The translations under genes were made by a program, and so were the position numbers. Shown here piece after piece: positions 1-64,000 of a DNA stretch of 64,000 nt. Position 1 is the first letter of the stretch. Every line of letters begins with the position of its first letter. Origin of the DNA: Candidatus Gastranaerophilales bacterium (GTDB taxonomy: Bacteria > Cyanobacteriota > Vampirovibrionia > Gastranaerophilales > Gastranaerophilaceae). The stretch spans positions 1-64,000 of the forward strand of contig CALVED010000008.1 of assembly GCA_944326485.1 (NCBI GenBank), in the 5' to 3' direction. The notes under the pieces are model-generated. The model did not search any database and was not told the origin of the DNA. It saw only the letters and a program-made list of their open reading frames with translations.

Positions 1-1854
1 TTCAAAGACCTTACAATCACTCAGGAATATCCTAAAGACGCATTTATTAAAGATATTCTTGATAAAGTAAAAGATTTGTCTCCCTCGGAAAGACAAAAAG
101 TATACGACTATTTCGGTTTTGAACTCCATAAAAACACAAGGACAAATACGGGCTTTTACATCACGGGCTATCCCGTTAACTTAAATAACGGGAAAAAGCT
201 CGCTCAAATCACTGACCCTGAAACAAAAGAAGTTGTTGAGGCGGTAAGAAGTGATGTCATAAGATTCAGCGAAAATAACCCGGTTATATGCTCCGATAAA
301 AATATTGAACAGGCACTAAACTCTATTGTTAAATATCTGCCTGAAATGAGAACAATGATTGACAGAGTTCAGGCGGGTAATGATACTCTTAAGGATAAGG
401 GTGTACACAGCTATGATGTTCTTAAACATTCTTTAAAAGTAATGCAAAAAGTATCTCAGGATGAAAAGTTTGAAAGTTTAAATGATTCTGACAAAAAACT
501 TATGCTTATTGCCTCCTTAATGCACGATATTACAAAAAAAGAAGGGTATACGGATAAGACCCACTATACGGAAGGTGCCTTTGATATGTTCTTTATCTCT
601 CAAAAATTTAACTTATCAAGAGAAGAACAAATTAAACTATATACCCTTATTAAACATCATGAATGGCTTTCGTATGTTAATAAGGCTAAATCTCAGGCAG
701 AACTTGAAGAAAGACTTCAATCAACTGCGTATGATTTAAGACATGATAATATCCTTGATATGTCATTAATGTTCTCACATGCGGATTTAAGAGCGGTAAA
801 AGAAGATGACTCTTTCCACGATAAAAAAGAGGGAGATTCAAGAATTGACTTTAACGGTGAAGTAAGAAGCTTCGGGGAGGCTTGCGATTTATACGGGGAA
901 AAACTTAAAGAATATATTTCGGAACTCCGGAAATCACAGCCTATTCTTCCCGTTACCAAAATTCCTTCCGCTGAGGACATAAAGCAGAATCTTACCGTAA
1001 ACCCTGACGGTTCTACAAACGTTAAGGGAGTATACGTTGATAAAGACGGGCTTGTTGTAATTAAATTCAACGAAGTTGAGGACTGGGAAAAAATAGGGTT
1101 CCCCAAAGGTTCAGTTTCAAGAGGTATTACACAAACTATGTACAACAGAGAACAGGTTGATACGGGGAATATTAAGTTTATAGCACATGGACTTGACTAT
1201 GCAAACCAGCTTACAAAGTTTGATGCATTTTCTCTGGTTGATTCAGATGCACTTTTATCCGTAAGTTATGCCGAAAGACCGGAGTCTAAATACAGATTCT
1301 TTAGACCCCAGGGAGTTTTATTGGATGTTGATACAAAAGATATCCATGGCGGCGGCAATACCGATTCGGGTTCCGGTGTCGGCAAAAATATTGATACCTT
1401 TAAACAAAAATATATATTTGGCGGAGAGAGAGAAAGTGACAGGTTATATATATCGGAACTTGTGAAAAATGCACTCAATCTTTCGGATGAGGAATATATA
1501 GATTTTGTAAGAAAGAATTCTGATAAATCGTTTATTGAAATAGAGCCTGCGGAGGTAAGAGAAAAACTTATTAAAGCATTTGCATCTATTAACTCAAATA
1601 CAAGACGCGGGAACAGAGAGTACAATGAAATGTATATCTCAAACCCAAAACCTCCTATGGCTGTATTTGCTTATAGTATTGATTACAACGAAAAAATAGA
1701 TGACCCGCTGGCTTTTTTAAACAGAGATGAAATCCGGGGGCACGAAAATGGCTTCGGAAATAGCAGCAACGGTATCTCCGTTAAAGACAGAACCGCCTTC
1801 CTCCGCCAATATGCCATCGAGCGCAACATCCCCTTCTTTATCTTCGGAGATTAA
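1..1854 (+). CDS. HD-domain protein, 5' end outside window
   Basis: The frame is open from the first base, so this is the 3' part (617 visible residues) of a larger protein. A TTG at 76 is the first start-like codon but has no convincing ribosome site. Numbered from base 1, the pattern H143, H175-D176, H219/H220 and H260-x-D262 fits an HD-superfamily metal-dependent phosphohydrolase; the core reads LMLIASLMHDITKK. HD domains hydrolyse phosphate esters or nucleotides; the substrate here is unknown. The C-terminal 330 residues match nothing I recognise and contain a Gly/Ser-rich stretch near codons 449-461. Base composition is visibly less AT-rich than downstream genes, with many GGG, CCC, CGG and AAC codons. 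It converges on the next gene with an 11-base gap. Confidence 0.7.
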   Translation, partial: FKDLTITQEYPKDAFIKDILDKVKDLSPSERQKVYDYFGFELHKNTRTNTGFYITGYPVNLNNGKKLAQITDPETKEVVEAVRSDVIRFSENNPVICSDKNIEQALNSIVKYLPEMRTMIDRVQAGNDTLKDKGVHSYDVLKHSLKVMQKVSQDEKFESLNDSDKKLMLIASLMHDITKKEGYTDKTHYTEGAFDMFFISQKFNLSREEQIKLYTLIKHHEWLSYVNKAKSQAELEERLQSTAYDLRHDNILDMSLMFSHADLRAVKEDDSFHDKKEGDSRIDFNGEVRSFGEACDLYGEKLKEYISELRKSQPILPVTKIPSAEDIKQNLTVNPDGSTNVKGVYVDKDGLVVIKFNEVEDWEKIGFPKGSVSRGITQTMYNREQVDTGNIKFIAHGLDYANQLTKFDAFSLVDSDALLSVSYAERPESKYRFFRPQGVLLDVDTKDIHGGGNTDSGSGVGKNIDTFKQKYIFGGERESDRLYISELVKNALNLSDEEYIDFVRKNSDKSFIEIEPAEVREKLIKAFASINSNTRRGNREYNEMYISNPKPPMAVFAYSIDYNEKIDDPLAFLNRDEIRGHENGFGNSSNGISVKDRTAFLRQYAIERNIPFFIFGD

Positions 1855-1865
1855 TTTTGGATTTA

Positions 1866-2543
1866 TTAACTTTTTACAATCCCTAATGCATTTGCAACTT
1901 CATAGCTGTTTTGATCCATATATACGGGGATTTCTGTCATGCCCGCATCTTTCATTGCAAAATACATGCAATGATCAGGGTCATTTGTTCTTTGCTCAAA
2001 GTCAATGAATATAGAAGAAGGATTTATTTTATCTTTGCCAAAATGTTCAATATACTCAATCATATTGTCTTTACCCGATACCGGATTAATATAAACCGAT
2101 GTGGCAGGAATCTCACTGCCGCTTTTCAGCATAAAGTTCGTTCTTGGTGAATAATATTTTTTATAATCATTTGCACAATGTTTAATATTATTTTCTTGAG
2201 AAGCAGCCAATTTTTCAAATTTATCCGCATCTATTTTTACAATACGTTTTCCTTCAGGCGGACGCATTATACGGTGCATAACAGCTGTGGGATTTATTAA
2301 TTGTTCCGTTGAATATTTTTTAAAATTAATACCTAACCTCGCACACATTGTTTCAATATCCTTATCTGCATTATCAGGAGATACAATTGTAGCCGATACC
2401 GATTTATTATCGTATAGAATATCGTGAGGTATTCTTTTATCCTCGCAATGCTCAAATAATATGTCCATAGACCCGCCGTTTCTCTGGCTGTATTGCTGAT
2501 TAATCTTATAAGTGCTTCCGAATGATACAGATGACAATGACAT
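1866..2543 (-). CDS. Hypothetical protein with N-terminal SFG signature
   Basis: The product has 225 residues and no recognised family. The ATG is preceded by a good ribosome site (AGGAG, seven bases upstream), which fixes the start. The N-terminus MSLSSVSFGSTY carries the short Ser-Phe-Gly signature seen near the N-terminus of several other unrelated proteins in this window. There is no signal peptide or membrane segment, so a cytoplasmic location is inferred. The central part is rich in Lys, Asp and Asn; the C-terminal part (about residues 150-225) reads like a compact alpha/beta domain but without catalytic motifs I can name. Like the convergent HD-domain gene, it is less AT-rich than most of the window, and the two may have been acquired together. 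Confidence 0.6.
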   Translation of the reverse strand: MSLSSVSFGSTYKINQQYSQRNGGSMDILFEHCEDKRIPHDILYDNKSVSATIVSPDNADKDIETMCARLGINFKKYSTEQLINPTAVMHRIMRPPEGKRIVKIDADKFEKLAASQENNIKHCANDYKKYYSPRTNFMLKSGSEIPATSVYINPVSGKDNMIEYIEHFGKDKINPSSIFIDFEQRTNDPDHCMYFAMKDAGMTEIPVYMDQNSYEVANALGIVKS

Positions 2544-2677
2544 TTTATATTCTCCTGTTTTACAAACACGTAAGTATAAATATTTGCAAATAAAATTTTT
2601 TGCTTCTCAAAAAAAATTATTAAAAATTATTAAAAAAGCAGAGTTACTTTTTTACTGTAATATGATAAGTTATAGAT

Positions 2678-3676
2678 ATGTCAAATATAAATCCCGGGCA
2701 GTTTTTTAATAATTTTTCAAATAATTTTAACGGAATTAATACCAACAATATACAAAATACACCGTTAAATCAAAATCAAATGCCGCAAATGCAGCAAAAT
2801 ACCCCATTAGATGTTTTATTGCCAAATTATATTCAACAGTTGCAGCAAACAACATCTCAGCTTGCTTCATTAAATCAGCAGCAACTTACTAATATGATTA
2901 AAGACTTATTAAATTTTTCCAAAAACTTTGATTCTTTTCTATCACAATTAACTGTAAACTCTCAAAATATAAATCAGCAAACAGCATTATTAATGCTGGC
3001 TTCCACTTTAAATTTAAGTCAGTTATCTTCATTACTGCAGAATAATTCCAAAGATGCCATGTCAAATTTATATCAAATGCTCGCACAATATAATCAAATT
3101 GGAGTTAGTATAAAAGATGAACAATTTTCGGAACTTTCTAAATTGATTTTATTTGTAGCAGCTTCTGCAACATCAGATGTTCAGAGCCTTAAAACAACAA
3201 TGCTTATGTATCTTCCTTGGCTTCCGTTAACTGATCCAAATGCTTTTAAATTGGAAATTGCAAATGCCGGTTCTGATAATAATGATATAAGTGATGATTT
3301 TGTTACAGTTTTAATTGCTACAGAAAATTTTGGCAATTTACAAGCTAATATATATAAAACACAACAAGACGGTATAAGGATTGAATTAATTACGTCTGAA
3401 ACTTTTCCGCAAAATGATTTTGTTATTTTAATGAAGGAAGAAAGTAAAAAATATAGTATTAATATTAATTTTCAGCTTGAGAAAAAAGAAATTTTTAATA
3501 AATCAAAAAATGAAAATACAAAAACTCAAGTTTCAATGAATACAAGTCCAGGGGTTAATCCTTTTTTATTATTAATTTCTAATGCTTTAATTAAAAATGT
3601 TCATATAATAGATGATAAAGAGAATTTAAAAGAGAAAAGAAAAGAGAAAATAAATAATGGCAAAAGTGAAAACTAG
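2678..3676 (+). CDS. Hypothetical Asn/Gln-rich protein, possible FliK-like C-terminal domain
   Basis: The product has 332 residues. Residues 1-110 are strongly enriched in Asn and Gln and look disordered. The segment around residues 175-260 contains LPWLPLTDPNAFKLEIANA followed by FGNLQANIYKTQQDGIRIEL, an alternation resembling the Flg_hook domain of FliK-type hook-length proteins. This is pattern reading only, and no other flagellar gene is present. The C-terminus is Lys-rich. The ATG lacks a ribosome site and lies 12 bases after a -10-like TATGAT at 2661-2666, so the mRNA may be leaderless or nearly so. The last 20 bases overlap radA, implying cotranscription. An alternative is an unrelated lineage-specific protein. 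Confidence 0.6.
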   Translation: MSNINPGQFFNNFSNNFNGINTNNIQNTPLNQNQMPQMQQNTPLDVLLPNYIQQLQQTTSQLASLNQQQLTNMIKDLLNFSKNFDSFLSQLTVNSQNINQQTALLMLASTLNLSQLSSLLQNNSKDAMSNLYQMLAQYNQIGVSIKDEQFSELSKLILFVAASATSDVQSLKTTMLMYLPWLPLTDPNAFKLEIANAGSDNNDISDDFVTVLIATENFGNLQANIYKTQQDGIRIELITSETFPQNDFVILMKEESKKYSININFQLEKKEIFNKSKNENTKTQVSMNTSPGVNPFLLLISNALIKNVHIIDDKENLKEKRKEKINNGKSEN

Positions 3677-5021
3677 ATGGGTATGTCAAAATTGTGGTTA
3701 TGAAACACTTAAATATATAGGGAAATGCCCGGATTGCGGAAGTTGGGGAACTTTAGTCGAAGAAGTTGAAAGTAAATCTGAAAATGTATCAAATATAATC
3801 AATGATGACAGCAAAGTTTGTTTAATAAATGAAATTGAAGTAACTGAGAGTATAAGGCTTCAAAGTGAATTTGAAGAATTAGATAGGGTATTAGGCGGCG
3901 GTTTTGTTCAAGGTTCATTAGTTTTACTTGCCGGCGACCCTGGTATTGGTAAATCTACTCTTATTCTTCAAACAGCAGGAAATATATGTAAAAAAAACAA
4001 GAAACTTTTATATGTTTGCGCTGAAGAATCAGGTTCTCAAGTTAAGCTTAGAGCTCAAAGACTAAATGTTAATTCGGATAATCTATACGTATATTCACAA
4101 ACAAATGTTGAAGCAGTTATTAATCAAATTGATAACATTAAACCTGAAATTTTGGTTATAGATTCCATCCAATCAATATATACATCAAATATCACAAGCT
4201 CGTCAGGCAGTGTATCACAAATTAGAGAGTGCACAAATATATTAATGGATATAGCTAAGAACAAAAATATTACAGTAATAGTAATCGGGCATGTAACAAA
4301 AGACGGAAATATAGCAGGTCCGAAAGTTTTAGAACATATGGTTGATACTGTAATATATTTTGAGGGAGATAAATATAAATCACAAAGACTTTTACGTTCA
4401 ATAAAAAATAGATTTGGCTCAACAAATGAAATTGGTGTTTTTAATATGGTGGATTCAGGTCTGGAAGAAGTTAAAAATCCAAGTGAATTATTTATGAAAG
4501 AAAGAACAGAAATATCGGCACCCGGAAGTGTAATAATAGCAACAAGTGAGGGGACAAGAGCTTTATTAGTTGAAGTTCAAGCTTTGGTGGGAACCACTTC
4601 ATATCCTGCACCAAGAAGAGTCGCTACAGGAATAGAGTTTAATAGGTTATTGCAAATCATAGCAGTACTTGAAAAAAGAATCGGATTAAATCTATCAAAA
4701 CATGATGTATATGTTAATGTAATTGGCGGTATAGAAATAGATGAACCAGCAGCCGATTTGGGTATAGCACTTGCAATTGCAACATGCTTTAGAGATGTTG
4801 TTGTAGATAATGATTGTGTAATTATAGGTGAAATAGGTTTATCCGGTGAAATAAGAAACGTATCTAATATAGAAAAAAGAATATATGAAGCTCAAAAGTT
4901 AGGATTTAAAAAAGCTATTATTCCAAAACAAAGTAAGAAATTGCAGGACTATAAAGACATACAAATAATTCAAGTATCAAGATTAATGGAAGCAATAAGT
5001 GCATGCGTTTCAAAAAAATAA
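3657..5021 (+). CDS. radA: DNA repair protein RadA (Sms)
   Basis: RadA is a RecA-like ATPase that promotes branch migration during recombinational repair. The 454 residues have the family's length and order: an N-terminal zinc finger (C10, C13, C24, C27), a RecA-type core with Walker A GDPGIGKST at 93-101, the RadA-specific KNRFG motif (in LLRSIKNRFGSTNEIG), and a C-terminal Lon-like domain (from about residue 300; VNVIGGIEIDEPAADLG). The ATG lies within the 3' end of the preceding gene, so translation is probably coupled. A hairpin with a U-rich tail begins at the stop codon. Confidence 0.97.
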   Translation: MAKVKTRWVCQNCGYETLKYIGKCPDCGSWGTLVEEVESKSENVSNIINDDSKVCLINEIEVTESIRLQSEFEELDRVLGGGFVQGSLVLLAGDPGIGKSTLILQTAGNICKKNKKLLYVCAEESGSQVKLRAQRLNVNSDNLYVYSQTNVEAVINQIDNIKPEILVIDSIQSIYTSNITSSSGSVSQIRECTNILMDIAKNKNITVIVIGHVTKDGNIAGPKVLEHMVDTVIYFEGDKYKSQRLLRSIKNRFGSTNEIGVFNMVDSGLEEVKNPSELFMKERTEISAPGSVIIATSEGTRALLVEVQALVGTTSYPAPRRVATGIEFNRLLQIIAVLEKRIGLNLSKHDVYVNVIGGIEIDEPAADLGIALAIATCFRDVVVDNDCVIIGEIGLSGEIRNVSNIEKRIYEAQKLGFKKAIIPKQSKKLQDYKDIQIIQVSRLMEAISACVSKK

Positions 5022-5048
5022 GCCGAATATATATCGGCTTATTTTTTA
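5020..5048 (+). terminator. Rho-independent terminator after radA
   Basis: A 7-bp stem (AAGCCGA at 5020-5026 pairing with TCGGCTT at 5034-5040) with a 7-base loop is followed by ATTTTTTAT. The stem overlaps the radA stop codon. It separates radA from the convergent thrC. Confidence 0.85.
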
Positions 5049-5065
5049 TAATTGATTATTATAAA

Positions 5066-6133
5066 TTATAAATTAATTACATTTAAAATTTGTTTTAAAT
5101 CAGTTTTTGTCTTTTTAACATTAGCGTGAGAATATTTAATGGCACTATCAGGATCTTTTAATCCGTTACCTGTTAAAATACAAACAACATTAGAATTTTC
5201 TTTAACAAGTCCCATTTTATGAGCTTTAATTAAACCTGCAACAGAAGCAGCAGACCCTGGTTCTGCTAAAATACCTTCAGTTGAAGCCATTAATTTGTAT
5301 GCTTCAATGATTTCATCATCAGATACACAGTCTATAGTGCCATTAGATAGATCTCTTGCTCTTTCAGCTTGTTTCCAACTTGCAGGATTTCCTATTCTAA
5401 TAGCAGTAGCAATTGTTTCAGGATGCATTATTCTTTCACCTTTAACAATGGCAGCAGCTCCTTCAGCTTCATAACCCATCATTTTAGGCAGATGAGAAGA
5501 TTTCTTTAAAGCAAAAAATTCTTCATAACCTTTAAAATATGCAGTAATGTTACCGGCATTTCCAACCGGAATAAAATGATAGTCAGGGGCATCACCTAAT
5601 GCTTCAATAATTTCAAAAGCACCTGTTTTCTGACCTTCTATTCTATATGGATTTACCGAGTTTACAAGAGTGATAGGAGAATTTTTAGATATTTCAATAA
5701 CCATTTCAAGAGCTTCGTCAAAATTACCTTCAATAGCAATAATTTCAGCGCCGTACATCATAGCTTGAGATAACTTTCCTAGAGCAATGTAACCGTCAGG
5801 AATTAAAACAAAAACTCTAACTCCGGCTTTAGCACCGTAAGCAGCAGCTGCAGCACTTGTATTCCCTGTAGAAGCACAAATAATAGCTTTAGAACCTTCT
5901 TCAACAGCTTTTGTAACGGCCATTGTCATGCCCCTATCTTTAAAACTTCCTGTAGGATTAGCTCCTTCATATTTTAGATATACATTTGCGTTCAATCCAA
6001 TTTTTTTTGCAAGATTATCAGCTTTTATTAAAGGAGTGTTACCTTCATTTAAAGTTATAACAGGTGTTTTATCTGTTACAGGAAGATATTGTCTGTATTT
6101 ATTAATTAAACCTTGATAATGATTCTTTTCCAT
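5066..6133 (-). CDS. thrC: Threonine synthase
   Basis: This PLP enzyme converts O-phosphohomoserine to threonine, the last step of threonine synthesis. The 355-residue length is typical of the short bacterial form. The PLP lysine is K65 in [10 protein letters not shown]; the phosphate-binding Gly loop is [10 protein letters not shown], and a Ser/Thr-rich substrate loop reads [20 protein letters not shown]. The start has a strong ribosome site (AGGAGG). The gene lies 9 bases after hom, so the two form a hom-thrC operon; thrB is not in the window. Confidence 0.96.
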
Positions 6134-6142
6134 AAAAGCCTC

Positions 6143-7414
6143 CTAATTCATAACTCTTAATAAGTTATCTATACTTTTTATACTGTCAGATTGTAATAAT
6201 TCTCTCAAAGCATTTTGAACATCAGATTCTTTGCTTTTTTCTGTAATAACAACTATTTCTGCGGTGTTGTCATCTTTTACACCTTTTTGCATAATAGTTG
6301 AGATATTAATATTATTTTTACCGCAAATTGTACCAATAATACCTATAGCTCCAGGATTGTTACTTGCATTGATAGAAATGTAATATTCATTATATGTTTC
6401 ACCAATTTCTATTTGATCTGCAATTTCATCATGATGACATATTGATTGAGGTAAAGGAGCATTTGAATATTCAAGTTCTGAAGCTAAAACCAAAAGATCA
6501 CCAACAACAGAACTTGCAGTAGGTTCACTACCAGCTCCAGGACCTGTTAATATTAAATCTCCAACCGGATAACCTGTTAGCATAATAGAATTTGTTGCAT
6601 TATTAACTTTTGCAAGTAAATGTTTTTTTGCAACAAGCATTGGATGAACTCTAACATCTATTTTTCCATTTTCAAGAACTTGCCCCATTGCTATAAGTTT
6701 TATTCTGTAGCCCAATTCAGTTGCAGATTTTATATCTTGAGCGGTAATTTTTGTTATACCTTCTCTGTAAATTTTATCAATAGATACTTTTTTGTTAAAA
6801 GAAATTGTAGATAAAATAGATATTTTATATGCAGCATCAAACCCCTCAACATCACCTGTTGGATCTGTTTCAGCATAACCAAGTTCTTGCGCTTGTTTCA
6901 GTGCTGTTTCATAAGAAAGATTTTGTTCGTGCATTTTTGTCAAAATATAATTAGTAGTTCCATTTAAGATTGCTGCTATTTTTGATATTTTATTTGCACA
7001 TAAAATTGTTTTTACTGGCATTATAATAGGAATGCCGCCAGCAACTGCAGCTTCATATAAAATAACAACATTTTTTTCTTTAGCAAGTTGAAATAATTCG
7101 CTTCCTTTTTTTGCAAGTAACTCTTTATTTGCTGTAACAATATGTTTTCCATTTCTAATGGCGGTTTTTAAAATATCAAAAGTAGGATTTACTCCTCCTG
7201 CTACTTCAATAACAACATCTATTTCAGGATCATTGACTATTTCATAAGCATCATTTGTTAGTATTCTTTCATCAAAATTTTCAATATTGCGTTTTTTATT
7301 AATATTTTTTACTGCAATTTTTTTAATAGTAATTTCATTATAATCTTGTAATACTTTATAAACACCAGTTCCAACTGTTCCAAAACCAATGATTCCAACT
7401 TTTAATTTTTTCAT
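6143..7414 (-). CDS. hom: Homoserine dehydrogenase
   Basis: This enzyme reduces aspartate semialdehyde to homoserine with NAD(P)H, feeding threonine and methionine synthesis. I start it at the ATG at 7414 (423 residues), because the product then begins MKKLKVGIIGFGTVGTGV with the Rossmann fold at the N-terminus and GGAGA lies just upstream. An in-frame extension to 7474 is open but has no support. The catalytic domain includes ILNGTTNYILTKM, AETDPTGDVEGFDAAYK and LTGPGAGSEPTASSVVGD. A C-terminal ACT domain (about residues 345-420) suggests allosteric inhibition, normally by threonine. It is the first gene of hom-thrC. Confidence 0.96.
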   Translation of the reverse strand: MKKLKVGIIGFGTVGTGVYKVLQDYNEITIKKIAVKNINKKRNIENFDERILTNDAYEIVNDPEIDVVIEVAGGVNPTFDILKTAIRNGKHIVTANKELLAKKGSELFQLAKEKNVVILYEAAVAGGIPIIMPVKTILCANKISKIAAILNGTTNYILTKMHEQNLSYETALKQAQELGYAETDPTGDVEGFDAAYKISILSTISFNKKVSIDKIYREGITKITAQDIKSATELGYRIKLIAMGQVLENGKIDVRVHPMLVAKKHLLAKVNNATNSIMLTGYPVGDLILTGPGAGSEPTASSVVGDLLVLASELEYSNAPLPQSICHHDEIADQIEIGETYNEYYISINASNNPGAIGIIGTICGKNNINISTIMQKGVKDDNTAEIVVITEKSKESDVQNALRELLQSDSIKSIDNLLRVMN

Positions 7415-7597
7415 AATGTTTCTCCGGTAGTTAATTAATAGAATAATTAAACCATAATAATAAGTAAAAGACACCTATAAAATCAGTATTTTAAATTGTA
7501 ATATAAAGAAATGTTACAAAATAAAGAAGTATTGAATTTGAGTATTTTTAAATGTTTTTATATATATGTAAGACACGAGATATTAGGAGAAATAACA

Positions 7598-7831
7598 ATG
7601 GCAAATAAATATGTTTCATTATTATCAACACAAGTTAATGGAAATTATGTTTCATTGTTATCATCAAGAAAAGGTGGCGGAGAAACAGCAGGTTCAGTAG
7701 CTCGTTCTGTCTCAGGTATTGCAGGAAATATAGCATATATGGGCGGAGAAACAGCAGGATCTGTAGCATGTTCCGGTTCTTCATCATCATCTTCTTCATC
7801 TTCTTGTGGTTCATTTTCTGCTATAGCATAA
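7598..7831 (+). CDS. Small Ser/Gly-rich repeat peptide, possible precursor peptide
   Basis: The ATG at 7598 has AGGAGA eight bases upstream; the frame is open further 5' but without support, so the product is 77 residues. It contains two copies of YVSLLS (residues 5-10 and 17-22), two copies of GGETAGSVA (from about residues 27 and 49), and a Cys-Ser-Gly-Ser9-Cys segment before the C-terminus GSFSAIA. The second repeat follows a Gly-rich junction after Arg-Lys. This repeat-based layout and monogenic setting with its own terminator resemble a secreted or modified peptide precursor, but no modification enzyme or transporter is adjacent. No family is recognised. Both the YVSLLS and GGETAGSVA repeats are also visible as DNA direct repeats (the longer one near 7676 and 7742). 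Confidence 0.65.
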   Translation: MANKYVSLLSTQVNGNYVSLLSSRKGGGETAGSVARSVSGIAGNIAYMGGETAGSVACSGSSSSSSSSSCGSFSAIA

Positions 7832-7869
7832 ATAATAAATATTGATAAAAAATTAGAAAATAAGTAATA

Positions 7870-7897
7870 AAAAAGATGCACTATTGTGCATCTTTTT
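7870..7897. terminator. Bidirectional terminator
   Basis: A 12-bp perfect stem (7870-7881 with 7886-7897, core AGATGCAC/GTGCATCT) has a 4-base loop, with A-tract and T-tract on opposite sides. It can terminate the small peptide gene on the plus strand and the zinc-ribbon gene on the minus strand. Confidence 0.88.
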
Positions 7898-7916
7898 CTT
7901 TATTTTAAAAGTTTCT

Positions 7917-8192
7917 TTACTCAGCGGTTTCTTTCATTGCCTTAAAGCAATCTTTACAATATACTTCTTTTCCTTCAATCGGTTTAAAAGGAACTTTTGT
8001 TTGACAACCGCATTTAGAACAAGTTACTTCGTATAATTTTCTTCTGTTTTTTTGTCTTCTATTTTTTCTGCATTCAGGGCAGCGTTTTGGTTTATTAACA
8101 AGACCTCTTGCAGCATAAAACTCTTGTTCTCCTGCAGTAAACACAAACTCACTTCCACAATCTTCGCAAATAAGCTTCTCATCTTCGTACAT
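7917..8192 (-). CDS. Zinc-ribbon protein with two CxxC pairs
   Basis: The product has 91 residues. The N-terminal half (CEDCGSEFVFTAGEQEFYA and then CPECRKNRR) matches the zinc-ribbon type usually described as probable zinc-binding domain (zf-trcl). The C-terminal half has a second ribbon (CSKCGCQTKVPFKPIEGK, then CKDC). Each half binds one Zn2+ through four cysteines by family analogy. Such proteins are common in Cyanobacteria relatives and are suspected to act with nucleic acids, but no function is established. The start has a strong AAGGAG site. Confidence 0.85.
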   Translation of the reverse strand: MYEDEKLICEDCGSEFVFTAGEQEFYAARGLVNKPKRCPECRKNRRQKNRRKLYEVTCSKCGCQTKVPFKPIEGKEVYCKDCFKAMKETAE

Positions 8193-8438
8193 TTTGGTTT
8201 CTCCTTAGTTTGGGTAATTGCTGTAAATAATTTGCGATAGGAATTAAATGTTTAATTACTAAATAGTTATCTACAAAAAATATTGTATAATTTAATAAAT
8301 AATTTAGCAAGATAATAATAAGAACTAATAATAAGATAATATTAAGATATGTAAAAAATATATTTTTAAAAACTATCATGTAGCAATAATATTAATTTAG
8401 GATATTTATGATTACAGGTATACATCTGTGAGGAATCA

Positions 8439-9560
8439 ATGGTCTATTCAGTAGGGGTTCAAAATCAGTATAATAAGAAACTTTATGAGCATGCTTCTTT
8501 TGGAAAAAAAGAGAAAGATAAAAGAAGTAAATGTGAGAATCATGATGCTTTATTAATAGAAGAAAAGACAAAGCATCCCATTTCAACATCTATAAAAATT
8601 CAAACAAACAAATTAGCAAATGCATTTACAAAATATCCTAAAAAGGGATTTATGGGCAGTAAAAATGCTAATTTTTATGAATATTTAACAATGGGAATGG
8701 TTCCTTATCTAATAGGAAGTGGCATGTTAATAGGTGTCTTCAATTTTGCATCTAAATTTTTTGATACACCGGCTGCTGTAAATTCTGCCAAATTAGGTAA
8801 GAAAATGGGCTTAGGAGTCTTGGCTTATGGTATTTTAAAAACATTGTCCAAAAAATTTATAGAAGTTCCTGTAAATCTAATGAGAAATGTAGATGTAAAC
8901 TTACCTTATGATAAAGTTGTATATGAATTACCTGAAAATAATAATAAAGATAATTTAGTTTCTCACGAATACCATAAGGTATTTGAAAGTGTAGATTTTC
9001 CAAGGTTTGACTTGTTTTATAATAATAAGTATTTTGGCGAAGAAAGAGATGCTTATTTCAAAAAGACAGCGAAAAAATTTGGATTTAAAGAAGAAGATGT
9101 AGAACATTCAGATCAGAAAGTAAAACCAAAAATAAGAGAAACAGTTGTAAAAACCAGATTATTTACAACATTATCATCATATTTATGGGCTGCAACAGGT
9201 GTTGGAGTAGCAATGCAAAAACCTTGGGAATCGCTTATAATTAATCCAAAAACAAGACTGGCAAACTTTAAAAATTACAAGCAAATTGCAAAACAGGCAA
9301 AAGAACAAGGTCGCAATATAGCAAAATATAATTATTTTTATAAAGATTTTGGAAATAAATTTGTTGAAAGTTGTAAACAATTTATAAATAATAACCATAA
9401 AGCTACTAAATACGCGGGTCGAGCACTACTTGGAGCTGCTGTTGGCATGACAATATTAGGCAATATTTTTGCTCTTCATGACTTTAATAAAGATAAGGGG
9501 TCTAAAACTCAAGCATCAACATCCTTGATTGATGATAGTAAAGAAAAGGTAATTTGTTAG
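8439..9560 (+). CDS. Membrane protein with SFG signature, paralogue of the next gene product
   Basis: The product has 373 residues and no recognised family. It has an ASFGKK signature at residues 19-24, a basic cytoplasmic-looking N-terminus, and hydrophobic segments around residues 85-110 (MVPYLIGSGMLIGVFNFA), 125-145, 240-260 (LSSYLWAATGVGVAM) and 325-345 (ALLGAAVGMTILGNIFAL). The middle (FIEVPVNLMRNVDVN, then SYLWAATGVGVAM) parallels the downstream protein (AIQAPLKVRTGVDIH, then NTLWMATAGFATPL), so the two are probably distant paralogues. GAGGAA precedes the ATG. It is the first gene of a four-gene operon, two bases before the next gene. Confidence 0.65.
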   Translation: MVYSVGVQNQYNKKLYEHASFGKKEKDKRSKCENHDALLIEEKTKHPISTSIKIQTNKLANAFTKYPKKGFMGSKNANFYEYLTMGMVPYLIGSGMLIGVFNFASKFFDTPAAVNSAKLGKKMGLGVLAYGILKTLSKKFIEVPVNLMRNVDVNLPYDKVVYELPENNNKDNLVSHEYHKVFESVDFPRFDLFYNNKYFGEERDAYFKKTAKKFGFKEEDVEHSDQKVKPKIRETVVKTRLFTTLSSYLWAATGVGVAMQKPWESLIINPKTRLANFKNYKQIAKQAKEQGRNIAKYNYFYKDFGNKFVESCKQFINNNHKATKYAGRALLGAAVGMTILGNIFALHDFNKDKGSKTQASTSLIDDSKEKVIC

Positions 9561-9561
9561 T

Positions 9562-11898
9562 ATGACTAATGTATTAAATGCAATAATTGCAAATAAACCA
9601 ATAAGACCAACGGTGCAAGATAAATCACCTTCATTTACTTTTGACAGTGAAGGCAGAATTAAACCCCTTAAAGATAAAGGTAAATTATTACCTTCAAAAA
9701 TTTTTGGTTCTCCAGTTGAATATGCAAAAGATTTGAAACAAGATGTATTAAATATAGGAAAAGCAGCTAAAGGAAAAGCAAATGATCATGAATTAGGCAG
9801 AATAAATGACCTTGCAATGAAATTTGGTTCGTTATGTTTAGCTACATATTTATTTATAAAAAATCCTTTAAAGTTAAGTAAGGCAATGGAATTTGTCGGC
9901 TTTGGTTCTTTCTTTGCTTCAATGGCTTTATGGCCTAAATTAGCCATCCAAGCTCCATTAAAAGTAAGAACAGGTGTTGATATTCATCAAAAGTATATTG
10001 ATTCACAAGGTCGTAAAAAGATGTTGCATCAAGATCCTCAATATGATTTAACTGATTTATATTCAAGAGAAGATCTTGATAAAATGGGTAAAAAATTAAA
10101 TGTTAGTGAAAATCTTCCTGATAGAGATGATTTTATAAAACAAAGAGCTAAGAAAACAGCAATCCAAGGAAATACTCTTTGGATGGCAACTGCGGGGTTT
10201 GCAACTCCTCTTATGAGTGCATTAATTTGTAATAGACTTGAAAAGCCAATTGCAAAAGCAATTGAGAAATATGATTTAATTTCATCTTCAGTTGGAATGG
10301 AAAAAGGTGCAGCGAATGGTCCTATTTCGAAATTAAAACAACATCTTGCACAAATTTCTTTAAATAAGTTTTTACAACAAAATGCTGATAGAGTAATGGA
10401 TGATAAATTAGTATCAGAACTGGCTGTTAAACTTGGAGGTAAGGCAAATTCTGCAACTCTTCAGGATGCAATAAAAGAAGAATTGAAATCATTAAAAACC
10501 AATGTAAAGTTAGATGAAAGTTTTATAAGAGCAGCAGTTGGAGATAAAGTACCGCAAGATATCTTTAATACATTATCAGAAAAACAAAGAACTCTTTTAA
10601 ATAAGTCAATCGCTGAAGGCTCTGTAAGAGGAATTTCTGATATTATTGCAAGTGCAGTTCCAGGAACAAAGCATGAACAAATGCAATTAAAGAAAACAAT
10701 TGCAAGCTTAATAGAAAAGGCAAAGACAAGTCAAGAGCTTCCAAAACTTTCAGTTATATCCGATAAAGTACAATCAATGTATTCATCTTTATCTTCATTT
10801 GCTTCAGAAAAAGCTATGTTAGATAAATTTATTACAGCAAGAGTCGGTGATAAATCAGGAACATATATTGCAAATCAATGGGGCAGAGTTGGTGATAAAC
10901 TTATTAAATCACTAAAATTAAATACAGCCGAATTAAAAGCATTATCTCAAGGTAATATGGATGTATTAATGGATAAATTATCTCAGTTGGCTGCTAATGA
11001 AATGGAATATGATAAAACAATAAATGATTTAATGAGATTGATAGGAGATTATGAATCAAAAACTGGTACACCAGTTGTATCAAGGATCAAACAAAAAGCT
11101 CAAGATATATGTAGCCGCGCAAGTGGCGATTTACAGACAAAAGGATTTTCTAAAGTTGCAGATAAAATAACATCTTCTTCTCAAAAAGGTACTCTAGAAA
11201 CAGTTATAAATGTTAATACTGCAGAAAGAATTTCAGGTGCTCAATCTTCATTCTATCGTTTAATTCAGGCAATAGATATAATTAAAAAGTCAAAAGATGG
11301 AAAGTTAAATCAACAGTTATCTAGAATTTTAAAAGAAGAAGGTCAAAAATTTGATATAGCAACATTAGAAAAACTTTCAAAAGCATGTCAAAAAGTGGTA
11401 TTAACTGCAACGACTACAGATTATGTTGAAAAATTAAAGAGTGCTGGTTTTGAGTTATCTGAAGTTGAATATAAAGCAGTTATGAAAGCATTATTTGATA
11501 ATAAAATAGATACTGCTAATACATTAGAACAAAGTTTATCTAAATCAGTCGGAACAGAAAGAGCTCAAGAGATATTACAAGGTTTCAGAAATTATAAAGA
11601 TGAATTTATGAACAAAGTTGCTAATTGGCAAAATGGCATGACAAAAGATTTATCAAGACGTACTGTGACTGGTATAACAAATAGTGCTAATGCTGTTGAA
11701 AGAAATAATATTGCAGGTAAGCCAATAAAAAATCTAATTCAAGACGTTGCAAAGCAAACTTATAATTCACAAAAATGGTTAAAAATATTTGGTACAACAT
11801 TTGCTGCATTAACTGTAATAACTCTGGCACTTGGTCTTACTTTTGGTCGAAAAAGTAAAATGGAAAAGCAAATAGAAGAAGAAAGCAAAGTAAAATAA
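9562..11898 (+). CDS. Large membrane-anchored helical protein, unknown function
   Basis: The product has 778 residues and no recognised family. An N-terminal linker carries SPSFTFDSEG, a variant of the Ser-Phe signature. Hydrophobic segments lie near residues 90-135 (CLATYLFIKNPL, GFGSFFASMALW), 210-225 (WMATAGFATPLMSAL) and 750-770 (FAALTVITLALGLTF) close to a charged C-terminus. Between them are about 500 residues of hydrophilic, Lys/Glu/Gln-rich, probably helical sequence. The N-terminal third resembles the upstream gene product. It starts two bases after the upstream stop and its stop is immediately followed by the ATG of the amylase-family gene, so cotranscription is nearly certain. A scaffold or anchor role at the membrane is only a guess. 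Confidence 0.65.
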   Translation: MTNVLNAIIANKPIRPTVQDKSPSFTFDSEGRIKPLKDKGKLLPSKIFGSPVEYAKDLKQDVLNIGKAAKGKANDHELGRINDLAMKFGSLCLATYLFIKNPLKLSKAMEFVGFGSFFASMALWPKLAIQAPLKVRTGVDIHQKYIDSQGRKKMLHQDPQYDLTDLYSREDLDKMGKKLNVSENLPDRDDFIKQRAKKTAIQGNTLWMATAGFATPLMSALICNRLEKPIAKAIEKYDLISSSVGMEKGAANGPISKLKQHLAQISLNKFLQQNADRVMDDKLVSELAVKLGGKANSATLQDAIKEELKSLKTNVKLDESFIRAAVGDKVPQDIFNTLSEKQRTLLNKSIAEGSVRGISDIIASAVPGTKHEQMQLKKTIASLIEKAKTSQELPKLSVISDKVQSMYSSLSSFASEKAMLDKFITARVGDKSGTYIANQWGRVGDKLIKSLKLNTAELKALSQGNMDVLMDKLSQLAANEMEYDKTINDLMRLIGDYESKTGTPVVSRIKQKAQDICSRASGDLQTKGFSKVADKITSSSQKGTLETVINVNTAERISGAQSSFYRLIQAIDIIKKSKDGKLNQQLSRILKEEGQKFDIATLEKLSKACQKVVLTATTTDYVEKLKSAGFELSEVEYKAVMKALFDNKIDTANTLEQSLSKSVGTERAQEILQGFRNYKDEFMNKVANWQNGMTKDLSRRTVTGITNSANAVERNNIAGKPIKNLIQDVAKQTYNSQKWLKIFGTTFAALTVITLALGLTFGRKSKMEKQIEEESKVK

Positions 11899-13641
11899 AT
11901 GGCAAATTATATAGATAAATATTTAAAAATAGCTCCATCAACACCGGTTCAAAAAACTCCGGAACCTACAGCTGTTATAAATCCTACTTCTGCTCAGCCA
12001 AGACAAATTCAGCCAATGGGTACAAATGTTCTTGAAAGATATTTGCAAAATCAAGGTTTAACAGCAATGAGTCAAGTTAAACCAATAGATAATAATGTTC
12101 AAAATGTTGTTTATAAAAATAATTTAAGAACAAAATTTAAAAATAATGATGCGAAAATAATGGGTATTGTTATAAGAAATTTTGGAGCTGAAGATAGAAC
12201 CGGAAATGAACTTTTAAGAGACGGTGATATAAGAGGCAATTTTAATAATGCAGTTAACAGACTGGATGAAATGAAAAAACTTGGTATAAATACATTACAT
12301 GTATTGCCTGTAAATCCTCCAGGAAAACAAAATGCTATGGGAACAGCAGGTTCTGTATATGCACCAGCGGATTTTCTAAAAATAGATCCGGCTATAGATG
12401 ATCCTAATGATCCAAGAGATGTCAAAGAAGAATTTAGAAATTTTATAAATGAATGTCATAAACGTGGTATCAGTGTAATGCTTGATCTTCCAAGTTGTGC
12501 TTCTTATGATTTATTCTTAGCAAGACCTGAGTTAATGGCTTTTGAAAAAGATGGTACACCAAAAACCCCTCAAGGTTGGAATGATATCAGAATGTTTAAT
12601 CCTTGGAAAGATGAGTCTAAAAGAGAATTAAATCCTGATTTACTTCAAATGCACAAAGATTTTGTAGATATGTGTATTGATTTGGGTGTTGATGGTATAA
12701 GAGCAGATGTTGCCAGAACGAAACCAACAGAATTTTGGGATATTTTAACGACATATTCAAGACAAAGAGATCCCGAATTTGCTTGGCTTGCTGAAAGTTA
12801 TACATATGAAGATGCTTCACCACAATTAAACATGAATTATGATAGACCTCAAGACTCTTTAAGAGCTGGTTTTGACAGTTATTATGGTCAATACCATATT
12901 TTCCATGAATGGCATAAGGCAAGTGATTTAATTAGTTATGTTCGAGATAATATTAATATGTCCAAAGAACTGGAACCTGGTAAATCATTAATAGGTTCAT
13001 TTGGTACTCATGATGATATTTCAATTATGAATCATGGCGGAGTTACGTATTCAAATCTTGTTTCAGGTATTCAAGCAACACTTCCAATGTTAAATCCTTA
13101 TTATTTTGATGGATACCAAACCGGTGATGATTATATTTATGATTTTGAAGGTACTACTGATGAGCAGACAGATACTGATTCTAATGAATGTACAGTTCAT
13201 AGAGGCAGACCTGATATATTTAATTTCTCAAGACCATTAATTGGTAAACATCCTGAAATTGGTGATTTTATGAAAGCAACTCTTGATGTAAGAGAAAAAT
13301 ATAAAGATGTTATTGAAAAAGGGTCATTTATTCCTTTACCGGTTAAAAATAATAAAAATGATCAAATAATAGCTTATGCACGTCACCTAAACGGAAAAAC
13401 TTTAATTGTAATAGCAAACAGAGATGTTAATGCAAGACAAGGTGGCACTATTGAAATTCCTGGTTTAAGTGGATTTGAAAAATTAAATAATTTATTCCCA
13501 ACAACTGGTGAAAAATCTGTACTTCAAGCTGATGAAGGTAAAATTAATGTTGATTTAGGACCTGGAAGAATCCATTTATTTGAAATTAATACCCCTGATA
13601 TTGAAAAATCAGGCTTGGAAGTTTTAAAACAAAACTTATAG
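11899..13641 (+). CDS. GH13 alpha-amylase-family enzyme, non-secreted
   Basis: The product has 580 residues. After about 80 residues of Pro/Gln-rich linker comes a GH13 (beta/alpha)8 barrel. The conserved regions are visible: region I VMLDLPSC (193-200), region II GVDGIRADVAR with nucleophile D270, region III WLAESY with acid/base E299, and region IV SFGTHDD with H371-D372. All three catalytic carboxylates are present. A C-terminal beta domain follows from about residue 490. There is no signal peptide, so action on internal alpha-glucan such as glycogen is possible. The linker repeats a short motif (YIDKYLKIAPS near residue 4, VLERYLQNQG near 44). The Asn of the usual region I Asn-His pair is replaced by Ser-Cys. 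Substrate and specificity cannot be read. The ATG directly follows the upstream stop. Confidence 0.85.
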   Translation: MANYIDKYLKIAPSTPVQKTPEPTAVINPTSAQPRQIQPMGTNVLERYLQNQGLTAMSQVKPIDNNVQNVVYKNNLRTKFKNNDAKIMGIVIRNFGAEDRTGNELLRDGDIRGNFNNAVNRLDEMKKLGINTLHVLPVNPPGKQNAMGTAGSVYAPADFLKIDPAIDDPNDPRDVKEEFRNFINECHKRGISVMLDLPSCASYDLFLARPELMAFEKDGTPKTPQGWNDIRMFNPWKDESKRELNPDLLQMHKDFVDMCIDLGVDGIRADVARTKPTEFWDILTTYSRQRDPEFAWLAESYTYEDASPQLNMNYDRPQDSLRAGFDSYYGQYHIFHEWHKASDLISYVRDNINMSKELEPGKSLIGSFGTHDDISIMNHGGVTYSNLVSGIQATLPMLNPYYFDGYQTGDDYIYDFEGTTDEQTDTDSNECTVHRGRPDIFNFSRPLIGKHPEIGDFMKATLDVREKYKDVIEKGSFIPLPVKNNKNDQIIAYARHLNGKTLIVIANRDVNARQGGTIEIPGLSGFEKLNNLFPTTGEKSVLQADEGKINVDLGPGRIHLFEINTPDIEKSGLEVLKQNL

Positions 13642-13651
13642 GTGTAAAAAT

Positions 13652-13957
13652 ATGAAAGTTTCTTTAAATAGCCCTCTGTATAATTATAATCAAGTTAGAT
13701 TTAGCGGAAATTCTAATGAAAAGCTGATTGAAAAAAATTATACTTCAAAAGAGATAACGGTAGCCAAAACAAAAAAAGCTGTTTCTGAATGTGTTACTAT
13801 AGCTTTGGGCGTTGGTATTTTATATTTTGCAATGAAAAGAAATTTCAAAATCAATAAGATAAAGAATCAAGAAAAAAAATTAAAAGAATTAGCAGGATTT
13901 CAACCGCCAAAAATTAAAATTAATCCTGATAATCTTGATGAATTTATAAAAGTTTAA
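13652..13957 (+). CDS. Small membrane protein with RFSGN signature
   Basis: The product has 101 residues. It carries VRFSGN at residues 15-20, one hydrophobic segment (about residues 48-64, CVTIALGVGILYFAM) and a basic C-terminal tail. It lies 10 bases downstream of the amylase-family gene and ends the four-gene operon; its last 14 bases overlap the 3' end of the convergent deoC. No family is recognised. The placement suggests a role with the upstream membrane proteins. Confidence 0.6.
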   Translation: MKVSLNSPLYNYNQVRFSGNSNEKLIEKNYTSKEITVAKTKKAVSECVTIALGVGILYFAMKRNFKINKIKNQEKKLKELAGFQPPKIKINPDNLDEFIKV

Positions 13958-14588
13958 TACCTGAACTGGTTCCAAGCCTTGTTGCACCTGCATTAATTAA
14001 TGCAATCGCTTTTTCTTTGTCTTTTATTCCACCGGATGCTTTAATTTGAACATTTGAGTCTTTTAATGTTTCTTTCATTAACTTGATATCTTCTATTTTA
14101 GCACCGACTCCATTTTTTACGAATCCTGTTGAAGTTTTTGCAAAGTCAGCACCGGCTTCTTTTATTAATTCACATGCTTTTATTATTTCTTCTTTGGTTA
14201 ATAAATCAGTTTCTATTATTACTTTTAGTATATGTTCTTTTATTGTTTGTTTTACTAATTTTATTTCATTTATAATATATTGATAATCTTTATCTTTAAT
14301 AGCTTGAACGGATAATACCATATCTATTTCATCAGCACCTTGTTCAATAGCTTTTTTAGCTTCAAATGCTTTAACTTCAGGGAGTGAAGCACCCAAAGGA
14401 AATCCAACAACTGTAACAACTTTTATATTGCTATTTTTTAAATAGTCTGAAGCTAATTTTACATTTTGAGGATTAATACAAACTCCTTTAAAATTGTATT
14501 TTTTTGCTTCATCAAATAAAGTTGTTAATTCTGTTTTTGTTGCATCTTGTTTTAAAAGTGTATGTTCAATATATTTATTTAGTTCCAT
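13944..14588 (-). CDS. deoC: Deoxyribose-phosphate aldolase
   Basis: This class I aldolase splits 2-deoxyribose-5-phosphate into acetaldehyde and glyceraldehyde-3-phosphate, in deoxynucleoside salvage. The 214 residues have the family length. The Schiff-base lysine is K151 in DFAKTSTGF; the proton-relay lysine is K122 in LKVIIETDLL; the phosphate-binding loop is KASGGIKD. It precedes nothing of the deo pathway here; it follows recO by 5 bases and may be cotranscribed with pilT-recO. Confidence 0.95.
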   Translation of the reverse strand: MELNKYIEHTLLKQDATKTELTTLFDEAKKYNFKGVCINPQNVKLASDYLKNSNIKVVTVVGFPLGASLPEVKAFEAKKAIEQGADEIDMVLSVQAIKDKDYQYIINEIKLVKQTIKEHILKVIIETDLLTKEEIIKACELIKEAGADFAKTSTGFVKNGVGAKIEDIKLMKETLKDSNVQIKASGGIKDKEKAIALINAGATRLGTSSGIKLL

Positions 14589-14593
14589 TTTAT

Positions 14594-15358
14594 TTATCCT
14601 ATATTTTCAAGTATTTGCATTGTTTTAAATTTTTTAGGTGAATAGTATTCTATATAATTTTTCAGTAAATTAATACAAATATCACAAATTTTTTCTGTTA
14701 CTAAATCATCATATTTTGTATGTTGAGAAAAATCTTCTTTTTGTAATGTTATTAGAAATTCTTTTATTTTGTATGGAATTTTTATTTTTTTTGAAATATC
14801 ACAAGCACAAGATTTGCAAAGAATACCGCCATGTTCTGTCGAAAAATAAATTTCCTCACTCTCAGGACTTTTCATGCATTTAACACAATTATCAAGTTCA
14901 AGAGAATAGCCTGTAATGTTCATTATTTTCAGTTGGAATCTTAATACGCAAAGCATAATTTGTTCTTTTGTTTTTGCTTCTGACATTTTTTCTAAGAAAG
15001 TATAAAATAAATTGAATATTTCTTCACTATTTGGATCATTTTCAATCCCAAAATTTGCAACTATTTCACTGCAATACATTGCATAAAACAATTTATTCAT
15101 ATCTCTTCTTAAATTGAAGAAAGTATTTAATGCTTCAGCTTGACAAATAGTATCAAGATTTCTGCCTTTATTAAGCATAAGTTTGTTTGCAACAAGCATA
15201 TCCATTCTACCGCCAAGTTTACTGGCTGGTTTTTTTATACCTTTTGCAATCCCTTTTATAATGCCTTTTTCTTTTGAATACATTACAATGATTTTATCAG
15301 CTTCACTAATACTGTATGATTTTAAATTTATAACATTTGTAGTGAATTGCTCTTTCAT
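14594..15358 (-). CDS. recO: DNA repair protein RecO
   Basis: RecO helps RecR load RecA on SSB-coated single-stranded DNA. The 254 residues show an N-terminal OB fold (TNVINLKSYSISEADKIIVM) followed by a helical domain and a zinc-finger region (CVKCMKSPES, then CKSCACD) as in other RecO proteins with four cysteines. The ATG immediately follows the pilT stop codon with no intervening base, which implies translational coupling in a pilT-recO-deoC unit. Confidence 0.92.
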   Translation of the reverse strand: MKEQFTTNVINLKSYSISEADKIIVMYSKEKGIIKGIAKGIKKPASKLGGRMDMLVANKLMLNKGRNLDTICQAEALNTFFNLRRDMNKLFYAMYCSEIVANFGIENDPNSEEIFNLFYTFLEKMSEAKTKEQIMLCVLRFQLKIMNITGYSLELDNCVKCMKSPESEEIYFSTEHGGILCKSCACDISKKIKIPYKIKEFLITLQKEDFSQHTKYDDLVTEKICDICINLLKNYIEYYSPKKFKTMQILENIG

Positions 15359-16450
15359 TTAACCAGATGCCTCACTGCCTGAATATACTCCTCTTATATA
15401 ATGCATAAGTTCATTAGGATTATCAGAATGATTTAAAGCAACTTCTTTTGTTATTAATCCTTTTTTTATTAAATCAAATAAACATTGGTTGAAAGTAAGC
15501 ATATCATTATATCCGCCATTTCTAACCAATTTATATATTTCTTCAAGTTCATCTTTTAAAAGAAAATCTTTAATTGTAGGAGTGGAAAATAATACTTCAA
15601 CAGCCGGAATTCTTCCTTTACCATTAACTTTAGGTAGGAGTTTTTGAGAAATTGTACCTCTAAATACTTCTGCAAATTGACTTCTTACGGCTTCTCTTTC
15701 TGATGGATTAAAGAAACTTAGAACCCTGTTAATTGTTTGTATTGCATTAAATGTGTGAAGTGTGGCAAAAATAAGGTGGCCTGTTTCTGCTGCATGGAGT
15801 GCACTTCTAACTGTTTCCATATCTCTTATTTCACCTATTAATATTACATTTGGATCTTGTCTTAAAGCATATTTTAATCCATCTATATAATTTGCTGTAT
15901 CTATACCTATTTGTCTTTGTGTAAAAATTGATTTTTTGCTTTTGTAAACATATTCGATAGGATCTTCAATGGTAACAATATGTTTTTTATAATTATTATT
16001 AATATGTTCTAATATTGAAGCAATAGTAGTAGATTTTCCACTGCCGGCAACACCTGTTACAAGTACTATACCGTTTTCGAATTGTGAGAATTTTTCTATT
16101 GATTCAGGTAAATTTAATTCTTGAAAAGATGGTATATTAAAAGATACTAAACGAATTGTCATGGAATGATATCCAAATGACATTGCTAAATTTACCCTAA
16201 AACGTGCAAGTCCTTCAATTTCGTATGGGAAATCCGAGTCATAAGACTTAAATATCTTATCTCTCATTGATATAGGTGCCATTGTATCAATTGCCTGCAT
16301 CATGTCTTCTTCTGTCACAGGAGAAAGTTTTGATTTTATTATTTTTCCATCTATTCTAAAAGATGGGACTTCACCTACTATAAAATGAAGGTCAGAAGCA
16401 CCAAGTTCTACTGATTTTTTTAATAATGAATCTATTGTATATTCACTCAT
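15359..16450 (-). CDS. pilT: Type IV pilus retraction ATPase PilT
   Basis: PilT is the hexameric cytoplasmic ATPase that depolymerises type IV pili. The 363 residues contain the N-terminal PAS-like domain, Walker A GVAGSGKST (133-141), the Asp box (IVTIEDPIEYVY), Walker B ILIGEIRD (203-210) and the His box AETGHLIFATLHT (221-233), all intact. The C-terminal third carries the family's helical region. No PilB or PilC is adjacent, but the window also has a pilin-like gene at 35.96 kb and a degenerate PilB-like gene at 54.27 kb. It is divergent from smc. Confidence 0.94.
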   Translation of the reverse strand: MSEYTIDSLLKKSVELGASDLHFIVGEVPSFRIDGKIIKSKLSPVTEEDMMQAIDTMAPISMRDKIFKSYDSDFPYEIEGLARFRVNLAMSFGYHSMTIRLVSFNIPSFQELNLPESIEKFSQFENGIVLVTGVAGSGKSTTIASILEHINNNYKKHIVTIEDPIEYVYKSKKSIFTQRQIGIDTANYIDGLKYALRQDPNVILIGEIRDMETVRSALHAAETGHLIFATLHTFNAIQTINRVLSFFNPSEREAVRSQFAEVFRGTISQKLLPKVNGKGRIPAVEVLFSTPTIKDFLLKDELEEIYKLVRNGGYNDMLTFNQCLFDLIKKGLITKEVALNHSDNPNELMHYIRGVYSGSEASG

Positions 16451-16533
16451 TTAATTACTCCAAAAACATTGTATATTAATAGTATATTACTTTTTTATTG
16501 TTAATAAAATAAATTTAATATAATGTAATGTTT

Positions 16534-16579
16534 TTGACTATTACGTGTATTTGTTGTGTAATAAAATATGTCTAGACAT
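16534..16579 (+). promoter_or_regulatory. smc operon promoter with palindrome at predicted +1
   Basis: TTGACT at 16534-16539 and TGTAAT at 16557-16562 are separated by 17 bases, a good sigma70-type promoter. A perfect 12-bp palindrome ATGTCTAGACAT (16568-16579) covers the predicted start site and could be an operator. The smc ATG lies 18 bases after the palindrome. Confidence 0.65.
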
Positions 16580-16596
16580 GGGTATCATTAAAATTA

Positions 16597-19500
16597 ATGT
16601 ATATAAAAGAACTTGAAGTTGATAACTTTAAATCTTTTGCCAGTGATATTACAATACCTTTCTTAAAAGGATTTACAACGATATCAGGGCCAAACGGATC
16701 AGGGAAGAGTAATATTATTGATAGTATTCTATTTGCACTTGGCTTAACGAGTGCAAGAAATTTGCGTACTGAGCAGTTATCAGATTTTATATCTACCCAT
16801 ACTAAAAAAAATGAAGCATATGTAAAAGTTGTTTTTGAACCTGAAAATAATGAAGAAGAAGCTATAACAGTTGCAAGAAAGATAAGAAAATCTTCTCAAG
16901 GTTTTAATAGTGTTTATTATTTAAATGATCAAGTTTCAACATTAACAGAAATACATACAAGACTTGAAAAGTATAGAATAACACCAAATAGTTATAATGT
17001 AATGATGCAAGGTGATGTTATGAGCATCACAAATTGTTCTACTGTTGAAAGAAGAAAAATTATAGATGAAATAGCAGGTATTGCTGATTTTAACAGAAGA
17101 ATAGAAAAAGCACAGGAAGAACTTCTTACCGTTGAAGAGAGAGTTGAAAATGCCAATTTAATTCTAACTGAAATTGAATCGCATATTGAAAGATTAGCTC
17201 AAGAAAAAGAAACAGCTTTAAAATATCAGAAATTAAAAACAGAAAAATTCCAGCTTGAAAGTCAAATTACTACTGTTAAATATTTTGATATAAAAAGAAA
17301 CTTAGAACTTGCTCATCAAAATATTCTTGAATTTAATAAAAAGAAAAAAGAAGAAGAAAATAATCTTAAAAAGCTTGAAGAAGAACTAGTAGAAATTAAA
17401 AAGAAATATAATGATATTTCTGAACTGGTAAAAAACAATGGTGAAGCAGAACAGATTGAAACTAAAAAGCAATTAGAAGAATTAAAAGGACAAATTTCTC
17501 GTAAAAATCTTGCCATAAGTTCTGTTGAAAAAATGATTCATGACAATTTAAAGACGATTGAGAATTCAAAAAATGGTATTGAAAATCATAAAGAAAAAAT
17601 TGAAAAAATTAATTTAAAAATAGAAGATAAAAAAGCTGAAATTATACAAATTGAAGAAAACATAAAAATTCAGGAAGAAGAACTTAAAAAGATTTTGGAA
17701 GAAGTTTCAGGATTAAATCAAAATGCTGATAAACAGATAGAGGAAAGAAATAATTTAAAAAAAGAATTAGAAAAATTAAAAGAAGAAGAATGGAATATAA
17801 AGTCTGAAACGATTCCGTTAGAAACAGAACTTGCTACATCAAAAAAAGATATAGAAAATGCAAAAAAGACTCTTAGCGAATTAGATTTATTTAAAAAGAA
17901 TTTTAAAGATAATCAAGATAAACTTCAAGTACAGATAGAAGAATTAACAAAAGAACTTTCTGATTATAAGCTTGCACAAGAAAATGTAATTTATAACTTA
18001 GATAAGAACAAGAATGAAATATCAGATTTAATGCATGATATGCAGGTTGCACAAAAGAAAATCTATACAATAGAAGCACAGAAGAATGCATATGAAGAAA
18101 TAAATCTTGGAAGGGCTATTGATTCAATATTAAAAGCGAAAATTAGAGGAGTTCATGCTCCGTTATTACAATTAGGCAGTGTAGACAAAGAATATTCAAC
18201 AGCACTTGAAGTTGCAATGGGCGGCAGGATGAAAAATATTGTTGTTGATGATGAAGATGTTGCTCGTGTTTGTGTTGAATATTTAAAAACAGCTAGAGCC
18301 GGTGTTGCTACATTTTTACCTTTAAATAGAATGAAGAAAACACCTTCAAGTTTGAAAATTCCAAAAGAAAAAGGTGTTATTGATTTTGCAATAAATCTTA
18401 TTAATTTTGATGATAAGTATCTTGACGCGTTTTATTATGCTTTAGGTGATACTTTAATTGTAGAAGATTATGCTTGTGCAAAAAGATTAATTGGTAAATT
18501 CAGACTTGTTACTCTTGATGGCAGTTTATTTGAAAAATCAGGTGCTATAACTGGCGGTGACAGAAGAGATGTAGGTTTGAAATTTAGTCAAAATCAAGAT
18601 GATGAATTAAATAAATATAAATCTCGATTTAGTGAACTTCAAAAACAATATGCTATTTTAGATAAGACAAAAAATGAATTAGAAGAAAAGCAAGAAAAAA
18701 TAAGATCAAATTACTCTAATACAATGACAGCACTTAACGGAGCTAAAATTGAATTAAATAACTTGGTTAATAACTCTAAAAACAATGAACAAAAAATTGA
18801 AGAATGCAATAAAATCATTAAGGAAAATACACCAAAAGTAGAAAGTATTGAAAAGAAACTTGAAAAATATGAAGAAAAATTAGTTGCTTTAAATGAACAA
18901 ATGCTTATTCTTCAAGATAAAATTGCTGAAATTGAAAGTAAGATGTCAGAGGGCGAATTAAAAAAATTAAAAGAGATGACTTCTGCCATTGAAAATCAGA
19001 TAAAAGAATATCAAAACAAAATTTTAAAATGCAATACAGAAATAAATGAATCAAATAGAGATATTGATTTTAATAATGAATTAATAAGAGCAAAAGAAGA
19101 ACAAATTCAACGATTGATTAAAGATAATGAAATTGGGGAGCAAGATAAAACCAAATACAATGAAGAAATAAAAGAAATTGAACTAAAGTGTTTAGAACTT
19201 GAAGAAAAAATAAAAGCTTTAGGAGAAAAATTAATTCAGTTGCAAAAACAACGTGATTTAATACAAGAAGAGCTTCTTAATGCAGAAACTCAAAAAAATA
19301 AAACAGCAAATGAAATAGAGAAAATATCAGAACAAGTTGAAGCATTTAAATCAAGAAGAAGAGAATTAGAACCACAGTTAGAAGAGATAAGAAATGAGTT
19401 AAAAGAAAATCAAGTAGATATTAATATGCTTGTACCTACCGAGATTTCAACAGAAGAAATAACAGGGAAAATCCAAAGACTTCAAAAAAGAATGGAAGAA

Positions 19501-20094
19501 ATGGAACCTGTTAATATGTTGGCAATTGAAGCATATGATGATGTAAAACAAAGACAGGAAGAAAAAAAGGAACAAATTGCTACATTAACTAATGAGCGAA
19601 AACAAATTCTTGAAAAAATGAATGGGTATGAGCAAATAAAAAAAGAAACATTTATGAAAACTTATAATAATATAAATGAAAATTTTAAAGACATTTTTGC
19701 TAAATTATCAGAAGGAGAAGGAACTCTGATGCTTGAGAATCCTGAAAATCCTTTTGAAGGCGGACTTACAATTGAGGCTCAACCGAGGGATAAGAAAAAA
19801 CAAAAGCTAGGAGCTATGTCGGGTGGTGAAAAATCATTGACCGCACTTGCTTTAGTATTCGCAATACAAAAATATTTACCTGCACCTTTTTATGCATTAG
19901 ATGAAGTTGATGCTAATCTGGATGGAATTAATGTAGAACGTTTGGCGGAAATTATTCAACAACAAGCAAAAAATACGCAATTTATAGTAGTTAGTCATAG
20001 AAAACCTATGATAGAATCAGCTAATAGGACAATAGGTGTGACTCAAAAAGAACATGGGAAAACCCGTGTTACCGGTGTAAAATTTAGGGACTAA
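16597..20094 (+). CDS. smc: Chromosome segregation protein SMC
   Basis: SMC is the ATPase of the bacterial condensin that organises and segregates the chromosome with ScpA and ScpB. The 1165 residues show Walker A GPNGSGKSN at 31-39, long heptad coiled coils, a central hinge (about residues 500-660, VHAPLLQLGSVDKEYSTALE, then a Gly-rich MGGRM), the second coil, the ABC signature GAMSGGEKS and Walker B (FYALDEVDANLDG). No ribosome site is obvious before the ATG. It heads the smc-scpA-scpB operon, four bases before scpA. Confidence 0.97.
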   Translation: MYIKELEVDNFKSFASDITIPFLKGFTTISGPNGSGKSNIIDSILFALGLTSARNLRTEQLSDFISTHTKKNEAYVKVVFEPENNEEEAITVARKIRKSSQGFNSVYYLNDQVSTLTEIHTRLEKYRITPNSYNVMMQGDVMSITNCSTVERRKIIDEIAGIADFNRRIEKAQEELLTVEERVENANLILTEIESHIERLAQEKETALKYQKLKTEKFQLESQITTVKYFDIKRNLELAHQNILEFNKKKKEEENNLKKLEEELVEIKKKYNDISELVKNNGEAEQIETKKQLEELKGQISRKNLAISSVEKMIHDNLKTIENSKNGIENHKEKIEKINLKIEDKKAEIIQIEENIKIQEEELKKILEEVSGLNQNADKQIEERNNLKKELEKLKEEEWNIKSETIPLETELATSKKDIENAKKTLSELDLFKKNFKDNQDKLQVQIEELTKELSDYKLAQENVIYNLDKNKNEISDLMHDMQVAQKKIYTIEAQKNAYEEINLGRAIDSILKAKIRGVHAPLLQLGSVDKEYSTALEVAMGGRMKNIVVDDEDVARVCVEYLKTARAGVATFLPLNRMKKTPSSLKIPKEKGVIDFAINLINFDDKYLDAFYYALGDTLIVEDYACAKRLIGKFRLVTLDGSLFEKSGAITGGDRRDVGLKFSQNQDDELNKYKSRFSELQKQYAILDKTKNELEEKQEKIRSNYSNTMTALNGAKIELNNLVNNSKNNEQKIEECNKIIKENTPKVESIEKKLEKYEEKLVALNEQMLILQDKIAEIESKMSEGELKKLKEMTSAIENQIKEYQNKILKCNTEINESNRDIDFNNELIRAKEEQIQRLIKDNEIGEQDKTKYNEEIKEIELKCLELEEKIKALGEKLIQLQKQRDLIQEELLNAETQKNKTANEIEKISEQVEAFKSRRRELEPQLEEIRNELKENQVDINMLVPTEISTEEITGKIQRLQKRMEEMEPVNMLAIEAYDDVKQRQEEKKEQIATLTNERKQILEKMNGYEQIKKETFMKTYNNINENFKDIFAKLSEGEGTLMLENPENPFEGGLTIEAQPRDKKKQKLGAMSGGEKSLTALALVFAIQKYLPAPFYALDEVDANLDGINVERLAEIIQQQAKNTQFIVVSHRKPMIESANRTIGVTQKEHGKTRVTGVKFRD

Positions 20095-20098
20095 GTGA

Positions 20099-20968
20099 AT
20101 GTTAAATCCAAAGGATACAAATAATTTTTATATACAGAGTTCAACTAAATCTTATGAAAAAGATTTAGGATTTAATCCTGACTCAATATTAGATACACCA
20201 TCAGATGAGCTTGATGGAATTGAAGTTTTAGTTCAAATGGCAAAGCAAGGAAAAATTGATCCTTGGAATATTGATATAGCTGATATTGCCGATAAATATA
20301 TGCTTCACATAGCTGAGAGTAAATCTAATAATTTAAGAGTTACAGGTAGGGCATTATTCTTTCTTGCTGTTTTGTTAAAATTAAAATCTAATATATTAGT
20401 AGGAATGGATTCTTCTCAATTTGATGTTCAAGAAGAATTCAATCCTGAATATGATGATGATAACGATTCAAGATTTTCAGATGATTTATACTATATGGAT
20501 TATCCTGACAATGTTATACCAATAGAAGATATTATACAAAGAAGAACAAGTGTAAAATTAAACAGGAACAGGATAGTAACTTTAAAAGATTTAATAAGGC
20601 AGTTAGAGTTTTATGAACAATTAGATAAAAAGCAAGCAATAAAGAATTCTTTAGAAAGAGCTAAAAGAAGAGTTCGTAATTATGCTAATATGTCTGCAGA
20701 TGATATTATCAACCTTGCGCATGAAGAATATATTGAAAGTAGTGTTAAGATTCTTCATGAAAATCTAATTAAAATTTTCGAGAAAGAAGAAAGGGTTGAG
20801 TTAAATACATTAACATTGTTAGGTCTTGATAAGATATCTGCATATATAGCATTATTATTCTTATCAGCAGAAAGTGAATTTGATTTAGAACAAGAAGAAT
20901 TTTATTCTGATTTATATGTTGTAAAAGGTAAGGTTCCTTCAAAAGAACAAGAAGAACAAACGGCGTAG
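20099..20968 (+). CDS. scpA: Segregation and condensation protein A
   Basis: This is the kleisin subunit that bridges the SMC heads. The 289 residues have the diagnostic N-terminal helices (DELDGIEVLVQMAKQGKIDP, then WNIDIADIADKYM) and a C-terminal winged helix (from about residue 215). An acidic insertion at about 115-140 (EYDDDNDSRFSDD) enlarges the middle. It follows smc by four bases and scpB follows by nine. Confidence 0.93.
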   Translation: MLNPKDTNNFYIQSSTKSYEKDLGFNPDSILDTPSDELDGIEVLVQMAKQGKIDPWNIDIADIADKYMLHIAESKSNNLRVTGRALFFLAVLLKLKSNILVGMDSSQFDVQEEFNPEYDDDNDSRFSDDLYYMDYPDNVIPIEDIIQRRTSVKLNRNRIVTLKDLIRQLEFYEQLDKKQAIKNSLERAKRRVRNYANMSADDIINLAHEEYIESSVKILHENLIKIFEKEERVELNTLTLLGLDKISAYIALLFLSAESEFDLEQEEFYSDLYVVKGKVPSKEQEEQTA

Positions 20969-20977
20969 AGGTATAAT

Positions 20978-21493
20978 ATGGACTTAAAATCAAGAATAGA
21001 AGCTGTATTATTTGTAACCGGAAGAGCTGTTGATTTAAAAGAGATTGCTAAAATATTAGAGGCTGATGAGCAGGAAGTTGAAGATGCAATGTTATCATTA
21101 ATTGTTGATTATTCTTCTCGTGATGGTGCTCTTGAAATAGATGATGAAAATGGTTACATAATTCAAGTAAAAGATGAATACATGGATATAGTTGAGAAAC
21201 TATGTCCTGTTGATATATCAAACGCTGTATTGAAAACATTGACTGTTATTGCTTTAAAAGAACCTATAAGGCAATCAGAATTAAAAGAGCTAAGAGGATC
21301 AACAGCCTATGAACATGTTCAAGAATTAGTTGATAAGGGTTTAATAAGCAGAAAAAAAGATAAAAATGGAAGATCATATAATCTAAAGACAACGGAGAAA
21401 TTTGCCGAATATTTTAAAATAAAAGGCAATTCAGAAATTCTGTCGAAAATGGAAACAAAAAAATTGTCAGAATTATTAGAATTAAATAAATAA
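20978..21493 (+). CDS. scpB: Segregation and condensation protein B
   Basis: ScpB is the KITE-type partner that binds ScpA. The 171 residues are two winged-helix domains; the family start RIEAVLFVTGRAVDLKEIAK and the motif LKTLTVIALKEPIRQSELKE (close to the usual LETLAIIAYKQPITRAEIE) are clear. It completes the condensin operon; the next gene starts 14 bases later. Confidence 0.94.
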   Translation: MDLKSRIEAVLFVTGRAVDLKEIAKILEADEQEVEDAMLSLIVDYSSRDGALEIDDENGYIIQVKDEYMDIVEKLCPVDISNAVLKTLTVIALKEPIRQSELKELRGSTAYEHVQELVDKGLISRKKDKNGRSYNLKTTEKFAEYFKIKGNSEILSKMETKKLSELLELNK

Positions 21494-21507
21494 TTTAAGG
21501 AGAATAT

Positions 21508-23388
21508 ATGGAAGATAAAGATGAAAATCAAATTAATAATCAAGATGATTTTGAATTTGAAAAATATCCTGAAGATGATGAAAAAAATATATCTAACATA
21601 GAATCTTCACAAATATCTGATGATATATTATTAGATCAAGATGATGATGGTTTTGAAAAGTATAAAGAAGATGATAATGATTCTTCAACATTAGTTCCGG
21701 TTCCTCCTTTTGTTGGTGGTCTTGAAGTAGAGAACATGGAAAATAGTAATAATCAGCCAGATGAATTTCCTGTTATTAAAATGGATCCAAAAGAAAAAGC
21801 GAGAAGAGCTGAAATAAGAGCAAGAATTAAAGAAGAAAAAAGGCGTAAACGAGAAGAAAAAGAGAAAAAAAGAAGAAATATGGTAATTACTGTTGTAGTT
21901 TTTGGCATATTACTTTTTATAATGTGGCTTGTTTATTTTACACTTACTGATGTAATGCCTGAACAATTGATAAATCAAGGGAAAAAATACCTTGAAGTTC
22001 ATGAATATAAAAAAGCAATGAATATGTTTAAACTTGCAGGAGATGCTAAACCTTATGATGAAGATCCTATTTATTATCAAGCTGTAGCACTTTCCAAAAT
22101 GCCGCTTACTTATGAAAATCAAAAAGCTTTATATGAAATATCGCAGCTTGAAGATTTTGATAAAGCAAGCAAATATGCTGATGCTGTTTTAACTAATATA
22201 AGAAAACAAATAGATAAAAAAATTGGTTCTAATTATGTTGATAATGTTTTATATGATGATATTGTTTTTAGATGGAATACAGATAAACCTATAAATTATT
22301 TTATTTCCAATAACAGTAATGTAACAAGAGAATACATGGATACAATAAGAAGTGCTTTTTCTTTATGGTCAACAGCAAGTAATGGAGAACTTATTTTCAG
22401 AGAAACCATGACTTCTTCAGATGCAGATATTATTGTATCGTTATTAAATAATATTGTAATGAATTCTAATAGAGTTAGTGATATTAACAAAAGCGGAAAT
22501 GTTACTCCTATTATCAATAATAATGTTTTAGAAAAAGTTGAGGTAGATTTAAAGACTAATTATACAAACGGAAGACCATATGAACTTGGTGGGTTTAGAA
22601 TGGTTGCTCAACATGAAATAGGTCATGCTTTAGGAATTTGGGGTCATAGTTCAAATCCAAATGATATAATGTATTATGCTGGTGATTATATTAATGAAGT
22701 TAATCCTAATAAAAGTTTTTCAAAAAGAGATATTAACACATTAAATTTATTATATAAAATGGTTCCTGATATAATTAATACGCCAATAGATCCAAAGGAA
22801 TATGATAATTTATTTTATCACTATATAATTACAACTTTCCCCGGAGAAGATTTTGAACTTGAGATGCAAAGATTGTTAGCTTCTTTGAGAGATGATACAA
22901 GAAATATTCCTGCTTGGGTAGATTTAGCTATAAATTATGGTATAAAAAAACAATATAAACGTTCTAATACAATTTTAAAAAGTATTCTACCGTTAACCAG
23001 AAATTATAGTCAGTTCCAATTTGTTATTTTATATAATATGGCTGCTAATTATTATAAAATGAAAGATTATAGAACAACAGAAAAATTATTACAGATGACC
23101 AAAATGTACGGTGAAGATTTAGATGTTCATATTTTAGAAGCATTTAATGACCTTAAATTAGATAGAATAGAATTGGGTAGAGGCAAACTGGAAGTATTAA
23201 ATAATAAGTATCCTGAACATATTGAAATTGCATTAAAGCTTGCTCAAGTATATTACTTCGAAAATGAAAAGCTTAAAGCTAAAGAAGTTATAGAAAAGTT
23301 ATTGAAGGTAAATCCTGATGCAATTAGAGATAGAAGGGTACAAAAATATCGTAAATATCTTATGAAATATACAGCTAAAGAAAAATAG
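21508..23388 (+). CDS. Membrane-anchored M10-type metalloprotease with TPR repeats
   Basis: The product has 626 residues. A very acidic N-terminus with two F-E-K-Y-x-E-D-D repeats and a basic Lys/Arg stretch (residues 97-123) precede one membrane segment (about 125-147), so the remainder probably faces out. A TPR-like unit follows (about 150-200), then a metzincin domain with HEIGHALGIWGH at 369-380 and the Met-turn NDIMYY. H369, E370 and H373 are intact; the third histidine sits one residue later than in classic HExxHxxGxxH, a spacing I associate with cyanobacterial M10 proteins. C-terminal TPRs fill about 440-620. A strong AAGGAG precedes the ATG. Its place directly behind scpB suggests cotranscription with condensin genes, with no known functional reason. 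Confidence 0.82.
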   Translation: MEDKDENQINNQDDFEFEKYPEDDEKNISNIESSQISDDILLDQDDDGFEKYKEDDNDSSTLVPVPPFVGGLEVENMENSNNQPDEFPVIKMDPKEKARRAEIRARIKEEKRRKREEKEKKRRNMVITVVVFGILLFIMWLVYFTLTDVMPEQLINQGKKYLEVHEYKKAMNMFKLAGDAKPYDEDPIYYQAVALSKMPLTYENQKALYEISQLEDFDKASKYADAVLTNIRKQIDKKIGSNYVDNVLYDDIVFRWNTDKPINYFISNNSNVTREYMDTIRSAFSLWSTASNGELIFRETMTSSDADIIVSLLNNIVMNSNRVSDINKSGNVTPIINNNVLEKVEVDLKTNYTNGRPYELGGFRMVAQHEIGHALGIWGHSSNPNDIMYYAGDYINEVNPNKSFSKRDINTLNLLYKMVPDIINTPIDPKEYDNLFYHYIITTFPGEDFELEMQRLLASLRDDTRNIPAWVDLAINYGIKKQYKRSNTILKSILPLTRNYSQFQFVILYNMAANYYKMKDYRTTEKLLQMTKMYGEDLDVHILEAFNDLKLDRIELGRGKLEVLNNKYPEHIEIALKLAQVYYFENEKLKAKEVIEKLLKVNPDAIRDRRVQKYRKYLMKYTAKEK

Positions 23389-23402
23389 TAAAACTTTAGA
23401 GT

Positions 23403-24707
23403 TTAAATAATACCTGTTAAATCATATTCATAAGCTCCTGTTATTTTAGCGGTGATAATATCACCAGGAATAACAGGAGTCTTTGTTTCCAAATATATAA
23501 GACCATCTACTTCTGGTGCATCTTTATATGTTCTGGCTGTTATTATTCCGTTCTCATCTATAGATTCAATAATACATTCAATATTTTTATTTAACATATT
23601 TTTATTCAGTTCGCTTGATATTTTTTGCTGGAGTTTCATTAATAATTTTTTACGTTCTTTTTTTGTTTTTGCATTAATTTGAGGTTTTAAAGTATAAGCT
23701 TTTGTATTTTTTTCTCTTGAAAATTCAAAAATACCAACTCTATCAAGTTTCATTTCTTCAATAAAATTATATAATTCATCAAAATCTTCTTGAGTTTCAT
23801 TTGGGTAGCCAACAATAAAAGTTGATCTGATTGCAGCAGTAGGTATAAGTTTGCGAATTTTTTTTATAAGTTTCTTATAATCCATAACAGGTCTATTCAT
23901 ACTTTCAAGTATTTTTTTACTTACATGTTGAAGCGGGATATCAATGTATTTAACGACTTTATCAAGTTTATTAATTGTTGAAAGCAGATCATCTGTAAGC
24001 AGGGAAGGGTATGTATAAAGAATTCTAATCCAATTTAAGTTTTCAATTTTATTAAGTTCAATTAAAAGTTCTTTTAAAGATGGTTTTCCATATAAATCTT
24101 TACCATAGCTTGTTGTATCTTGTGCAATTAGACAGATTTCACTAACTCCTTTGTTTGTAAGTTCTTTAACTTCTTTAATTATATTTTCCATTTTCCTTGA
24201 AATATAAGGTCCTCTAAGTTTGGGGATAATACAATAACCGCATTCAAAATTGCAGCCTTCGGCTATTTTAACATAAGAGCTTGCTCCCATTGTTATTTGT
24301 TGTCTTTTAACATCTTCAGGATAAATATATTTTGGAGTTTCATTAACTGCAAATATTTTATTTTTATTTTTAATAATCTTTTTTGCAACGTCAGCTATTT
24401 TATCAATATCACTTGTCCCTAAAAATGCAAATGCTTCAGGGATAAGTTCTTGAAGTTCTTTTTTATATTTCTGAGGCAAACATCCTGTAATAATAATTTT
24501 TTTACCGCTGTTAATCATATCAAAAATAGATGCAACAGATTCTTTTTCGGCATCATTAATAAAAGAACAAGTATTTATAATAACAATATCTGCTTTAGTT
24601 TCATCAAGAGTAATTTCAAAACCGTTTGCAATGAGTTTACCGAGCATTAATTCAGAGTCGACAAGATTTTTCGCACATCCATGATTTATTAAAGCAATTT
24701 TACGCAT
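23403..24707 (-). CDS. rimO: Ribosomal protein S12 methylthiotransferase RimO
   Basis: RimO is a radical-SAM enzyme that methylthiolates the conserved Asp of ribosomal protein S12. The 434 residues have the N-terminal UPF0004 domain (NHGCAKNLVDSELM) whose cysteines hold a second 4Fe-4S cluster, the radical-SAM motif C-x3-C-x2-C in EGCNFECGYCIIPKLRGP, and a C-terminal TRAM domain. The IPKLRGP continuation favours RimO over MiaB. It lies 3 bases after the GT-C-like gene in a mutS-led operon. Confidence 0.94.
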   Translation of the reverse strand: MRKIALINHGCAKNLVDSELMLGKLIANGFEITLDETKADIVIINTCSFINDAEKESVASIFDMINSGKKIIITGCLPQKYKKELQELIPEAFAFLGTSDIDKIADVAKKIIKNKNKIFAVNETPKYIYPEDVKRQQITMGASSYVKIAEGCNFECGYCIIPKLRGPYISRKMENIIKEVKELTNKGVSEICLIAQDTTSYGKDLYGKPSLKELLIELNKIENLNWIRILYTYPSLLTDDLLSTINKLDKVVKYIDIPLQHVSKKILESMNRPVMDYKKLIKKIRKLIPTAAIRSTFIVGYPNETQEDFDELYNFIEEMKLDRVGIFEFSREKNTKAYTLKPQINAKTKKERKKLLMKLQQKISSELNKNMLNKNIECIIESIDENGIITARTYKDAPEVDGLIYLETKTPVIPGDIITAKITGAYEYDLTGII

Positions 24708-24710
24708 ATT

Positions 24711-26228
24711 CTACTTTCTTTTATATATTTTTATATTATTTATTTCTTGTTCTAAAGAATAATTATTATTAATCATCTCACAAAAATTATTAGCGTAGTC
24801 ACAAAAATAATTACTTCCGTATTCAATTGTGCTTAAAGGCATAATAACAAAATAATCCGCAGGATATTTGTTATAATGATTTAATACTTTGTTCTCTCCA
24901 AAGGTATCTGTATAATATAAAGGTACTAAATTGTGGAGAATATTGTCAGATTTTCTATCTGTGATGAAATTAATAAAAGCACCTTCCGGAAGAATTACAA
25001 CTTTATCTTCTTTTTTAGAATTCTGAATAATATAATCCGAAACAATTTTTATTGGTTCTCCGTCTTTTCGGAATGTATAAATATTACCTTTTTGTGTTTT
25101 AAGTAAATAGTTTTTATATTGAAGAGAATTAAAATCGTTGTAAGCGTAAAATAATATTAATGCACTAAGAATAATATATTTTAAATTTGTAATATTATTA
25201 AAACTTTCACATAATACTAATAAAGTTAGAAGGCATAAAGGTAATAAAAAAGCTCCCATATGATCAATATTTAAAAATAATATAAATTTAATACTTGCAA
25301 GAATGGATGCAATACAAAATATAAAAAGTGCAGTATTATTTCTGATTTTTTTTATAAATATTAAAAATAGAATAATATTTATTATTGGAAGAAAACCAAA
25401 AATTGCAGAAAATGGATTTCTAATAATCAGAAACAGATATTTTGAAGGTTCAAAAAAGTTTCCAAAATTAGAATAAAAAAGTCTCATATTATCAGATTTA
25501 GCCATTATTTTCATTAATTCAAAAGCCTCTTTAAGATTATCAAGGGTTAATCCTTGATAAAAAAGAATGCCAAAAGATAAAAATGGCATAATTAAAAAAC
25601 ATATAATTGATTTTATTTTCGTTTTAATATCAATGGGTTTTAAGAAAAATAGAACATATACTAATAAAAATGGGTAAAGTATAAACTCATATTTATTTAT
25701 TATACTTAAGCCTGAGAATAAGAATGATAAATAAAGATATTTATTAGAATCATTTTTTAAATATTTTACTAAAAATAATAAAGATAATAAGAACGAAGAT
25801 AGAGCATAAATTAATCCGTAAGAATAGGTAATATTTGAATTATATAAAAAAGTTGTGAATACAAGAGAAAAAACTGTGAAAATACTAATTAGAAAAGAGA
25901 AACTTTTTTTAAGGAATTCTCTTGAAATAAGGTATAGAGAAATAACAATAATAAAAGAATTAATAATTCCCATCCAATATAGAGTAAGTATTTTTTCTCC
26001 AAATGTTTTGAATAAAAGACCATTAAGTTGATAAGCAAAAGGACCATAGATATTAAAAATATTTTGATAAAGAATGCCACCATTTGCAACTTGCTGTGAT
26101 AAATAAAATTCTCTTCCCGTATCAACAGCTAAAAGTCCTTGATGTAAAAAGAAGAAAGGAAGACAAATTACAAAAATAATAAATATTATGAAAATAAGAA
26201 ACAAATCATGTTTAAAAACTTTCTGCAT
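24711..26228 (-). CDS. Polytopic membrane protein, GT-C glycosyltransferase-like
   Basis: The product has 505 residues when started at the ATG at 26228; a TTG at 26246 in the same frame would add six residues and overlap mutS, but has no better ribosome site. About ten hydrophobic segments fill residues 10-380. The first extracytoplasmic loop has AVDTGREFYLSQQVANGG, with the acidic residues typical of GT-C enzymes (PMT/ArnT type) that use lipid-linked sugar donors. The C-terminal 130 residues are soluble. Acceptor and sugar are unknown. It lies between mutS and rimO, which share no pathway with it. Confidence 0.7.
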   Translation of the reverse strand: MQKVFKHDLFLIFIIFIIFVICLPFFFLHQGLLAVDTGREFYLSQQVANGGILYQNIFNIYGPFAYQLNGLLFKTFGEKILTLYWMGIINSFIIVISLYLISREFLKKSFSFLISIFTVFSLVFTTFLYNSNITYSYGLIYALSSFLLSLLFLVKYLKNDSNKYLYLSFLFSGLSIINKYEFILYPFLLVYVLFFLKPIDIKTKIKSIICFLIMPFLSFGILFYQGLTLDNLKEAFELMKIMAKSDNMRLFYSNFGNFFEPSKYLFLIIRNPFSAIFGFLPIINIILFLIFIKKIRNNTALFIFCIASILASIKFILFLNIDHMGAFLLPLCLLTLLVLCESFNNITNLKYIILSALILFYAYNDFNSLQYKNYLLKTQKGNIYTFRKDGEPIKIVSDYIIQNSKKEDKVVILPEGAFINFITDRKSDNILHNLVPLYYTDTFGENKVLNHYNKYPADYFVIMPLSTIEYGSNYFCDYANNFCEMINNNYSLEQEINNIKIYKRK

Positions 26229-26238
26229 AATAAACTTT

Positions 26239-28812
26239 CTAATCAAAAGTAAGAGTGAGTTGAGGAATATCCGGATTATTATTTTTACCTTTTTTAGAAG
26301 ATAAGTCTTTAGAAAAATCTTTCTGTAGTTTATTCATAAGAGTTTGAGCTTTAGAAATAACGCAATCAGGTAAGCCTGCCATTTTCGCAACCTGAATGCC
26401 GTAGCTTTTGCTGGCAGAGCCTTCAACAACTTTTCTTAAAAATCTTATTTCACCATTTTCTTCAGTTAAAGTTATTCTATAATTTTTAATTTGTTCAATA
26501 GATTTAGGCATAACATTTAACTCATGATAATGAGTTGCAAAAATAGTTCTGGCTTTAATTTTAGTGGCAATATATTCAGCAACAGACCAAGCGATAGCAA
26601 CTCCGTCATAAGTAGATGTGCCCCTGCCTATTTCATCAAGTAAAATTAAACTTTTTTCGGTTGCACTGTTAAGAATATAAGCTGTCTCATTCATTTCCAC
26701 CATAAAAGTCGATTGTCCTAAAGATAAATCATCAACCGCCCCTACTCTTGTGAATATTTTATCAACAATTCCAATTCTTGCATAACTTGCAGGTACGAAA
26801 GAGCCAATTTGCGCTAGAAGAACAATCAGGGCATTTTGCCTCATATAAGTTGATTTACCTGCCATATTCGGACCTGTTAATATCATAAATTGAGTATCTT
26901 CATAGTTATGGATATCTGCAATCAGTTTTAAATCATTAGGAACATATTCTCCCATTGGTAGAATCTTTTCAACAACAGGATGTCTTCCGTCTTTAATATA
27001 AATTTCATTAGAATCATCAATTTCAGGTTTAACATAATTAGATTCAATTGCAACATTTGCAAAGGATAAAAGAACATCTGTTTTTGCAAGAAAATGTGCT
27101 GTTTCTTTTAATAAATCAACATAATTTTTTGAATATTCAACTAAATCATTAAATATTTTTTGTTCAAGCTCAATAGATTTAAATTGAGCAGAAAATACAT
27201 CACTTTCATGTTTTTTTAGTTCTTCCGTCATATATCTTTCAACATTTGTAAGAGTTTGTTTCCTGATATAATGCATTGGAACTTGAGAAAGATTTGACTT
27301 TGTAACTTCAATAAAGAATCCAAAATTTTTATTAAAAGTTACTCTTAAGTTTTTAATTCCTGTTTTTTGTTTTTCTTGTTCTTCAAAATTTTTAAGCCAT
27401 TCTTGGCCGCCTGAAATAAGATTTTTAAAATAATCTAAATCAGAATTAACATTTTCTCTTATAACTCCACCATCTTTAATAATAATTGGTGGGTCATCCG
27501 TTATTGTTCTGTTAATTATTGAAGCAAATTCGATTAATTCGTCAGTTTTGTCTGTAAAATTCTTTAAATAATCACTAGAAAAATTAGCAAAAATACTTTT
27601 CAAATTTGGTATTAATGAAAGAGAATCTTTAAGTGCAATAAAATCTCTCGGATTAATTCCTCCGTTACTTATTTTAACAGCAAGACGTTCAACATCACAT
27701 ATTTTTGATAAGAGATTAGATAAATTTATTCTTGCAGTAGAATTATTAATTAATTCTTCAACGGAATTTTGTCTTTTTTTAATTTCATCAATATTTTTAA
27801 CCGGCTGAGTAATCCAATTTTTTAAGAGCCTTGAACCCATTGGAGTTTTAACTTTATCTATAGCCCAATATAGGCTTCCATATTTTTGCTTGTCTCTTGA
27901 TGTTTGAATTAATTCTAAATTTCTTCTTGTATTAGCATCAATAGAAACAAATTCTGTTAATGAATATGGTGAGATTATATCAAATTTAGGAAGAACACCT
28001 TTTTGGGTTTCGATAAGATAATTAATAATAGCACCTGCGGAAAGGAATGCAGGTTTATATTCACTAAAACCGAATGCTTCAAGCGATACAACATTAAATA
28101 CTGTTTTTAAATTAGATATAGTTCTTTCTTCATCAAAATAAGAAGAAGAAACTTTTGTGCAAGGATATATTGAAGTTATTTCTTCCGGCAAGTCAATTTT
28201 TTCATCCGGAACTATTTGAAATGGTAATAATTTTTGTTTTTTAACAGGTCCAAGTATTTCCGCAGGTTTGACTCTTGCAAGTTCAGATAAAATATCTGCT
28301 AAAGAACCTTTTGTAACCTTAAATTCGCCTGTTGAAATATCGGAATATGCCAAACCAAAAACATTATTAACATTAATAATAGCAGCAAGATAATTGTTTC
28401 CTGTAGGCTCAAGTAAATTTAGTTCGGTAATGGTTCCAGCTGTAATTGTTTTAACAATATCTCTTTTAACTAATCCTTTAGCGTCTTTAGGGTCTTCCAG
28501 TTGCTCACAAACAGCTATTTTAAAGTTTTTTTCAATGAGTTTAGGAATATATGTATGAAGTGATTTAACAGGAATTCCTGCCATTGGGACTTTGCCTAAC
28601 TTTCCTCCATCTTTATGAGTTAATGTAAGGCCTAATTCTCTTGAAAAGAGAATTGCATCCTCAAAAAATCCCTCATAGAAATCTCCCATTCTATATAAAA
28701 GTACAATTCCTTGATATTGTTTTTTTATTTCAAGAAATTGCTTAAACATAGGAGTGGCAAGTTCTATATCTACATCACAACTATTTGCATTCTTGATTTC
28801 TTCATTTATCAT
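26239..28812 (-). CDS. mutS: DNA mismatch repair protein MutS
   Basis: MutS recognises mismatches and starts methyl-independent repair with MutL. I start at the ATG at 28812 (857 residues), because the conserved TPMFKQFLEIKKQY then sits close to the N-terminus as in other MutS proteins; an in-frame ATG at 28863 adds 17 residues with no family support. The mismatch wedge is F45-Y46-E47 in MGDFYE. The ATPase has Walker A GPNMAGKST and Walker B ILLDEIGRGTSTYDG. No strong ribosome site precedes the chosen start. It leads a mutS-glycosyltransferase-rimO operon and is divergent from the gene at 28.88 kb. Confidence 0.96.
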   Translation of the reverse strand: MINEEIKNANSCDVDIELATPMFKQFLEIKKQYQGIVLLYRMGDFYEGFFEDAILFSRELGLTLTHKDGGKLGKVPMAGIPVKSLHTYIPKLIEKNFKIAVCEQLEDPKDAKGLVKRDIVKTITAGTITELNLLEPTGNNYLAAIINVNNVFGLAYSDISTGEFKVTKGSLADILSELARVKPAEILGPVKKQKLLPFQIVPDEKIDLPEEITSIYPCTKVSSSYFDEERTISNLKTVFNVVSLEAFGFSEYKPAFLSAGAIINYLIETQKGVLPKFDIISPYSLTEFVSIDANTRRNLELIQTSRDKQKYGSLYWAIDKVKTPMGSRLLKNWITQPVKNIDEIKKRQNSVEELINNSTARINLSNLLSKICDVERLAVKISNGGINPRDFIALKDSLSLIPNLKSIFANFSSDYLKNFTDKTDELIEFASIINRTITDDPPIIIKDGGVIRENVNSDLDYFKNLISGGQEWLKNFEEQEKQKTGIKNLRVTFNKNFGFFIEVTKSNLSQVPMHYIRKQTLTNVERYMTEELKKHESDVFSAQFKSIELEQKIFNDLVEYSKNYVDLLKETAHFLAKTDVLLSFANVAIESNYVKPEIDDSNEIYIKDGRHPVVEKILPMGEYVPNDLKLIADIHNYEDTQFMILTGPNMAGKSTYMRQNALIVLLAQIGSFVPASYARIGIVDKIFTRVGAVDDLSLGQSTFMVEMNETAYILNSATEKSLILLDEIGRGTSTYDGVAIAWSVAEYIATKIKARTIFATHYHELNVMPKSIEQIKNYRITLTEENGEIRFLRKVVEGSASKSYGIQVAKMAGLPDCVISKAQTLMNKLQKDFSKDLSSKKGKNNNPDIPQLTLTFD

Positions 28813-28881
28813 AGCTATACTTAATGTAATATAAATTTTGCTATATTTCAATGAAAAAAACATGTATATAAAGGAGTTTTA

Positions 28882-29490
28882 ATGAAAGGTTGTTTAAGTT
28901 TAATTATTAAAATAATAGTTTTAGTTTTAGTCTTTTTTGGTTTAGTTCATTTAGGTGTGATTGACTATATAAAAGAAAAAATAGAACAAAGAGCAACAGT
29001 ATCTCAAGAACAAATGGTTGATAAAACAAAGGATGTTGTTGATTTATCTCAAATTGATGATGAGTATAGTATAGATAAAAATTTAAAGATTTTGAAAAAT
29101 AGAATGATAGTTGCAGAACATAATGCAACAGGTCAAAAAATGATAATAATAGAACCAAGAAAAGAAGATATCTTAACAAAGGAAGATATAAAAGATAAAG
29201 ACTTACAAAAAAAATTAGAAGATGCAATTAAAAAATATAAGTATCAGTTAGTAAAATTTGATAAAATAGAAGTTACAAAACAGGGTGAATTTGAGGGAAT
29301 AGGTCAAAAAATACCATATGCCAAAATTAATGTTGAGATTTCAAATCTTCCTGTAAAGGATATGGATGGTATTGTTGGTGTCGCAGAATTAGAAAACGGT
29401 AAAAATCTTATAATAATCTCTGTAAATGAGAAAGGTAAGTATTCTCAAATAATAACAGAGGCATTCTATAAGAAAGTAAAGAATGTATAA
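28882..29490 (+). CDS. Hypothetical membrane-anchored protein
   Basis: The product has 202 residues. One N-terminal hydrophobic segment (about residues 5-24, LSLIIKIIVLVLVFFGLVHL) anchors a Lys/Glu/Asp-rich domain that probably lies outside the cytoplasm. The C-terminal part looks beta-rich. AAAGGAG precedes the ATG. The last 8 bases overlap ribD, implying cotranscription. No family is recognised. Confidence 0.7.
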   Translation: MKGCLSLIIKIIVLVLVFFGLVHLGVIDYIKEKIEQRATVSQEQMVDKTKDVVDLSQIDDEYSIDKNLKILKNRMIVAEHNATGQKMIIIEPRKEDILTKEDIKDKDLQKKLEDAIKKYKYQLVKFDKIEVTKQGEFEGIGQKIPYAKINVEISNLPVKDMDGIVGVAELENGKNLIIISVNEKGKYSQIITEAFYKKVKNV

Positions 29491-30577
29491 TCAGTATAAA
29501 AGATTAATGCGAAGATGTATAAAGCTTGCAAAAAAAGGAGAAGGAAGAGTATCGCCTAATCCTTTAGTAGGTGCTGTAATTTTTGATGATGATTTTAATA
29601 TTATTTCAGAAGGTTATCACCAAAAGTATGGGGAAAATCATGCGGAGCGTAATGCTATATTAAAGACAAATGTTGATTTAAAAGGGAAATCAATAATAGT
29701 AAATTTAGAACCTTGTTCACATTATGGAAAAACTCCTCCTTGTGCTGATTTGATAATAGAAAAAGGAATAAAAAAAGTAATAATTGGAATGCTTGATCCT
29801 AATCCTATAGTTTGTGGAAATGGTGTAAAAAAACTAAAGGAAGCCGGTATTGAAGTAATTGTTGGAATACTTGAAAGAGAATGTAGAGAGCTTAATAAAT
29901 TCTTTTTAAAAGATTTTTTAGAGAAAAAACCATATATAACAATAAAGACAGCAACTACATTAGATGGTAAAATAGCGACAAAAACAGGCTCTTCCAAGTG
30001 GATAACTGATGAAGCTTCAAGATTAGAAGTTCAAAAATTAAGAAACAGATATGATGCAATTTTAACTTCATCTAAAACTGTGATAAAAGATAATCCTTCT
30101 TTAACGTGCAGAATAAAAAACGGAAGAAATCCTGTTCGAATAATACTAGATACAAATTTAACTACACCCGTTGATAGCAAGGTATATATAGATAATGCTA
30201 AAATTATTGTTGTAACAGGAGAAAATATTTCTGATGAAAAAATAAAAAAATATTCTGAAAATATAAAATTTATTAAATGCAAGTTAAAAAATGGACATAT
30301 AGATTTAAATATAGCAGTTAAACTAATTTATCAAGAAGGAATAAAGAGTATTTTAGTAGAGTCAGGTTCCATATTAAATAAAGCTTTTGTGGAAGAAAAT
30401 TTGGCTGATAATTTGATTCAATTTATAGCACCAAAAATTCTTGGCGATAAAGAAGGTGTAAGCTTTATAGAAGGTTTTGAAAGATTTAAGATATCAGAAT
30501 GTAACAATTTAAATATAACGTCGACGAAAAGGTTAAAAAACGATATAATGTTAATAGGTGATTTCACCTCAAAATGA
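29483..30577 (+). CDS. ribD: Riboflavin biosynthesis bifunctional deaminase/reductase
   Basis: RibD deaminates and then reduces the pyrimidine intermediate in riboflavin synthesis. The 364 residues have the N-terminal deaminase with zinc ligands H53 (in NHAERNAI), C78 and C87 (EPCSHYGKTPPCADL), and the C-terminal reductase domain (from about 145, KTATTLDGKIATKTGSSKWI). No other rib gene and no FMN riboswitch is near. It overlaps the preceding gene by 8 bases. Confidence 0.95.
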   Translation: MYNQYKRLMRRCIKLAKKGEGRVSPNPLVGAVIFDDDFNIISEGYHQKYGENHAERNAILKTNVDLKGKSIIVNLEPCSHYGKTPPCADLIIEKGIKKVIIGMLDPNPIVCGNGVKKLKEAGIEVIVGILERECRELNKFFLKDFLEKKPYITIKTATTLDGKIATKTGSSKWITDEASRLEVQKLRNRYDAILTSSKTVIKDNPSLTCRIKNGRNPVRIILDTNLTTPVDSKVYIDNAKIIVVTGENISDEKIKKYSENIKFIKCKLKNGHIDLNIAVKLIYQEGIKSILVESGSILNKAFVEENLADNLIQFIAPKILGDKEGVSFIEGFERFKISECNNLNITSTKRLKNDIMLIGDFTSK

Positions 30578-30615
30578 TAAGAAAGTAAAATTATGCGGTT
30601 CTTAAAAGGAGGTTT

Positions 30616-30930
30616 ATGATTCAACCTGTTTCAAATATGAGATCTTCTATTAGTTTTAAAAAAACAAATAATCAAAATATTAAAAAAGAAAAAAATAATT
30701 CAAAATTAAAGAAATATTCTGACAGTTTTATAAAACATTCAACAGAGTCTGCGCCAATGCTTTTAGGGCTAACCGCAATATGGTCATTATTAGATAGTTC
30801 AGGCAGAAATATACCGGTGAAAAAATCTATAATGAATAATCTTACAGGTTTCTTTCTTCCAGTACTCGTTTTCTCATCGGCTATACTTTCAATAATTGAA
30901 AATAGACAAACAAATAAGAATAAAAATTAA
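30616..30930 (+). CDS. Small membrane protein with SISFK signature
   Basis: The product has 104 residues. A strong AAAGGAGG site seven bases before the ATG supports the start. SSISFKK (residues 10-16) is another instance of the short N-terminal signature. Two hydrophobic segments (MLLGLTAIWSLLDS near 52-65 and GFFLPVLVFSSAILSII near 80-97) lie between basic ends. No family is recognised. It follows ribD by 38 bases. Confidence 0.65.
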   Translation: MIQPVSNMRSSISFKKTNNQNIKKEKNNSKLKKYSDSFIKHSTESAPMLLGLTAIWSLLDSSGRNIPVKKSIMNNLTGFFLPVLVFSSAILSIIENRQTNKNKN

Positions 30931-30961
30931 ATAAAAAATATTTTTATAATATAATTACAAT

Positions 30962-32563
30962 ATGGCACAAGATATAGCAGAACAAATATATAATTTACAG
31001 AGAAATGTATTAGAACTTCATAATTTATTTGATTTAAATATGGTAGCGAATCAATCACGTTCTATTGAAGATTTGCTGTCAAAAGTATCATTTCTTATAA
31101 AATCATCATTAAATCTTACTAATATAAGGTTTTTTGTTAACAATAATGGAATATTTCAAACTAAAAATATAGCATCAGGGAGTGATTTAGACTTTGAATT
31201 TAATGGTGATAATGCTCCTTTTCTTCAAAGTCAAAATGAAGAAATAATAAAGATTATAAATCAAGATGGAAGTTATATATATAAAGCATTTTGGACGGCA
31301 TATAGACTTCAGGAACTTCAATGCGAATATATAAAAGTATTTTATAATGATGATAATCCGTTTTGTGTTGCTTTTATAGGAAAGAAAGAAGATAATGCAG
31401 AATTTAGTGAAGAAGATATGAAATATCTTAATCAAATTTTTAACTGTATAGATCCTATTTTAAGAAAATTTATAAAAAACAAAGAACAAGAAGCAAAAAT
31501 AATGGATTTAAATAAAACACTTCATAATTTATCCATTTTATATAATATTTCTCAGGCTGTAAATTTTATAGATGATTTAAAAAGGTTAATAAGTGTAATA
31601 TTAGATAAAGCAATTGATACAGTAAATGCAGAAAAAGGTTCATTAATGCTTTATGATCAATCAGATAATACTTTGCAAGTAAAAGTAGTATATGGTTTAA
31701 AAGACAAAAAGCATGAAGATGATATAAATAATGGGCTTGTTGAGTGTCAAAAAATACAACCTGATGTAGGAATTGCAGGAAAAGTATATACCGAGAAACG
31801 TTCAATCATAACAAATCTTGGCGGGAAAGATCCGAGGTTTAATCAATTTAATGGTGATAATAATGTTTCTTCCTTAATATGTGTTCCATTAATAGCTAAA
31901 GGTGAATGCATAGGAATTATAAATATAACTAACAAAAAAAATGGTAAGTTATTTAATAAAAAAGATTTAGAGTTTATAGAAGCATTGGCAAATCAAGCTG
32001 CAATTGCAGTAGATAATGCACAATTATATGAGCTTGCAACAAAAGATGGTTTGACAAAATTATATATTCATAGACATTTTTATTTTTTATTAGAGTCAGA
32101 AATAAAGAGAGTTCAAAGATATCATCACGTATTATCGTTAATAATGCTTGATATAGATGATTTTAAGAAGGTCAACGATACATATGGTCATTTAGTTGGT
32201 GATATGGTTTTAAAGGAAATAGCAACAACTATACAAAAGACAATTAGGCACGTTGATATACCTGCAAGATATGGCGGTGAAGAGTTTACAATAATACTTC
32301 CGGAAACAGCTGCAATTAATGCTGTTACAATAGCTGAAAGGTTAAGACAAAAAATAGGTGAGATAGCAGTACAAGTAGATGAAAATACAATAATAAGACC
32401 TACGGTAAGTATTGGAATAGCAGAGTATCCAAATGCTGCAGATAATATAAAAGATTTAATTGATTTTGCAGATAAAGCCTTATATATGTCAAAAGAAAAT
32501 GGAAAGAATTGTATACATTTATATTTTGACGGACAATATACAAGATATAATAATATGAAATAG
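30962..32563 (+). CDS. GAF-GGDEF diguanylate cyclase
   Basis: The product has 533 residues and makes cyclic di-GMP from two GTP. A GAF-like N-terminal domain (about 20-165) is followed by a second clear GAF domain (about 190-355) and a GGDEF domain (about 370-530). The active-site loop is GGEEF at 438-442, and an inhibitory I-site RHVD (429-432) lies five residues upstream, so product feedback is expected. No membrane segment is present; the ligand of the GAF domains is unknown. A TATAAT at 30945-30950 lies only 11 bases before the ATG and no ribosome site is visible, so the transcript may be leaderless. Confidence 0.92.
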   Translation: MAQDIAEQIYNLQRNVLELHNLFDLNMVANQSRSIEDLLSKVSFLIKSSLNLTNIRFFVNNNGIFQTKNIASGSDLDFEFNGDNAPFLQSQNEEIIKIINQDGSYIYKAFWTAYRLQELQCEYIKVFYNDDNPFCVAFIGKKEDNAEFSEEDMKYLNQIFNCIDPILRKFIKNKEQEAKIMDLNKTLHNLSILYNISQAVNFIDDLKRLISVILDKAIDTVNAEKGSLMLYDQSDNTLQVKVVYGLKDKKHEDDINNGLVECQKIQPDVGIAGKVYTEKRSIITNLGGKDPRFNQFNGDNNVSSLICVPLIAKGECIGIINITNKKNGKLFNKKDLEFIEALANQAAIAVDNAQLYELATKDGLTKLYIHRHFYFLLESEIKRVQRYHHVLSLIMLDIDDFKKVNDTYGHLVGDMVLKEIATTIQKTIRHVDIPARYGGEEFTIILPETAAINAVTIAERLRQKIGEIAVQVDENTIIRPTVSIGIAEYPNAADNIKDLIDFADKALYMSKENGKNCIHLYFDGQYTRYNNMK

Positions 32564-32693
32564 GTATAGTTATTAGAGATAAAAATAATTTATTTGTAAA
32601 TAATCATAAACATTTATTGCATGTAAATAATCTTAATAACATGATTGCAATATAATTGAATTGTAAGTGTAAACATAAAAAAGGTAAAAAATA

Positions 32694-33176
32694 TTGAAGA
32701 CGGCAATATATCCCGGTAGCTTTGATCCAATAACTAAAGGGCATTTGGACGTTCTTGAAAGAGCAGCAGATATTTTTGATAAAGTAATAATAGTGGTATC
32801 TGTAAATGTAAATAAAAAGAGTTTTTTACCTTTAGAAGATCGTTTAATGCTTATCAAAGAGTCTTGTAAAAACCTAAAAAATGTCGAAGTAGAAAGTTTT
32901 GACGGATTAACAATAGAATTTGCCAAACAGAAAAAAGCAAATGTGTTAATAAGAGGGTTAAGGGCTGTATCGGATTTCGAATATGAAATGCAGTTGTCAC
33001 AAGCAAATAGTGCATTATGTTCAGATATATATACTGTATTTTTAATAACAAAACCGAAATATAATTTCATATCATCAGGTACAGTAAGAGAAATAGCACA
33101 AATGAAAGGTGATATATCAAAATTTGTACCGGAACCAGTGGCAAAATACTTAGAAAAAAAATATACGAAAGGTTAA
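32694..33176 (+). CDS. coaD: Phosphopantetheine adenylyltransferase
   Basis: CoaD makes dephospho-CoA from phosphopantetheine and ATP. The 160 residues include the nucleotidyltransferase signature in GSFDPITKGHLDVLERA and the SSGTVREIA motif. The start is a TTG: the protein then begins (M)KTAIYPGSFDP as in the family, with AAAGGT upstream. The next gene begins four bases after the stop. Confidence 0.96.
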   Translation: MKTAIYPGSFDPITKGHLDVLERAADIFDKVIIVVSVNVNKKSFLPLEDRLMLIKESCKNLKNVEVESFDGLTIEFAKQKKANVLIRGLRAVSDFEYEMQLSQANSALCSDIYTVFLITKPKYNFISSGTVREIAQMKGDISKFVPEPVAKYLEKKYTKG

Positions 33177-33180
33177 AATT

Positions 33181-33750
33181 ATGACAGAACTAAGAGTAAG
33201 TCATTTAATAGATGAAGCAGATGAGATGCTTGATAATAAGTTCCATGTTGGAAGTTATTGTTTGTTTATGAATACAGATGATATACAAGATATATTAAGT
33301 AAAATAAGAGCAATTTTGCCGGAAGAAATAAAAACTGCAGAGATGATTCTAAAAAGAAGAGATGACATATATATGGAAGCTCAAAGCAGGGCTGACAGGA
33401 TAATAAGTGAAGCCCAAAATACTGCAGCAAATATATTGAGTGAATCTGAATTAATAAGAGCTGTAAGAGAAAAGGCAGCAAAAATACAAGAACAAGTAAA
33501 AGAGAGCTGCGAAGAAATGAAAAATAAAGCGACAGAAGAAGCTGAAAATATAAGAAGAACTGCATTAAAGGAAGCTATGGAAACAAGAGAAGGTGCTCAA
33601 TCATATGCTGAAGAGGTTCTTAATAATTTAGACAGAAATATAGAAGAAATCCATAGAATAGTAAAAAATGGTCAAGATTATTTAACTTCACAAAAAGGCA
33701 GAAGAAGAGAAACGGCGAATCGCGAATCAGCAAAGGTATATGCTGAATAA
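33181..33750 (+). CDS. Coiled-coil protein, DivIVA / ATP-synthase b-like
   Basis: The product has 189 residues. From about residue 55 it is one long charged helix rich in Glu, Ala, Lys and Arg with heptad character (EAENIRRTALKEAMETRE), and the N-terminus (RVSHLIDEADEMLDNKF) forms a short separate segment. There is no membrane segment. Automatic annotation often calls such proteins F0 subunit b-like or DivIVA-like because of the coil, but neither is demonstrated. It sits between coaD and dnaB with gaps of 4 and 11 bases. Confidence 0.6.
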   Translation: MTELRVSHLIDEADEMLDNKFHVGSYCLFMNTDDIQDILSKIRAILPEEIKTAEMILKRRDDIYMEAQSRADRIISEAQNTAANILSESELIRAVREKAAKIQEQVKESCEEMKNKATEEAENIRRTALKEAMETREGAQSYAEEVLNNLDRNIEEIHRIVKNGQDYLTSQKGRRRETANRESAKVYAE

Positions 33751-33761
33751 AAATAAGTGGA

Positions 33762-35150
33762 ATGGTTAAAAATAATGGAGGAATTTTGGCTAATAAGGTT
33801 ACAAGTCAGCCAAATAGTGCAGTATTAAAGTTATTGCCACAGAGCGTTGAGGCAGAAGAAGCAGTATTAGGTGCGATATTAGTTAATCCTGTTTCTTTAG
33901 GTAGAATAGTTGAATATATAAAACCGGAAAGTTTTTATAAACCTGCTCATAGATTAATATATGAAACAATGCTTGAATTGTTTAAAAAGAATGAGCCGAT
34001 AGATATTGTTACTGTTTCAGAAAGTTTAAGAAATGAAGAAAAATTAGAAGATGCAGGCGGAAGAGCATATATAAATGATTTAGCTTTAAATGTTGTTACA
34101 ACGGCAAATATAGAATTTTACGCCAAGATTATACAAGAGAAAGAAATAAAAAGGGCATTAATAAATGCAGGTTCTGAGATTGTTTCTATGTCATATGAAA
34201 ATGAAGAAACTGATATTGTTTTAGATAATGCACAAAAATTGATATTTAATATAGCCGCTCAAAAGGATTCAAGTGATTTAGTTCCCATTCAAGATTTAGT
34301 AGTTTCAAGTTATGAACAAATAGAATTTAGATATAATAATAAAGATGATTTAGTTGGAGTTACAACAGGTTTTTATGATTTGGATGCATTAACGTCAGGA
34401 CTTCAAAAATCGGACTTAATAATATTGGCAGCTCGTCCTTCAATGGGTAAAACAGCTTTTGCGCTTAATTTGGCACAGAATGTTGCGTTGAAAGCCAAAA
34501 AAGGTGTTGCAATATTTTCATTAGAAATGCCTAAACAACAACTTGTTAAAAGAATGTTATGTTCAGAAGCTGAAGTAGATACTCAAAGAATAACATCCGG
34601 TCATATGCAACCAAAGGATTGGGAAAAGTTAATGGATGCAATGACAAAATTTGCAGACGCTCATATATATATTGATGATACATCAGGAATAACAGCAACC
34701 GATATAAAAGCAAAATGCAGAAGATTAATGCTTGAGGAAAAAGATTTGGGCTTAGTGGTTATAGACTACTTGCAGTTAATGGAAGGCGGGGGAAATCCAA
34801 ATGACAGAAATCAACAGATTTCGGCTATATCTCGTTCATTAAAAGGTCTTGCGAGAGAACTTGATGTTCCTATAATAGCACTTTCTCAGCTTTCAAGAGG
34901 TGTTGAAGCAAGAAATGATAAGCGTCCAATGTTGTCTGATTTAAGGGATTCTGGTGCTATAGAACAGGATGCGGATATTGTAATGTTTATATATAGAGAT
35001 GAATATTATAATAGAGAAGATGTTGAAAATAAAGGTAAAGCAGAAATAATAATTGCAAAACACAGGAATGGTCCGGTCGGAAATATTAATTTGTTATTCC
35101 AATCCAATATAACGAAATTTAAAAATCCAACAAAAACCAATGAATTTTAG
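33762..35150 (+). CDS. dnaB: Replicative DNA helicase DnaB
   Basis: DnaB is the hexameric helicase that unwinds DNA at the fork. The 462 residues have the N-terminal primase-interacting domain (LLPQSVEAEEAVLGAILVNP), a linker, and a RecA-type core with Walker A ARPSMGKTA and the arginine-finger region near the C-terminus; no intein is present. The start is uncertain: an ATG at 33762 has a weak site, while an in-frame TTG at 33786 has GGAGG four bases upstream and removes eight residues. Confidence 0.95.
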   Translation: MVKNNGGILANKVTSQPNSAVLKLLPQSVEAEEAVLGAILVNPVSLGRIVEYIKPESFYKPAHRLIYETMLELFKKNEPIDIVTVSESLRNEEKLEDAGGRAYINDLALNVVTTANIEFYAKIIQEKEIKRALINAGSEIVSMSYENEETDIVLDNAQKLIFNIAAQKDSSDLVPIQDLVVSSYEQIEFRYNNKDDLVGVTTGFYDLDALTSGLQKSDLIILAARPSMGKTAFALNLAQNVALKAKKGVAIFSLEMPKQQLVKRMLCSEAEVDTQRITSGHMQPKDWEKLMDAMTKFADAHIYIDDTSGITATDIKAKCRRLMLEEKDLGLVVIDYLQLMEGGGNPNDRNQQISAISRSLKGLARELDVPIIALSQLSRGVEARNDKRPMLSDLRDSGAIEQDADIVMFIYRDEYYNREDVENKGKAEIIIAKHRNGPVGNINLLFQSNITKFKNPTKTNEF

Positions 35151-35155
35151 ACAAA

Positions 35156-35386
35156 TTAAGCTTCAATAAAAAGTCTTCTGCCTACAATATTAGGTTTTCC
35201 GTTATAATAACCTGCAAAATATCCCCCTCTAACTGGTTTATTTACTGCATAGTTATTTCTTGATGAAGTTTGTACAAATGGATTTTCAAATGGATTATAG
35301 CCTGTAGATTCTTTATAAGTATTTGTTTGAACACTTGCCGGTGTATAAAATACTTGAGATATTATATTTTTCAGACTATTAATCAT
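35156..35386 (-). CDS. Small hypothetical protein
   Basis: The product has 76 residues, with no recognised family, signal peptide or membrane segment. It is rich in Asn, Tyr, Gly and Pro (YNPFENPFVQTSSRNNY), so probably disordered. AAAGGGA eight bases before the ATG supports translation. It converges on dnaB with five bases between stops. Confidence 0.5.
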   Translation of the reverse strand: MINSLKNIISQVFYTPASVQTNTYKESTGYNPFENPFVQTSSRNNYAVNKPVRGGYFAGYYNGKPNIVGRRLFIEA

Positions 35387-35963
35387 ATCAAAATCCCTTT
35401 ACTTAAATTATATTTATAATAATTAAAAAGCTTTTGTCATTATTATAAGCTGAAATTATTAAAAATTTTTAATAATTAGAAAAAATCATTTATTTGTATG
35501 AATTTGTTATCAATATTAATTTACATGAGTTTAAGAGCTATTATTTTAGGGAATATCAAACATATATTATTAATATGTAAATAAAGAATTATAGTAATAA
35601 ATAAAAAGAACATATATATTTATAGCAATTGATAGAAAATTGGCTGGATTTTTCTACAACCAGATAGAAATAAAATTATGTAAATATGTCTATGTATATA
35701 TTGATAATTATTTATACTAAATAAACTTTATTTATATAAAATTAATAAAAGATAATTAGTATAAAAAATAAGAATTGTAGAAAATAGGAATTTGAATATA
35801 AGTACTAAAACAAATAAAGCTAGTAAATTTGTGCAATACAGAATAGTTGTACAATACAGCCTTTTGTTAAAAAATGTAACCACTTGACTGATTGTTAACA
35901 AAAGTATATAATTGTTTGGTATTTGGATACAAGTTTCGAAAAAGACGAAAGGTAAAGAAAATT
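35387..35963. other. 577-base AT-rich intergenic region
   Basis: No gene is visible. A perfect 24-bp AT palindrome lies at 35454-35477 (centre at 35465/35466). CAATACAG occurs twice, at 35834 and 35852. No DnaA-box-like sequence was seen. The last part holds the promoter and leader of the pilin-like gene. Confidence 0.6.
35884..35912 (+). promoter_or_regulatory. Sigma70-type promoter of the pilin-like gene
   Basis: TTGACT at 35884-35889 and a perfect TATAAT at 35907-35912 are separated by 17 bases. Predicted transcription begins near 35919, about 45 bases before the ATG. The leader contains a small TTTCG/CGAAA hairpin (about 35934-35950). Confidence 0.85.
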
Positions 35964-36584
35964 ATGAAAAAATTAGGTTTCACTTTGGCCGAAGTTTTAA
36001 TTACTTTGGTTATTATCGGTGTAATCGCAGCTATGACAGTTCCTACATTAATGAACAACACTAATGCACAAGAATTTCGTTCTGCATTAAAGAAAGCCAT
36101 TTCAGCAACAAACCAAGCATTAACACTTCATTATGCATTAGAAGGTCTATCAGCACAAGATTATACTCAAGCATCAGATTTAGTTGATGATGTATTTAAG
36201 ACAAGAATGAGTGTTATTGAAGGTTCAACTGCATTCACAAATACAGGTGTTTGTAGTGGTACAGTATTTACTACAGCAGATGGTATGATGTATTGTGTTA
36301 CAAACTATTCTTCTGCAAACAATGACTCAGAAACAGGTGCATGTGATGCATACAACTTAAATCCTTGTGCAACAGCTGCTACTGCTCCAAACTTATGGAT
36401 TGACGTAAATGGTGCTAAAAAACCAAACACTGTAACAACTTCATCAAAGAGACCAAAAGATATTTATCAAGCAATGATTTACTCTCAAAAAGTTGTACCT
36501 TATGGTGCACCAACTCAAGAAGTAATGTTTGAACGTGGTGTATCTGGCGGTTCTGATATTTCTGCAGCAACTACAGCTGGTTAA
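35964..36584 (+). CDS. Type IV pilin-like protein (prepilin)
   Basis: The product has 206 residues from the ATG at 35964; the frame is open further 5' but the prepilin leader defines this start. The N-terminus MKKLGFTLAEVLITLVIIG is a classic prepilin: short basic leader, cleavage expected after G5, then F1 and E5 of the mature protein and a hydrophobic helix. The globular part is Thr/Ala-rich with a few Cys (CSG, YC, ACDAYNLNPC) that could form disulfides. It is likely exported and assembled by a type II/IV-type machine; whether it forms a pilus or a pseudopilus is not clear. It has its own promoter and terminator, so it is monocistronic. Confidence 0.88.
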   Translation: MKKLGFTLAEVLITLVIIGVIAAMTVPTLMNNTNAQEFRSALKKAISATNQALTLHYALEGLSAQDYTQASDLVDDVFKTRMSVIEGSTAFTNTGVCSGTVFTTADGMMYCVTNYSSANNDSETGACDAYNLNPCATAATAPNLWIDVNGAKKPNTVTTSSKRPKDIYQAMIYSQKVVPYGAPTQEVMFERGVSGGSDISAATTAG

Positions 36585-36603
36585 TATATTAGAATAGTTA
36601 TAT

Positions 36604-36636
36604 AAAAAACGGAGTATAAAGTATACTCCGTTTTTT
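36604..36636 (+). terminator. Strong terminator after the pilin-like gene
   Basis: A 15-bp stem (36604-36618 with 36622-36636, core ACGGAGTATA/TATACTCCGT) has a 3-base loop and its 3' arm ends in a run of six T. The flanking A and T tracts would let it act in both directions. Confidence 0.92.
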
Positions 36637-36680
36637 ATTTTCTTAAATTTGTTTTAGAATAAATCTACAACAAGCTTAAA

Positions 36681-36716
36681 TTGTCCGAGAGAAAATTCAC
36701 GATACTATATTAATTT
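36681..36716 (+). repeat. Dispersed repeat copy A (both halves fused)
   Basis: The left half TTGTCCGAGAGAAAATTCAC runs straight into GATACTATATTAATTTA, so both parts of the repeat family are joined at a shared GATA. The right end touches the gatB stop codon. See copies at 40086, 41475, 46898, 48192, 51445 and 55658. Confidence 0.6.
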
Positions 36717-38175
36717 ATTTATCTAAAGCTTCTTTAAGCAGTTTATTTAATAATTGAGGGTTAGCTCTGCCTTTTGTTTCTTTCATAACTTGACCAACAA
36801 AGAAACCAAATAATTTATCTCTTCCATTTTTGTAAAGCTCAACTTGAGAAGGATTAGCATCAACAACTTTTTGACAAATTTCTTTTAAAGCTCCTTCGTC
36901 AGAAATAACACTTAACCCTTGTTTTTCAACAATAGCTTTAGCACTTCCGCCTTCTTTTAACAGAGTTATAATTATTTGTTTTCCTATATTATTAGAAATA
37001 GCACCTGATGTAACCATATTAATTAATTCGGCAAAAGATTCAACAGTTAGTTTAGTTTCTTCAATTGTAACCTTTTCTTCTTTCAAGAAAGCTGCAATTT
37101 CTTTCATTAAGAAGTTATTAGCAACTTTAGGGTCAGCTCCTAAGTTAACTGCTTTATCATAGAATAAAGCTATATCCATTTGTTCAACCAAAACATTTGC
37201 ATCGTATGGAGTTAAGCCGTATGAAATATATCTTTGACGTCTTTGCTGAGGAAGTTCCGGCATTTTAGCTGCTATTTCTTCAACCCATTGTCTTGATATT
37301 TCAAGCGGCATTAAATCAGGATCCGGGAAATATCTATAATCATGTGCATCTTCTTTTCCTCTCATAGATTTAGTAATGCCTTGATTATCATCCCAGAGTC
37401 TTGTTTCTTGAACCACTTCTTCACCTGATTCAACAATATCAATTTGCCTGTCTATTTCATATTCAATAGCTCTTTGAAGTGCTCTGAAGCTGTTAACATT
37501 TTTAATTTCAGCCCTTGTCCCGAATTCTTTTTGACCTATTGGTCTAACAGAGATATTAGCATCGCATCTCATAGAGCCTTCTTCTAAATTGCCGTCACAT
37601 ACGCCAATATATCTTAAAGTAGTTCTTAATTCTTCCATATAGGCTCTTGCTTCATCAGATGAACGCATATCAGGTTCAGAAACTATTTCTAAAAGCGGAG
37701 TACCGGCTCTATTTAAGTCAACTAAAGAATAGCTTGAACCTGCAATACCTGATGAACCCATATGAACAAGTTTTCCTGCATCTTCTTCTAAATGAGCTCT
37801 TGTAATACCGATTCTTTTACCTCCAATATCAATATGGCCGTTAATACATATTGGTTGGTCATACTGTGATATTTGATAACCTTTTGGCAAGTCAGGATAG
37901 AAATATTGTTTTCTGTCAAATTTACAATATTGAGGAATTGTACAATTTAGTGCCAGTCCTGTTAAAATTCCCATATTAACACATTCTTTATTTAATACTG
38001 GCAATACTCCGGGCATACCAAGAGTTATAGGGCTAACCTGTGTATTTTGTTCATTACCGAATTCAGTTGAATCACACGCAAATATTTTTGATTTTGTTTT
38101 TAGTTGAGCGTGAACTTCTAAACCTATTACTACTTCATATTTTTTTCTTAATTCTTCAATTGTTGCAGTTGACAT
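36715..38175 (-). CDS. gatB: Asp/Glu-tRNA(Asn/Gln) amidotransferase subunit B
   Basis: GatB, with GatA and GatC, amidates mischarged Glu-tRNA(Gln) or Asp-tRNA(Asn). The 486 residues show the catalytic cradle (VIGLEVHAQLKTKSKIFAC; YFYPDLPKGYQISQYDQP; RTGTPLLEIVSEPDMRSS reads here as RAGTPLLEIVSEPDMRSS) and the C-terminal YqeY-like tRNA-binding helical domain. gatA and gatC are not in the window. The start has GAGGT upstream. Confidence 0.96.
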   Translation of the reverse strand: MSTATIEELRKKYEVVIGLEVHAQLKTKSKIFACDSTEFGNEQNTQVSPITLGMPGVLPVLNKECVNMGILTGLALNCTIPQYCKFDRKQYFYPDLPKGYQISQYDQPICINGHIDIGGKRIGITRAHLEEDAGKLVHMGSSGIAGSSYSLVDLNRAGTPLLEIVSEPDMRSSDEARAYMEELRTTLRYIGVCDGNLEEGSMRCDANISVRPIGQKEFGTRAEIKNVNSFRALQRAIEYEIDRQIDIVESGEEVVQETRLWDDNQGITKSMRGKEDAHDYRYFPDPDLMPLEISRQWVEEIAAKMPELPQQRRQRYISYGLTPYDANVLVEQMDIALFYDKAVNLGADPKVANNFLMKEIAAFLKEEKVTIEETKLTVESFAELINMVTSGAISNNIGKQIIITLLKEGGSAKAIVEKQGLSVISDEGALKEICQKVVDANPSQVELYKNGRDKLFGFFVGQVMKETKGRANPQLLNKLLKEALDK

Positions 38176-38319
38176 CTTAAAACCTCTATTTATCCCTTTT
38201 TCAGTTAAAATAATATCATGAATAAATAAATAAAAACATTATGAAATTATAAAGGTTAATAATAATTAAATATGTTTTGAAATACTTTTGCTATATAGTA
38301 AAATATTTAATAGGTGGAT

Positions 38320-39450
38320 ATGAAGAAGAAAATTTTATCAATAATAATATTAAGTTCATTATGCTTTGCGAATTTTCAATTAGCTGCATATTCAGCATCA
38401 CCTTTTCAGGGCCATATTGAAGAGACTGATGTAAAGACAAATGAAAATGATAAAATCTTTACAAAAGAAGTAGAAAAAATAGAAGAAGATAAAACAATCA
38501 ATTTAACAGTTTCGCAGGTGCTTGCAGGTGCAACTTCAATAGAAGGGGATGAATTTTTTGCTGTTGTATCAAATGATGTATTGGCCGGTTCGGGTGTACT
38601 TTTACCGGTTGGAACTGTTGCACATGGAAGTATAAAAAATATAGTTGACCCTAAAAGACTTGGCAGAGATGGATATATAGAACTTTCTTTTGACTATTTA
38701 ATAACACCTGACGGTAGAGAAATACCAATAGAAGGTGGTATGACATCAAAGTTGACTCCTGCAAAATCTGTAGCAAAAACCGTTGGTGAAAATATAACAT
38801 ACACAGCTGTTGGAGGAGTATATGGTGCAGTAGCTGCAATGGAATTATTAGGGCTTGAAGGTGCAATTTTAAGCCAAGGTTATACTGTTATGGGTGGTGC
38901 CGCTTTAGGCGGTGTTATTGCATTAGGTTTGAGTTTATTTAGAAAAGGTAAAGATGTTTTAATTTCCCCGGGAGATGAAATTAAAGTAAGAATAAGAAGT
39001 ACTGAAGCTATTCCTGTAATGAAGCATGAAGCTTTAAGACAGGATGAGCTTAAATATGAAGGTTTAGATGTAAAAATTACAGATATATTTTTAGAAGAGG
39101 ATCCTTTTGGTCATTTAAACACAATTTCTTTGGATTTAATTATAATAAATCAGTCAAAATCTGATTTTTCGTCTTTTGATATTGCTCTTGTTAATGATTT
39201 AAAAAATAGTTATAATCCTTCAATTTTTACTGATTATAAAAATTCATTGGCAATGAAAACAATAAAACGAGGCGAGAGTGTATCAGGTATTTTATCATTT
39301 TCGGTTGATAATCCAAAAAGGGCTCACTGGCTTGTTTTTTATGATAAGAGAAACCATAAACCGCTTGCTAAAATTTCAATTGATAATGCAAAAAAAGATC
39401 TAAATATTACAGATCTTGAAAAGAAAAAGAAGAAAAGAAAAAAATTATAA
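38320..39450 (+). CDS. Exported hypothetical protein
   Basis: The product has 376 residues. I choose the ATG at 38320, six bases after a possible GTG, because AGGTGG lies just upstream. A signal peptide is clear (MKKKILSIIILSSLCFANF, then an Ala-rich cleavage region). The segment around 85-145 (GSGVLLPVGTVAHGSI, then ELSFDYLITPDGREIPIEG) resembles the beta-barrel of TrbI-like envelope proteins. A Gly/Ala-rich hydrophobic stretch (about 165-205) could be membrane-inserting. The C-terminus is very Lys-rich. The stop codon overlaps the ATG of the regulator gene, so they are coupled. Function is unknown. Confidence 0.7.
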   Translation: MKKKILSIIILSSLCFANFQLAAYSASPFQGHIEETDVKTNENDKIFTKEVEKIEEDKTINLTVSQVLAGATSIEGDEFFAVVSNDVLAGSGVLLPVGTVAHGSIKNIVDPKRLGRDGYIELSFDYLITPDGREIPIEGGMTSKLTPAKSVAKTVGENITYTAVGGVYGAVAAMELLGLEGAILSQGYTVMGGAALGGVIALGLSLFRKGKDVLISPGDEIKVRIRSTEAIPVMKHEALRQDELKYEGLDVKITDIFLEEDPFGHLNTISLDLIIINQSKSDFSSFDIALVNDLKNSYNPSIFTDYKNSLAMKTIKRGESVSGILSFSVDNPKRAHWLVFYDKRNHKPLAKISIDNAKKDLNITDLEKKKKKRKKL

Positions 39451-40082
39451 TGCTTGATATTGATTTATTTGAAAATATTCAAAATAATGAAGTTTTGGAA
39501 TTGTTAAAATGTATAGGAATAAAAACTAAAACTTATAAAAAAGATTCTTATATTTTAAAGACAGGCAATAAAATAGATTTCTTAGGCGTGGTTCTTGAAG
39601 GAAATGCCGAAATTATTAAAAAAGATTCTTTGTATGGAAACATTTTAATAGAAACTATAAAAATAAATGATATATTCGGACACAATATAGTTTGTTTGGG
39701 TCAAAATAAAAGCCCTGTTGATATAATTGCAAAAACAAATTGCGAGGTTCTTTTTCTTCCTTTCGAAAAAATAGTAAATCCCTGTGAAAAACTATGTTCT
39801 TATCATATACAATTAATAAAAAATGTAATGAAAATGATTTCAAAGAGGAATTCATTATTAAATGATAAGTTAGATATAATTGCCAGAAAAACAACAAGAG
39901 ATAAAATACTTGCATTTTTAGATGGTTATAAAAATGAAGAGAGAAAGTTCTATGTACCATATACACGAGAAGAAATGGCAAGGTTCTTGTGTGTAGATAG
40001 AAGTGCAATGTCGAGAGAACTATGCAAAATGCGAGATGAAGGAATACTTAAATTTAATAAGAATTATTTTGAGCTGTTATAG
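39450..40082 (+). CDS. Crp/Fnr-family transcriptional regulator
   Basis: The product has 210 residues: an N-terminal cyclic-nucleotide-binding-like beta barrel (about 1-120), a dimerisation helix, and a C-terminal winged helix (REEMARFLCVDRSAMSREL, then a wing). The usual cAMP-binding residues are not evident, and there is no Fnr-type N-terminal cysteine cluster, so the signal is unknown. Its first base is the last base of the upstream stop codon, suggesting it acts with the exported protein. Confidence 0.88.
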   Translation: MLDIDLFENIQNNEVLELLKCIGIKTKTYKKDSYILKTGNKIDFLGVVLEGNAEIIKKDSLYGNILIETIKINDIFGHNIVCLGQNKSPVDIIAKTNCEVLFLPFEKIVNPCEKLCSYHIQLIKNVMKMISKRNSLLNDKLDIIARKTTRDKILAFLDGYKNEERKFYVPYTREEMARFLCVDRSAMSRELCKMRDEGILKFNKNYFELL

Positions 40083-40085
40083 TAA

Positions 40086-40145
40086 ATTAATACTTAGCTG
40101 CCGAAGTTGGCTCTGTAACAAAGAATAATACTGGATTAAATTCAT
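40086..40145 (+). repeat. Dispersed repeat copy G (right part)
   Basis: The end AATACTGGATTAAATT (about 40127-40142) matches the right half of the repeat, and the preceding bases (AATACTT, AGC, TGTAACAAA in order) align with the interior of the long copy at 48.3 kb. It contains a small GCC/GGC hairpin. It lies in the obg leader, just upstream of a TATAAT at 40154-40159. Confidence 0.5.
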
Positions 40146-40178
40146 GTTTGTTTTATAATAAACAAAGAGGTCAAAGGA

Positions 40179-41444
40179 ATGTTCTTAGATAAGTCGAGAA
40201 TAAAAATACTCTCAGGCAAAGGCGGGAATGGTATTGTAGCCTGGAGAAGAGAGAAATATGTAGATAAAGGCGGACCTGCAGGCGGAAACGGCGGTAAGGG
40301 CGGCGATGTATATCTTGTTGCTACGGAAGATATGTCTACACTTATGGATTTTCAATATCAATCGGTATTTAAAGCAGAAAATGGCGAAAATGGTTATATA
40401 AAAACTCAACATGGAAAATGCGGAAAAGATTTATATATAAAAGTTCCTGTCGGAACAATAGTTAGAGATGTTGAAACAAATAAAATAATTGCAGACTTAA
40501 ATACTAATGAACAAACAATAATGGTAGCAAAAGGAGGAAGAGGCGGAAGAGGAAATGCTTGTTTTGCTACTTCTCAAAAAAGAGCACCTCAATTTTGTGA
40601 ACCCGGAGAAAACGGAATAGAAAGAACTTTAGAATTAGAACTTAAATTAATAGCGGATGTTGGACTTTTGGGTATGCCTAATGCAGGTAAATCTACATTA
40701 ATAAGTGCAATAAGCAGTGCTAAACCAAAGATTGCAGATTATCCTTTTACAACATTAGTTCCTCATTTGGGAGTTGTTAAGAAAGATACAGGTGATGGCT
40801 ATGTAGTAGCAGATATACCGGGGTTGATTGAAGGTGCATCAGAAGGCAGTGGTTTGGGGCATGAATTTTTAAGACACGTTGAAAGATGCCGTTTTCTTAT
40901 TCATCTTGTCGATTTAACACAAGATAACCCTTTAAAAAATTATGAGTTAATTAATAAAGAGCTTAAAAAGCATTCTGAAAAGCTTGCAAGTGTCTATCAA
41001 GTGATAGCATTAAATAAAATAGATGCGGTAGATAAAGAGCTGTGCCAAAAATATTATGATGAATTTAAGAAAATATCAGAAGATGTATTTTTAATTTCAG
41101 CTGCTACAAGAGAAAACTTAACTGATTTTATGCATTTTATATCTAAAAAGGTTGATGAAATACCAAAACCTGTTATAGAAATAGATGTTGAAGAAGATGA
41201 CGGTGCATTTGATAATGATGACAGTTCATATAGTGTGTATAAAGTAGATAAACATACATATATAGTTGAAGGCGGAAAAATATTCAGACTCGCAAATGTA
41301 ACAGACGGAAGAAATACAGAACAATTATACAGATTCCAAAATATATTAAAATCAATGGGCGTATTTGATGCATTAATAGCTGCAGGTATTCAAGAAGGTG
41401 ATGTCGTAAAAATCGGTCACCTTGAGTTTGATTATTTATTCTGA
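40179..41444 (+). CDS. obg: Obg GTPase (CgtA)
   Basis: This ribosome-associated GTPase acts in 50S assembly and stress control. The 421 residues have the Gly-rich Obg fold (GKGGNGIVAWRREKYVDKGG), the GTPase domain with G1 GMPNAGKST, G3 DIPG, and G4 NKID, and a C-terminal OCT domain from about 340 (SVYKVDKHTYIVEGGKIFRL). The spacing suits the ATG at 40179 with AAAGG upstream. Transcription probably starts from TATAAT at 40154-40159. Confidence 0.97.
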   Translation: MFLDKSRIKILSGKGGNGIVAWRREKYVDKGGPAGGNGGKGGDVYLVATEDMSTLMDFQYQSVFKAENGENGYIKTQHGKCGKDLYIKVPVGTIVRDVETNKIIADLNTNEQTIMVAKGGRGGRGNACFATSQKRAPQFCEPGENGIERTLELELKLIADVGLLGMPNAGKSTLISAISSAKPKIADYPFTTLVPHLGVVKKDTGDGYVVADIPGLIEGASEGSGLGHEFLRHVERCRFLIHLVDLTQDNPLKNYELINKELKKHSEKLASVYQVIALNKIDAVDKELCQKYYDEFKKISEDVFLISAATRENLTDFMHFISKKVDEIPKPVIEIDVEEDDGAFDNDDSSYSVYKVDKHTYIVEGGKIFRLANVTDGRNTEQLYRFQNILKSMGVFDALIAAGIQEGDVVKIGHLEFDYLF

Positions 41445-41474
41445 TAATTAAGTTTAATCATATTTATAATAAAT

Positions 41475-41490
41475 CGATACTAGATTAATT
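41475..41490 (+). repeat. Dispersed repeat copy B (right half only)
   Basis: CGATACTAGATTAATT matches the right half of the family. It ends at the stop codon of the minus-strand gene at 41.49 kb. Confidence 0.5.
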
Positions 41491-41825
41491 TATTTATTAA
41501 TGTTATGGTTAATTAAACTTTCAATTTGTTCAAAAATTTTATAAATGTGAGCTTCACAGATTGATATTGAGTTCTGAAAATCATCAATATTAACAAATTG
41601 TGAATTTAATTTTTTATAAAGTAAATCGTTATTTTTTATTTTTTCAATAAATGACATTAAAATAAATAATCTAATTTCAATAAAAGATACTTTAAGAAAA
41701 GTTTTTTTAATAATCGGAAAAATAATATCATAAAATTTTTCATTTTTTAAAAATTTATCAATTAGTGATTGTGAACCATTTTCAATGTAATTATCAAAAT
41801 GATTAAAGAAATTGTCTTTATCCAT
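41490..41825 (-). CDS. Hypothetical helical protein, divergent from HTH gene
   Basis: The product has 111 residues and is predicted helical, rich in Ile, Phe, Asn and Lys, with no recognised family or membrane segment. An AAGGGA site supports the ATG. Its promoter (TTGACA on the minus strand, 41891-41886) overlaps two TATAGTCTA repeats that may be an operator bound by the neighbouring small HTH protein. The pair could be a regulator and its target or a toxin-antitoxin-like pair; nothing in the sequence proves toxicity. Confidence 0.65.
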   Translation of the reverse strand: MDKDNFFNHFDNYIENGSQSLIDKFLKNEKFYDIIFPIIKKTFLKVSFIEIRLFILMSFIEKIKNNDLLYKKLNSQFVNIDDFQNSISICEAHIYKIFEQIESLINHNINK

Positions 41826-41852
41826 ATTATTTCCCTTATTTATAATAGAATA

Positions 41853-41945
41853 TATAGTCTAATATTAGCATTTATAGTCTAGTAATGTCAAGTTTTTTTA
41901 GATTTATTTATCTATATATGGAAAAATAATTATAATAATAGACTA
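41853..41945. promoter_or_regulatory. Shared operator/promoter region with TAGTCTA repeats
   Basis: TATAGTCTA occurs at 41853-41861 and 41873-41881, exactly 20 bases apart (about two helical turns), and the inverse TAGACTA lies at 41939-41945, overlapping the HTH gene start. The minus-strand promoter TTGACA (41891-41886) and a -10-like TAATAT bracket the repeats. The plus-strand TATAAT is at 41931-41936. This layout fits an autoregulated divergent pair. Confidence 0.6.
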
Positions 41946-42154
41946 TGAACGCTATAAATGAAGTAAAAATGTTAGCAGCAAAAAAAGGATTGACGCTTAC
42001 ATATTTGGCAAAATATTTATCTGAGAATATGGGTAAAGATTATTCTCTTGATAATTTATCTAAAAAATTAAGAAAAAATACAATAAGATATTCTGAAATG
42101 AAATTAATTGCAAATGCTTTAGATATGGAACTTGTATTTAGAGATAAAATTTAA
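41945..42154 (+). CDS. Small helix-turn-helix protein (XRE-like)
   Basis: The product has 69 residues: about five helices with an HTH layout (KGLTLTYLAKYLSENMG, then DNLSKKLRKNTIRYSEMKL) and the ending IANALDMELVF that is common in small phage- and mobile-element-type XRE proteins. TATAAT ends only 9 bases before the ATG and there is no ribosome site, so the mRNA would be leaderless. It probably binds the TAGTCTA repeats upstream and regulates itself and the divergent gene. Confidence 0.75.
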   Translation: MNAINEVKMLAAKKGLTLTYLAKYLSENMGKDYSLDNLSKKLRKNTIRYSEMKLIANALDMELVFRDKI

Positions 42155-42157
42155 TTA

Positions 42158-43090
42158 TCAAACGTGGTCAAATTTTCTGTCAGATTTAATTATATGAATA
42201 TTTCTTGTTTCAGATAACATTTGTCTTGCACTTGCAAGTTTTTCTTTAACTTCTTTACTAATACTGCCAGAAGCAATAAGTCTGTCAACAAAATTATTGT
42301 TTAATTTAACAGCTTTAGGTAAAGCCCCTATTTCATCTAAAACATCTTTAATTTCAACAAAATCATAAGCATAACTTTGTTTAGACTGGTAAATTAAGGT
42401 TTCACCGTTTGGAGAATGAATACTTTCTCCGCCTTGTTCAAAATATAATCTGAAAACAGATTTCAAATCCTGCATTTCTGACTGCATAATTTGAACAGCC
42501 TGTTGAATTCTTAAATATCTTTCAAAAAGGTAATCAATATTATTTAATTGTTGAATTTGCCAAGCATATTTTTTCTCATATAATTTTTTTAATTCGGGGT
42601 ATGCTTTAGCCAAGCCTTCTGTATCAGCCATAGCTCTATGTCTTGTAGAAAATTCAACATTAAATTTATTCATAAGACTTTCAAGTCCGCAAGATTCAAG
42701 TTCTGGATAAACTTCCTTAAACATCATTTGAGAATCAATTCTTGTGTTTGTAATTGGTTTACCTGTTTGACGAATGCTCGCTTCATTAATAAACGAGTAA
42801 TCAAAAATTGCGTTATGAGCAACAATAGGATAATCACCAATAAAATCAAGAATCATAGGCATAACTTGAGCTTCTGTTGGTGCATCTTTAACATCATCTT
42901 CTGTAATTCCGTGAACAGCAATACTTGATTTTCTAATGTGCTGCTCTGGATTTATTAAAGTTTCAAATCTATCTTTCATTTTGCCGTTTTCTAATCTTAT
43001 AGCGGCAAATTCAACCATTCTTTCTTTTGTATAATCTAAACCGGTTGTCTCTACATCTAAAACAATTTCAATACACTTTTTCTTTGGCAC
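42158..43090 (-). CDS. DnaQ-family 3'-5' exonuclease
   Basis: The product has 310 residues from a GTG at 43090, which has AAGGG just upstream; the frame runs on to a TTG at 43153 that would overlap the divergent gene region. The DEDDh motifs are clear: Exo I DVETTGL (D12, E14), Exo II HNAIFD, and Exo III HRAMADTE. The C-terminal 140 residues are unassigned and include a coiled segment. It could be the proofreading epsilon subunit or a stand-alone exonuclease; the extra C-terminal part favours a separate role, but this is not certain. Confidence 0.88.
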   Translation of the reverse strand: MPKKKCIEIVLDVETTGLDYTKERMVEFAAIRLENGKMKDRFETLINPEQHIRKSSIAVHGITEDDVKDAPTEAQVMPMILDFIGDYPIVAHNAIFDYSFINEASIRQTGKPITNTRIDSQMMFKEVYPELESCGLESLMNKFNVEFSTRHRAMADTEGLAKAYPELKKLYEKKYAWQIQQLNNIDYLFERYLRIQQAVQIMQSEMQDLKSVFRLYFEQGGESIHSPNGETLIYQSKQSYAYDFVEIKDVLDEIGALPKAVKLNNNFVDRLIASGSISKEVKEKLASARQMLSETRNIHIIKSDRKFDHV

Positions 43091-43204
43091 TGCCCTTGAA
43101 TCTCCTCTTATAAAATAATAACATAAAGATTTATATGGGGCAAAATAAGACAATATATGTTATATTTGTATTTTATAAAAGACATTATTTTAAAAGGTAA
43201 TTTT

Positions 43205-43687
43205 ATGAGTAAACCGTGTGAAAAAACTAATGTAATGAGAATTTTAGATAAAAATAAGATAAACTACATTATTCATAATTATCTTAATACAGGCGCAATA
43301 AGCGGAGAAGATGTAGCAAAGGTATTAAATCAAGACCCTAAAATGGTATTTAAGACTTTAGTTACAATAGGGCATTCTAAAAACTATTATGTTTTTTTGG
43401 TTCCTGTAAATAGTGAGTTAGATTTAAAAAAAGCAGCAAAAAGTGTAAATGAAAAAAATATAGAAATGATTAAATCTAAAGATTTATTAAATATAACAGG
43501 ATATATACATGGCGGATGTTCTCCTATAGGTATGAAGAAATTTTTTACTACAGTTATTGATAAAAGTGCACAAGAAAGAGAAAATATTATATTTAGTGGA
43601 GGTAAAATCGGTTATCAGGTAGAAATGAAAATTGAAGAATTAGAGAAAATAATATCATTTAAGCTTGATGATATAACAAAAAAGTGA
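43205..43687 (+). CDS. ybaK: YbaK/EbsC-type Cys-tRNA(Pro) deacylase
   Basis: The product has 160 residues from the ATG at 43205, which has AAAGG upstream; an open frame from 43157 has no support. It matches the YbaK fold that hydrolyses mischarged Cys-tRNA(Pro): the catalytic-loop region KMVFKTLVTIGHSKNYYVFL and the GYIHGGCSPIGMKKFF motif are family signatures. Confidence 0.9.
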   Translation: MSKPCEKTNVMRILDKNKINYIIHNYLNTGAISGEDVAKVLNQDPKMVFKTLVTIGHSKNYYVFLVPVNSELDLKKAAKSVNEKNIEMIKSKDLLNITGYIHGGCSPIGMKKFFTTVIDKSAQERENIIFSGGKIGYQVEMKIEELEKIISFKLDDITKK

Positions 43688-43817
43688 ATATTTGTAAGTT
43701 GTTTGTTGTAAAATATTAAAAAAAGAAATTAATTAGTGGCAAAATAAATATTTCGGTAGTAACATATAAGAAAGTATAGAAATAATTTTTAATAACACAT
43801 ATTATATAGGGAAACAA

Positions 43818-44024
43818 ATGGGAAGAATAGTATTAAACAGAGATAAATGCAAAGCTTGTTACTTATGTATAGATTCATGCCCAAACAAAGTATTAGAAGT
43901 AGATGAAAAAGTTAATAATCTTGGATATTATCCTGCTAAAGTAAATGAGGATAAAAAATGTGTAGGTTGTGCAATATGTGCAAGAGTTTGTCCTGATATG
44001 GCAATTGAAAAGGTGTACAGATGA
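43818..44024 (+). CDS. 2-oxoacid:ferredoxin oxidoreductase, ferredoxin (delta) subunit
   Basis: The product has 68 residues with two complete 4Fe-4S motifs, CKACYLCIDSCP and CVGCAICARVCP. It carries electrons between the TPP subunit and external ferredoxin. GGGAAA lies before the ATG, and the stop overlaps the next start (ATGA). It is the first gene of a delta-alpha-beta-gamma operon. Confidence 0.94.
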   Translation: MGRIVLNRDKCKACYLCIDSCPNKVLEVDEKVNNLGYYPAKVNEDKKCVGCAICARVCPDMAIEKVYR

Positions 44025-45118
44025 AAAGAGAAAAAGAACTGTTAAAAGGGAATTATGCAATTGCACGAGCTGCAGTTGAAGCAGGATGTCAAAGTTATTT
44101 TGCATATCCTATAACTCCGCAAAGTGAAATAGGAGAATATTTAAGCAGTGCAATGCCGGAAAATGGCAGAGCATATGTTGCAGCGGAAAGTGAAGTGGCT
44201 GCAATAAGTATGGTTCTAGGAGCCGGAGCAACCGGTGTTAAAGCAATGACATCATCATCATCCTGTGCAGTAAGTTTAATGCAAGAAGGCTTATCTTTTA
44301 TAGCCGGTGATGAAATACCTTGCGTACTAGTCAGCGTAATGAGAGCAGGTCCTGGGCTTGGTTACATATATCCTTCACAAGGTGATTACTATCAAACGAC
44401 AAAAGGTGGAGGTAATGGTGATTATAAAATAGTTACTTATGCACCATCAAGTGTTCAGGAATGTATAGATTTAACATATAAATCATTTTATGTTTCTCAA
44501 AAATACAGAACTCCTGTATGTTTGCTTGCTGACGGTATGCTTGGACAGATGATGGAACCGGCTGTTGTCGGTGAATATCCTTATGAAGAAATAGATCAAT
44601 CTTCTTGGGCATTAGATGGAGCAAAAGATAGAGAACCTAGACATATTGCTTCAATTGAAAGAGAACAGGAAACTTTAAGAAAAAGAGTAGTAAAAATATT
44701 TGAAAAATATAATAAAATTTTAGAAAAAGAAAATATATTTGAAAAATACGAAATAGAAGGAGCTAAGCTTGTAATTACTGCATTTGGTAGTATAGCAAGA
44801 ATAGCAAAAGCTGCGGTTAAGAAAGCAAGGAAGAATGGAATGAAAGTAGGATTATTCCGACCTATTTTATTAAATCCGTTCCCAGAAAAGATTGTTGCGG
44901 AAATAGCACAAAAAGTTGATGGAATATTAGATATAGAATTAAACTGCGGTCAAATGTTAAATGATATAAAAGCAAGTATAGCTTGTGCCGCAACAATTCC
45001 TGTTGAATTTTACGGAAGACCTGCTGGCGTTATGATGACAGTTGAAGAAATATATAAACAAATAGAAACTGTATACAGAAAGATAGTAGAGAAAAAATAT
45101 GGAACAGCTTGTATATAA
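44021..45118 (+). CDS. korA: 2-oxoacid:ferredoxin oxidoreductase, alpha subunit
   Basis: The product has 365 residues. It is the pyruvate-flavodoxin-oxidoreductase-like N-terminal and transketolase-C-like subunit (FAYPITPQSEIGEYL; GPGLGYIYPSQGDYYQTT; a C-terminal domain with ELNCGQMLNDIK). The enzyme decarboxylates a 2-oxoacid to an acyl-CoA with reduced ferredoxin; subunit layout fits the KOR/VOR class, and whether the substrate is 2-oxoglutarate or a branched-chain 2-oxoacid cannot be told. It overlaps its neighbours by 4 and 20 bases. Confidence 0.93.
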   Translation: MKREKELLKGNYAIARAAVEAGCQSYFAYPITPQSEIGEYLSSAMPENGRAYVAAESEVAAISMVLGAGATGVKAMTSSSSCAVSLMQEGLSFIAGDEIPCVLVSVMRAGPGLGYIYPSQGDYYQTTKGGGNGDYKIVTYAPSSVQECIDLTYKSFYVSQKYRTPVCLLADGMLGQMMEPAVVGEYPYEEIDQSSWALDGAKDREPRHIASIEREQETLRKRVVKIFEKYNKILEKENIFEKYEIEGAKLVITAFGSIARIAKAAVKKARKNGMKVGLFRPILLNPFPEKIVAEIAQKVDGILDIELNCGQMLNDIKASIACAATIPVEFYGRPAGVMMTVEEIYKQIETVYRKIVEKKYGTACI

Positions 45119-45851
45119 AAAGCCCGACTCAATAAGGGATGATTATAAAATAACATTTTGCCCCGGATGTGATCATGGAGTTGCTGTCAGGCTTGTAGCA
45201 GAAGTTCTTGATGAACTTAATGTAAGAGAAAAAACAATAGGAATAGCATCAGTAGGATGCAGTGTTTTTTCTTATGATTTTTTCAATGTAGATATAGTTG
45301 AAGCTGCTCATGGTCGTTCCTTAGCTGTGGCAACAGGAGTTAAACGTTCAAAACCCGATAAAGTTGTATTTACATATCAAGGTGATGGTGATTTGGCATC
45401 AATAGGTATAGCAGAAACAATTCATGCTATGACAAGAGGAGAAAAAGTTACAGCTATATGTATTAATAATACAACATACGGAATGACAGGTGGACAAGCA
45501 GGTCCTACGACACTTATTGGTCAAGTGACCACTACAACAACAAAAGGTCGTCAAGTTGATATATCAGGTTATCCGTTAAAAATATCTGAGCTTCTAAAAG
45601 AGGTAGATGGAACTGCTTATGTTGCAAGAGTAACATTAGATAGTCCAAGTGCTATATTAAATGCAAAAAAATGTATAAAAAAAGCATTTGAAGCACAGAT
45701 AAAAGGTCTTGGAACTGGTTTTGTAGAAATTTTGGCAACTTGTCCTACAAATTGGAAACTGACACCTCAAGAAGCTCACGCAAGAGTAAGGGGTGAAATG
45801 TCAGAGGTATTTAAGCCCGGAGTATATAAAGACAAAGTAAGTGAGGCATAA
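45099..45851 (+). CDS. korB: 2-oxoacid:ferredoxin oxidoreductase, beta subunit
   Basis: The product has 250 residues and binds thiamine diphosphate: TFCPGCDHGVAVRL near the N-terminus, the TPP-Mg motif GDGDLASIG with the paired NNTTYGMTGGQ, as in KOR/VOR beta subunits. Its start lies 20 bases inside the alpha gene; the gamma gene follows after 6 bases. Confidence 0.94.
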   Translation: MEQLVYKKPDSIRDDYKITFCPGCDHGVAVRLVAEVLDELNVREKTIGIASVGCSVFSYDFFNVDIVEAAHGRSLAVATGVKRSKPDKVVFTYQGDGDLASIGIAETIHAMTRGEKVTAICINNTTYGMTGGQAGPTTLIGQVTTTTTKGRQVDISGYPLKISELLKEVDGTAYVARVTLDSPSAILNAKKCIKKAFEAQIKGLGTGFVEILATCPTNWKLTPQEAHARVRGEMSEVFKPGVYKDKVSEA

Positions 45852-45857
45852 ATTATA

Positions 45858-46394
45858 ATGGATTCAAATGTATTAATAGCAGGATTTGGCGGACAAGGTG
45901 TTTTATTTATAGGTCAACTATTTGCAAAAGCTTGCATGAATGAAGGATTAAATGTAACCTGGTCACCTGCATACGGAGCTGAAATGAGGGGTGGTACTGT
46001 AAATTGTACTGTTTGTATGTCTGATGATGAAGTTGCTTGTGCATTTGTTGATGAACCTGAAAATGTTATTGCTTTAAATGGTCCTTCTTTTGAGAAATTT
46101 GAAAAGAAAATAAAATCAGGTGGAACAATGGTTGTGAATTCTTCTCTAGTAAAAAGTGTACCATCCAGACAGGATATAATATACAAATTTGTTCCTATGA
46201 CAGATATCGCTCATAAAGCAGGGCATGAAAAAATGGCAAATATAGTATCATTAGGGGCTTTTATAAAAACGTTTCCTGTTGTTAGTAAAGAAAGTATTAT
46301 TTCTATTATGAAAAATACTTTAACAGGTAAAAAAGCCTCAATGTTAGAAGGAAACATTCAGGCTTTTGAAAAAGGTTTTGCTTCAATAAATTAA
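45858..46394 (+). CDS. korC: 2-oxoacid:ferredoxin oxidoreductase, gamma subunit
   Basis: The product has 178 residues of the gamma family; the signatures are GFGGQGVLFIGQLFA and WSPAYGAEMRGGTVNCTV. It completes the four-subunit enzyme and shares the operon. It converges on the next gene with 6 bases between. Confidence 0.94.
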   Translation: MDSNVLIAGFGGQGVLFIGQLFAKACMNEGLNVTWSPAYGAEMRGGTVNCTVCMSDDEVACAFVDEPENVIALNGPSFEKFEKKIKSGGTMVVNSSLVKSVPSRQDIIYKFVPMTDIAHKAGHEKMANIVSLGAFIKTFPVVSKESIISIMKNTLTGKKASMLEGNIQAFEKGFASIN

Positions 46395-46400
46395 ATTTTA

Positions 46401-46766
46401 TTATACTGATGCAGTTTGCGTTTGTTCTTTTTTTGGTAGTTTGCTGTCTACCCAATCAAAAAATTGAACTACAATAGGTCCAATCATTGCTATTACTTCT
46501 AACCATTCTTTTGCTTCTGCAGGGCTCATCTGAAACTTTGCTTTGATTTCATCTGTTGATTTTGTATGACTTGATAAAAAATAGTCTTCTTGTTGATTGT
46601 TTTTTCTTGCAGCATTTTTAATAGAATTATAAAATGCTTCTTTTTCATCGATACCTTCTGATAATTGTATTAAGAAATCAGATTGCATTTCTTTTACTTG
46701 TTTTTGTTTGTTTGAAAGTTGTTGACTTTTACTATGATTGTTTGTGTTAATTTGTTCTGTTCTCAT
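46401..46766 (-). CDS. Hypothetical small protein
   Basis: The product has 121 residues. The first 45 are Asn/Gln/Lys-rich; the rest is helical with an acidic stretch and a hydrophobic run AMIGPIVVQFFDW near residue 93. No family is recognised. A strong AAGGAGG seven bases before the ATG supports expression. Between this gene and the downstream stop at 46917 the 148-base gap has a weak TTACTTTTT/AAAAAGTAA hairpin (46823-46847). Confidence 0.6.
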   Translation of the reverse strand: MRTEQINTNNHSKSQQLSNKQKQVKEMQSDFLIQLSEGIDEKEAFYNSIKNAARKNNQQEDYFLSSHTKSTDEIKAKFQMSPAEAKEWLEVIAMIGPIVVQFFDWVDSKLPKKEQTQTASV

Positions 46767-46897
46767 ATTTTCCTCCTTACTCCGAATTGTTAATTCATGA
46801 AAAACAAAACAATCACAAGAATTTACTTTTTCAGGGAAAAAAAGTAATAAACTTTAAAAATAAATAAGATAAAAAATATGATAAGACGTTAATAAAG

Positions 46898-46917
46898 TAT
46901 GATACCAGATTAAATTA
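46898..46917 (+). repeat. Dispersed repeat copy C (right half only)
   Basis: TATGATACCAGATTAAATTA matches the right half of the family. It runs into the stop codon of the minus-strand PLP enzyme gene. Confidence 0.5.
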
Positions 46918-48147
46918 TATTACAAGTTTTTCAACAATTCCTTTAAGTGCAATTTTAACGTGGGCATAATTTAATCCACCCTGCATATAAGCTGCGTAAG
47001 GAGGTCTAACAGGACCATCAGCAGATAATTCAATAGTAGAACCTTCAATAAAAGAACCGCCTGCCATAATTAATTTACTATCATAACCGGGTACTTCATC
47101 AGGTACCGGAGTAAGATAAGATTCAATAGGAGAATACATCTGAAGTGTCTTACAAAATTCAAGTAGCGGTTCTGCTTTACCAAATTTAATAGTTTGAATT
47201 AAGTCAGTTCTTAATTCATTAGGTTTTGGTGTTGAAATAAAACCAATATCCTCAAAAACCTGAGAAGCTAAAATTGCTCCTTTAATTGCTTCAGAAACTA
47301 TAGATGGTGCCATAAAAAGTCCTTGGAATATTAATCTTGATTGATTAAGCATAGCACCGCCTTCAGAACCGATACCGGGAGCTGTTAATCTATATGCTGC
47401 CTGATTAACATATTCTTCTTTACCAGCTATATAACCGCCTGCTTCAACAATTCCTCCTCCGGGGTTTTTTATAAGAGAACCTGCTATTAAATCAGCACCT
47501 ACTTCAAGCGGCTCAAGTTTTTCTACAAATTCACCGTAACAATTGTCAACGAAACATATACATTTAGGATTATTAGATTTTACTATATCGACAATTTTTC
47601 TTATTGTTTCGATATTGATAGATTTTCTTAAAGAATATCCTCTTGAGCGTTGAATAAGAACCATATTAACAGAAGTATCTATTTTATTTCCTATTGCTTC
47701 TAAATCAACATCTGTGTCATTTAGCAAAGGAATTTCTTCATATAAAACACCGTGGCCTATAAGAGATGCTCTTTTGTCACCGCGTTTGCCTATGACTTCT
47801 TCCATAGTGTCATAAGGTGCTCCTGCAACCGAAACTAATTTTTCACCGTATCTTAGATTTCCGAATAAACAACAAGCTAAAGTATGAGTTCCTGATACAA
47901 AATGGTTCCTTACAATTGCTTTTTCTGCTTTAAAGACATCAGCAAATACTTTATCAAGCGCATCGCGTCCCATATCATCGTGTCCATACCCGGATACTGT
48001 TGCAAAATGCTCTAATCCTATTTTATTTTTAACAAAAGCTTTTAATACTTTTTCCTGATTATATTCTTTTATTTCATCAACCAGTTTAAAGTATTTTTCA
48101 ACTTTTTGTTCGGCATTATCTACTATTTTATTCTTATCAATATTCAT
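46915..48147 (-). CDS. Methionine gamma-lyase-like PLP enzyme (aluminium-resistance family)
   Basis: The product has 410 residues of the PLP fold type I family named after aluminium resistance and usually labelled methionine gamma-lyase family. The likely PLP lysine is K227 in GSLIKNPGGG; the pyridine-binding Asp is D201 in CFVDNCYGEF; the PLP-phosphate region is NHFVSGTHTLACCL. Substrate is not proven. No methionine or cysteine genes are adjacent. Confidence 0.85.
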   Translation of the reverse strand: MNIDKNKIVDNAEQKVEKYFKLVDEIKEYNQEKVLKAFVKNKIGLEHFATVSGYGHDDMGRDALDKVFADVFKAEKAIVRNHFVSGTHTLACCLFGNLRYGEKLVSVAGAPYDTMEEVIGKRGDKRASLIGHGVLYEEIPLLNDTDVDLEAIGNKIDTSVNMVLIQRSRGYSLRKSINIETIRKIVDIVKSNNPKCICFVDNCYGEFVEKLEPLEVGADLIAGSLIKNPGGGIVEAGGYIAGKEEYVNQAAYRLTAPGIGSEGGAMLNQSRLIFQGLFMAPSIVSEAIKGAILASQVFEDIGFISTPKPNELRTDLIQTIKFGKAEPLLEFCKTLQMYSPIESYLTPVPDEVPGYDSKLIMAGGSFIEGSTIELSADGPVRPPYAAYMQGGLNYAHVKIALKGIVEKLVI

Positions 48148-48191
48148 AGTTAAATGAAAACATAAAAAAGTAATATATTCAATAAATGAAT

Positions 48192-48376
48192 TTGTTCTAG
48201 AAAAAATTCACGATAAGCTGAAAATGTGAGTGAATTTTTTACAAAACGAATCAAAAATTTTGTTTTTGAGTGAACTTGTATCTATAGTGAAATGAAGATG
48301 ATCAAAGTTTTCAAAAGGTAAATACTTTGTTAGCGAGGATGACTTGTTAACAAAATGCGATACTAGATTAAATTAA
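48192..48376 (+). repeat. Dispersed repeat copy D (long form)
   Basis: The left half is at 48192-48225 (TTGTTCTAGAAAAAATTCAC then GATAAGCTGAAAAT) and the right half at 48357-48376 (GCGATACTAGATTAAATT), with about 130 bases between. The interior holds hairpins: AAAAAATTCAC/GTGAATTTTTT, ACAAAA/TTTTGT (about 48241-48262) and TTTGTTA/TAACAAA (about 48326-48354). It fills most of the 301-base gap between the PLP enzyme gene and the LCP gene; nothing else is visible there. Confidence 0.6.
48201..48240. terminator. Terminator-like hairpin in repeat copy D
   Basis: A perfect 11-bp stem (AAAAAATTCAC 48201-48211 with GTGAATTTTTT 48230-48240) has an 18-base loop and ends in T on one side and A on the other. 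It may work on either strand, though no gene end is beside it. The weak GC content of the stem lowers confidence. Confidence 0.45.
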
Positions 48377-48448
48377 ATCACCCATTCGGCATATACTAAT
48401 TTTATAGTTTTTGAAGTAGAATATTACCCAGATGATAGGATTTTTGTT

Positions 48449-49786
48449 ATGACAGAATTAAAAGATAAAGATGAGCAATATAGTATTTTTCTAAAATATA
48501 AAGAAAATAATGATGAAAGCAAAGTAGTCAATACATTAAGAGTAATTTTTATAACATTTTTTATTATTGCATTTACCAGTTTCACTATGTTTATTGTTAA
48601 TAACATAAATGAAATATCATCAATAGTAGAAAGTTTTACAGATACAAAACTTGCCGGTATTAAATTAGAAGAAAAACCTGATTTAACTCCATCAAAATTT
48701 AATTTTAAAATGTTAAACAGATATCAAAATATACTTCTTTTAGGAGTAGATTCAAATGGACCTAATACTCTTCCGTATTCTGGTGTCAGATCTGATACGA
48801 TGATAATTTTAAGTGTAGATTTACACGGTAAAAGTGTAAATGCTATTTCAATTCCCCGAGATAGTAAAGTATATATAGCAGAAGAACATGGAATACAGAA
48901 AATAAATGCTGCATACGCTCTTGGCGGAATTGAACTTACTAAAAAAACAATAGAAGAAACTTTAGGAGTAAGAATTCATAATTACATTATAGTTAATACA
49001 GAAGGAGTCAGAAAACTTATAGATGCAATAGGAGGTGTTCCTATTCATATTGATCAAAGTATGCACTATAACGATTATTCTGCAAATTTACATATTAACT
49101 TTGATAAAGGAGATTATGTATTAAACGGAGAACAAGCAGAAGAATATTTAAGATTTAGAAAAGATATGCTTGGAGATATAGGAAGAGTACATAGGCAACA
49201 GAAATTTATAAAAGCGTTAATAGAACAAATAAAATCACCTGAAGCAATAACAAAGATTCCTGAGGCGTTAAAAATAGCAAGTTTGTATACAAGAACAGAT
49301 TTAAACTTATATCAGTTATCTCAATATGCAGCAGCAGCAAGAGAAGTTGATTTAAATAAGGTTGAATTTGTAATGTTACCGGGTGCTCCAAATAAAAAAG
49401 GAATAATAAGTTATTGGATATTAGATCCTGAAAAGACACAGCAAACAATAAATAGGCTAATATACAGAAAAAAAACAGATATGGATACAAATGAAATTGC
49501 GGTTGGTATTATGTACTCAAAATCAAAAGAAGTTGAAGCTTATGAATTAAAAGAACAATTAAAAAATCTTGGATATGATGTTAATTGTATAGGAAAATCA
49601 AAACAAATTACTGAATCAGAAATTATAGGTTATAATACTCAAGTTTCAGCAGATATAGTTAGGACAATTAAAAGAAAGATACCTGATATTTCCAGATATC
49701 ATTTTGTACACTCTCCTGTAAGAAGTTTTTGTACAACAAGTGATATTGTAATTACAATAAATGATGACGATATAATAGAAGAATAA
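48449..49786 (+). CDS. LCP-family (LytR-CpsA-Psr) cell-wall protein
   Basis: The product has 445 residues: a short cytoplasmic N-terminus, one membrane segment (about 29-51) and an outside LCP domain (about 85-310; ILLLGVDSNG, SDTMIILSVD, SIPRDSKVYI, and an Arg-rich end GRVHRQQKF), followed by a LytR_C domain (about 355-440). LCP enzymes attach glycopolymers to peptidoglycan using lipid-linked donors. A Gram-negative-like envelope with an LCP protein also occurs in Cyanobacteria. GATAGGA precedes the ATG. Confidence 0.92.
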   Translation: MTELKDKDEQYSIFLKYKENNDESKVVNTLRVIFITFFIIAFTSFTMFIVNNINEISSIVESFTDTKLAGIKLEEKPDLTPSKFNFKMLNRYQNILLLGVDSNGPNTLPYSGVRSDTMIILSVDLHGKSVNAISIPRDSKVYIAEEHGIQKINAAYALGGIELTKKTIEETLGVRIHNYIIVNTEGVRKLIDAIGGVPIHIDQSMHYNDYSANLHINFDKGDYVLNGEQAEEYLRFRKDMLGDIGRVHRQQKFIKALIEQIKSPEAITKIPEALKIASLYTRTDLNLYQLSQYAAAAREVDLNKVEFVMLPGAPNKKGIISYWILDPEKTQQTINRLIYRKKTDMDTNEIAVGIMYSKSKEVEAYELKEQLKNLGYDVNCIGKSKQITESEIIGYNTQVSADIVRTIKRKIPDISRYHFVHSPVRSFCTTSDIVITINDDDIIEE

Positions 49787-49812
49787 AAATAGTAGAAGAA
49801 GGAATATGTAAG

Positions 49813-50679
49813 ATGGAAATGTTAAAGATAGCGATCCCAAATAAAGGCAGATTGTCAGAAAAAATATATGATTTATTAAATTGTGCAGGCATGGTTTTTC
49901 CTTCAAAAGATGAGAGAACACTTCAAGTAACAACAAAAGATAAAAAGTATTCAATCATATTTGTAAGAACACAAGATATACCGATGTTTGTTGAAAATGG
50001 TATAGCAGATATAGGATTTACCGGTTTTGATATTTTAACTGAATTAAAATCAGATGTAGAAAAAATAATGGATTTAGATTTTGGTTATTGTGAGATGGTA
50101 GTAGCAGTAAAAGAGGAAGATAGTTATAATTCATCATCAGAACTGCCTCAAAATTTAAAGATAGCAACATCATTTCCTAATATTGCAAGGGATTATTTTG
50201 AAAAATTGGGAAAGAATCCAAAGATTATAGAAGTATCCGGAGCAACAGAAATAACACCAAGATTGGGTTTGTCTGATGTTGTTGTTGATATAACATCGTC
50301 AGGAGCTACATTAAAATCAAATAAATTAAGAATAATAGATAAGATATTGGAATCAACAGCAATAATAATTGCCAATAAGAATCTAAGTGCTGACAAAAAA
50401 GAAAAAACACAAGTTGTGTTAAGAGCACTAAAGTCTGTAATAGATGCAAGAGAAAAGAAATATCTGATGGCTCATGTACCAAAGAGTTCACTGGATGAGA
50501 TAAGAGGATTCTTACCAGGATTATCATCTCCAACAATAATGACATTAGCAGGTGATGATAATAATGTAGTAATGCACGTAGTAGTTGATGCAGATAAAGT
50601 TTTTGACAGTATAGATAAACTGAAAAAACTTGGCGGAAAAGGTATTCTTATAATGACAGTTGATCAAATGGTGAGATAA
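49813..50679 (+). CDS. hisG: ATP phosphoribosyltransferase (long form)
   Basis: This enzyme starts histidine synthesis by joining ATP and PRPP. The 288 residues comprise the catalytic domain (IAIPNKGRLSEKIYDLL; DVVVDITSSGATLKSNKLRI) and a C-terminal regulatory ACT-like domain (about 215-285), so it is the long form that does not need HisZ and is feedback-inhibited by histidine. The start could be the ATG at 49819, which fits the family equally well. No other his gene is near; the stop overlaps the mazG start. Confidence 0.95.
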   Translation: MEMLKIAIPNKGRLSEKIYDLLNCAGMVFPSKDERTLQVTTKDKKYSIIFVRTQDIPMFVENGIADIGFTGFDILTELKSDVEKIMDLDFGYCEMVVAVKEEDSYNSSSELPQNLKIATSFPNIARDYFEKLGKNPKIIEVSGATEITPRLGLSDVVVDITSSGATLKSNKLRIIDKILESTAIIIANKNLSADKKEKTQVVLRALKSVIDAREKKYLMAHVPKSSLDEIRGFLPGLSSPTIMTLAGDDNNVVMHVVVDADKVFDSIDKLKKLGGKGILIMTVDQMVR

Positions 50680-51443
50680 TGAATTATCCTAATATAGAGA
50701 GATTAATAGAAATAATAGATATATTAAGAAGTGAAAATGGATGCAGTTGGGATAGAGAACAGACCCATTTTTCTTTAAGAAGAAATATGCTTGAAGAAGC
50801 TTATGAAGCTGTTGATGCAATTGATGATAATGATTTTAAGCATTTAAAAGAAGAACTTGGAGATGTATTGTTACAAGTTATTTTACATTCTCAAATAGCA
50901 AAAGAAGAAAATGAATTTAACATAGAAGATGTTGCGAAAGGGATTTCAGATAAACTTGTTCACAGACATCCGCATGTTTTTGGAGATGTTAAAGTTAATT
51001 CTACAAGTGAAATTTTAGATAATTGGGAAAAGTTAAAGAAAGAAGAAAAACCTCACAGAACATCAATAATGGATGGAATATCAAAAGCTCAATCAGCATT
51101 AATGAGTGCTCAAAAAATAAGCAAAAAAGCGGTAAAAGTAGGTTTTGAGTGGCCAAATGAAGAATCTTTATATGATTGTGTTTTTTCAGAAATAAAAGAG
51201 TTTAAAGAGGCCAAAAGTATAGAAGATAAAGAAGAAGAACTTGGTGATATTTTATTTGCTATAGTAAATCTTGCGAGATGGAATAAGTTAGATGCCGAGC
51301 AAGCACTTTTAAAGGCAAATAAGAAATTTATAAAAAGATTTAAAATAATGGAATCTTCCTCAAATAAAGAATTAGAACATCTTACATTAGAAGAATGGGA
51401 TTCTTTGTGGAAAAGAGCGAAAAGAGAAACACAAAAACAATAG
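50679..51443 (+). CDS. mazG: Nucleoside triphosphate pyrophosphohydrolase MazG
   Basis: MazG hydrolyses NTPs and dNTPs to monophosphates and PPi. The 254 residues have two MazG domains; the active-site motifs are EEAYEAVDAI with EELGDVLLQVILH in the first and EIKEFKEA with EEELGDILFAIVNL in the second. HRHPHVFGD is the typical family marker. The ATG overlaps the hisG stop (TAATG). Confidence 0.95.
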   Translation: MNYPNIERLIEIIDILRSENGCSWDREQTHFSLRRNMLEEAYEAVDAIDDNDFKHLKEELGDVLLQVILHSQIAKEENEFNIEDVAKGISDKLVHRHPHVFGDVKVNSTSEILDNWEKLKKEEKPHRTSIMDGISKAQSALMSAQKISKKAVKVGFEWPNEESLYDCVFSEIKEFKEAKSIEDKEEELGDILFAIVNLARWNKLDAEQALLKANKKFIKRFKIMESSSNKELEHLTLEEWDSLWKRAKRETQKQ

Positions 51444-51444
51444 A

Positions 51445-51480
51445 TTGTTCGAGGCAAAATTCACAATAAGTTGAAAAATG
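51445..51480 (+). repeat. Dispersed repeat copy E (left half only)
   Basis: TTGTTCGAGGCAAAATTCAC followed by AATAAGTTGAAAAATG matches the left half of the family; it begins immediately after the mazG stop. A TGAATAT/ATATTCA hairpin (51479-51504) follows. Confidence 0.6.
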
Positions 51481-51519
51481 AATATCAGATAAAGTTAATA
51501 TTCAGTGATAAAAATGCAT

Positions 51520-51548
51520 AAAAAAAAAAGGAACTTTTTAGGGTTCCT
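51520..51548 (-). terminator. Minus-strand terminator in the mazG-kinase gap
   Basis: Read on the minus strand: AGGAAC, an 8-base loop, GTTCCT, then a run of ten T. The stem is 51529-51534 with 51543-51548. On the plus strand the T-tract is only reached after CTGAAA, so plus-strand termination after mazG is less convincing. Confidence 0.7.
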
Positions 51549-51660
51549 CTGAAATTTTTTTCAATTTCCTCGTGTGTTAGTAAAGGTAGTAAGTAAGGTA
51601 AGTATGAATATAAAATTTAAAATTGGTATCTTAATTAAAACTTAATTGAATCCTCGTATT
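51520..51660 (-). ncRNA. Candidate small RNA ending at a minus-strand terminator
   Basis: This is an inference. The minus strand of the gap contains a terminator (51520-51548) with no protein gene upstream on that strand, two ACGAGGA copies (at about 51655 and 51571), and a short AATTAA/TTAATT hairpin near 51636. A transcript of about 140 bases from a TATAAA-like -10 (51664-51659) would fit, but no convincing -35 is visible. The rest of the gap (to 51845) holds only the AT-rich leader of the kinase gene. Confidence 0.3.
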
Positions 51661-51845
51661 TATATAAAGTATTTTTTGAATAAAGGATTGCCTAATTTTT
51701 TATAAAATTAACAATTCTTAATATATGGGGTAAAAGATTATTAAATTAAATATTCAAATAATAATCATAATAAAATTAAGAATTGTATAAAGTTCAACAG
51801 TAAACAAAAAAACTGATAAAATATAGAAATACGGGATTATTAATA

Positions 51846-53927
51846 ATGGCAAAAGTAGTTTTAATATCTGAAGATGAAAAATTAATTGAAGAAATTAGTG
51901 AAATAACAGCTTCATCAGGTTTTGATATCTATGTAATAGATTCAATAGAAGAGGCAGAAGAAAATATAGCTTCTGATAATACTGATATAGTAATTTTTGA
52001 TGAAGAAAAACCTGAAATAATAAATTTTTTACGCAATTTAAAATTGCAATTACAAACAAAAGATATACGTTCAATATTAATACTTGGCAGAGAGAATAAT
52101 AATTATGATTATTTAAAATATACAAATAATTACATAACTAAACCAATAAATGAAAAAATTTTATTATCGGTACTGAATTCTTGTTTGCAATTGAGAGAAA
52201 CATTAAGGATATTATCTAAAAATAATAATGACTTGGCAAAAAGTCTATACCAGTTAAATGTGCTTTATACAACAGGAACACAGCTGGCAGGTTCATTGGA
52301 TAAAACAAAATTAATAGAAATAACGACAGATGGGTTAGATCAAAGTTTATCATTATCATTAAGTTATGCATTAATTCTAAATGAAGTAAATGATATAAAA
52401 CTAATTATAAAATCCTTATTTCCAATTTCTGAAAGATTAGAGAATGCAATAAAATTAAGGGCATTAATAAATTATAAAAATTTATTCTCAATAAATCCTA
52501 AAATCGATGATATAGAGGTAATAAAATATAATAAAGATCAATATGGAGAATATGATTTAAATGTATTCGGTTTTGATAATTTATTTGCGCCAATAAATAT
52601 AAAGAATAAATTTTACGGAATAATAGAAGTATTTAGAGAATCTGATTTTATGCAAGATGATACAAAATGTTTTACAACATTAGTAAAACAGGTATCGTTG
52701 CCATTAGAAAGTGCAATTTTATATGAAGAGATAAAAGATACAAATATAAAGTTAGAGAAGTTAGAAAGATTAAAGTCAGAGTTTATCTCAATTGTATCAC
52801 ACGAATTAAGGACTCCTTTAACATCTATAAACAGTGCATTAGATATTATCTTAAAGGGTACAACTGGCGAGATAAATGATGCAACAGAAAAATTTTTAAA
52901 TTTAGCGAAAAGAAATGTAACAAGATTATCGGCAATAATATATGATTTATTAGATTTATCAAAAATAGAAGCCGGTAAGATGGAATTCAGATTTGAGAAA
53001 ACGAATATAAATCTCCCAGTGGAATTGGTAAAGAATACATTAGAAAGCTTGGCAAAAGAACAGAATATAACAATAAAGACGGAACTTGATAATAATTTAG
53101 ATTTTGTATATATAGATACACAAAGAATGGAACAAGTTATAACAAATTTAGTATCGAATGCGATAAAGTTTACAAGGGAAAATGGAACAATAGAAATAAA
53201 AACAAGAAAAATAAAAGCAGAAGACATAAAAAATAATTCATTTTTTGTTGAAATTCCTTCTAAACTAAGTAAAGAATATGTAGAGATTAGTGTAAAAGAT
53301 AATGGAATAGGCATTGCAAAAGAAAATTGGAATAAAGTATTTGAGCAATTTAAACAAATAGAGAATTCTTTAAGCAGAAAAGTTGGCGGTTCAGGTTTAG
53401 GTTTGCCTATAGCAAAAAGATTAATGGATGCTCATAAAGGATTTATATGGTTAGATAGTGAGCTAAATAAAGGAACAACATTTTATTTAGCTATACCAAT
53501 AATGAATGAAGAAGAAATTTTTTTCCATTCACTAGAGCAAGATATACAAAAAGCGAAACAAGAACATTTAAATATATCATTAATTTCGTTAAGAGAAAAT
53601 ATAGTTGAAGGAAATGCTTTAATAGATAAAATATTGGAAGAAAACCTCATAAGAAAAACAAATATATTTAAAGAATACAGAATTGAAAAAGACAATAAAA
53701 GATACTATTATTCTTATGCAGTAGATATGGATTCATTTGTTTTTGATTTTGAGGTAAGGAAATTAAAAACGTATATAGAAACAAAAAATCAGGAGTATCC
53801 AGAGAGTGATATAGTATATTCTGCAGTATTATATCCTCAAGATAGTGAAGATATAGAAGATTTAATAATAAAAATAAATAATTTTTCTAAAGAGGTAAGG
53901 GATGAAGAAAATACTAATAGTAGATGA
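51846..53927 (+). CDS. Hybrid-type sensor histidine kinase, soluble
   Basis: The product has 693 residues. Residues 1-115 form a receiver-like fold (VVLISEDEKLIEEISE; DIVIFDEEKP), then a GAF-like domain (about 140-290), HisKA with phospho-acceptor H319 in SIVSHELRTPLTS, HATPase with N box NLVSNAIKFT, G1 DNGIGIA and G2 GGSGLGLPIAK, and a C-terminal region (about 560-693) resembling a degenerate GGDEF domain without its motif. No membrane segment is present, so it senses internal signals. Its last 26 bases overlap the response-regulator gene. Confidence 0.88.
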   Translation: MAKVVLISEDEKLIEEISEITASSGFDIYVIDSIEEAEENIASDNTDIVIFDEEKPEIINFLRNLKLQLQTKDIRSILILGRENNNYDYLKYTNNYITKPINEKILLSVLNSCLQLRETLRILSKNNNDLAKSLYQLNVLYTTGTQLAGSLDKTKLIEITTDGLDQSLSLSLSYALILNEVNDIKLIIKSLFPISERLENAIKLRALINYKNLFSINPKIDDIEVIKYNKDQYGEYDLNVFGFDNLFAPINIKNKFYGIIEVFRESDFMQDDTKCFTTLVKQVSLPLESAILYEEIKDTNIKLEKLERLKSEFISIVSHELRTPLTSINSALDIILKGTTGEINDATEKFLNLAKRNVTRLSAIIYDLLDLSKIEAGKMEFRFEKTNINLPVELVKNTLESLAKEQNITIKTELDNNLDFVYIDTQRMEQVITNLVSNAIKFTRENGTIEIKTRKIKAEDIKNNSFFVEIPSKLSKEYVEISVKDNGIGIAKENWNKVFEQFKQIENSLSRKVGGSGLGLPIAKRLMDAHKGFIWLDSELNKGTTFYLAIPIMNEEEIFFHSLEQDIQKAKQEHLNISLISLRENIVEGNALIDKILEENLIRKTNIFKEYRIEKDNKRYYYSYAVDMDSFVFDFEVRKLKTYIETKNQEYPESDIVYSAVLYPQDSEDIEDLIIKINNFSKEVRDEENTNSR

Positions 53928-54264
53928 TGAAGCAGATATAATAGAGATATTGCAGTTTGTATTGGAAGCACAGGGATATGAGTGTGTAACGGCAATGGAT
54001 GGCGAAACGGGTTTAAATTTAGCAAGAGAAATTAATCCTGATTTAATAATATTAGATGTAATGATGCCAAAGATAAACGGATATAAAATAAGCAGGTTGT
54101 TAAAATATGATAATAAATATAAGGATATTCCAATATTAATGATCACAGCTCGTTCACAAGAAGAAGATAAAGTTATTGGAGAAGAGACTGGTGCAAATGA
54201 ATATATAACAAAGCCTTTTCAAGTAGATTATGTATTAGAAAAAGTTAAAAGTTATTTAGGATAA
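53902..54264 (+). CDS. CheY-like single-domain response regulator
   Basis: The product has 120 residues, a bare receiver: acidic pocket D8-D9, phospho-acceptor D52 in LIILDVMMPK, T82 and K104. There is no output domain. It starts inside the kinase gene with AGAGGTAAGG upstream and is followed after 1-4 bases by the PilB-like gene, so the three form one operon. Confidence 0.94.
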   Translation: MKKILIVDDEADIIEILQFVLEAQGYECVTAMDGETGLNLAREINPDLIILDVMMPKINGYKISRLLKYDNKYKDIPILMITARSQEEDKVIGEETGANEYITKPFQVDYVLEKVKSYLG

Positions 54265-54268
54265 TGTG

Positions 54269-55657
54269 ATGGAGCTTGTAACAAATAAGACATTAGAGAA
54301 ATTAAAATATGATTTAGTCCGAGATGGATTAATAAGTTATGAAGATATAGAAAAAGCTCATGAACTTGCTGTTTCGCAGAATGTTAATATAGGTCATATA
54401 TTGATAAAGTCTAATTTAATCTCGGAAGAAAAGCTTCTTAAATTTTTAGAAAGCAAACTGCACATACCTTATGTTGATTTAAAAGATTATACATTAGATT
54501 CAAGATGTTTATCTTACATAAATTTTAATGATGCACAAAAATATAAGATAATTCCATTATTTAAAATAGAAAATGTTTTAACAGTTGCAATGGCAGATCC
54601 GTTAGATTTATTTGCAATAGATAAAATAGTAGAAAAAACAGGATGCGATATAGAACCTGTGATAAGTGCCGAGTCATCTGTTTTAAAGAAGATAGAAGAA
54701 TATTATAAAAGTGATAGTTCTGTAGGTGAAATAAATATAGAAAATTCAGAAACAACATTTGATTGGCAGGAAGAGCTTCATAATGATGTATTATCAGATG
54801 AACATATACAGATATTAATACGTGCAATATTAAAGCAGGCAATATTAAATAATGTACATGAAATGTTTTTTGAACATACGCCTAATGGGTTGAGTGTGAA
54901 TTTTCGAGTAAATTCAGAGATAGTGAATACTGGACAGATACCATCTGTATTGGTAGTTCCTTTTATTTCTAAGTTAAAAACATTATCAGATCTGGATGCA
55001 ACAGTATGTGAATTGCCGCAACTTGGTAAGTTAATATTTAAAGTAGATGATTTATTGTTAACAGCAAGTATATCTGCATTTCCTACAATAAATGGTGAGA
55101 GAATATCATTAAAGATATATAAACCGCCCAAGAAGTTAGAAGATATAGGCTTGACACCTTCTCAGATAGATATAATAAGAAATGAGACCAAGGAAGCTGG
55201 GATAATATTAGTTTGTGGTTCATCATTGTCAGGGAAAACACATATTATTTATTCTATATTGACTGATATTGCAGACTCAAATAAAAATATAATGACAATA
55301 GAGTCTATAGCTAAATATAATATAGAGAATGTAAATCAATGCGAGTTAAATGAGAATATAGGATTTAATATAGAAAAAGCAATGAGATTTATAGAGTTCC
55401 AATCCCCTGATTTAATATACTTTGAAGGTATAACAAGTAAAATAGCATTAGATTATTTTAGTTCATTGGTATTTAAGAATAAGGTTTTAATAACAGAATT
55501 CTTGGCAGATAATATGGCAGATTTAAATAAGAAATTATCATATAATGATTTTGAAATGTTTAAGCCATTAATAAATTGTATAATATTTGTTCATAACCAA
55601 AAAAGCATAGAAGTTTTTGATAGAAATGAAATAAAGAAATTTATGGCTATAGTATAA
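54269..55657 (+). CDS. Divergent PilB/GspE-like ATPase, probably degenerate
   Basis: The product has 462 residues from the ATG at 54269 (a GTG at 54266 lies directly before). The N-terminal 150 residues match the MshEN/GspE-N type (SYEDIEKAHELAVSQNVNIG; IPLFKIENVLTVAMADPLDL), a domain that binds cyclic di-GMP in several relatives. The core has a near-normal Walker A (GSSLSGKT, 317-324) but the Walker B region reads DLIYFEGI instead of GEIRD, the His box is not recognisable, and the zinc tetracysteine is missing. It may regulate rather than power assembly. It is the last gene of the kinase-regulator operon. Confidence 0.75.
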   Translation: MELVTNKTLEKLKYDLVRDGLISYEDIEKAHELAVSQNVNIGHILIKSNLISEEKLLKFLESKLHIPYVDLKDYTLDSRCLSYINFNDAQKYKIIPLFKIENVLTVAMADPLDLFAIDKIVEKTGCDIEPVISAESSVLKKIEEYYKSDSSVGEINIENSETTFDWQEELHNDVLSDEHIQILIRAILKQAILNNVHEMFFEHTPNGLSVNFRVNSEIVNTGQIPSVLVVPFISKLKTLSDLDATVCELPQLGKLIFKVDDLLLTASISAFPTINGERISLKIYKPPKKLEDIGLTPSQIDIIRNETKEAGIILVCGSSLSGKTHIIYSILTDIADSNKNIMTIESIAKYNIENVNQCELNENIGFNIEKAMRFIEFQSPDLIYFEGITSKIALDYFSSLVFKNKVLITEFLADNMADLNKKLSYNDFEMFKPLINCIIFVHNQKSIEVFDRNEIKKFMAIV

Positions 55658-55708
55658 TGGTCGAGAAAAATTTATGATAGACTGAAAGAGCAATACTAGG
55701 TTAAATGT
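55658..55708 (+). repeat. Dispersed repeat copy F (both halves, short)
   Basis: TGGTCGAGAAAAATTTATGA with GATAGACTGAAAGAG is a diverged left half, and CAATACTAGGTTAAAT a diverged right half; they are nearly contiguous. It starts right after the stop codon of the PilB-like gene. Confidence 0.5.
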
Positions 55709-55795
55709 AACATTATTTTAACAAGTTATATTTTAGATGTTAAAAAAATATTTTCAGGTTTTAGACCCAATAGGAATGTAGAAGGGTAATAACTT

Positions 55796-58700
55796 ATGAG
55801 AATATCAAAAATAACTAGTATTCAAAACAACAAAAGAATAGCAAATAAACAAGTAAGTGTAGAGAATAAACAGAATCAGAAAAATATAAACATAACAAAT
55901 CCTTCATTATTATTCCAGCCATATATAGGAAGAGATATAGTATCATTTAGAGCTAAAAATTATAGTGATACATTAAAAGAAAATTATTATCAACTTCCAA
56001 TAGGATGTTCACCTGATGCATTTCAAATAGATGCCGGTAAAGCATTAAACGAAGGTAAAACAGTATTAGTCGAAGCTCCAACAGGTACAGGTAAAACAGC
56101 AATAGCATATTATGTATCAACAAAGAATATGTCAGAAGGAAAGAAGACATTTTATACAGCGCCATTAAAAGCATTAAGCAATCAAAAGTTAAATGAGTTC
56201 AAAAAAATATACGGAGATGAAAATATAGGTATTCTAACAGGAGATAGAAGAGAGAATACAGAAGCTCCGATAATAATAATGACTACAGAAGTATATAGAA
56301 ATATGGCGTTATCAAATTTGTACGGAGAAGAAAATCCCTTGATGAAAAACTTGGGGACAGTTATTTTTGATGAATTTCATTATTTAGGAGATAAAGATAG
56401 GGGTCCTGTATGGGAAGAGGCAATGATGTTTACCCCAAAGGATGTACAAACATTAGAGTTAAGTGCAACAATAGGTAATCCTGCAGAATTAAAGAATTGG
56501 ATAAGCAGTTTAAGAGGAAATAGTAGCGTAGAATTAGTTTCTATCCCTTCAGAAGCAAGACATGTTCCATTGTCTTTTGATATGTTAACAACAAAGGCAT
56601 ATGAAAAATCAGAAAAGAGAATTGCAAAAGCAATAAGAAGAGGAGAAACTCCTGATACAGAAGATACATTAAAGGTAAGAAAACCTAAGTTAAATGATTT
56701 TAAAGCGGCAGTTGAGAAATTAAATGAAGAAGATAAATTGCCGGCTATTTTCTTTATATTTAGTAAGAAATATTCAAGAGAAGTTCTTGATCATATGGCA
56801 AGAAATGGTGCTGATTTAACAAGTGAAGCAGAAAAAGAAGAAATAGAGAAAATAGTAAATAGATATAAACAAGAAAAATATATCGGTACAGATTTAGATA
56901 TAGAAGCACTAAAGAAAGGTTATGCAATTCATAATTCAGGAATTATTCCTGATCAGAAAGAGTTAATAGAGGAATTATTCCAGAAGAAACTATTGAAAGC
57001 AGTAATTGCAACTGAGACATTAGCTGCTGGGATAAATATGCCTGCTAAGACAGTTGTAATATCAAGTCCATATAAACCATGTGATGACAATGATGATATA
57101 AAGAAATTATATGCAGAATCATTGATAAAAATGGAAGAAGAAGAGGAAGAAGATTCCAATGAAGAAGTACAAGAAAAAGGAAAAGAAGATAAAAAAAGAG
57201 AGCAAACACCCGTAAGGATGCTAACTGCAAATGAATTTAAACAGATGGCAGGCAGAGCAGGAAGAAGGGGTATAGATACAATCGGCTATGTTTATACAAT
57301 GCCTACAGACAGGGCATCAGAACAAGATTTCTTATATTTAGAAGTAACAGATTGTAATGCAATAAAGAGTAATTATAATCCTGATTACGGATTTTTGTCA
57401 GGATATTATGAACATAATACCGGAGATAATAATCTTTTAGATGTATATGGAAAGACATTTTATGCTTATAGCAAGGATGCAAATGTAAAATCATCAAGAA
57501 TAGATGAATTAATGACAATAAGTGATCGAAAGAAACAAGTATTGTTAGAAAGAGGCTATTTAACGGATACAGAAGGATATATAGAACCAACGAAGTTGTC
57601 TAAAATGGCTTCAAGAATAAAAGGCTATGATACACTATTACTTACAGAAACGGTAGCCTCCAAAGAGTTAAAAGGAATTTCCCCTGAAGCATTAGCAATG
57701 TTTGCAGGAGCTATAGCAAATCCATCAAAATCAGATGATACAACAATAGGATATAGTACTGATTTGTCACCGGTATTTCTAAAAGCACAGGAAAGTGTTG
57801 TTGATATTGAAGGACGATTAAAGTCAGAAATAAATTCGATTTTAAGAAAGTTTGGAAAAGAATTAGATAGTTTTGCAAACTATGACGATATGCTTGCATT
57901 TGCAAATAAGATAGAAAAGCCTGAGATATCAAGAGAAGAAATAGCGATGGAAATAAGCAGGGCTGAAGCAAGAAGAGCTAAAATGTATCAAATAATTAAA
58001 ACAACGGGAAGTTATTCCGGAGAAGATTTAGTTAAGGCTTTGCAGGCGGGTGAAGTTGTTCCAACAAAAGCATTGGAAAATCACTTAAAATTAGTAGATA
58101 ACTATAAATCAAGATTAAGAGGCAAGTCTATAGATGAACATATTCAACAATTAAGATTGGAATTAAAAGAAGTAGATACTGGTGCAAAAGGAAATAAAGC
58201 AAAGGCTAGAATTGCGAGAAAGCAAAAAGAAATAGAAGATGCAATAAATACGGCAATAAATATGAAGTATTTAGATGAAAATCTTTTAGAAGCATTATCA
58301 AGAAATCATCAGTTCATAAAGAAGAATCCGCCTCAACAGGTAAAAAATGACTATAGAGATATAGAAATGGATTATATAAAATTAACAATGAGAGATTTGT
58401 TAATTCAGAAAATAGAGGCTCTAAGAGAACTGGAAACAGAAGATAAAGAAGATGTAAGAAGCGATATAGATAAAGATAGCAGACAAATAAATAAAATTTT
58501 TAAGAGTATGTTATCAAGAAGCGCATCAATCTATAAGACAGAAATGACAGAAGGTGTAAAATCAAATCCATTAAGAAGTAATTTAGATAGTGCCAGAATT
58601 GCATATATCTTGGCGTATTTAAATGAGGAAAACCAATACGATTCAATGTCAAATTGGATGCAATTAATAAAAGTTATGTCAGAGCAAATGGATGAAGGAA

Positions 58701-58873
58701 GTGTATATAGAAATATAATGCAGACAGCAGATTTGTTGAGCCAGATTGGAGAGATGGCGCAAATTGGCGAGAATAATGCAGAAAGTAAGGAAGAACAAGA
58801 TTATTATCATGAGCTAAAGAAAACCGCATCTGATGCAAGAATGTTAATAATGAAAAAACCAATTAAGATATAA
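55796..58873 (+). CDS. Large Ski2-like DExH-box helicase
   Basis: The product has 1025 residues. A 70-residue N-terminal extension carries DIVSFRAKN (48-56), the Ser-Phe signature. The helicase core has Walker A PTGTGKT (95-101), DEFH at 192-195, the SAT motif LSATIG, and the motif V-VI region TLAAGINMPAKT with QMAGRAGRRG. An acidic insertion at about 440-470 interrupts the second RecA domain. The C-terminal 450 residues are helical and include charged coil. It resembles Ski2/Mtr4-family enzymes known in Cyanobacteria, suggesting an RNA-processing role; the substrate is unknown. Confidence 0.88.
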   Translation: MRISKITSIQNNKRIANKQVSVENKQNQKNINITNPSLLFQPYIGRDIVSFRAKNYSDTLKENYYQLPIGCSPDAFQIDAGKALNEGKTVLVEAPTGTGKTAIAYYVSTKNMSEGKKTFYTAPLKALSNQKLNEFKKIYGDENIGILTGDRRENTEAPIIIMTTEVYRNMALSNLYGEENPLMKNLGTVIFDEFHYLGDKDRGPVWEEAMMFTPKDVQTLELSATIGNPAELKNWISSLRGNSSVELVSIPSEARHVPLSFDMLTTKAYEKSEKRIAKAIRRGETPDTEDTLKVRKPKLNDFKAAVEKLNEEDKLPAIFFIFSKKYSREVLDHMARNGADLTSEAEKEEIEKIVNRYKQEKYIGTDLDIEALKKGYAIHNSGIIPDQKELIEELFQKKLLKAVIATETLAAGINMPAKTVVISSPYKPCDDNDDIKKLYAESLIKMEEEEEEDSNEEVQEKGKEDKKREQTPVRMLTANEFKQMAGRAGRRGIDTIGYVYTMPTDRASEQDFLYLEVTDCNAIKSNYNPDYGFLSGYYEHNTGDNNLLDVYGKTFYAYSKDANVKSSRIDELMTISDRKKQVLLERGYLTDTEGYIEPTKLSKMASRIKGYDTLLLTETVASKELKGISPEALAMFAGAIANPSKSDDTTIGYSTDLSPVFLKAQESVVDIEGRLKSEINSILRKFGKELDSFANYDDMLAFANKIEKPEISREEIAMEISRAEARRAKMYQIIKTTGSYSGEDLVKALQAGEVVPTKALENHLKLVDNYKSRLRGKSIDEHIQQLRLELKEVDTGAKGNKAKARIARKQKEIEDAINTAINMKYLDENLLEALSRNHQFIKKNPPQQVKNDYRDIEMDYIKLTMRDLLIQKIEALRELETEDKEDVRSDIDKDSRQINKIFKSMLSRSASIYKTEMTEGVKSNPLRSNLDSARIAYILAYLNEENQYDSMSNWMQLIKVMSEQMDEGSVYRNIMQTADLLSQIGEMAQIGENNAESKEEQDYYHELKKTASDARMLIMKKPIKI

Positions 58874-58997
58874 AAAATGAAAGGTAATGAAAAAATAAAA
58901 TAACAAACAAGAAAAAAGAGCATTTTAGGACTTGTCAAGAAATTTACAAAAAAATAAAGAAATATTAAGAAAAAGACCAAAAATAAAAAAATACTAG

Positions 58998-59026
58998 TTG
59001 ACGAGAGAATATGTTTAATATAAATT
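58998..59026 (+). promoter_or_regulatory. Probable promoter of the S10 operon
   Basis: TTGACG at 58998-59003 is followed after 17 bases by TAAATT (59021-59026), with TATAAA overlapping at 59019. A leader of about 110 bases precedes rpsJ, with a small ATTCG/CGAAT hairpin near 59046-59065; it may hold a regulatory element. Confidence 0.55.
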
Positions 59027-59145
59027 TAATATGCTAAGAGGGACATTCGTATATTTATAGCGAATAAATCACAAAGGAAATGGTTTTAAGTCATAGATAA
59101 AAATTGTTCCAAAAAAGCGAAGTCAAAAGACAAAAGGAAGTAGAA

Positions 59146-59463
59146 ATGAACGAAAGCAAGCAACAAAGAATCAGAGTTTGTTTGAAAGCATACGATCATA
59201 AGTTAATCGACTTATCTGCAAGTAAAATTGTAGAAGTGGTAAAGAGAACAGATGCAAGAGTAGCAGGACCTGTTCCATTACCAACAAAACGTCGTTTATA
59301 TTGTGTATTACGTTCACCTCACGTTGATAAGAAATCAAGAGAACATTTTGAGATGAGAATACACAAAAGAATCATAGATATTTATGATCCGACAGCACAA
59401 ACAACAGAAGAATTAACAAGAATGGATTTGCCTGCCGGAGTAGATATCGAAGTTAAATTATAA
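59146..59463 (+). CDS. rpsJ: 30S ribosomal protein S10
   Basis: The product has 105 residues from the ATG at 59146, which has AAAGGAAG upstream; the open frame before it is leader. Family signatures are [35 protein letters not shown] and [19 protein letters not shown]. It leads the operon; a 107-base gap with a hairpin separates it from rplC. In Cyanobacteria rpsJ usually follows tuf instead, so this head position is of some interest. Confidence 0.98.
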
Positions 59464-59517
59464 AAGGTTTAACAGACACATACAATTTAATAGAGGGAGA
59501 CTCCAAATAAATTGAAT

Positions 59518-59554
59518 GTGATCTACGAGGCAAGTAGAAGAACGTAGCGCTCAC
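59518..59554 (+). promoter_or_regulatory. Hairpin in the rpsJ-rplC gap
   Basis: GTGA (59518-59521) pairs with TCAC (59551-59554) and CTACG (59523-59527) with CGTAG (59543-59547), enclosing 15 bases. It lies 16 bases before the rplC start and may be an r-protein feedback site or an RNA processing site. Confidence 0.45.
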
Positions 59555-59570
59555 AAAAGAAAGGTGAAAT

Positions 59571-60206
59571 ATGACACTGGGAGTAATAGGTGAAAAACTT
59601 GGGATGACACAGGTTTTCGATAAAGAAGGACTTGCGATTCCCGTAACAGTAATAAAAGTAGATCCGTTAACAGTAACACAAGTAAAGACTGTAGATTCAG
59701 ACGGTTATAATGCGATTCAAGTAGGTGTAGTACCTGCAAAAGAAAAGCATTTAACAAAAGCCGAAATTGGACATTTTAAAAAGAACGGATTAGATAATTT
59801 CAGACATTTACAAGAATTCAGATTAGAAGATCCTGAGAACTACAAAGTTGGACAAAAGATAGATTTAAGTATTTTATCAGAAGGAACAAAAGTAGATGTA
59901 ACAGGGACATCAATCGGAAAAGGATTCCAAGGTACAGTAAAGAGATGGAACTTTGGAAGAGGACCAATGGCGCATGGTTCAAAAAATCATAGAGAGCCAG
60001 GTTCAATCGGTGCAGGTACAACTCCGGGTCGTGTAATAAAAGGAAAAAGAATGGCCGGAAATATGGGTAACGAAAGAGTAACCATAACAAAACTTACAGT
60101 AGTAAGAGTAGACAGTGAAAATAATTTGTTATTAGTAAAAGGTTCAGTACCTGGACCTGAAGGTAAATTAGTAACAGTAGTACCATCAAGAGTTAAATGG
60201 AACTAA
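59571..60206 (+). CDS. rplC: 50S ribosomal protein L3
   Basis: The product has 211 residues: LGVIGEKLGMTQVFDKEGL at the start and the central loop (GFQGTVKRWNFGRGPMAHG, GSIGAGTTPGRVIKGKRMAG) identify L3. AAAGGTG precedes the ATG. Its 3' end lies 29 bases before the rplD start. Confidence 0.98.
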   Translation: MTLGVIGEKLGMTQVFDKEGLAIPVTVIKVDPLTVTQVKTVDSDGYNAIQVGVVPAKEKHLTKAEIGHFKKNGLDNFRHLQEFRLEDPENYKVGQKIDLSILSEGTKVDVTGTSIGKGFQGTVKRWNFGRGPMAHGSKNHREPGSIGAGTTPGRVIKGKRMAGNMGNERVTITKLTVVRVDSENNLLLVKGSVPGPEGKLVTVVPSRVKWN

Positions 60207-60235
60207 CTCAGAGTTCAATAAAAGGAAAAGAGATT

Positions 60236-60871
60236 ATGACAAAAGAAGTTTCAATATTAAGTACAAGCGGAAAGCAAGTCGGACAAATTGCTCTTGATGA
60301 CAAAGTATTCGGAGTAGAACCGAATTTGCATGTAATGCATATGGCATTAAGAAGACAATTAAATAACGCAAGAGGCGGAAATGCTTGTGCAAAGACAAGA
60401 GCAGAAGTTTCAGGTGGTGGAAGAAAACCATGGAAACAAAAAGGGACAGGTAGAGCAAGAGCAGGTTCAATCAGATCACCATTATTTGCAGGTGGTGGTG
60501 TAGTATTCGGACCAAAACCAAGAAGTTATGAATTTTCTATGCCTCAAAAAGCAAGAAGATTAGCATTAAGATCTGCTTTATCTGCAAGATTAGATAATAC
60601 TGTTTTAGTAAAAGATTTTTCTGAAATAACAGAAGCTAAAACAAAGATGGTAGCAGAATCATTAAAAGCTTTAAAGGTTGAAGGAAAGATTTTAATAATT
60701 GCAAATACGCAAGCTGCAGAAAATGGACAATTAGAATTAGCAGCAAGAAATCTACCTAACGTAAAAATCATATTACCTTCAAATTTGAATGTAAAAGATT
60801 TATTAGAAGCTGATAGCTTAGTAATGACAGAAGCAGCAATAATAGAAATAACTGAGAGGTTATCGAAATAA
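60236..60871 (+). CDS. rplD: 50S ribosomal protein L4
   Basis: The product has 211 residues from the ATG at 60236 with AAAGGAAAAG upstream; the frame is open from 60197, inside rplC, but the family start MTKEVSIL fits here. The exit-tunnel loop is clear (AEVSGGGRKPWKQKGTGRAR). In other bacteria L4 can repress its own operon. The stop overlaps the rplW start. Confidence 0.98.
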   Translation: MTKEVSILSTSGKQVGQIALDDKVFGVEPNLHVMHMALRRQLNNARGGNACAKTRAEVSGGGRKPWKQKGTGRARAGSIRSPLFAGGGVVFGPKPRSYEFSMPQKARRLALRSALSARLDNTVLVKDFSEITEAKTKMVAESLKALKVEGKILIIANTQAAENGQLELAARNLPNVKIILPSNLNVKDLLEADSLVMTEAAIIEITERLSK

Positions 60872-61179
60872 TGAGTACAATGAAACAAAATAAAGAAAGA
60901 TTATACGACATCATAAAGAGACCTATAATCACAGAGAAATCAATGACAACAGCAGCATTATCTCAATATACATTTGAAGTAGCTAAAGATGCAACAAAAG
61001 TAGAGATAGCGCAAGCAGTAGAGTTAGCATTTCCGGGAAGGAAAGTAACAAAAGTAAGAACGGTCTATATGCCGTCACATGCAAAGAGAGTAGGATATTC
61101 AGTTGGAAGAACACAATCAAGCAAGAAAGCTATTGTAACAATTGAAGGTGATCCTATTGAAGAATTAGCAGGAGTGTAA
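60871..61179 (+). CDS. rplW: 50S ribosomal protein L23
   Basis: The product has 102 residues: [15 protein letters not shown] and [19 protein letters not shown] are typical L23 sequences. It starts on the last base of rplD and precedes rplB by four bases. Confidence 0.97.
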
Positions 61180-61183
61180 ACCA

Positions 61184-62011
61184 ATGGGTATAAGAAAAAT
61201 TAATCCGACATCTCCGGGACAAAGAGGAATGACAAAGAGTGATTTTGCTGAAGTAACAACATCAACACCAGAAAAGTCATTATTAAGACCAATAAGAAAG
61301 ACAGCCGGAAGAAATAATACAGGCAGAATTACATGTCGTCATAAAGGTGGCGGCCATAAGCAGGCATATCGTGTAATAGATTTCAAACGTGAAAAATTTG
61401 GAATTCCTGCTGTAGTAAAAACAATTGAATATGATCCAAACAGAAATGTAAGAATATCATTAGTATGTTATGCAGATGGAGAAAAGAGATATATATTAAC
61501 TCCAAATGATTTAAAAGTAGGAGATACAATTGTATCAGGACCAGAAGCAGATATACAAACTGGAAATGCATTACCGTTAGAATTAATTCCATTAGGTACA
61601 GTAATACACAATGTAGAATTAATACCGGGTTGTGGAGCAAAATTAGTAAGAACAGCTGGCGGCAGTGCACAGTTAATGGCAAAAGAAGGTAACTACGTTA
61701 CAATAAAAATGCCAAGCTCAGAGATGAGAATGGTAAGAAAAGAATGTTTAGCAACAATAGGCGTTTTAGGCAATGCTGAGTTTAAAAATTTAAAGATAGG
61801 AAAAGCCGGTCGTACACGTCACTTAGGAATAAGACCTACAGTAAGAGGTGTAACAATGAACCCTTGTGATCACCCACACGGTGGTGGTGAAGGTAAGACA
61901 GGTCCAGGTGGAAATCCTAAGACACCTTGGGGTAAACCAGCATTAGGTCGTAAGACAAGAAAAGTTAAGAAGACATCTGACAAATATATAGTCAGAGGTA
62001 GAAAACGCTAA
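61184..62011 (+). CDS. rplB: 50S ribosomal protein L2
   Basis: The product has 275 residues. It has the conserved [19 protein letters not shown] and the N-terminal [19 protein letters not shown]2 is part of the peptidyl-transferase neighbourhood. rpsS follows after 15 bases. Confidence 0.98.
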
Positions 62012-62026
62012 TAAAGGAGATAATTA

Positions 62027-62317
62027 ATGACACGTTCACTAAAAAAAGGTGTATATGTACACGATTCTTTAAAAGCAAAGATAGATAAATTAAATGCTAA
62101 TAAAGAGAAGAGAGTAATAAAGACTTGGTCCAGAGCGTCTATGATTACTCCTGAGAATCCGGACATGGTTGGACATACAATAGCAGTATATAACGGTAAA
62201 ACTCACGTACCTGTATATATATCAGAGCCAATGGTCGGACACAGACTAGGTGAATTTGCACCTACAAGAATGTTTAGAGGCCACGCAGGGCAAGATAAAA
62301 CAGCGAAGAGGAAATAG
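62027..62317 (+). CDS. rpsS: 30S ribosomal protein S19
   Basis: The product has 96 residues: [32 protein letters not shown] and [12 protein letters not shown] identify S19. AAAGGAGAT precedes the ATG. Confidence 0.98.
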
Positions 62318-62320
62318 ATT

Positions 62321-62659
62321 ATGGAAGCTAAGGCAAGACAAACAGATATAACAATGCCGGCAAGAAAATTACGCAGAGTAATAAATCTTGTAAGAGGCAA
62401 ATCAGCATCAGAAGCATTAAGCATGTTGAAGTTTATGCCATATTTTGCAGCAAGAGTTGTAGAGAAAAATATAACTGCAGCAATAGCAAATGCAGCTGAA
62501 AAATTTGGTGCAACACCGGAAAGTTTAAAAGTTTCTGAAATATATGCAGATGAATCAAGAACACTTAAAAGAGGTAAACCGAGAGCTCAAGGTAGAATTT
62601 ATTCAAGAGTAAAGCGTACATCTCATTTAACTGTTAAAGTAACAAAAGAATCAAAGTAG
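62321..62659 (+). CDS. rplV: 50S ribosomal protein L22
   Basis: The product has 112 residues; the N-terminus (MPARKLRRVINLVRGKSASE) and the C-terminal hairpin (ESRTLKRGKPRAQGRIYS) are L22. It lies 3 bases after rpsS. Confidence 0.97.
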   Translation: MEAKARQTDITMPARKLRRVINLVRGKSASEALSMLKFMPYFAARVVEKNITAAIANAAEKFGATPESLKVSEIYADESRTLKRGKPRAQGRIYSRVKRTSHLTVKVTKESK

Positions 62660-62671
62660 AAGGTAATAGAT

Positions 62672-63436
62672 ATGGGACAAAAGACACATCCAACCGGATT
62701 TAGAGTAGGAATAATACAACCTTGGTTTAGCACATGGTTTGCAAAAAAGGATTATCCTGAATTTGTCGCAGAAGATGCAAAAATCAGAAAATTTGTAAAG
62801 AAAAGATTATATGCAGCAGGCATATCAAGGATATTAATAGCAAGAAAAGCTCAAAATGTTACTGTAACAGTAGTAACAGCGAAACCAGGTGTAGTAGTAG
62901 GCCGTGGCGGACAAGGAATAGATGAATTAAGAGTTGCAATTGCAAAATTAATTAATAAAACTGTAACTGTAGATGTAGTTGAAGTAGCACGAGTTGATGT
63001 AGATTCACAGTTAGTAGCTGAATCAATAGCGCTTCAATTAGAGAAGAGAATTGCATTCAGAAGAGCAATGAAACAAGCAATGCAAAGAGCAATGAGAGCC
63101 GGAGCTCAAGGTATCAAAGTTATGGTATCAGGCAGATTGGGCGGAGCTGAAATAGCACGTAGCGAATGGGCAAAAGAAGGTAGAATACCTCTTCAAACAT
63201 TAAGAGCTAATGTTGACTATGGTTTTGCAGAAGCTGATACAATAATGGGAAAAATTGGTGTTAAGGTTTGGATATTTAAAGGTAATTTAATGCCCGGAGA
63301 AATGGCAGATCAAAACATCAAAGCGAAGAAAGCTGGAGCTAATAATTTCGAAGAAAAACCGGTAGGTTCAAGAAGAAAGAAGAAAGCGGCAGTTCAAACA
63401 GTACAAGAAGCAAGTACTGAAGAAGAAAATAATTAG
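62672..63436 (+). CDS. rpsC: 30S ribosomal protein S3
   Basis: The product has 254 residues: [18 protein letters not shown], the KH motif ([14 protein letters not shown]) and [20 protein letters not shown]. The C-terminal tail (about 30 residues, Lys- then Glu-rich) is longer than usual. Confidence 0.98.
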
Positions 63437-63466
63437 TAAACAATGAATTAGGAGCGAAAAACAATT

Positions 63467-63880
63467 ATGTTAATGCCCAAGAAAACTAAATATCGTAAAA
63501 TGATGAAAGGCAGAATGAAAGGACATGAGACCAGAGGGACTCAACTAGAATTAGGTTCATATGGTTTACAAGCCCAAGATCCTGCATGGATAACAAGCAG
63601 ACAGATAGAAGCTGCAAGAAGAGCTATGACTCGTGAAATCAAAAGAGGCGGAAATGTTTGGATAAAGATATTCCCTGATAAGCCAATAACAGCAAAGCCT
63701 GCAGAAACTCGTATGGGTAAAGGTAAAGGTAATCCAGAGTATTGGGTAGCTGTTGTAAAACCAGGTAGAATTCTTTTTGAATTAGATTATCCACAAAGAG
63801 AAGTAGCTATTCATGCACTTGAGTTAGCTGCTCAAAAACTTCCAATCAAAGTAAAAATTGTTGAGAAAACAGGTGAATAG
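63467..63880 (+). CDS. rplP: 50S ribosomal protein L16
   Basis: The product has 137 residues: [19 protein letters not shown] and FGSYGLQA-like [20 protein letters not shown] identify L16, and [20 protein letters not shown] closes the fold. GGAGCG lies upstream. Confidence 0.98.
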
Positions 63881-63882
63881 CT

Positions 63883-64000
63883 ATGAAATTAGAAGAAATA
63901 CGTGAAAAATCGATTAAAGAACTTAATGAAATAGTAGTTGATTGTAAAAAGCAATTATTTGATTTAAGATTCAAAAAATTTACAAATAAATATGAAAATG
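63883..64000 (+). CDS. rpmC: 50S ribosomal protein L29, 3' end outside window
   Basis: The visible part has 39 residues: MKLEEIREKSIKELNEIVVD and KKQLFDLRFKKFTNK fit the N-terminal helix of L29. It starts two bases after the rplP stop and is cut by the window end. Confidence 0.93.
   Translation, partial: MKLEEIREKSIKELNEIVVDCKKQLFDLRFKKFTNKYEN

Follow-up and report, generated by a model that had tools for sequence, protein, structure and literature searches.

What might a homologue of the type IV pilus (T4P) extension ATPase PilB do once its residues for ATP hydrolysis are gone, and why would it be encoded immediately behind a histidine kinase and a receiver? The question is raised by a three-gene module that open reading frame analysis places at positions 51846-55657 of the window, that is, the 64,000-nucleotide stretch analysed here (contig CALVED010000008.1, positions 1 to 64,000, forward strand, of Candidatus Gastranaerophilales bacterium GCA_944326485.1). 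Ca. Gastranaerophilales is a gut-dwelling, non-photosynthetic order related to cyanobacteria. All three genes lie on the plus strand: a soluble histidine kinase, HK (51846..53927, 693 aa); a lone CheY-like receiver, REC (53902..54264, 120 aa); and a putative PilB-derived pseudo-ATPase, PILX (54266..55657; 463 aa with the GTG start at 54266, 462 aa with the ATG start at 54269). The preliminary description of this locus spoke of overlapping genes. This is true of HK and REC only, the start of REC overlapping the end of HK by 26 nt, since REC and PILX are separated by a gap of 1 nt (GTG start) or 4 nt (ATG start). Promoter-like sites numbered 42 against 35.4 expected, so that no inference on promoters is drawn.

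The motor domain of PILX and its descent

In Pfam searches PILX matched MshEN (68.1 bits) and T2SSE (102.1 bits), the latter over profile positions 4-215 of 370 only. It shares with PilB/TfpB (TIGR02538, PF00437 + PF05157) the fold and the N1D-N2D-CTD domain order; the nearest NCBIfam model is TIGR02538 (180 bits vs a cut-off of 675), the nearest solved chains are PilF and PilB, and an AlphaFold2 model of PILX alone (pTM 0.74) predicts a PilB/GspE fold plus MshEN. What sets PILX apart from PilB/TfpB is that the hydrolysis residues and the zinc part are gone, that constraint is inverted and that it forms a separate clade.

Motifs were compared with the PilB of the same genome, using 81 PILX sequences of the own family and 18 rows from other families. 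Walker A (GSSLSGKT, 55217..55240, +) matches GxxxxGK[ST] in 81/81 own-family members and is lost in family f2 (3/3) and in one further genome (locus L157); its invariance in the own family means that nucleotide binding may matter. In the Walker B remnant (PDLIYFEGI, 55406..55432, +) the VGEIRD of PilB has become FEGITS, with the glutamate shifted by one position. At the PilB position of this glutamate none of the 81 proteins has one (G in 73, S in 6, N in 1, T in 1); E386 is present in all 81, and in other families 13 of 21 PILX have E-E in the Walker B region. The equivalent of the His box (KVLITEFLADN, 55481..55513, +) has leucine in place of histidine, which is absent from 81/81 own-family and 18/18 other-family sequences. 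The Asp box, TIEDPxE in PilB, keeps its first glutamate in 81/81, while the aspartate is replaced by S or A and the second glutamate by K, again in 81/81. Arginines conserved in PilB are likewise replaced, by E at residue 248 and by F at residue 377 in every own-family member, including in the N2D part of the motor (54797..55126, +), and RQDPD of PilB reads FQSPD. The PILX gene ends soon after the His-box equivalent, without the C-terminal cysteine region (CPHC and CEKC in the own PilB) that we take to be the zinc motif. The core losses are common to all 81 family members and the 18 other-family rows. Such identical losses in 81/81 are not chance, and the sequences show that the residues for ATP hydrolysis disappeared before the order diversified into families. 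The claim that Walker A is retained while Walker B, His box and zinc site are lost is thus confirmed, and relatives share these losses.

Of the order's 146 genomes, 142 encode PILX (E below 1e-140; the exceptions are G160, G195, G242 and G418), and it was not found outside Ca. Gastranaerophilales. In the tree it forms a single clade apart from true PilB (support 100/100), a long branch separating it from all 17 PilB rows; with these rows the tree does not indicate which of the order's two PilB types gave rise to it. In 12 genomes having both proteins, mean identities for N1D/N2D/CTD were 63/47/51% in PILX and 51/88/87% in PilB. Compared with PilB, constraint is therefore inverted: conservation in PILX is highest in the N-terminal domain and lowest in the motor domains. 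Stepwise loss of motor motifs is also what a decaying, functionless duplicate would show, but dN/dS values of 0.007-0.048 (10 pairs) indicate strong purifying selection, 141 of 462 alignment columns are nearly invariant, and a decaying gene would hardly persist in 142/146 genomes. Decay is thereby refuted in the own family, and for PILX as a whole we consider it extremely improbable.

The kinase, the receiver and the gene order

HK carries Pfam HisKA (52773-52976, +) and HATPase_c (53115-53498, +) domains with H, N, G1 and G2 boxes, as in two-component histidine kinases; H, N and G1 are present in 68/68 orthologues and G2 in 67/68. Hydropathy revealed no membrane segment. The N-terminus (about 51858-52172, +) resembles a degenerate receiver, scoring 18.5 bits, below the Pfam cut-off of 30.2 bits. 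The C-terminal extension (53499-53924, +) aligned with a GGDEF domain at an hhalign probability of 48.7 (P 1.8e-4), whereas an unrelated control gave a probability of 2.4 (P 0.02); the match is only suggestive of a relict GGDEF domain. REC has the features of a single-domain response regulator: Response_reg (98.5 bits) spans residues 4-115 of its 120, and D8, D9, D52, T82 and K104 are found in 96/96 orthologues. The description of the pair as a soluble kinase and a lone CheY-like protein therefore holds, and both have retained all catalytic and phospho-acceptor residues.

The gene order was followed in relatives, 80 of 134 being kept (L120 duplicates L116; L165 and L166, cut by contig ends, were left out of adjacency counts). 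REC was found at 76/80 PILX loci, and two of the four loci without it are truncated at the end of a contig. At 72 of these 76 loci, REC lies at most 42 nt upstream of PILX, and the same gene order occurs in other families of the order. In the own family, REC and PILX form the tightest pair; several loci keep this pair without a nearby HK, and two have PILX alone. Several genomes of families f11 and f12 have HK and REC together and PILX elsewhere, at five loci beside atpD. Taken together, HK, REC and PILX form an ancient order-wide module, and we regard it as very probable, on these comparisons, that the module is real and conserved and its PILX catalytically dead.

The preliminary description proposed a regulatory pseudo-ATPase and named independent loss without conservation of the operon as one outcome that would speak against it. 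Because the losses and the operon are conserved and purifying selection is evident, that outcome did not arise, and the proposal is well supported. Its suggestion that PILX senses phosphorylation is plausible, given the phospho-residues of REC in 96/96 orthologues and the adjacency of REC and PILX.

The N-terminal domain and c-di-GMP

The N-terminal MshEN-like domain of PILX (N1D, 54269..54718, +), its most conserved part across the order, was described as retained, and it is: beyond the Pfam match, its fold agrees with that of MshEN (5htl; Z 18.9 over 138 residues, 27% identity) and with the Xanthomonas PilB N-domain (7lko; Z 15.3). Fold and Pfam domain, together with GGDEF proteins in 58/58 genomes searched (seven in the own genome), would suit a c-di-GMP receptor that tunes pili, as was initially envisaged. 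However, the two tandem 24-residue binding motifs that distinguish MshEN/GSPII receptors (PF05157, 5htl), sought in a relaxed form of the published definition (PMC5013675), occur in none of 80 own-family and 20 other-family PILX (0/100; L037, which has no N-terminus, was excluded from N-terminal counts), although the same search found them in the own PilB and in 9 of 17 GEIRD-type PilB. Both motifs are altered: in motif I the glycine is missing in 80/80 and the last-position residue in 74/80, and in motif II N replaces R and K replaces Q in 80/80. In Thermus PilF GSPII-A, minor deviations from the motif abolish c-di-GMP binding (PMC12002112). Since the motif is lost and the search was controlled both positively and negatively, we reject a c-di-GMP receptor and give this reading very little credence. 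The cyclase suggested as a source of the ligand does exist in the window (30962..32563, +; GAF + GGDEF with GGEEF) and shows no special link to PILX, GGDEF proteins being present in every genome searched.

An MshEN-like domain devoid of the c-di-GMP motif has a parallel in Xanthomonas PilB, whose N-domain lacks the motif and binds PilZ (PMC8389850), serving as a protein-docking site. Here the partner would be a receiver, and Xanthomonas PilB is an active motor.

Possible targets of PILX

In our preferred reading, to which we assign a probability of about 0.5, PILX descends from PilB, is a pseudo-enzyme specific to this lineage, serves as the output of a cytoplasmic two-component pathway and docks through its N-terminal domain. 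HK would phosphorylate REC; REC, phosphorylated or not, would bind PILX; and the N-terminal domain would dock on a cellular target, much as the GspE N-terminal domain docks GspL. Where Walker A remains, ATP would at most bind as a cofactor with a structural or conformational role. That REC acts on PILX seems likely. A fused read-through REC-PILX chain, the sole docking attempt, gave an AlphaFold2 pTM of 0.48, vs 0.74 for PILX alone. The most likely target would be the pilus extension machine (PilB or the stator), at which PILX may be a phosphorylation-gated competitor or adaptor, and we put the chances of a pilus target at even.

The PilB ancestry of PILX favours a pilus partner. True T4P genes are present, including a secretin-PilB-PilC operon and, in the window, a canonical PilT-type ATPase (GVAGSGKS, GEIRD, HTFN; 15359..16450, −). 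No PILX locus read adjoins T4P genes. Phylogenetic profiles cannot separate pilus from non-pilus targets, because T2SSF occurs in 144/146 genomes; PILX and pili are both near-universal, and their co-occurrence is uninformative except in G180. This genome (97% complete) has no match to PilB, PilT or PilC (T2SSF) and keeps an intact REC-PILX pair, with a convergent kinase gene beside it. It is the only good genome of this kind, the second T2SSF-less one, G240, being just 82% complete. Conversely, PilB and T2SSF are complete in the four genomes that have no PILX, which shows that pili genes can persist in its absence. The same pathway might act on a non-pilus target, with PILX as a freed signalling scaffold for, e.g., surface polysaccharide, polarity or metabolism, and a study of Myxococcus xanthus lends this some precedent: PilB there signals to polysaccharide production apart from pilus assembly and without ATPase activity, a function separable from ATP hydrolysis (PMC5544727). 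One active PilB serves both roles in Myxococcus, whereas here a dedicated dead paralogue stands beside a canonical PilB. We consider a non-pilus target possible, with an appreciable but minor chance.

Two other readings differ in what PILX does rather than where. As a non-hydrolysing or weakly active subunit it could form mixed rings with PilB and act as a built-in brake, for which PilU with PilT and TfpB with PilB would be comparable pairs. The invariant Walker A and first Asp-box glutamate of the own family and the motor fold of the model are compatible with this, and mixed ATPase complexes are discussed for multiple PilB homologues in a review (PMC11656802); yet the arginines conserved in PilB are replaced in 81/81, conservation within PILX is lowest in the motor domains, Walker A is gone in f2 and L157, and PILX occurs in a genome without PilB, all of which makes mixed rings unlikely. 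Signalling could also flow the other way, with PILX setting the kinase or the receiver, as sensor or scaffold, and the receiver's real output lying elsewhere, e.g. on true PilB. The persistence of HK-REC where PILX has moved away would fit, as would the Synechocystis CheY-like protein PixE, proposed to bind PilB1 and act on it directly according to a review (PMC7690835). However, the tightest pairing in the own family is that of REC with PILX, and several loci have it with no HK nearby, so we hold this direction to be quite improbable. For the preferred reading, PixE and other PATAN-CheY proteins offer an analogy from the same phylum, a CheY-like output aimed at a member of the PilB family, but REC has no PATAN domain (Response_reg is all that Pfam finds in it), and the protein encoded next to it is a dead paralogue rather than PilB1.

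Kinases include many well-known pseudo-enzymes; in open-licence PubMed Central literature we found none described in the PilB/GspE family. More tentatively, and as a view we hold to be rather unlikely in full, a duplicated pilus motor may have been converted order-wide into a pure signal-transduction output with its own kinase-receiver pair, the N-terminal docking domain being the functional core and working even without pili; such an output would be neither DNA-binding, enzymatic nor a motor. PILX is an order-wide pseudo-enzyme, older than the split of the order's families and linked to both a kinase and a receiver, and it represents a natural separation of PilB docking from PilB motor function. 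With this module it becomes testable how a CheY-like protein can direct pili or surface behaviour in gut Cyanobacteriota that have not been cultured.

Gene layout and distribution of the module

Three forward-strand ORFs encode a soluble histidine kinase (HK, 51846-53927), a lone CheY-like receiver (REC, 53902-54264) and a PilB-derived pseudo-ATPase (PILX, from 54266 with a GTG start or 54269 with an ATG start to 55657), confirming the kinase, receiver and degenerate PilB-like ATPase of the preliminary description. The genes had also been called overlapping, which holds for HK and REC (26 shared nt) but not for REC and PILX, between which there is a gap of 1 nt if PILX starts at the GTG and of 4 nt if it starts at the ATG. 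According to Pfam, HK comprises HisKA and HATPase_c domains plus a C-terminal extension, and its N-terminus is receiver-like with a score under the cut-off; no membrane segment is predicted in HK. In a profile comparison with hhalign, this extension (53499-53924, ~140 aa), which many orthologues share, is suggestive of a degenerate GGDEF domain: P is 1.8e-4 and the probability 48.7, compared to 0.02 and 2.4 for an unrelated control. REC is a receiver domain alone. In PILX, Pfam recognises MshEN and the beginning of the T2SSE profile; the protein scores 180 bits against the PilB model, whose cut-off is 675. Downstream of PILX lies a 1025-aa DEAD-type helicase (55796-58873), with an orthologue there in many, not all, own-family loci.

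PILX was detected in 142 of the 146 genomes of the order (E below 1e-140), including 122/124 in its own family, Gastranaerophilaceae, and 20/22 in the other families, by profiles built from PILX members, which themselves match by construction. The same search found none in G160, G195, G242 and G418. Outside the order, the best match was 111 bits in the class search (194 genomes); in the phylum search (292 genomes) it was 200 bits, in a 639-aa PilB-like frame, compared to at least 488 bits for PILX. In the tree, 26 PILX sequences form one group separate from 17 PilB sequences with support of 100/100, and PILX dN/dS is 0.007-0.048 (10 pairs).

The operon is conserved as well. Of 80 loci, 76 contain REC, and in 72 of these it lies no more than 42 nt upstream of PILX; among the four loci without REC, two end at a contig edge and two (L081 and L084) hold PILX without REC. 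HK is present in 68/80 loci, at most 105 nt from REC in 60/68. Families f2, f12, f13, f14 and f15 also show the order HK-REC-PILX, as does a single f11 genome. HK and REC are still paired in other genomes of f11 and f12, with PILX located elsewhere, adjoining atpD in five loci. In f12 loci L166, L167, L168, L176 and L177, the genes directly downstream of PILX are, we presume, those for atpD and the ATP synthase epsilon subunit, not HK-REC. Two PILX-less genomes (G160 and G418) are also without HK and a close REC, and two genomes with PILX (G433 and G244) have no HK match.

A degenerate motor and a conserved N-terminal domain

When 81 own-family members were aligned to the PilB of the window's genome, all 81 retained Walker A, as proposed earlier, and the first Asp-box glutamate. 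The proposed losses likewise stand: in 81/81 the glutamate is absent from PilB's Walker B position, an invariant new glutamate standing one residue before it, and the His-box histidine is gone; the zinc site is lost since the gene terminates ahead of PilB's cysteine region. In addition, the second Asp-box glutamate is replaced by K and motor-domain arginines by E (248) and F (377), again in 81/81. The other families (18 sequences plus L175-L177, 21 members) share these losses except at the Walker B position, which is still E in 13/21 (a double glutamate). Walker A is absent in 4/21, namely all three f2 members (L116, L118, L119) and L157 of f13, the gene remaining intact in each. As the f2 members and L157 fall apart on the tree, Walker A was lost at least twice.

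Across 12 genomes with both proteins, mean pairwise identity in PILX is 63% for the N-terminal domain, 47% for N2D and 51% for the C-terminal domain; the corresponding PilB values are 51%, 88% and 87%. Order-wide invariant PILX columns cluster in the N-terminal domain, beginning NKTxEKLKYDLVR. Judged from sequence, such a distribution fits a protein in which the docking domain would be the working part and the motor vestigial. The AlphaFold2 model of PILX (34 sequences; pLDDT 86, pTM 0.74) was compared to known structures with VIA-align. It matches the MshE N-domain 5htl (Z 18.9, 138 residues, rmsd 2.0), PilB 5zfr (Z 19.9, 280 residues, rmsd 3.8) and GspE 4pht (Z 20.0, 342 residues, rmsd 18.6), the last rmsd indicating that domain placement differs. 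The predicted structure of a REC-PILX read-through chain gave no confident docking (pTM 0.48).

Ligand and target

The preliminary description envisaged a regulatory pseudo-ATPase that senses cyclic di-GMP or phosphorylation and tunes pili. This is supported in part: the kinase-receiver-pseudo-motor module is conserved, but the c-di-GMP motif is absent. Using a relaxed form of the tandem motif as it appears in passages of PMC5013675, we found it in 0/80 own-family and 0/20 other-family PILX, which speaks against c-di-GMP sensing by PILX. The motif occurs in 9/17 PilB sequences with a GEIRD Walker B, the PilB of the window's genome among them, and in 0/14 of the GETRD type. In a comparison of L125-L137 with L001 and L139-L154, genomes of f11-f14 hold both types; the f1, f2 and f15 sequences read are GEIRD only, and some GEIRD-type PilB, not all, keep the motif. 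According to passages of PMC8389850, Xanthomonas PilB lacks the motif and binds PilZ through its N-domain, so loss of the motif from PILX is compatible with a protein-docking role.

Is the pilus the target? The 1.9-Mb genome, whose nearest named relatives are Candidatus Gastranaerophilales MAGs, encodes a canonical PilB, whose operon has the order secretin-PilB-PilC; of its two PilT-type genes, one lies inside the window. A T2SSF (PilC-like) match is present in 144/146 order genomes. G180 (97% complete) has no T2SSF match and no PilB, PilT or PilC match, its sole TIGR02538 match being PILX itself. In this genome REC and PILX nevertheless form an intact pair, next to which the kinase gene lies in convergent orientation (L216, G180:C1:46000-58000). 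All four PILX-less genomes, on the other hand, have PilB and T2SSF. Thus, pili and PILX are separable both ways, and it is descent and precedent, not co-occurrence, that favour the pilus. On this analysis the pilus would be the most likely target of PILX, with a probability of about 0.5.

For a termite-gut relative, the passages of PMC5877343 reporting pilA, pilB, pilC, pilT and pilD do not mention a second PilB, and in a search of open-licence PubMed Central papers the titles and the portions of abstracts displayed contained no description of an HK-REC-PILX module. The conserved kinase-receiver-pseudo-motor module is a new variant built from known parts.
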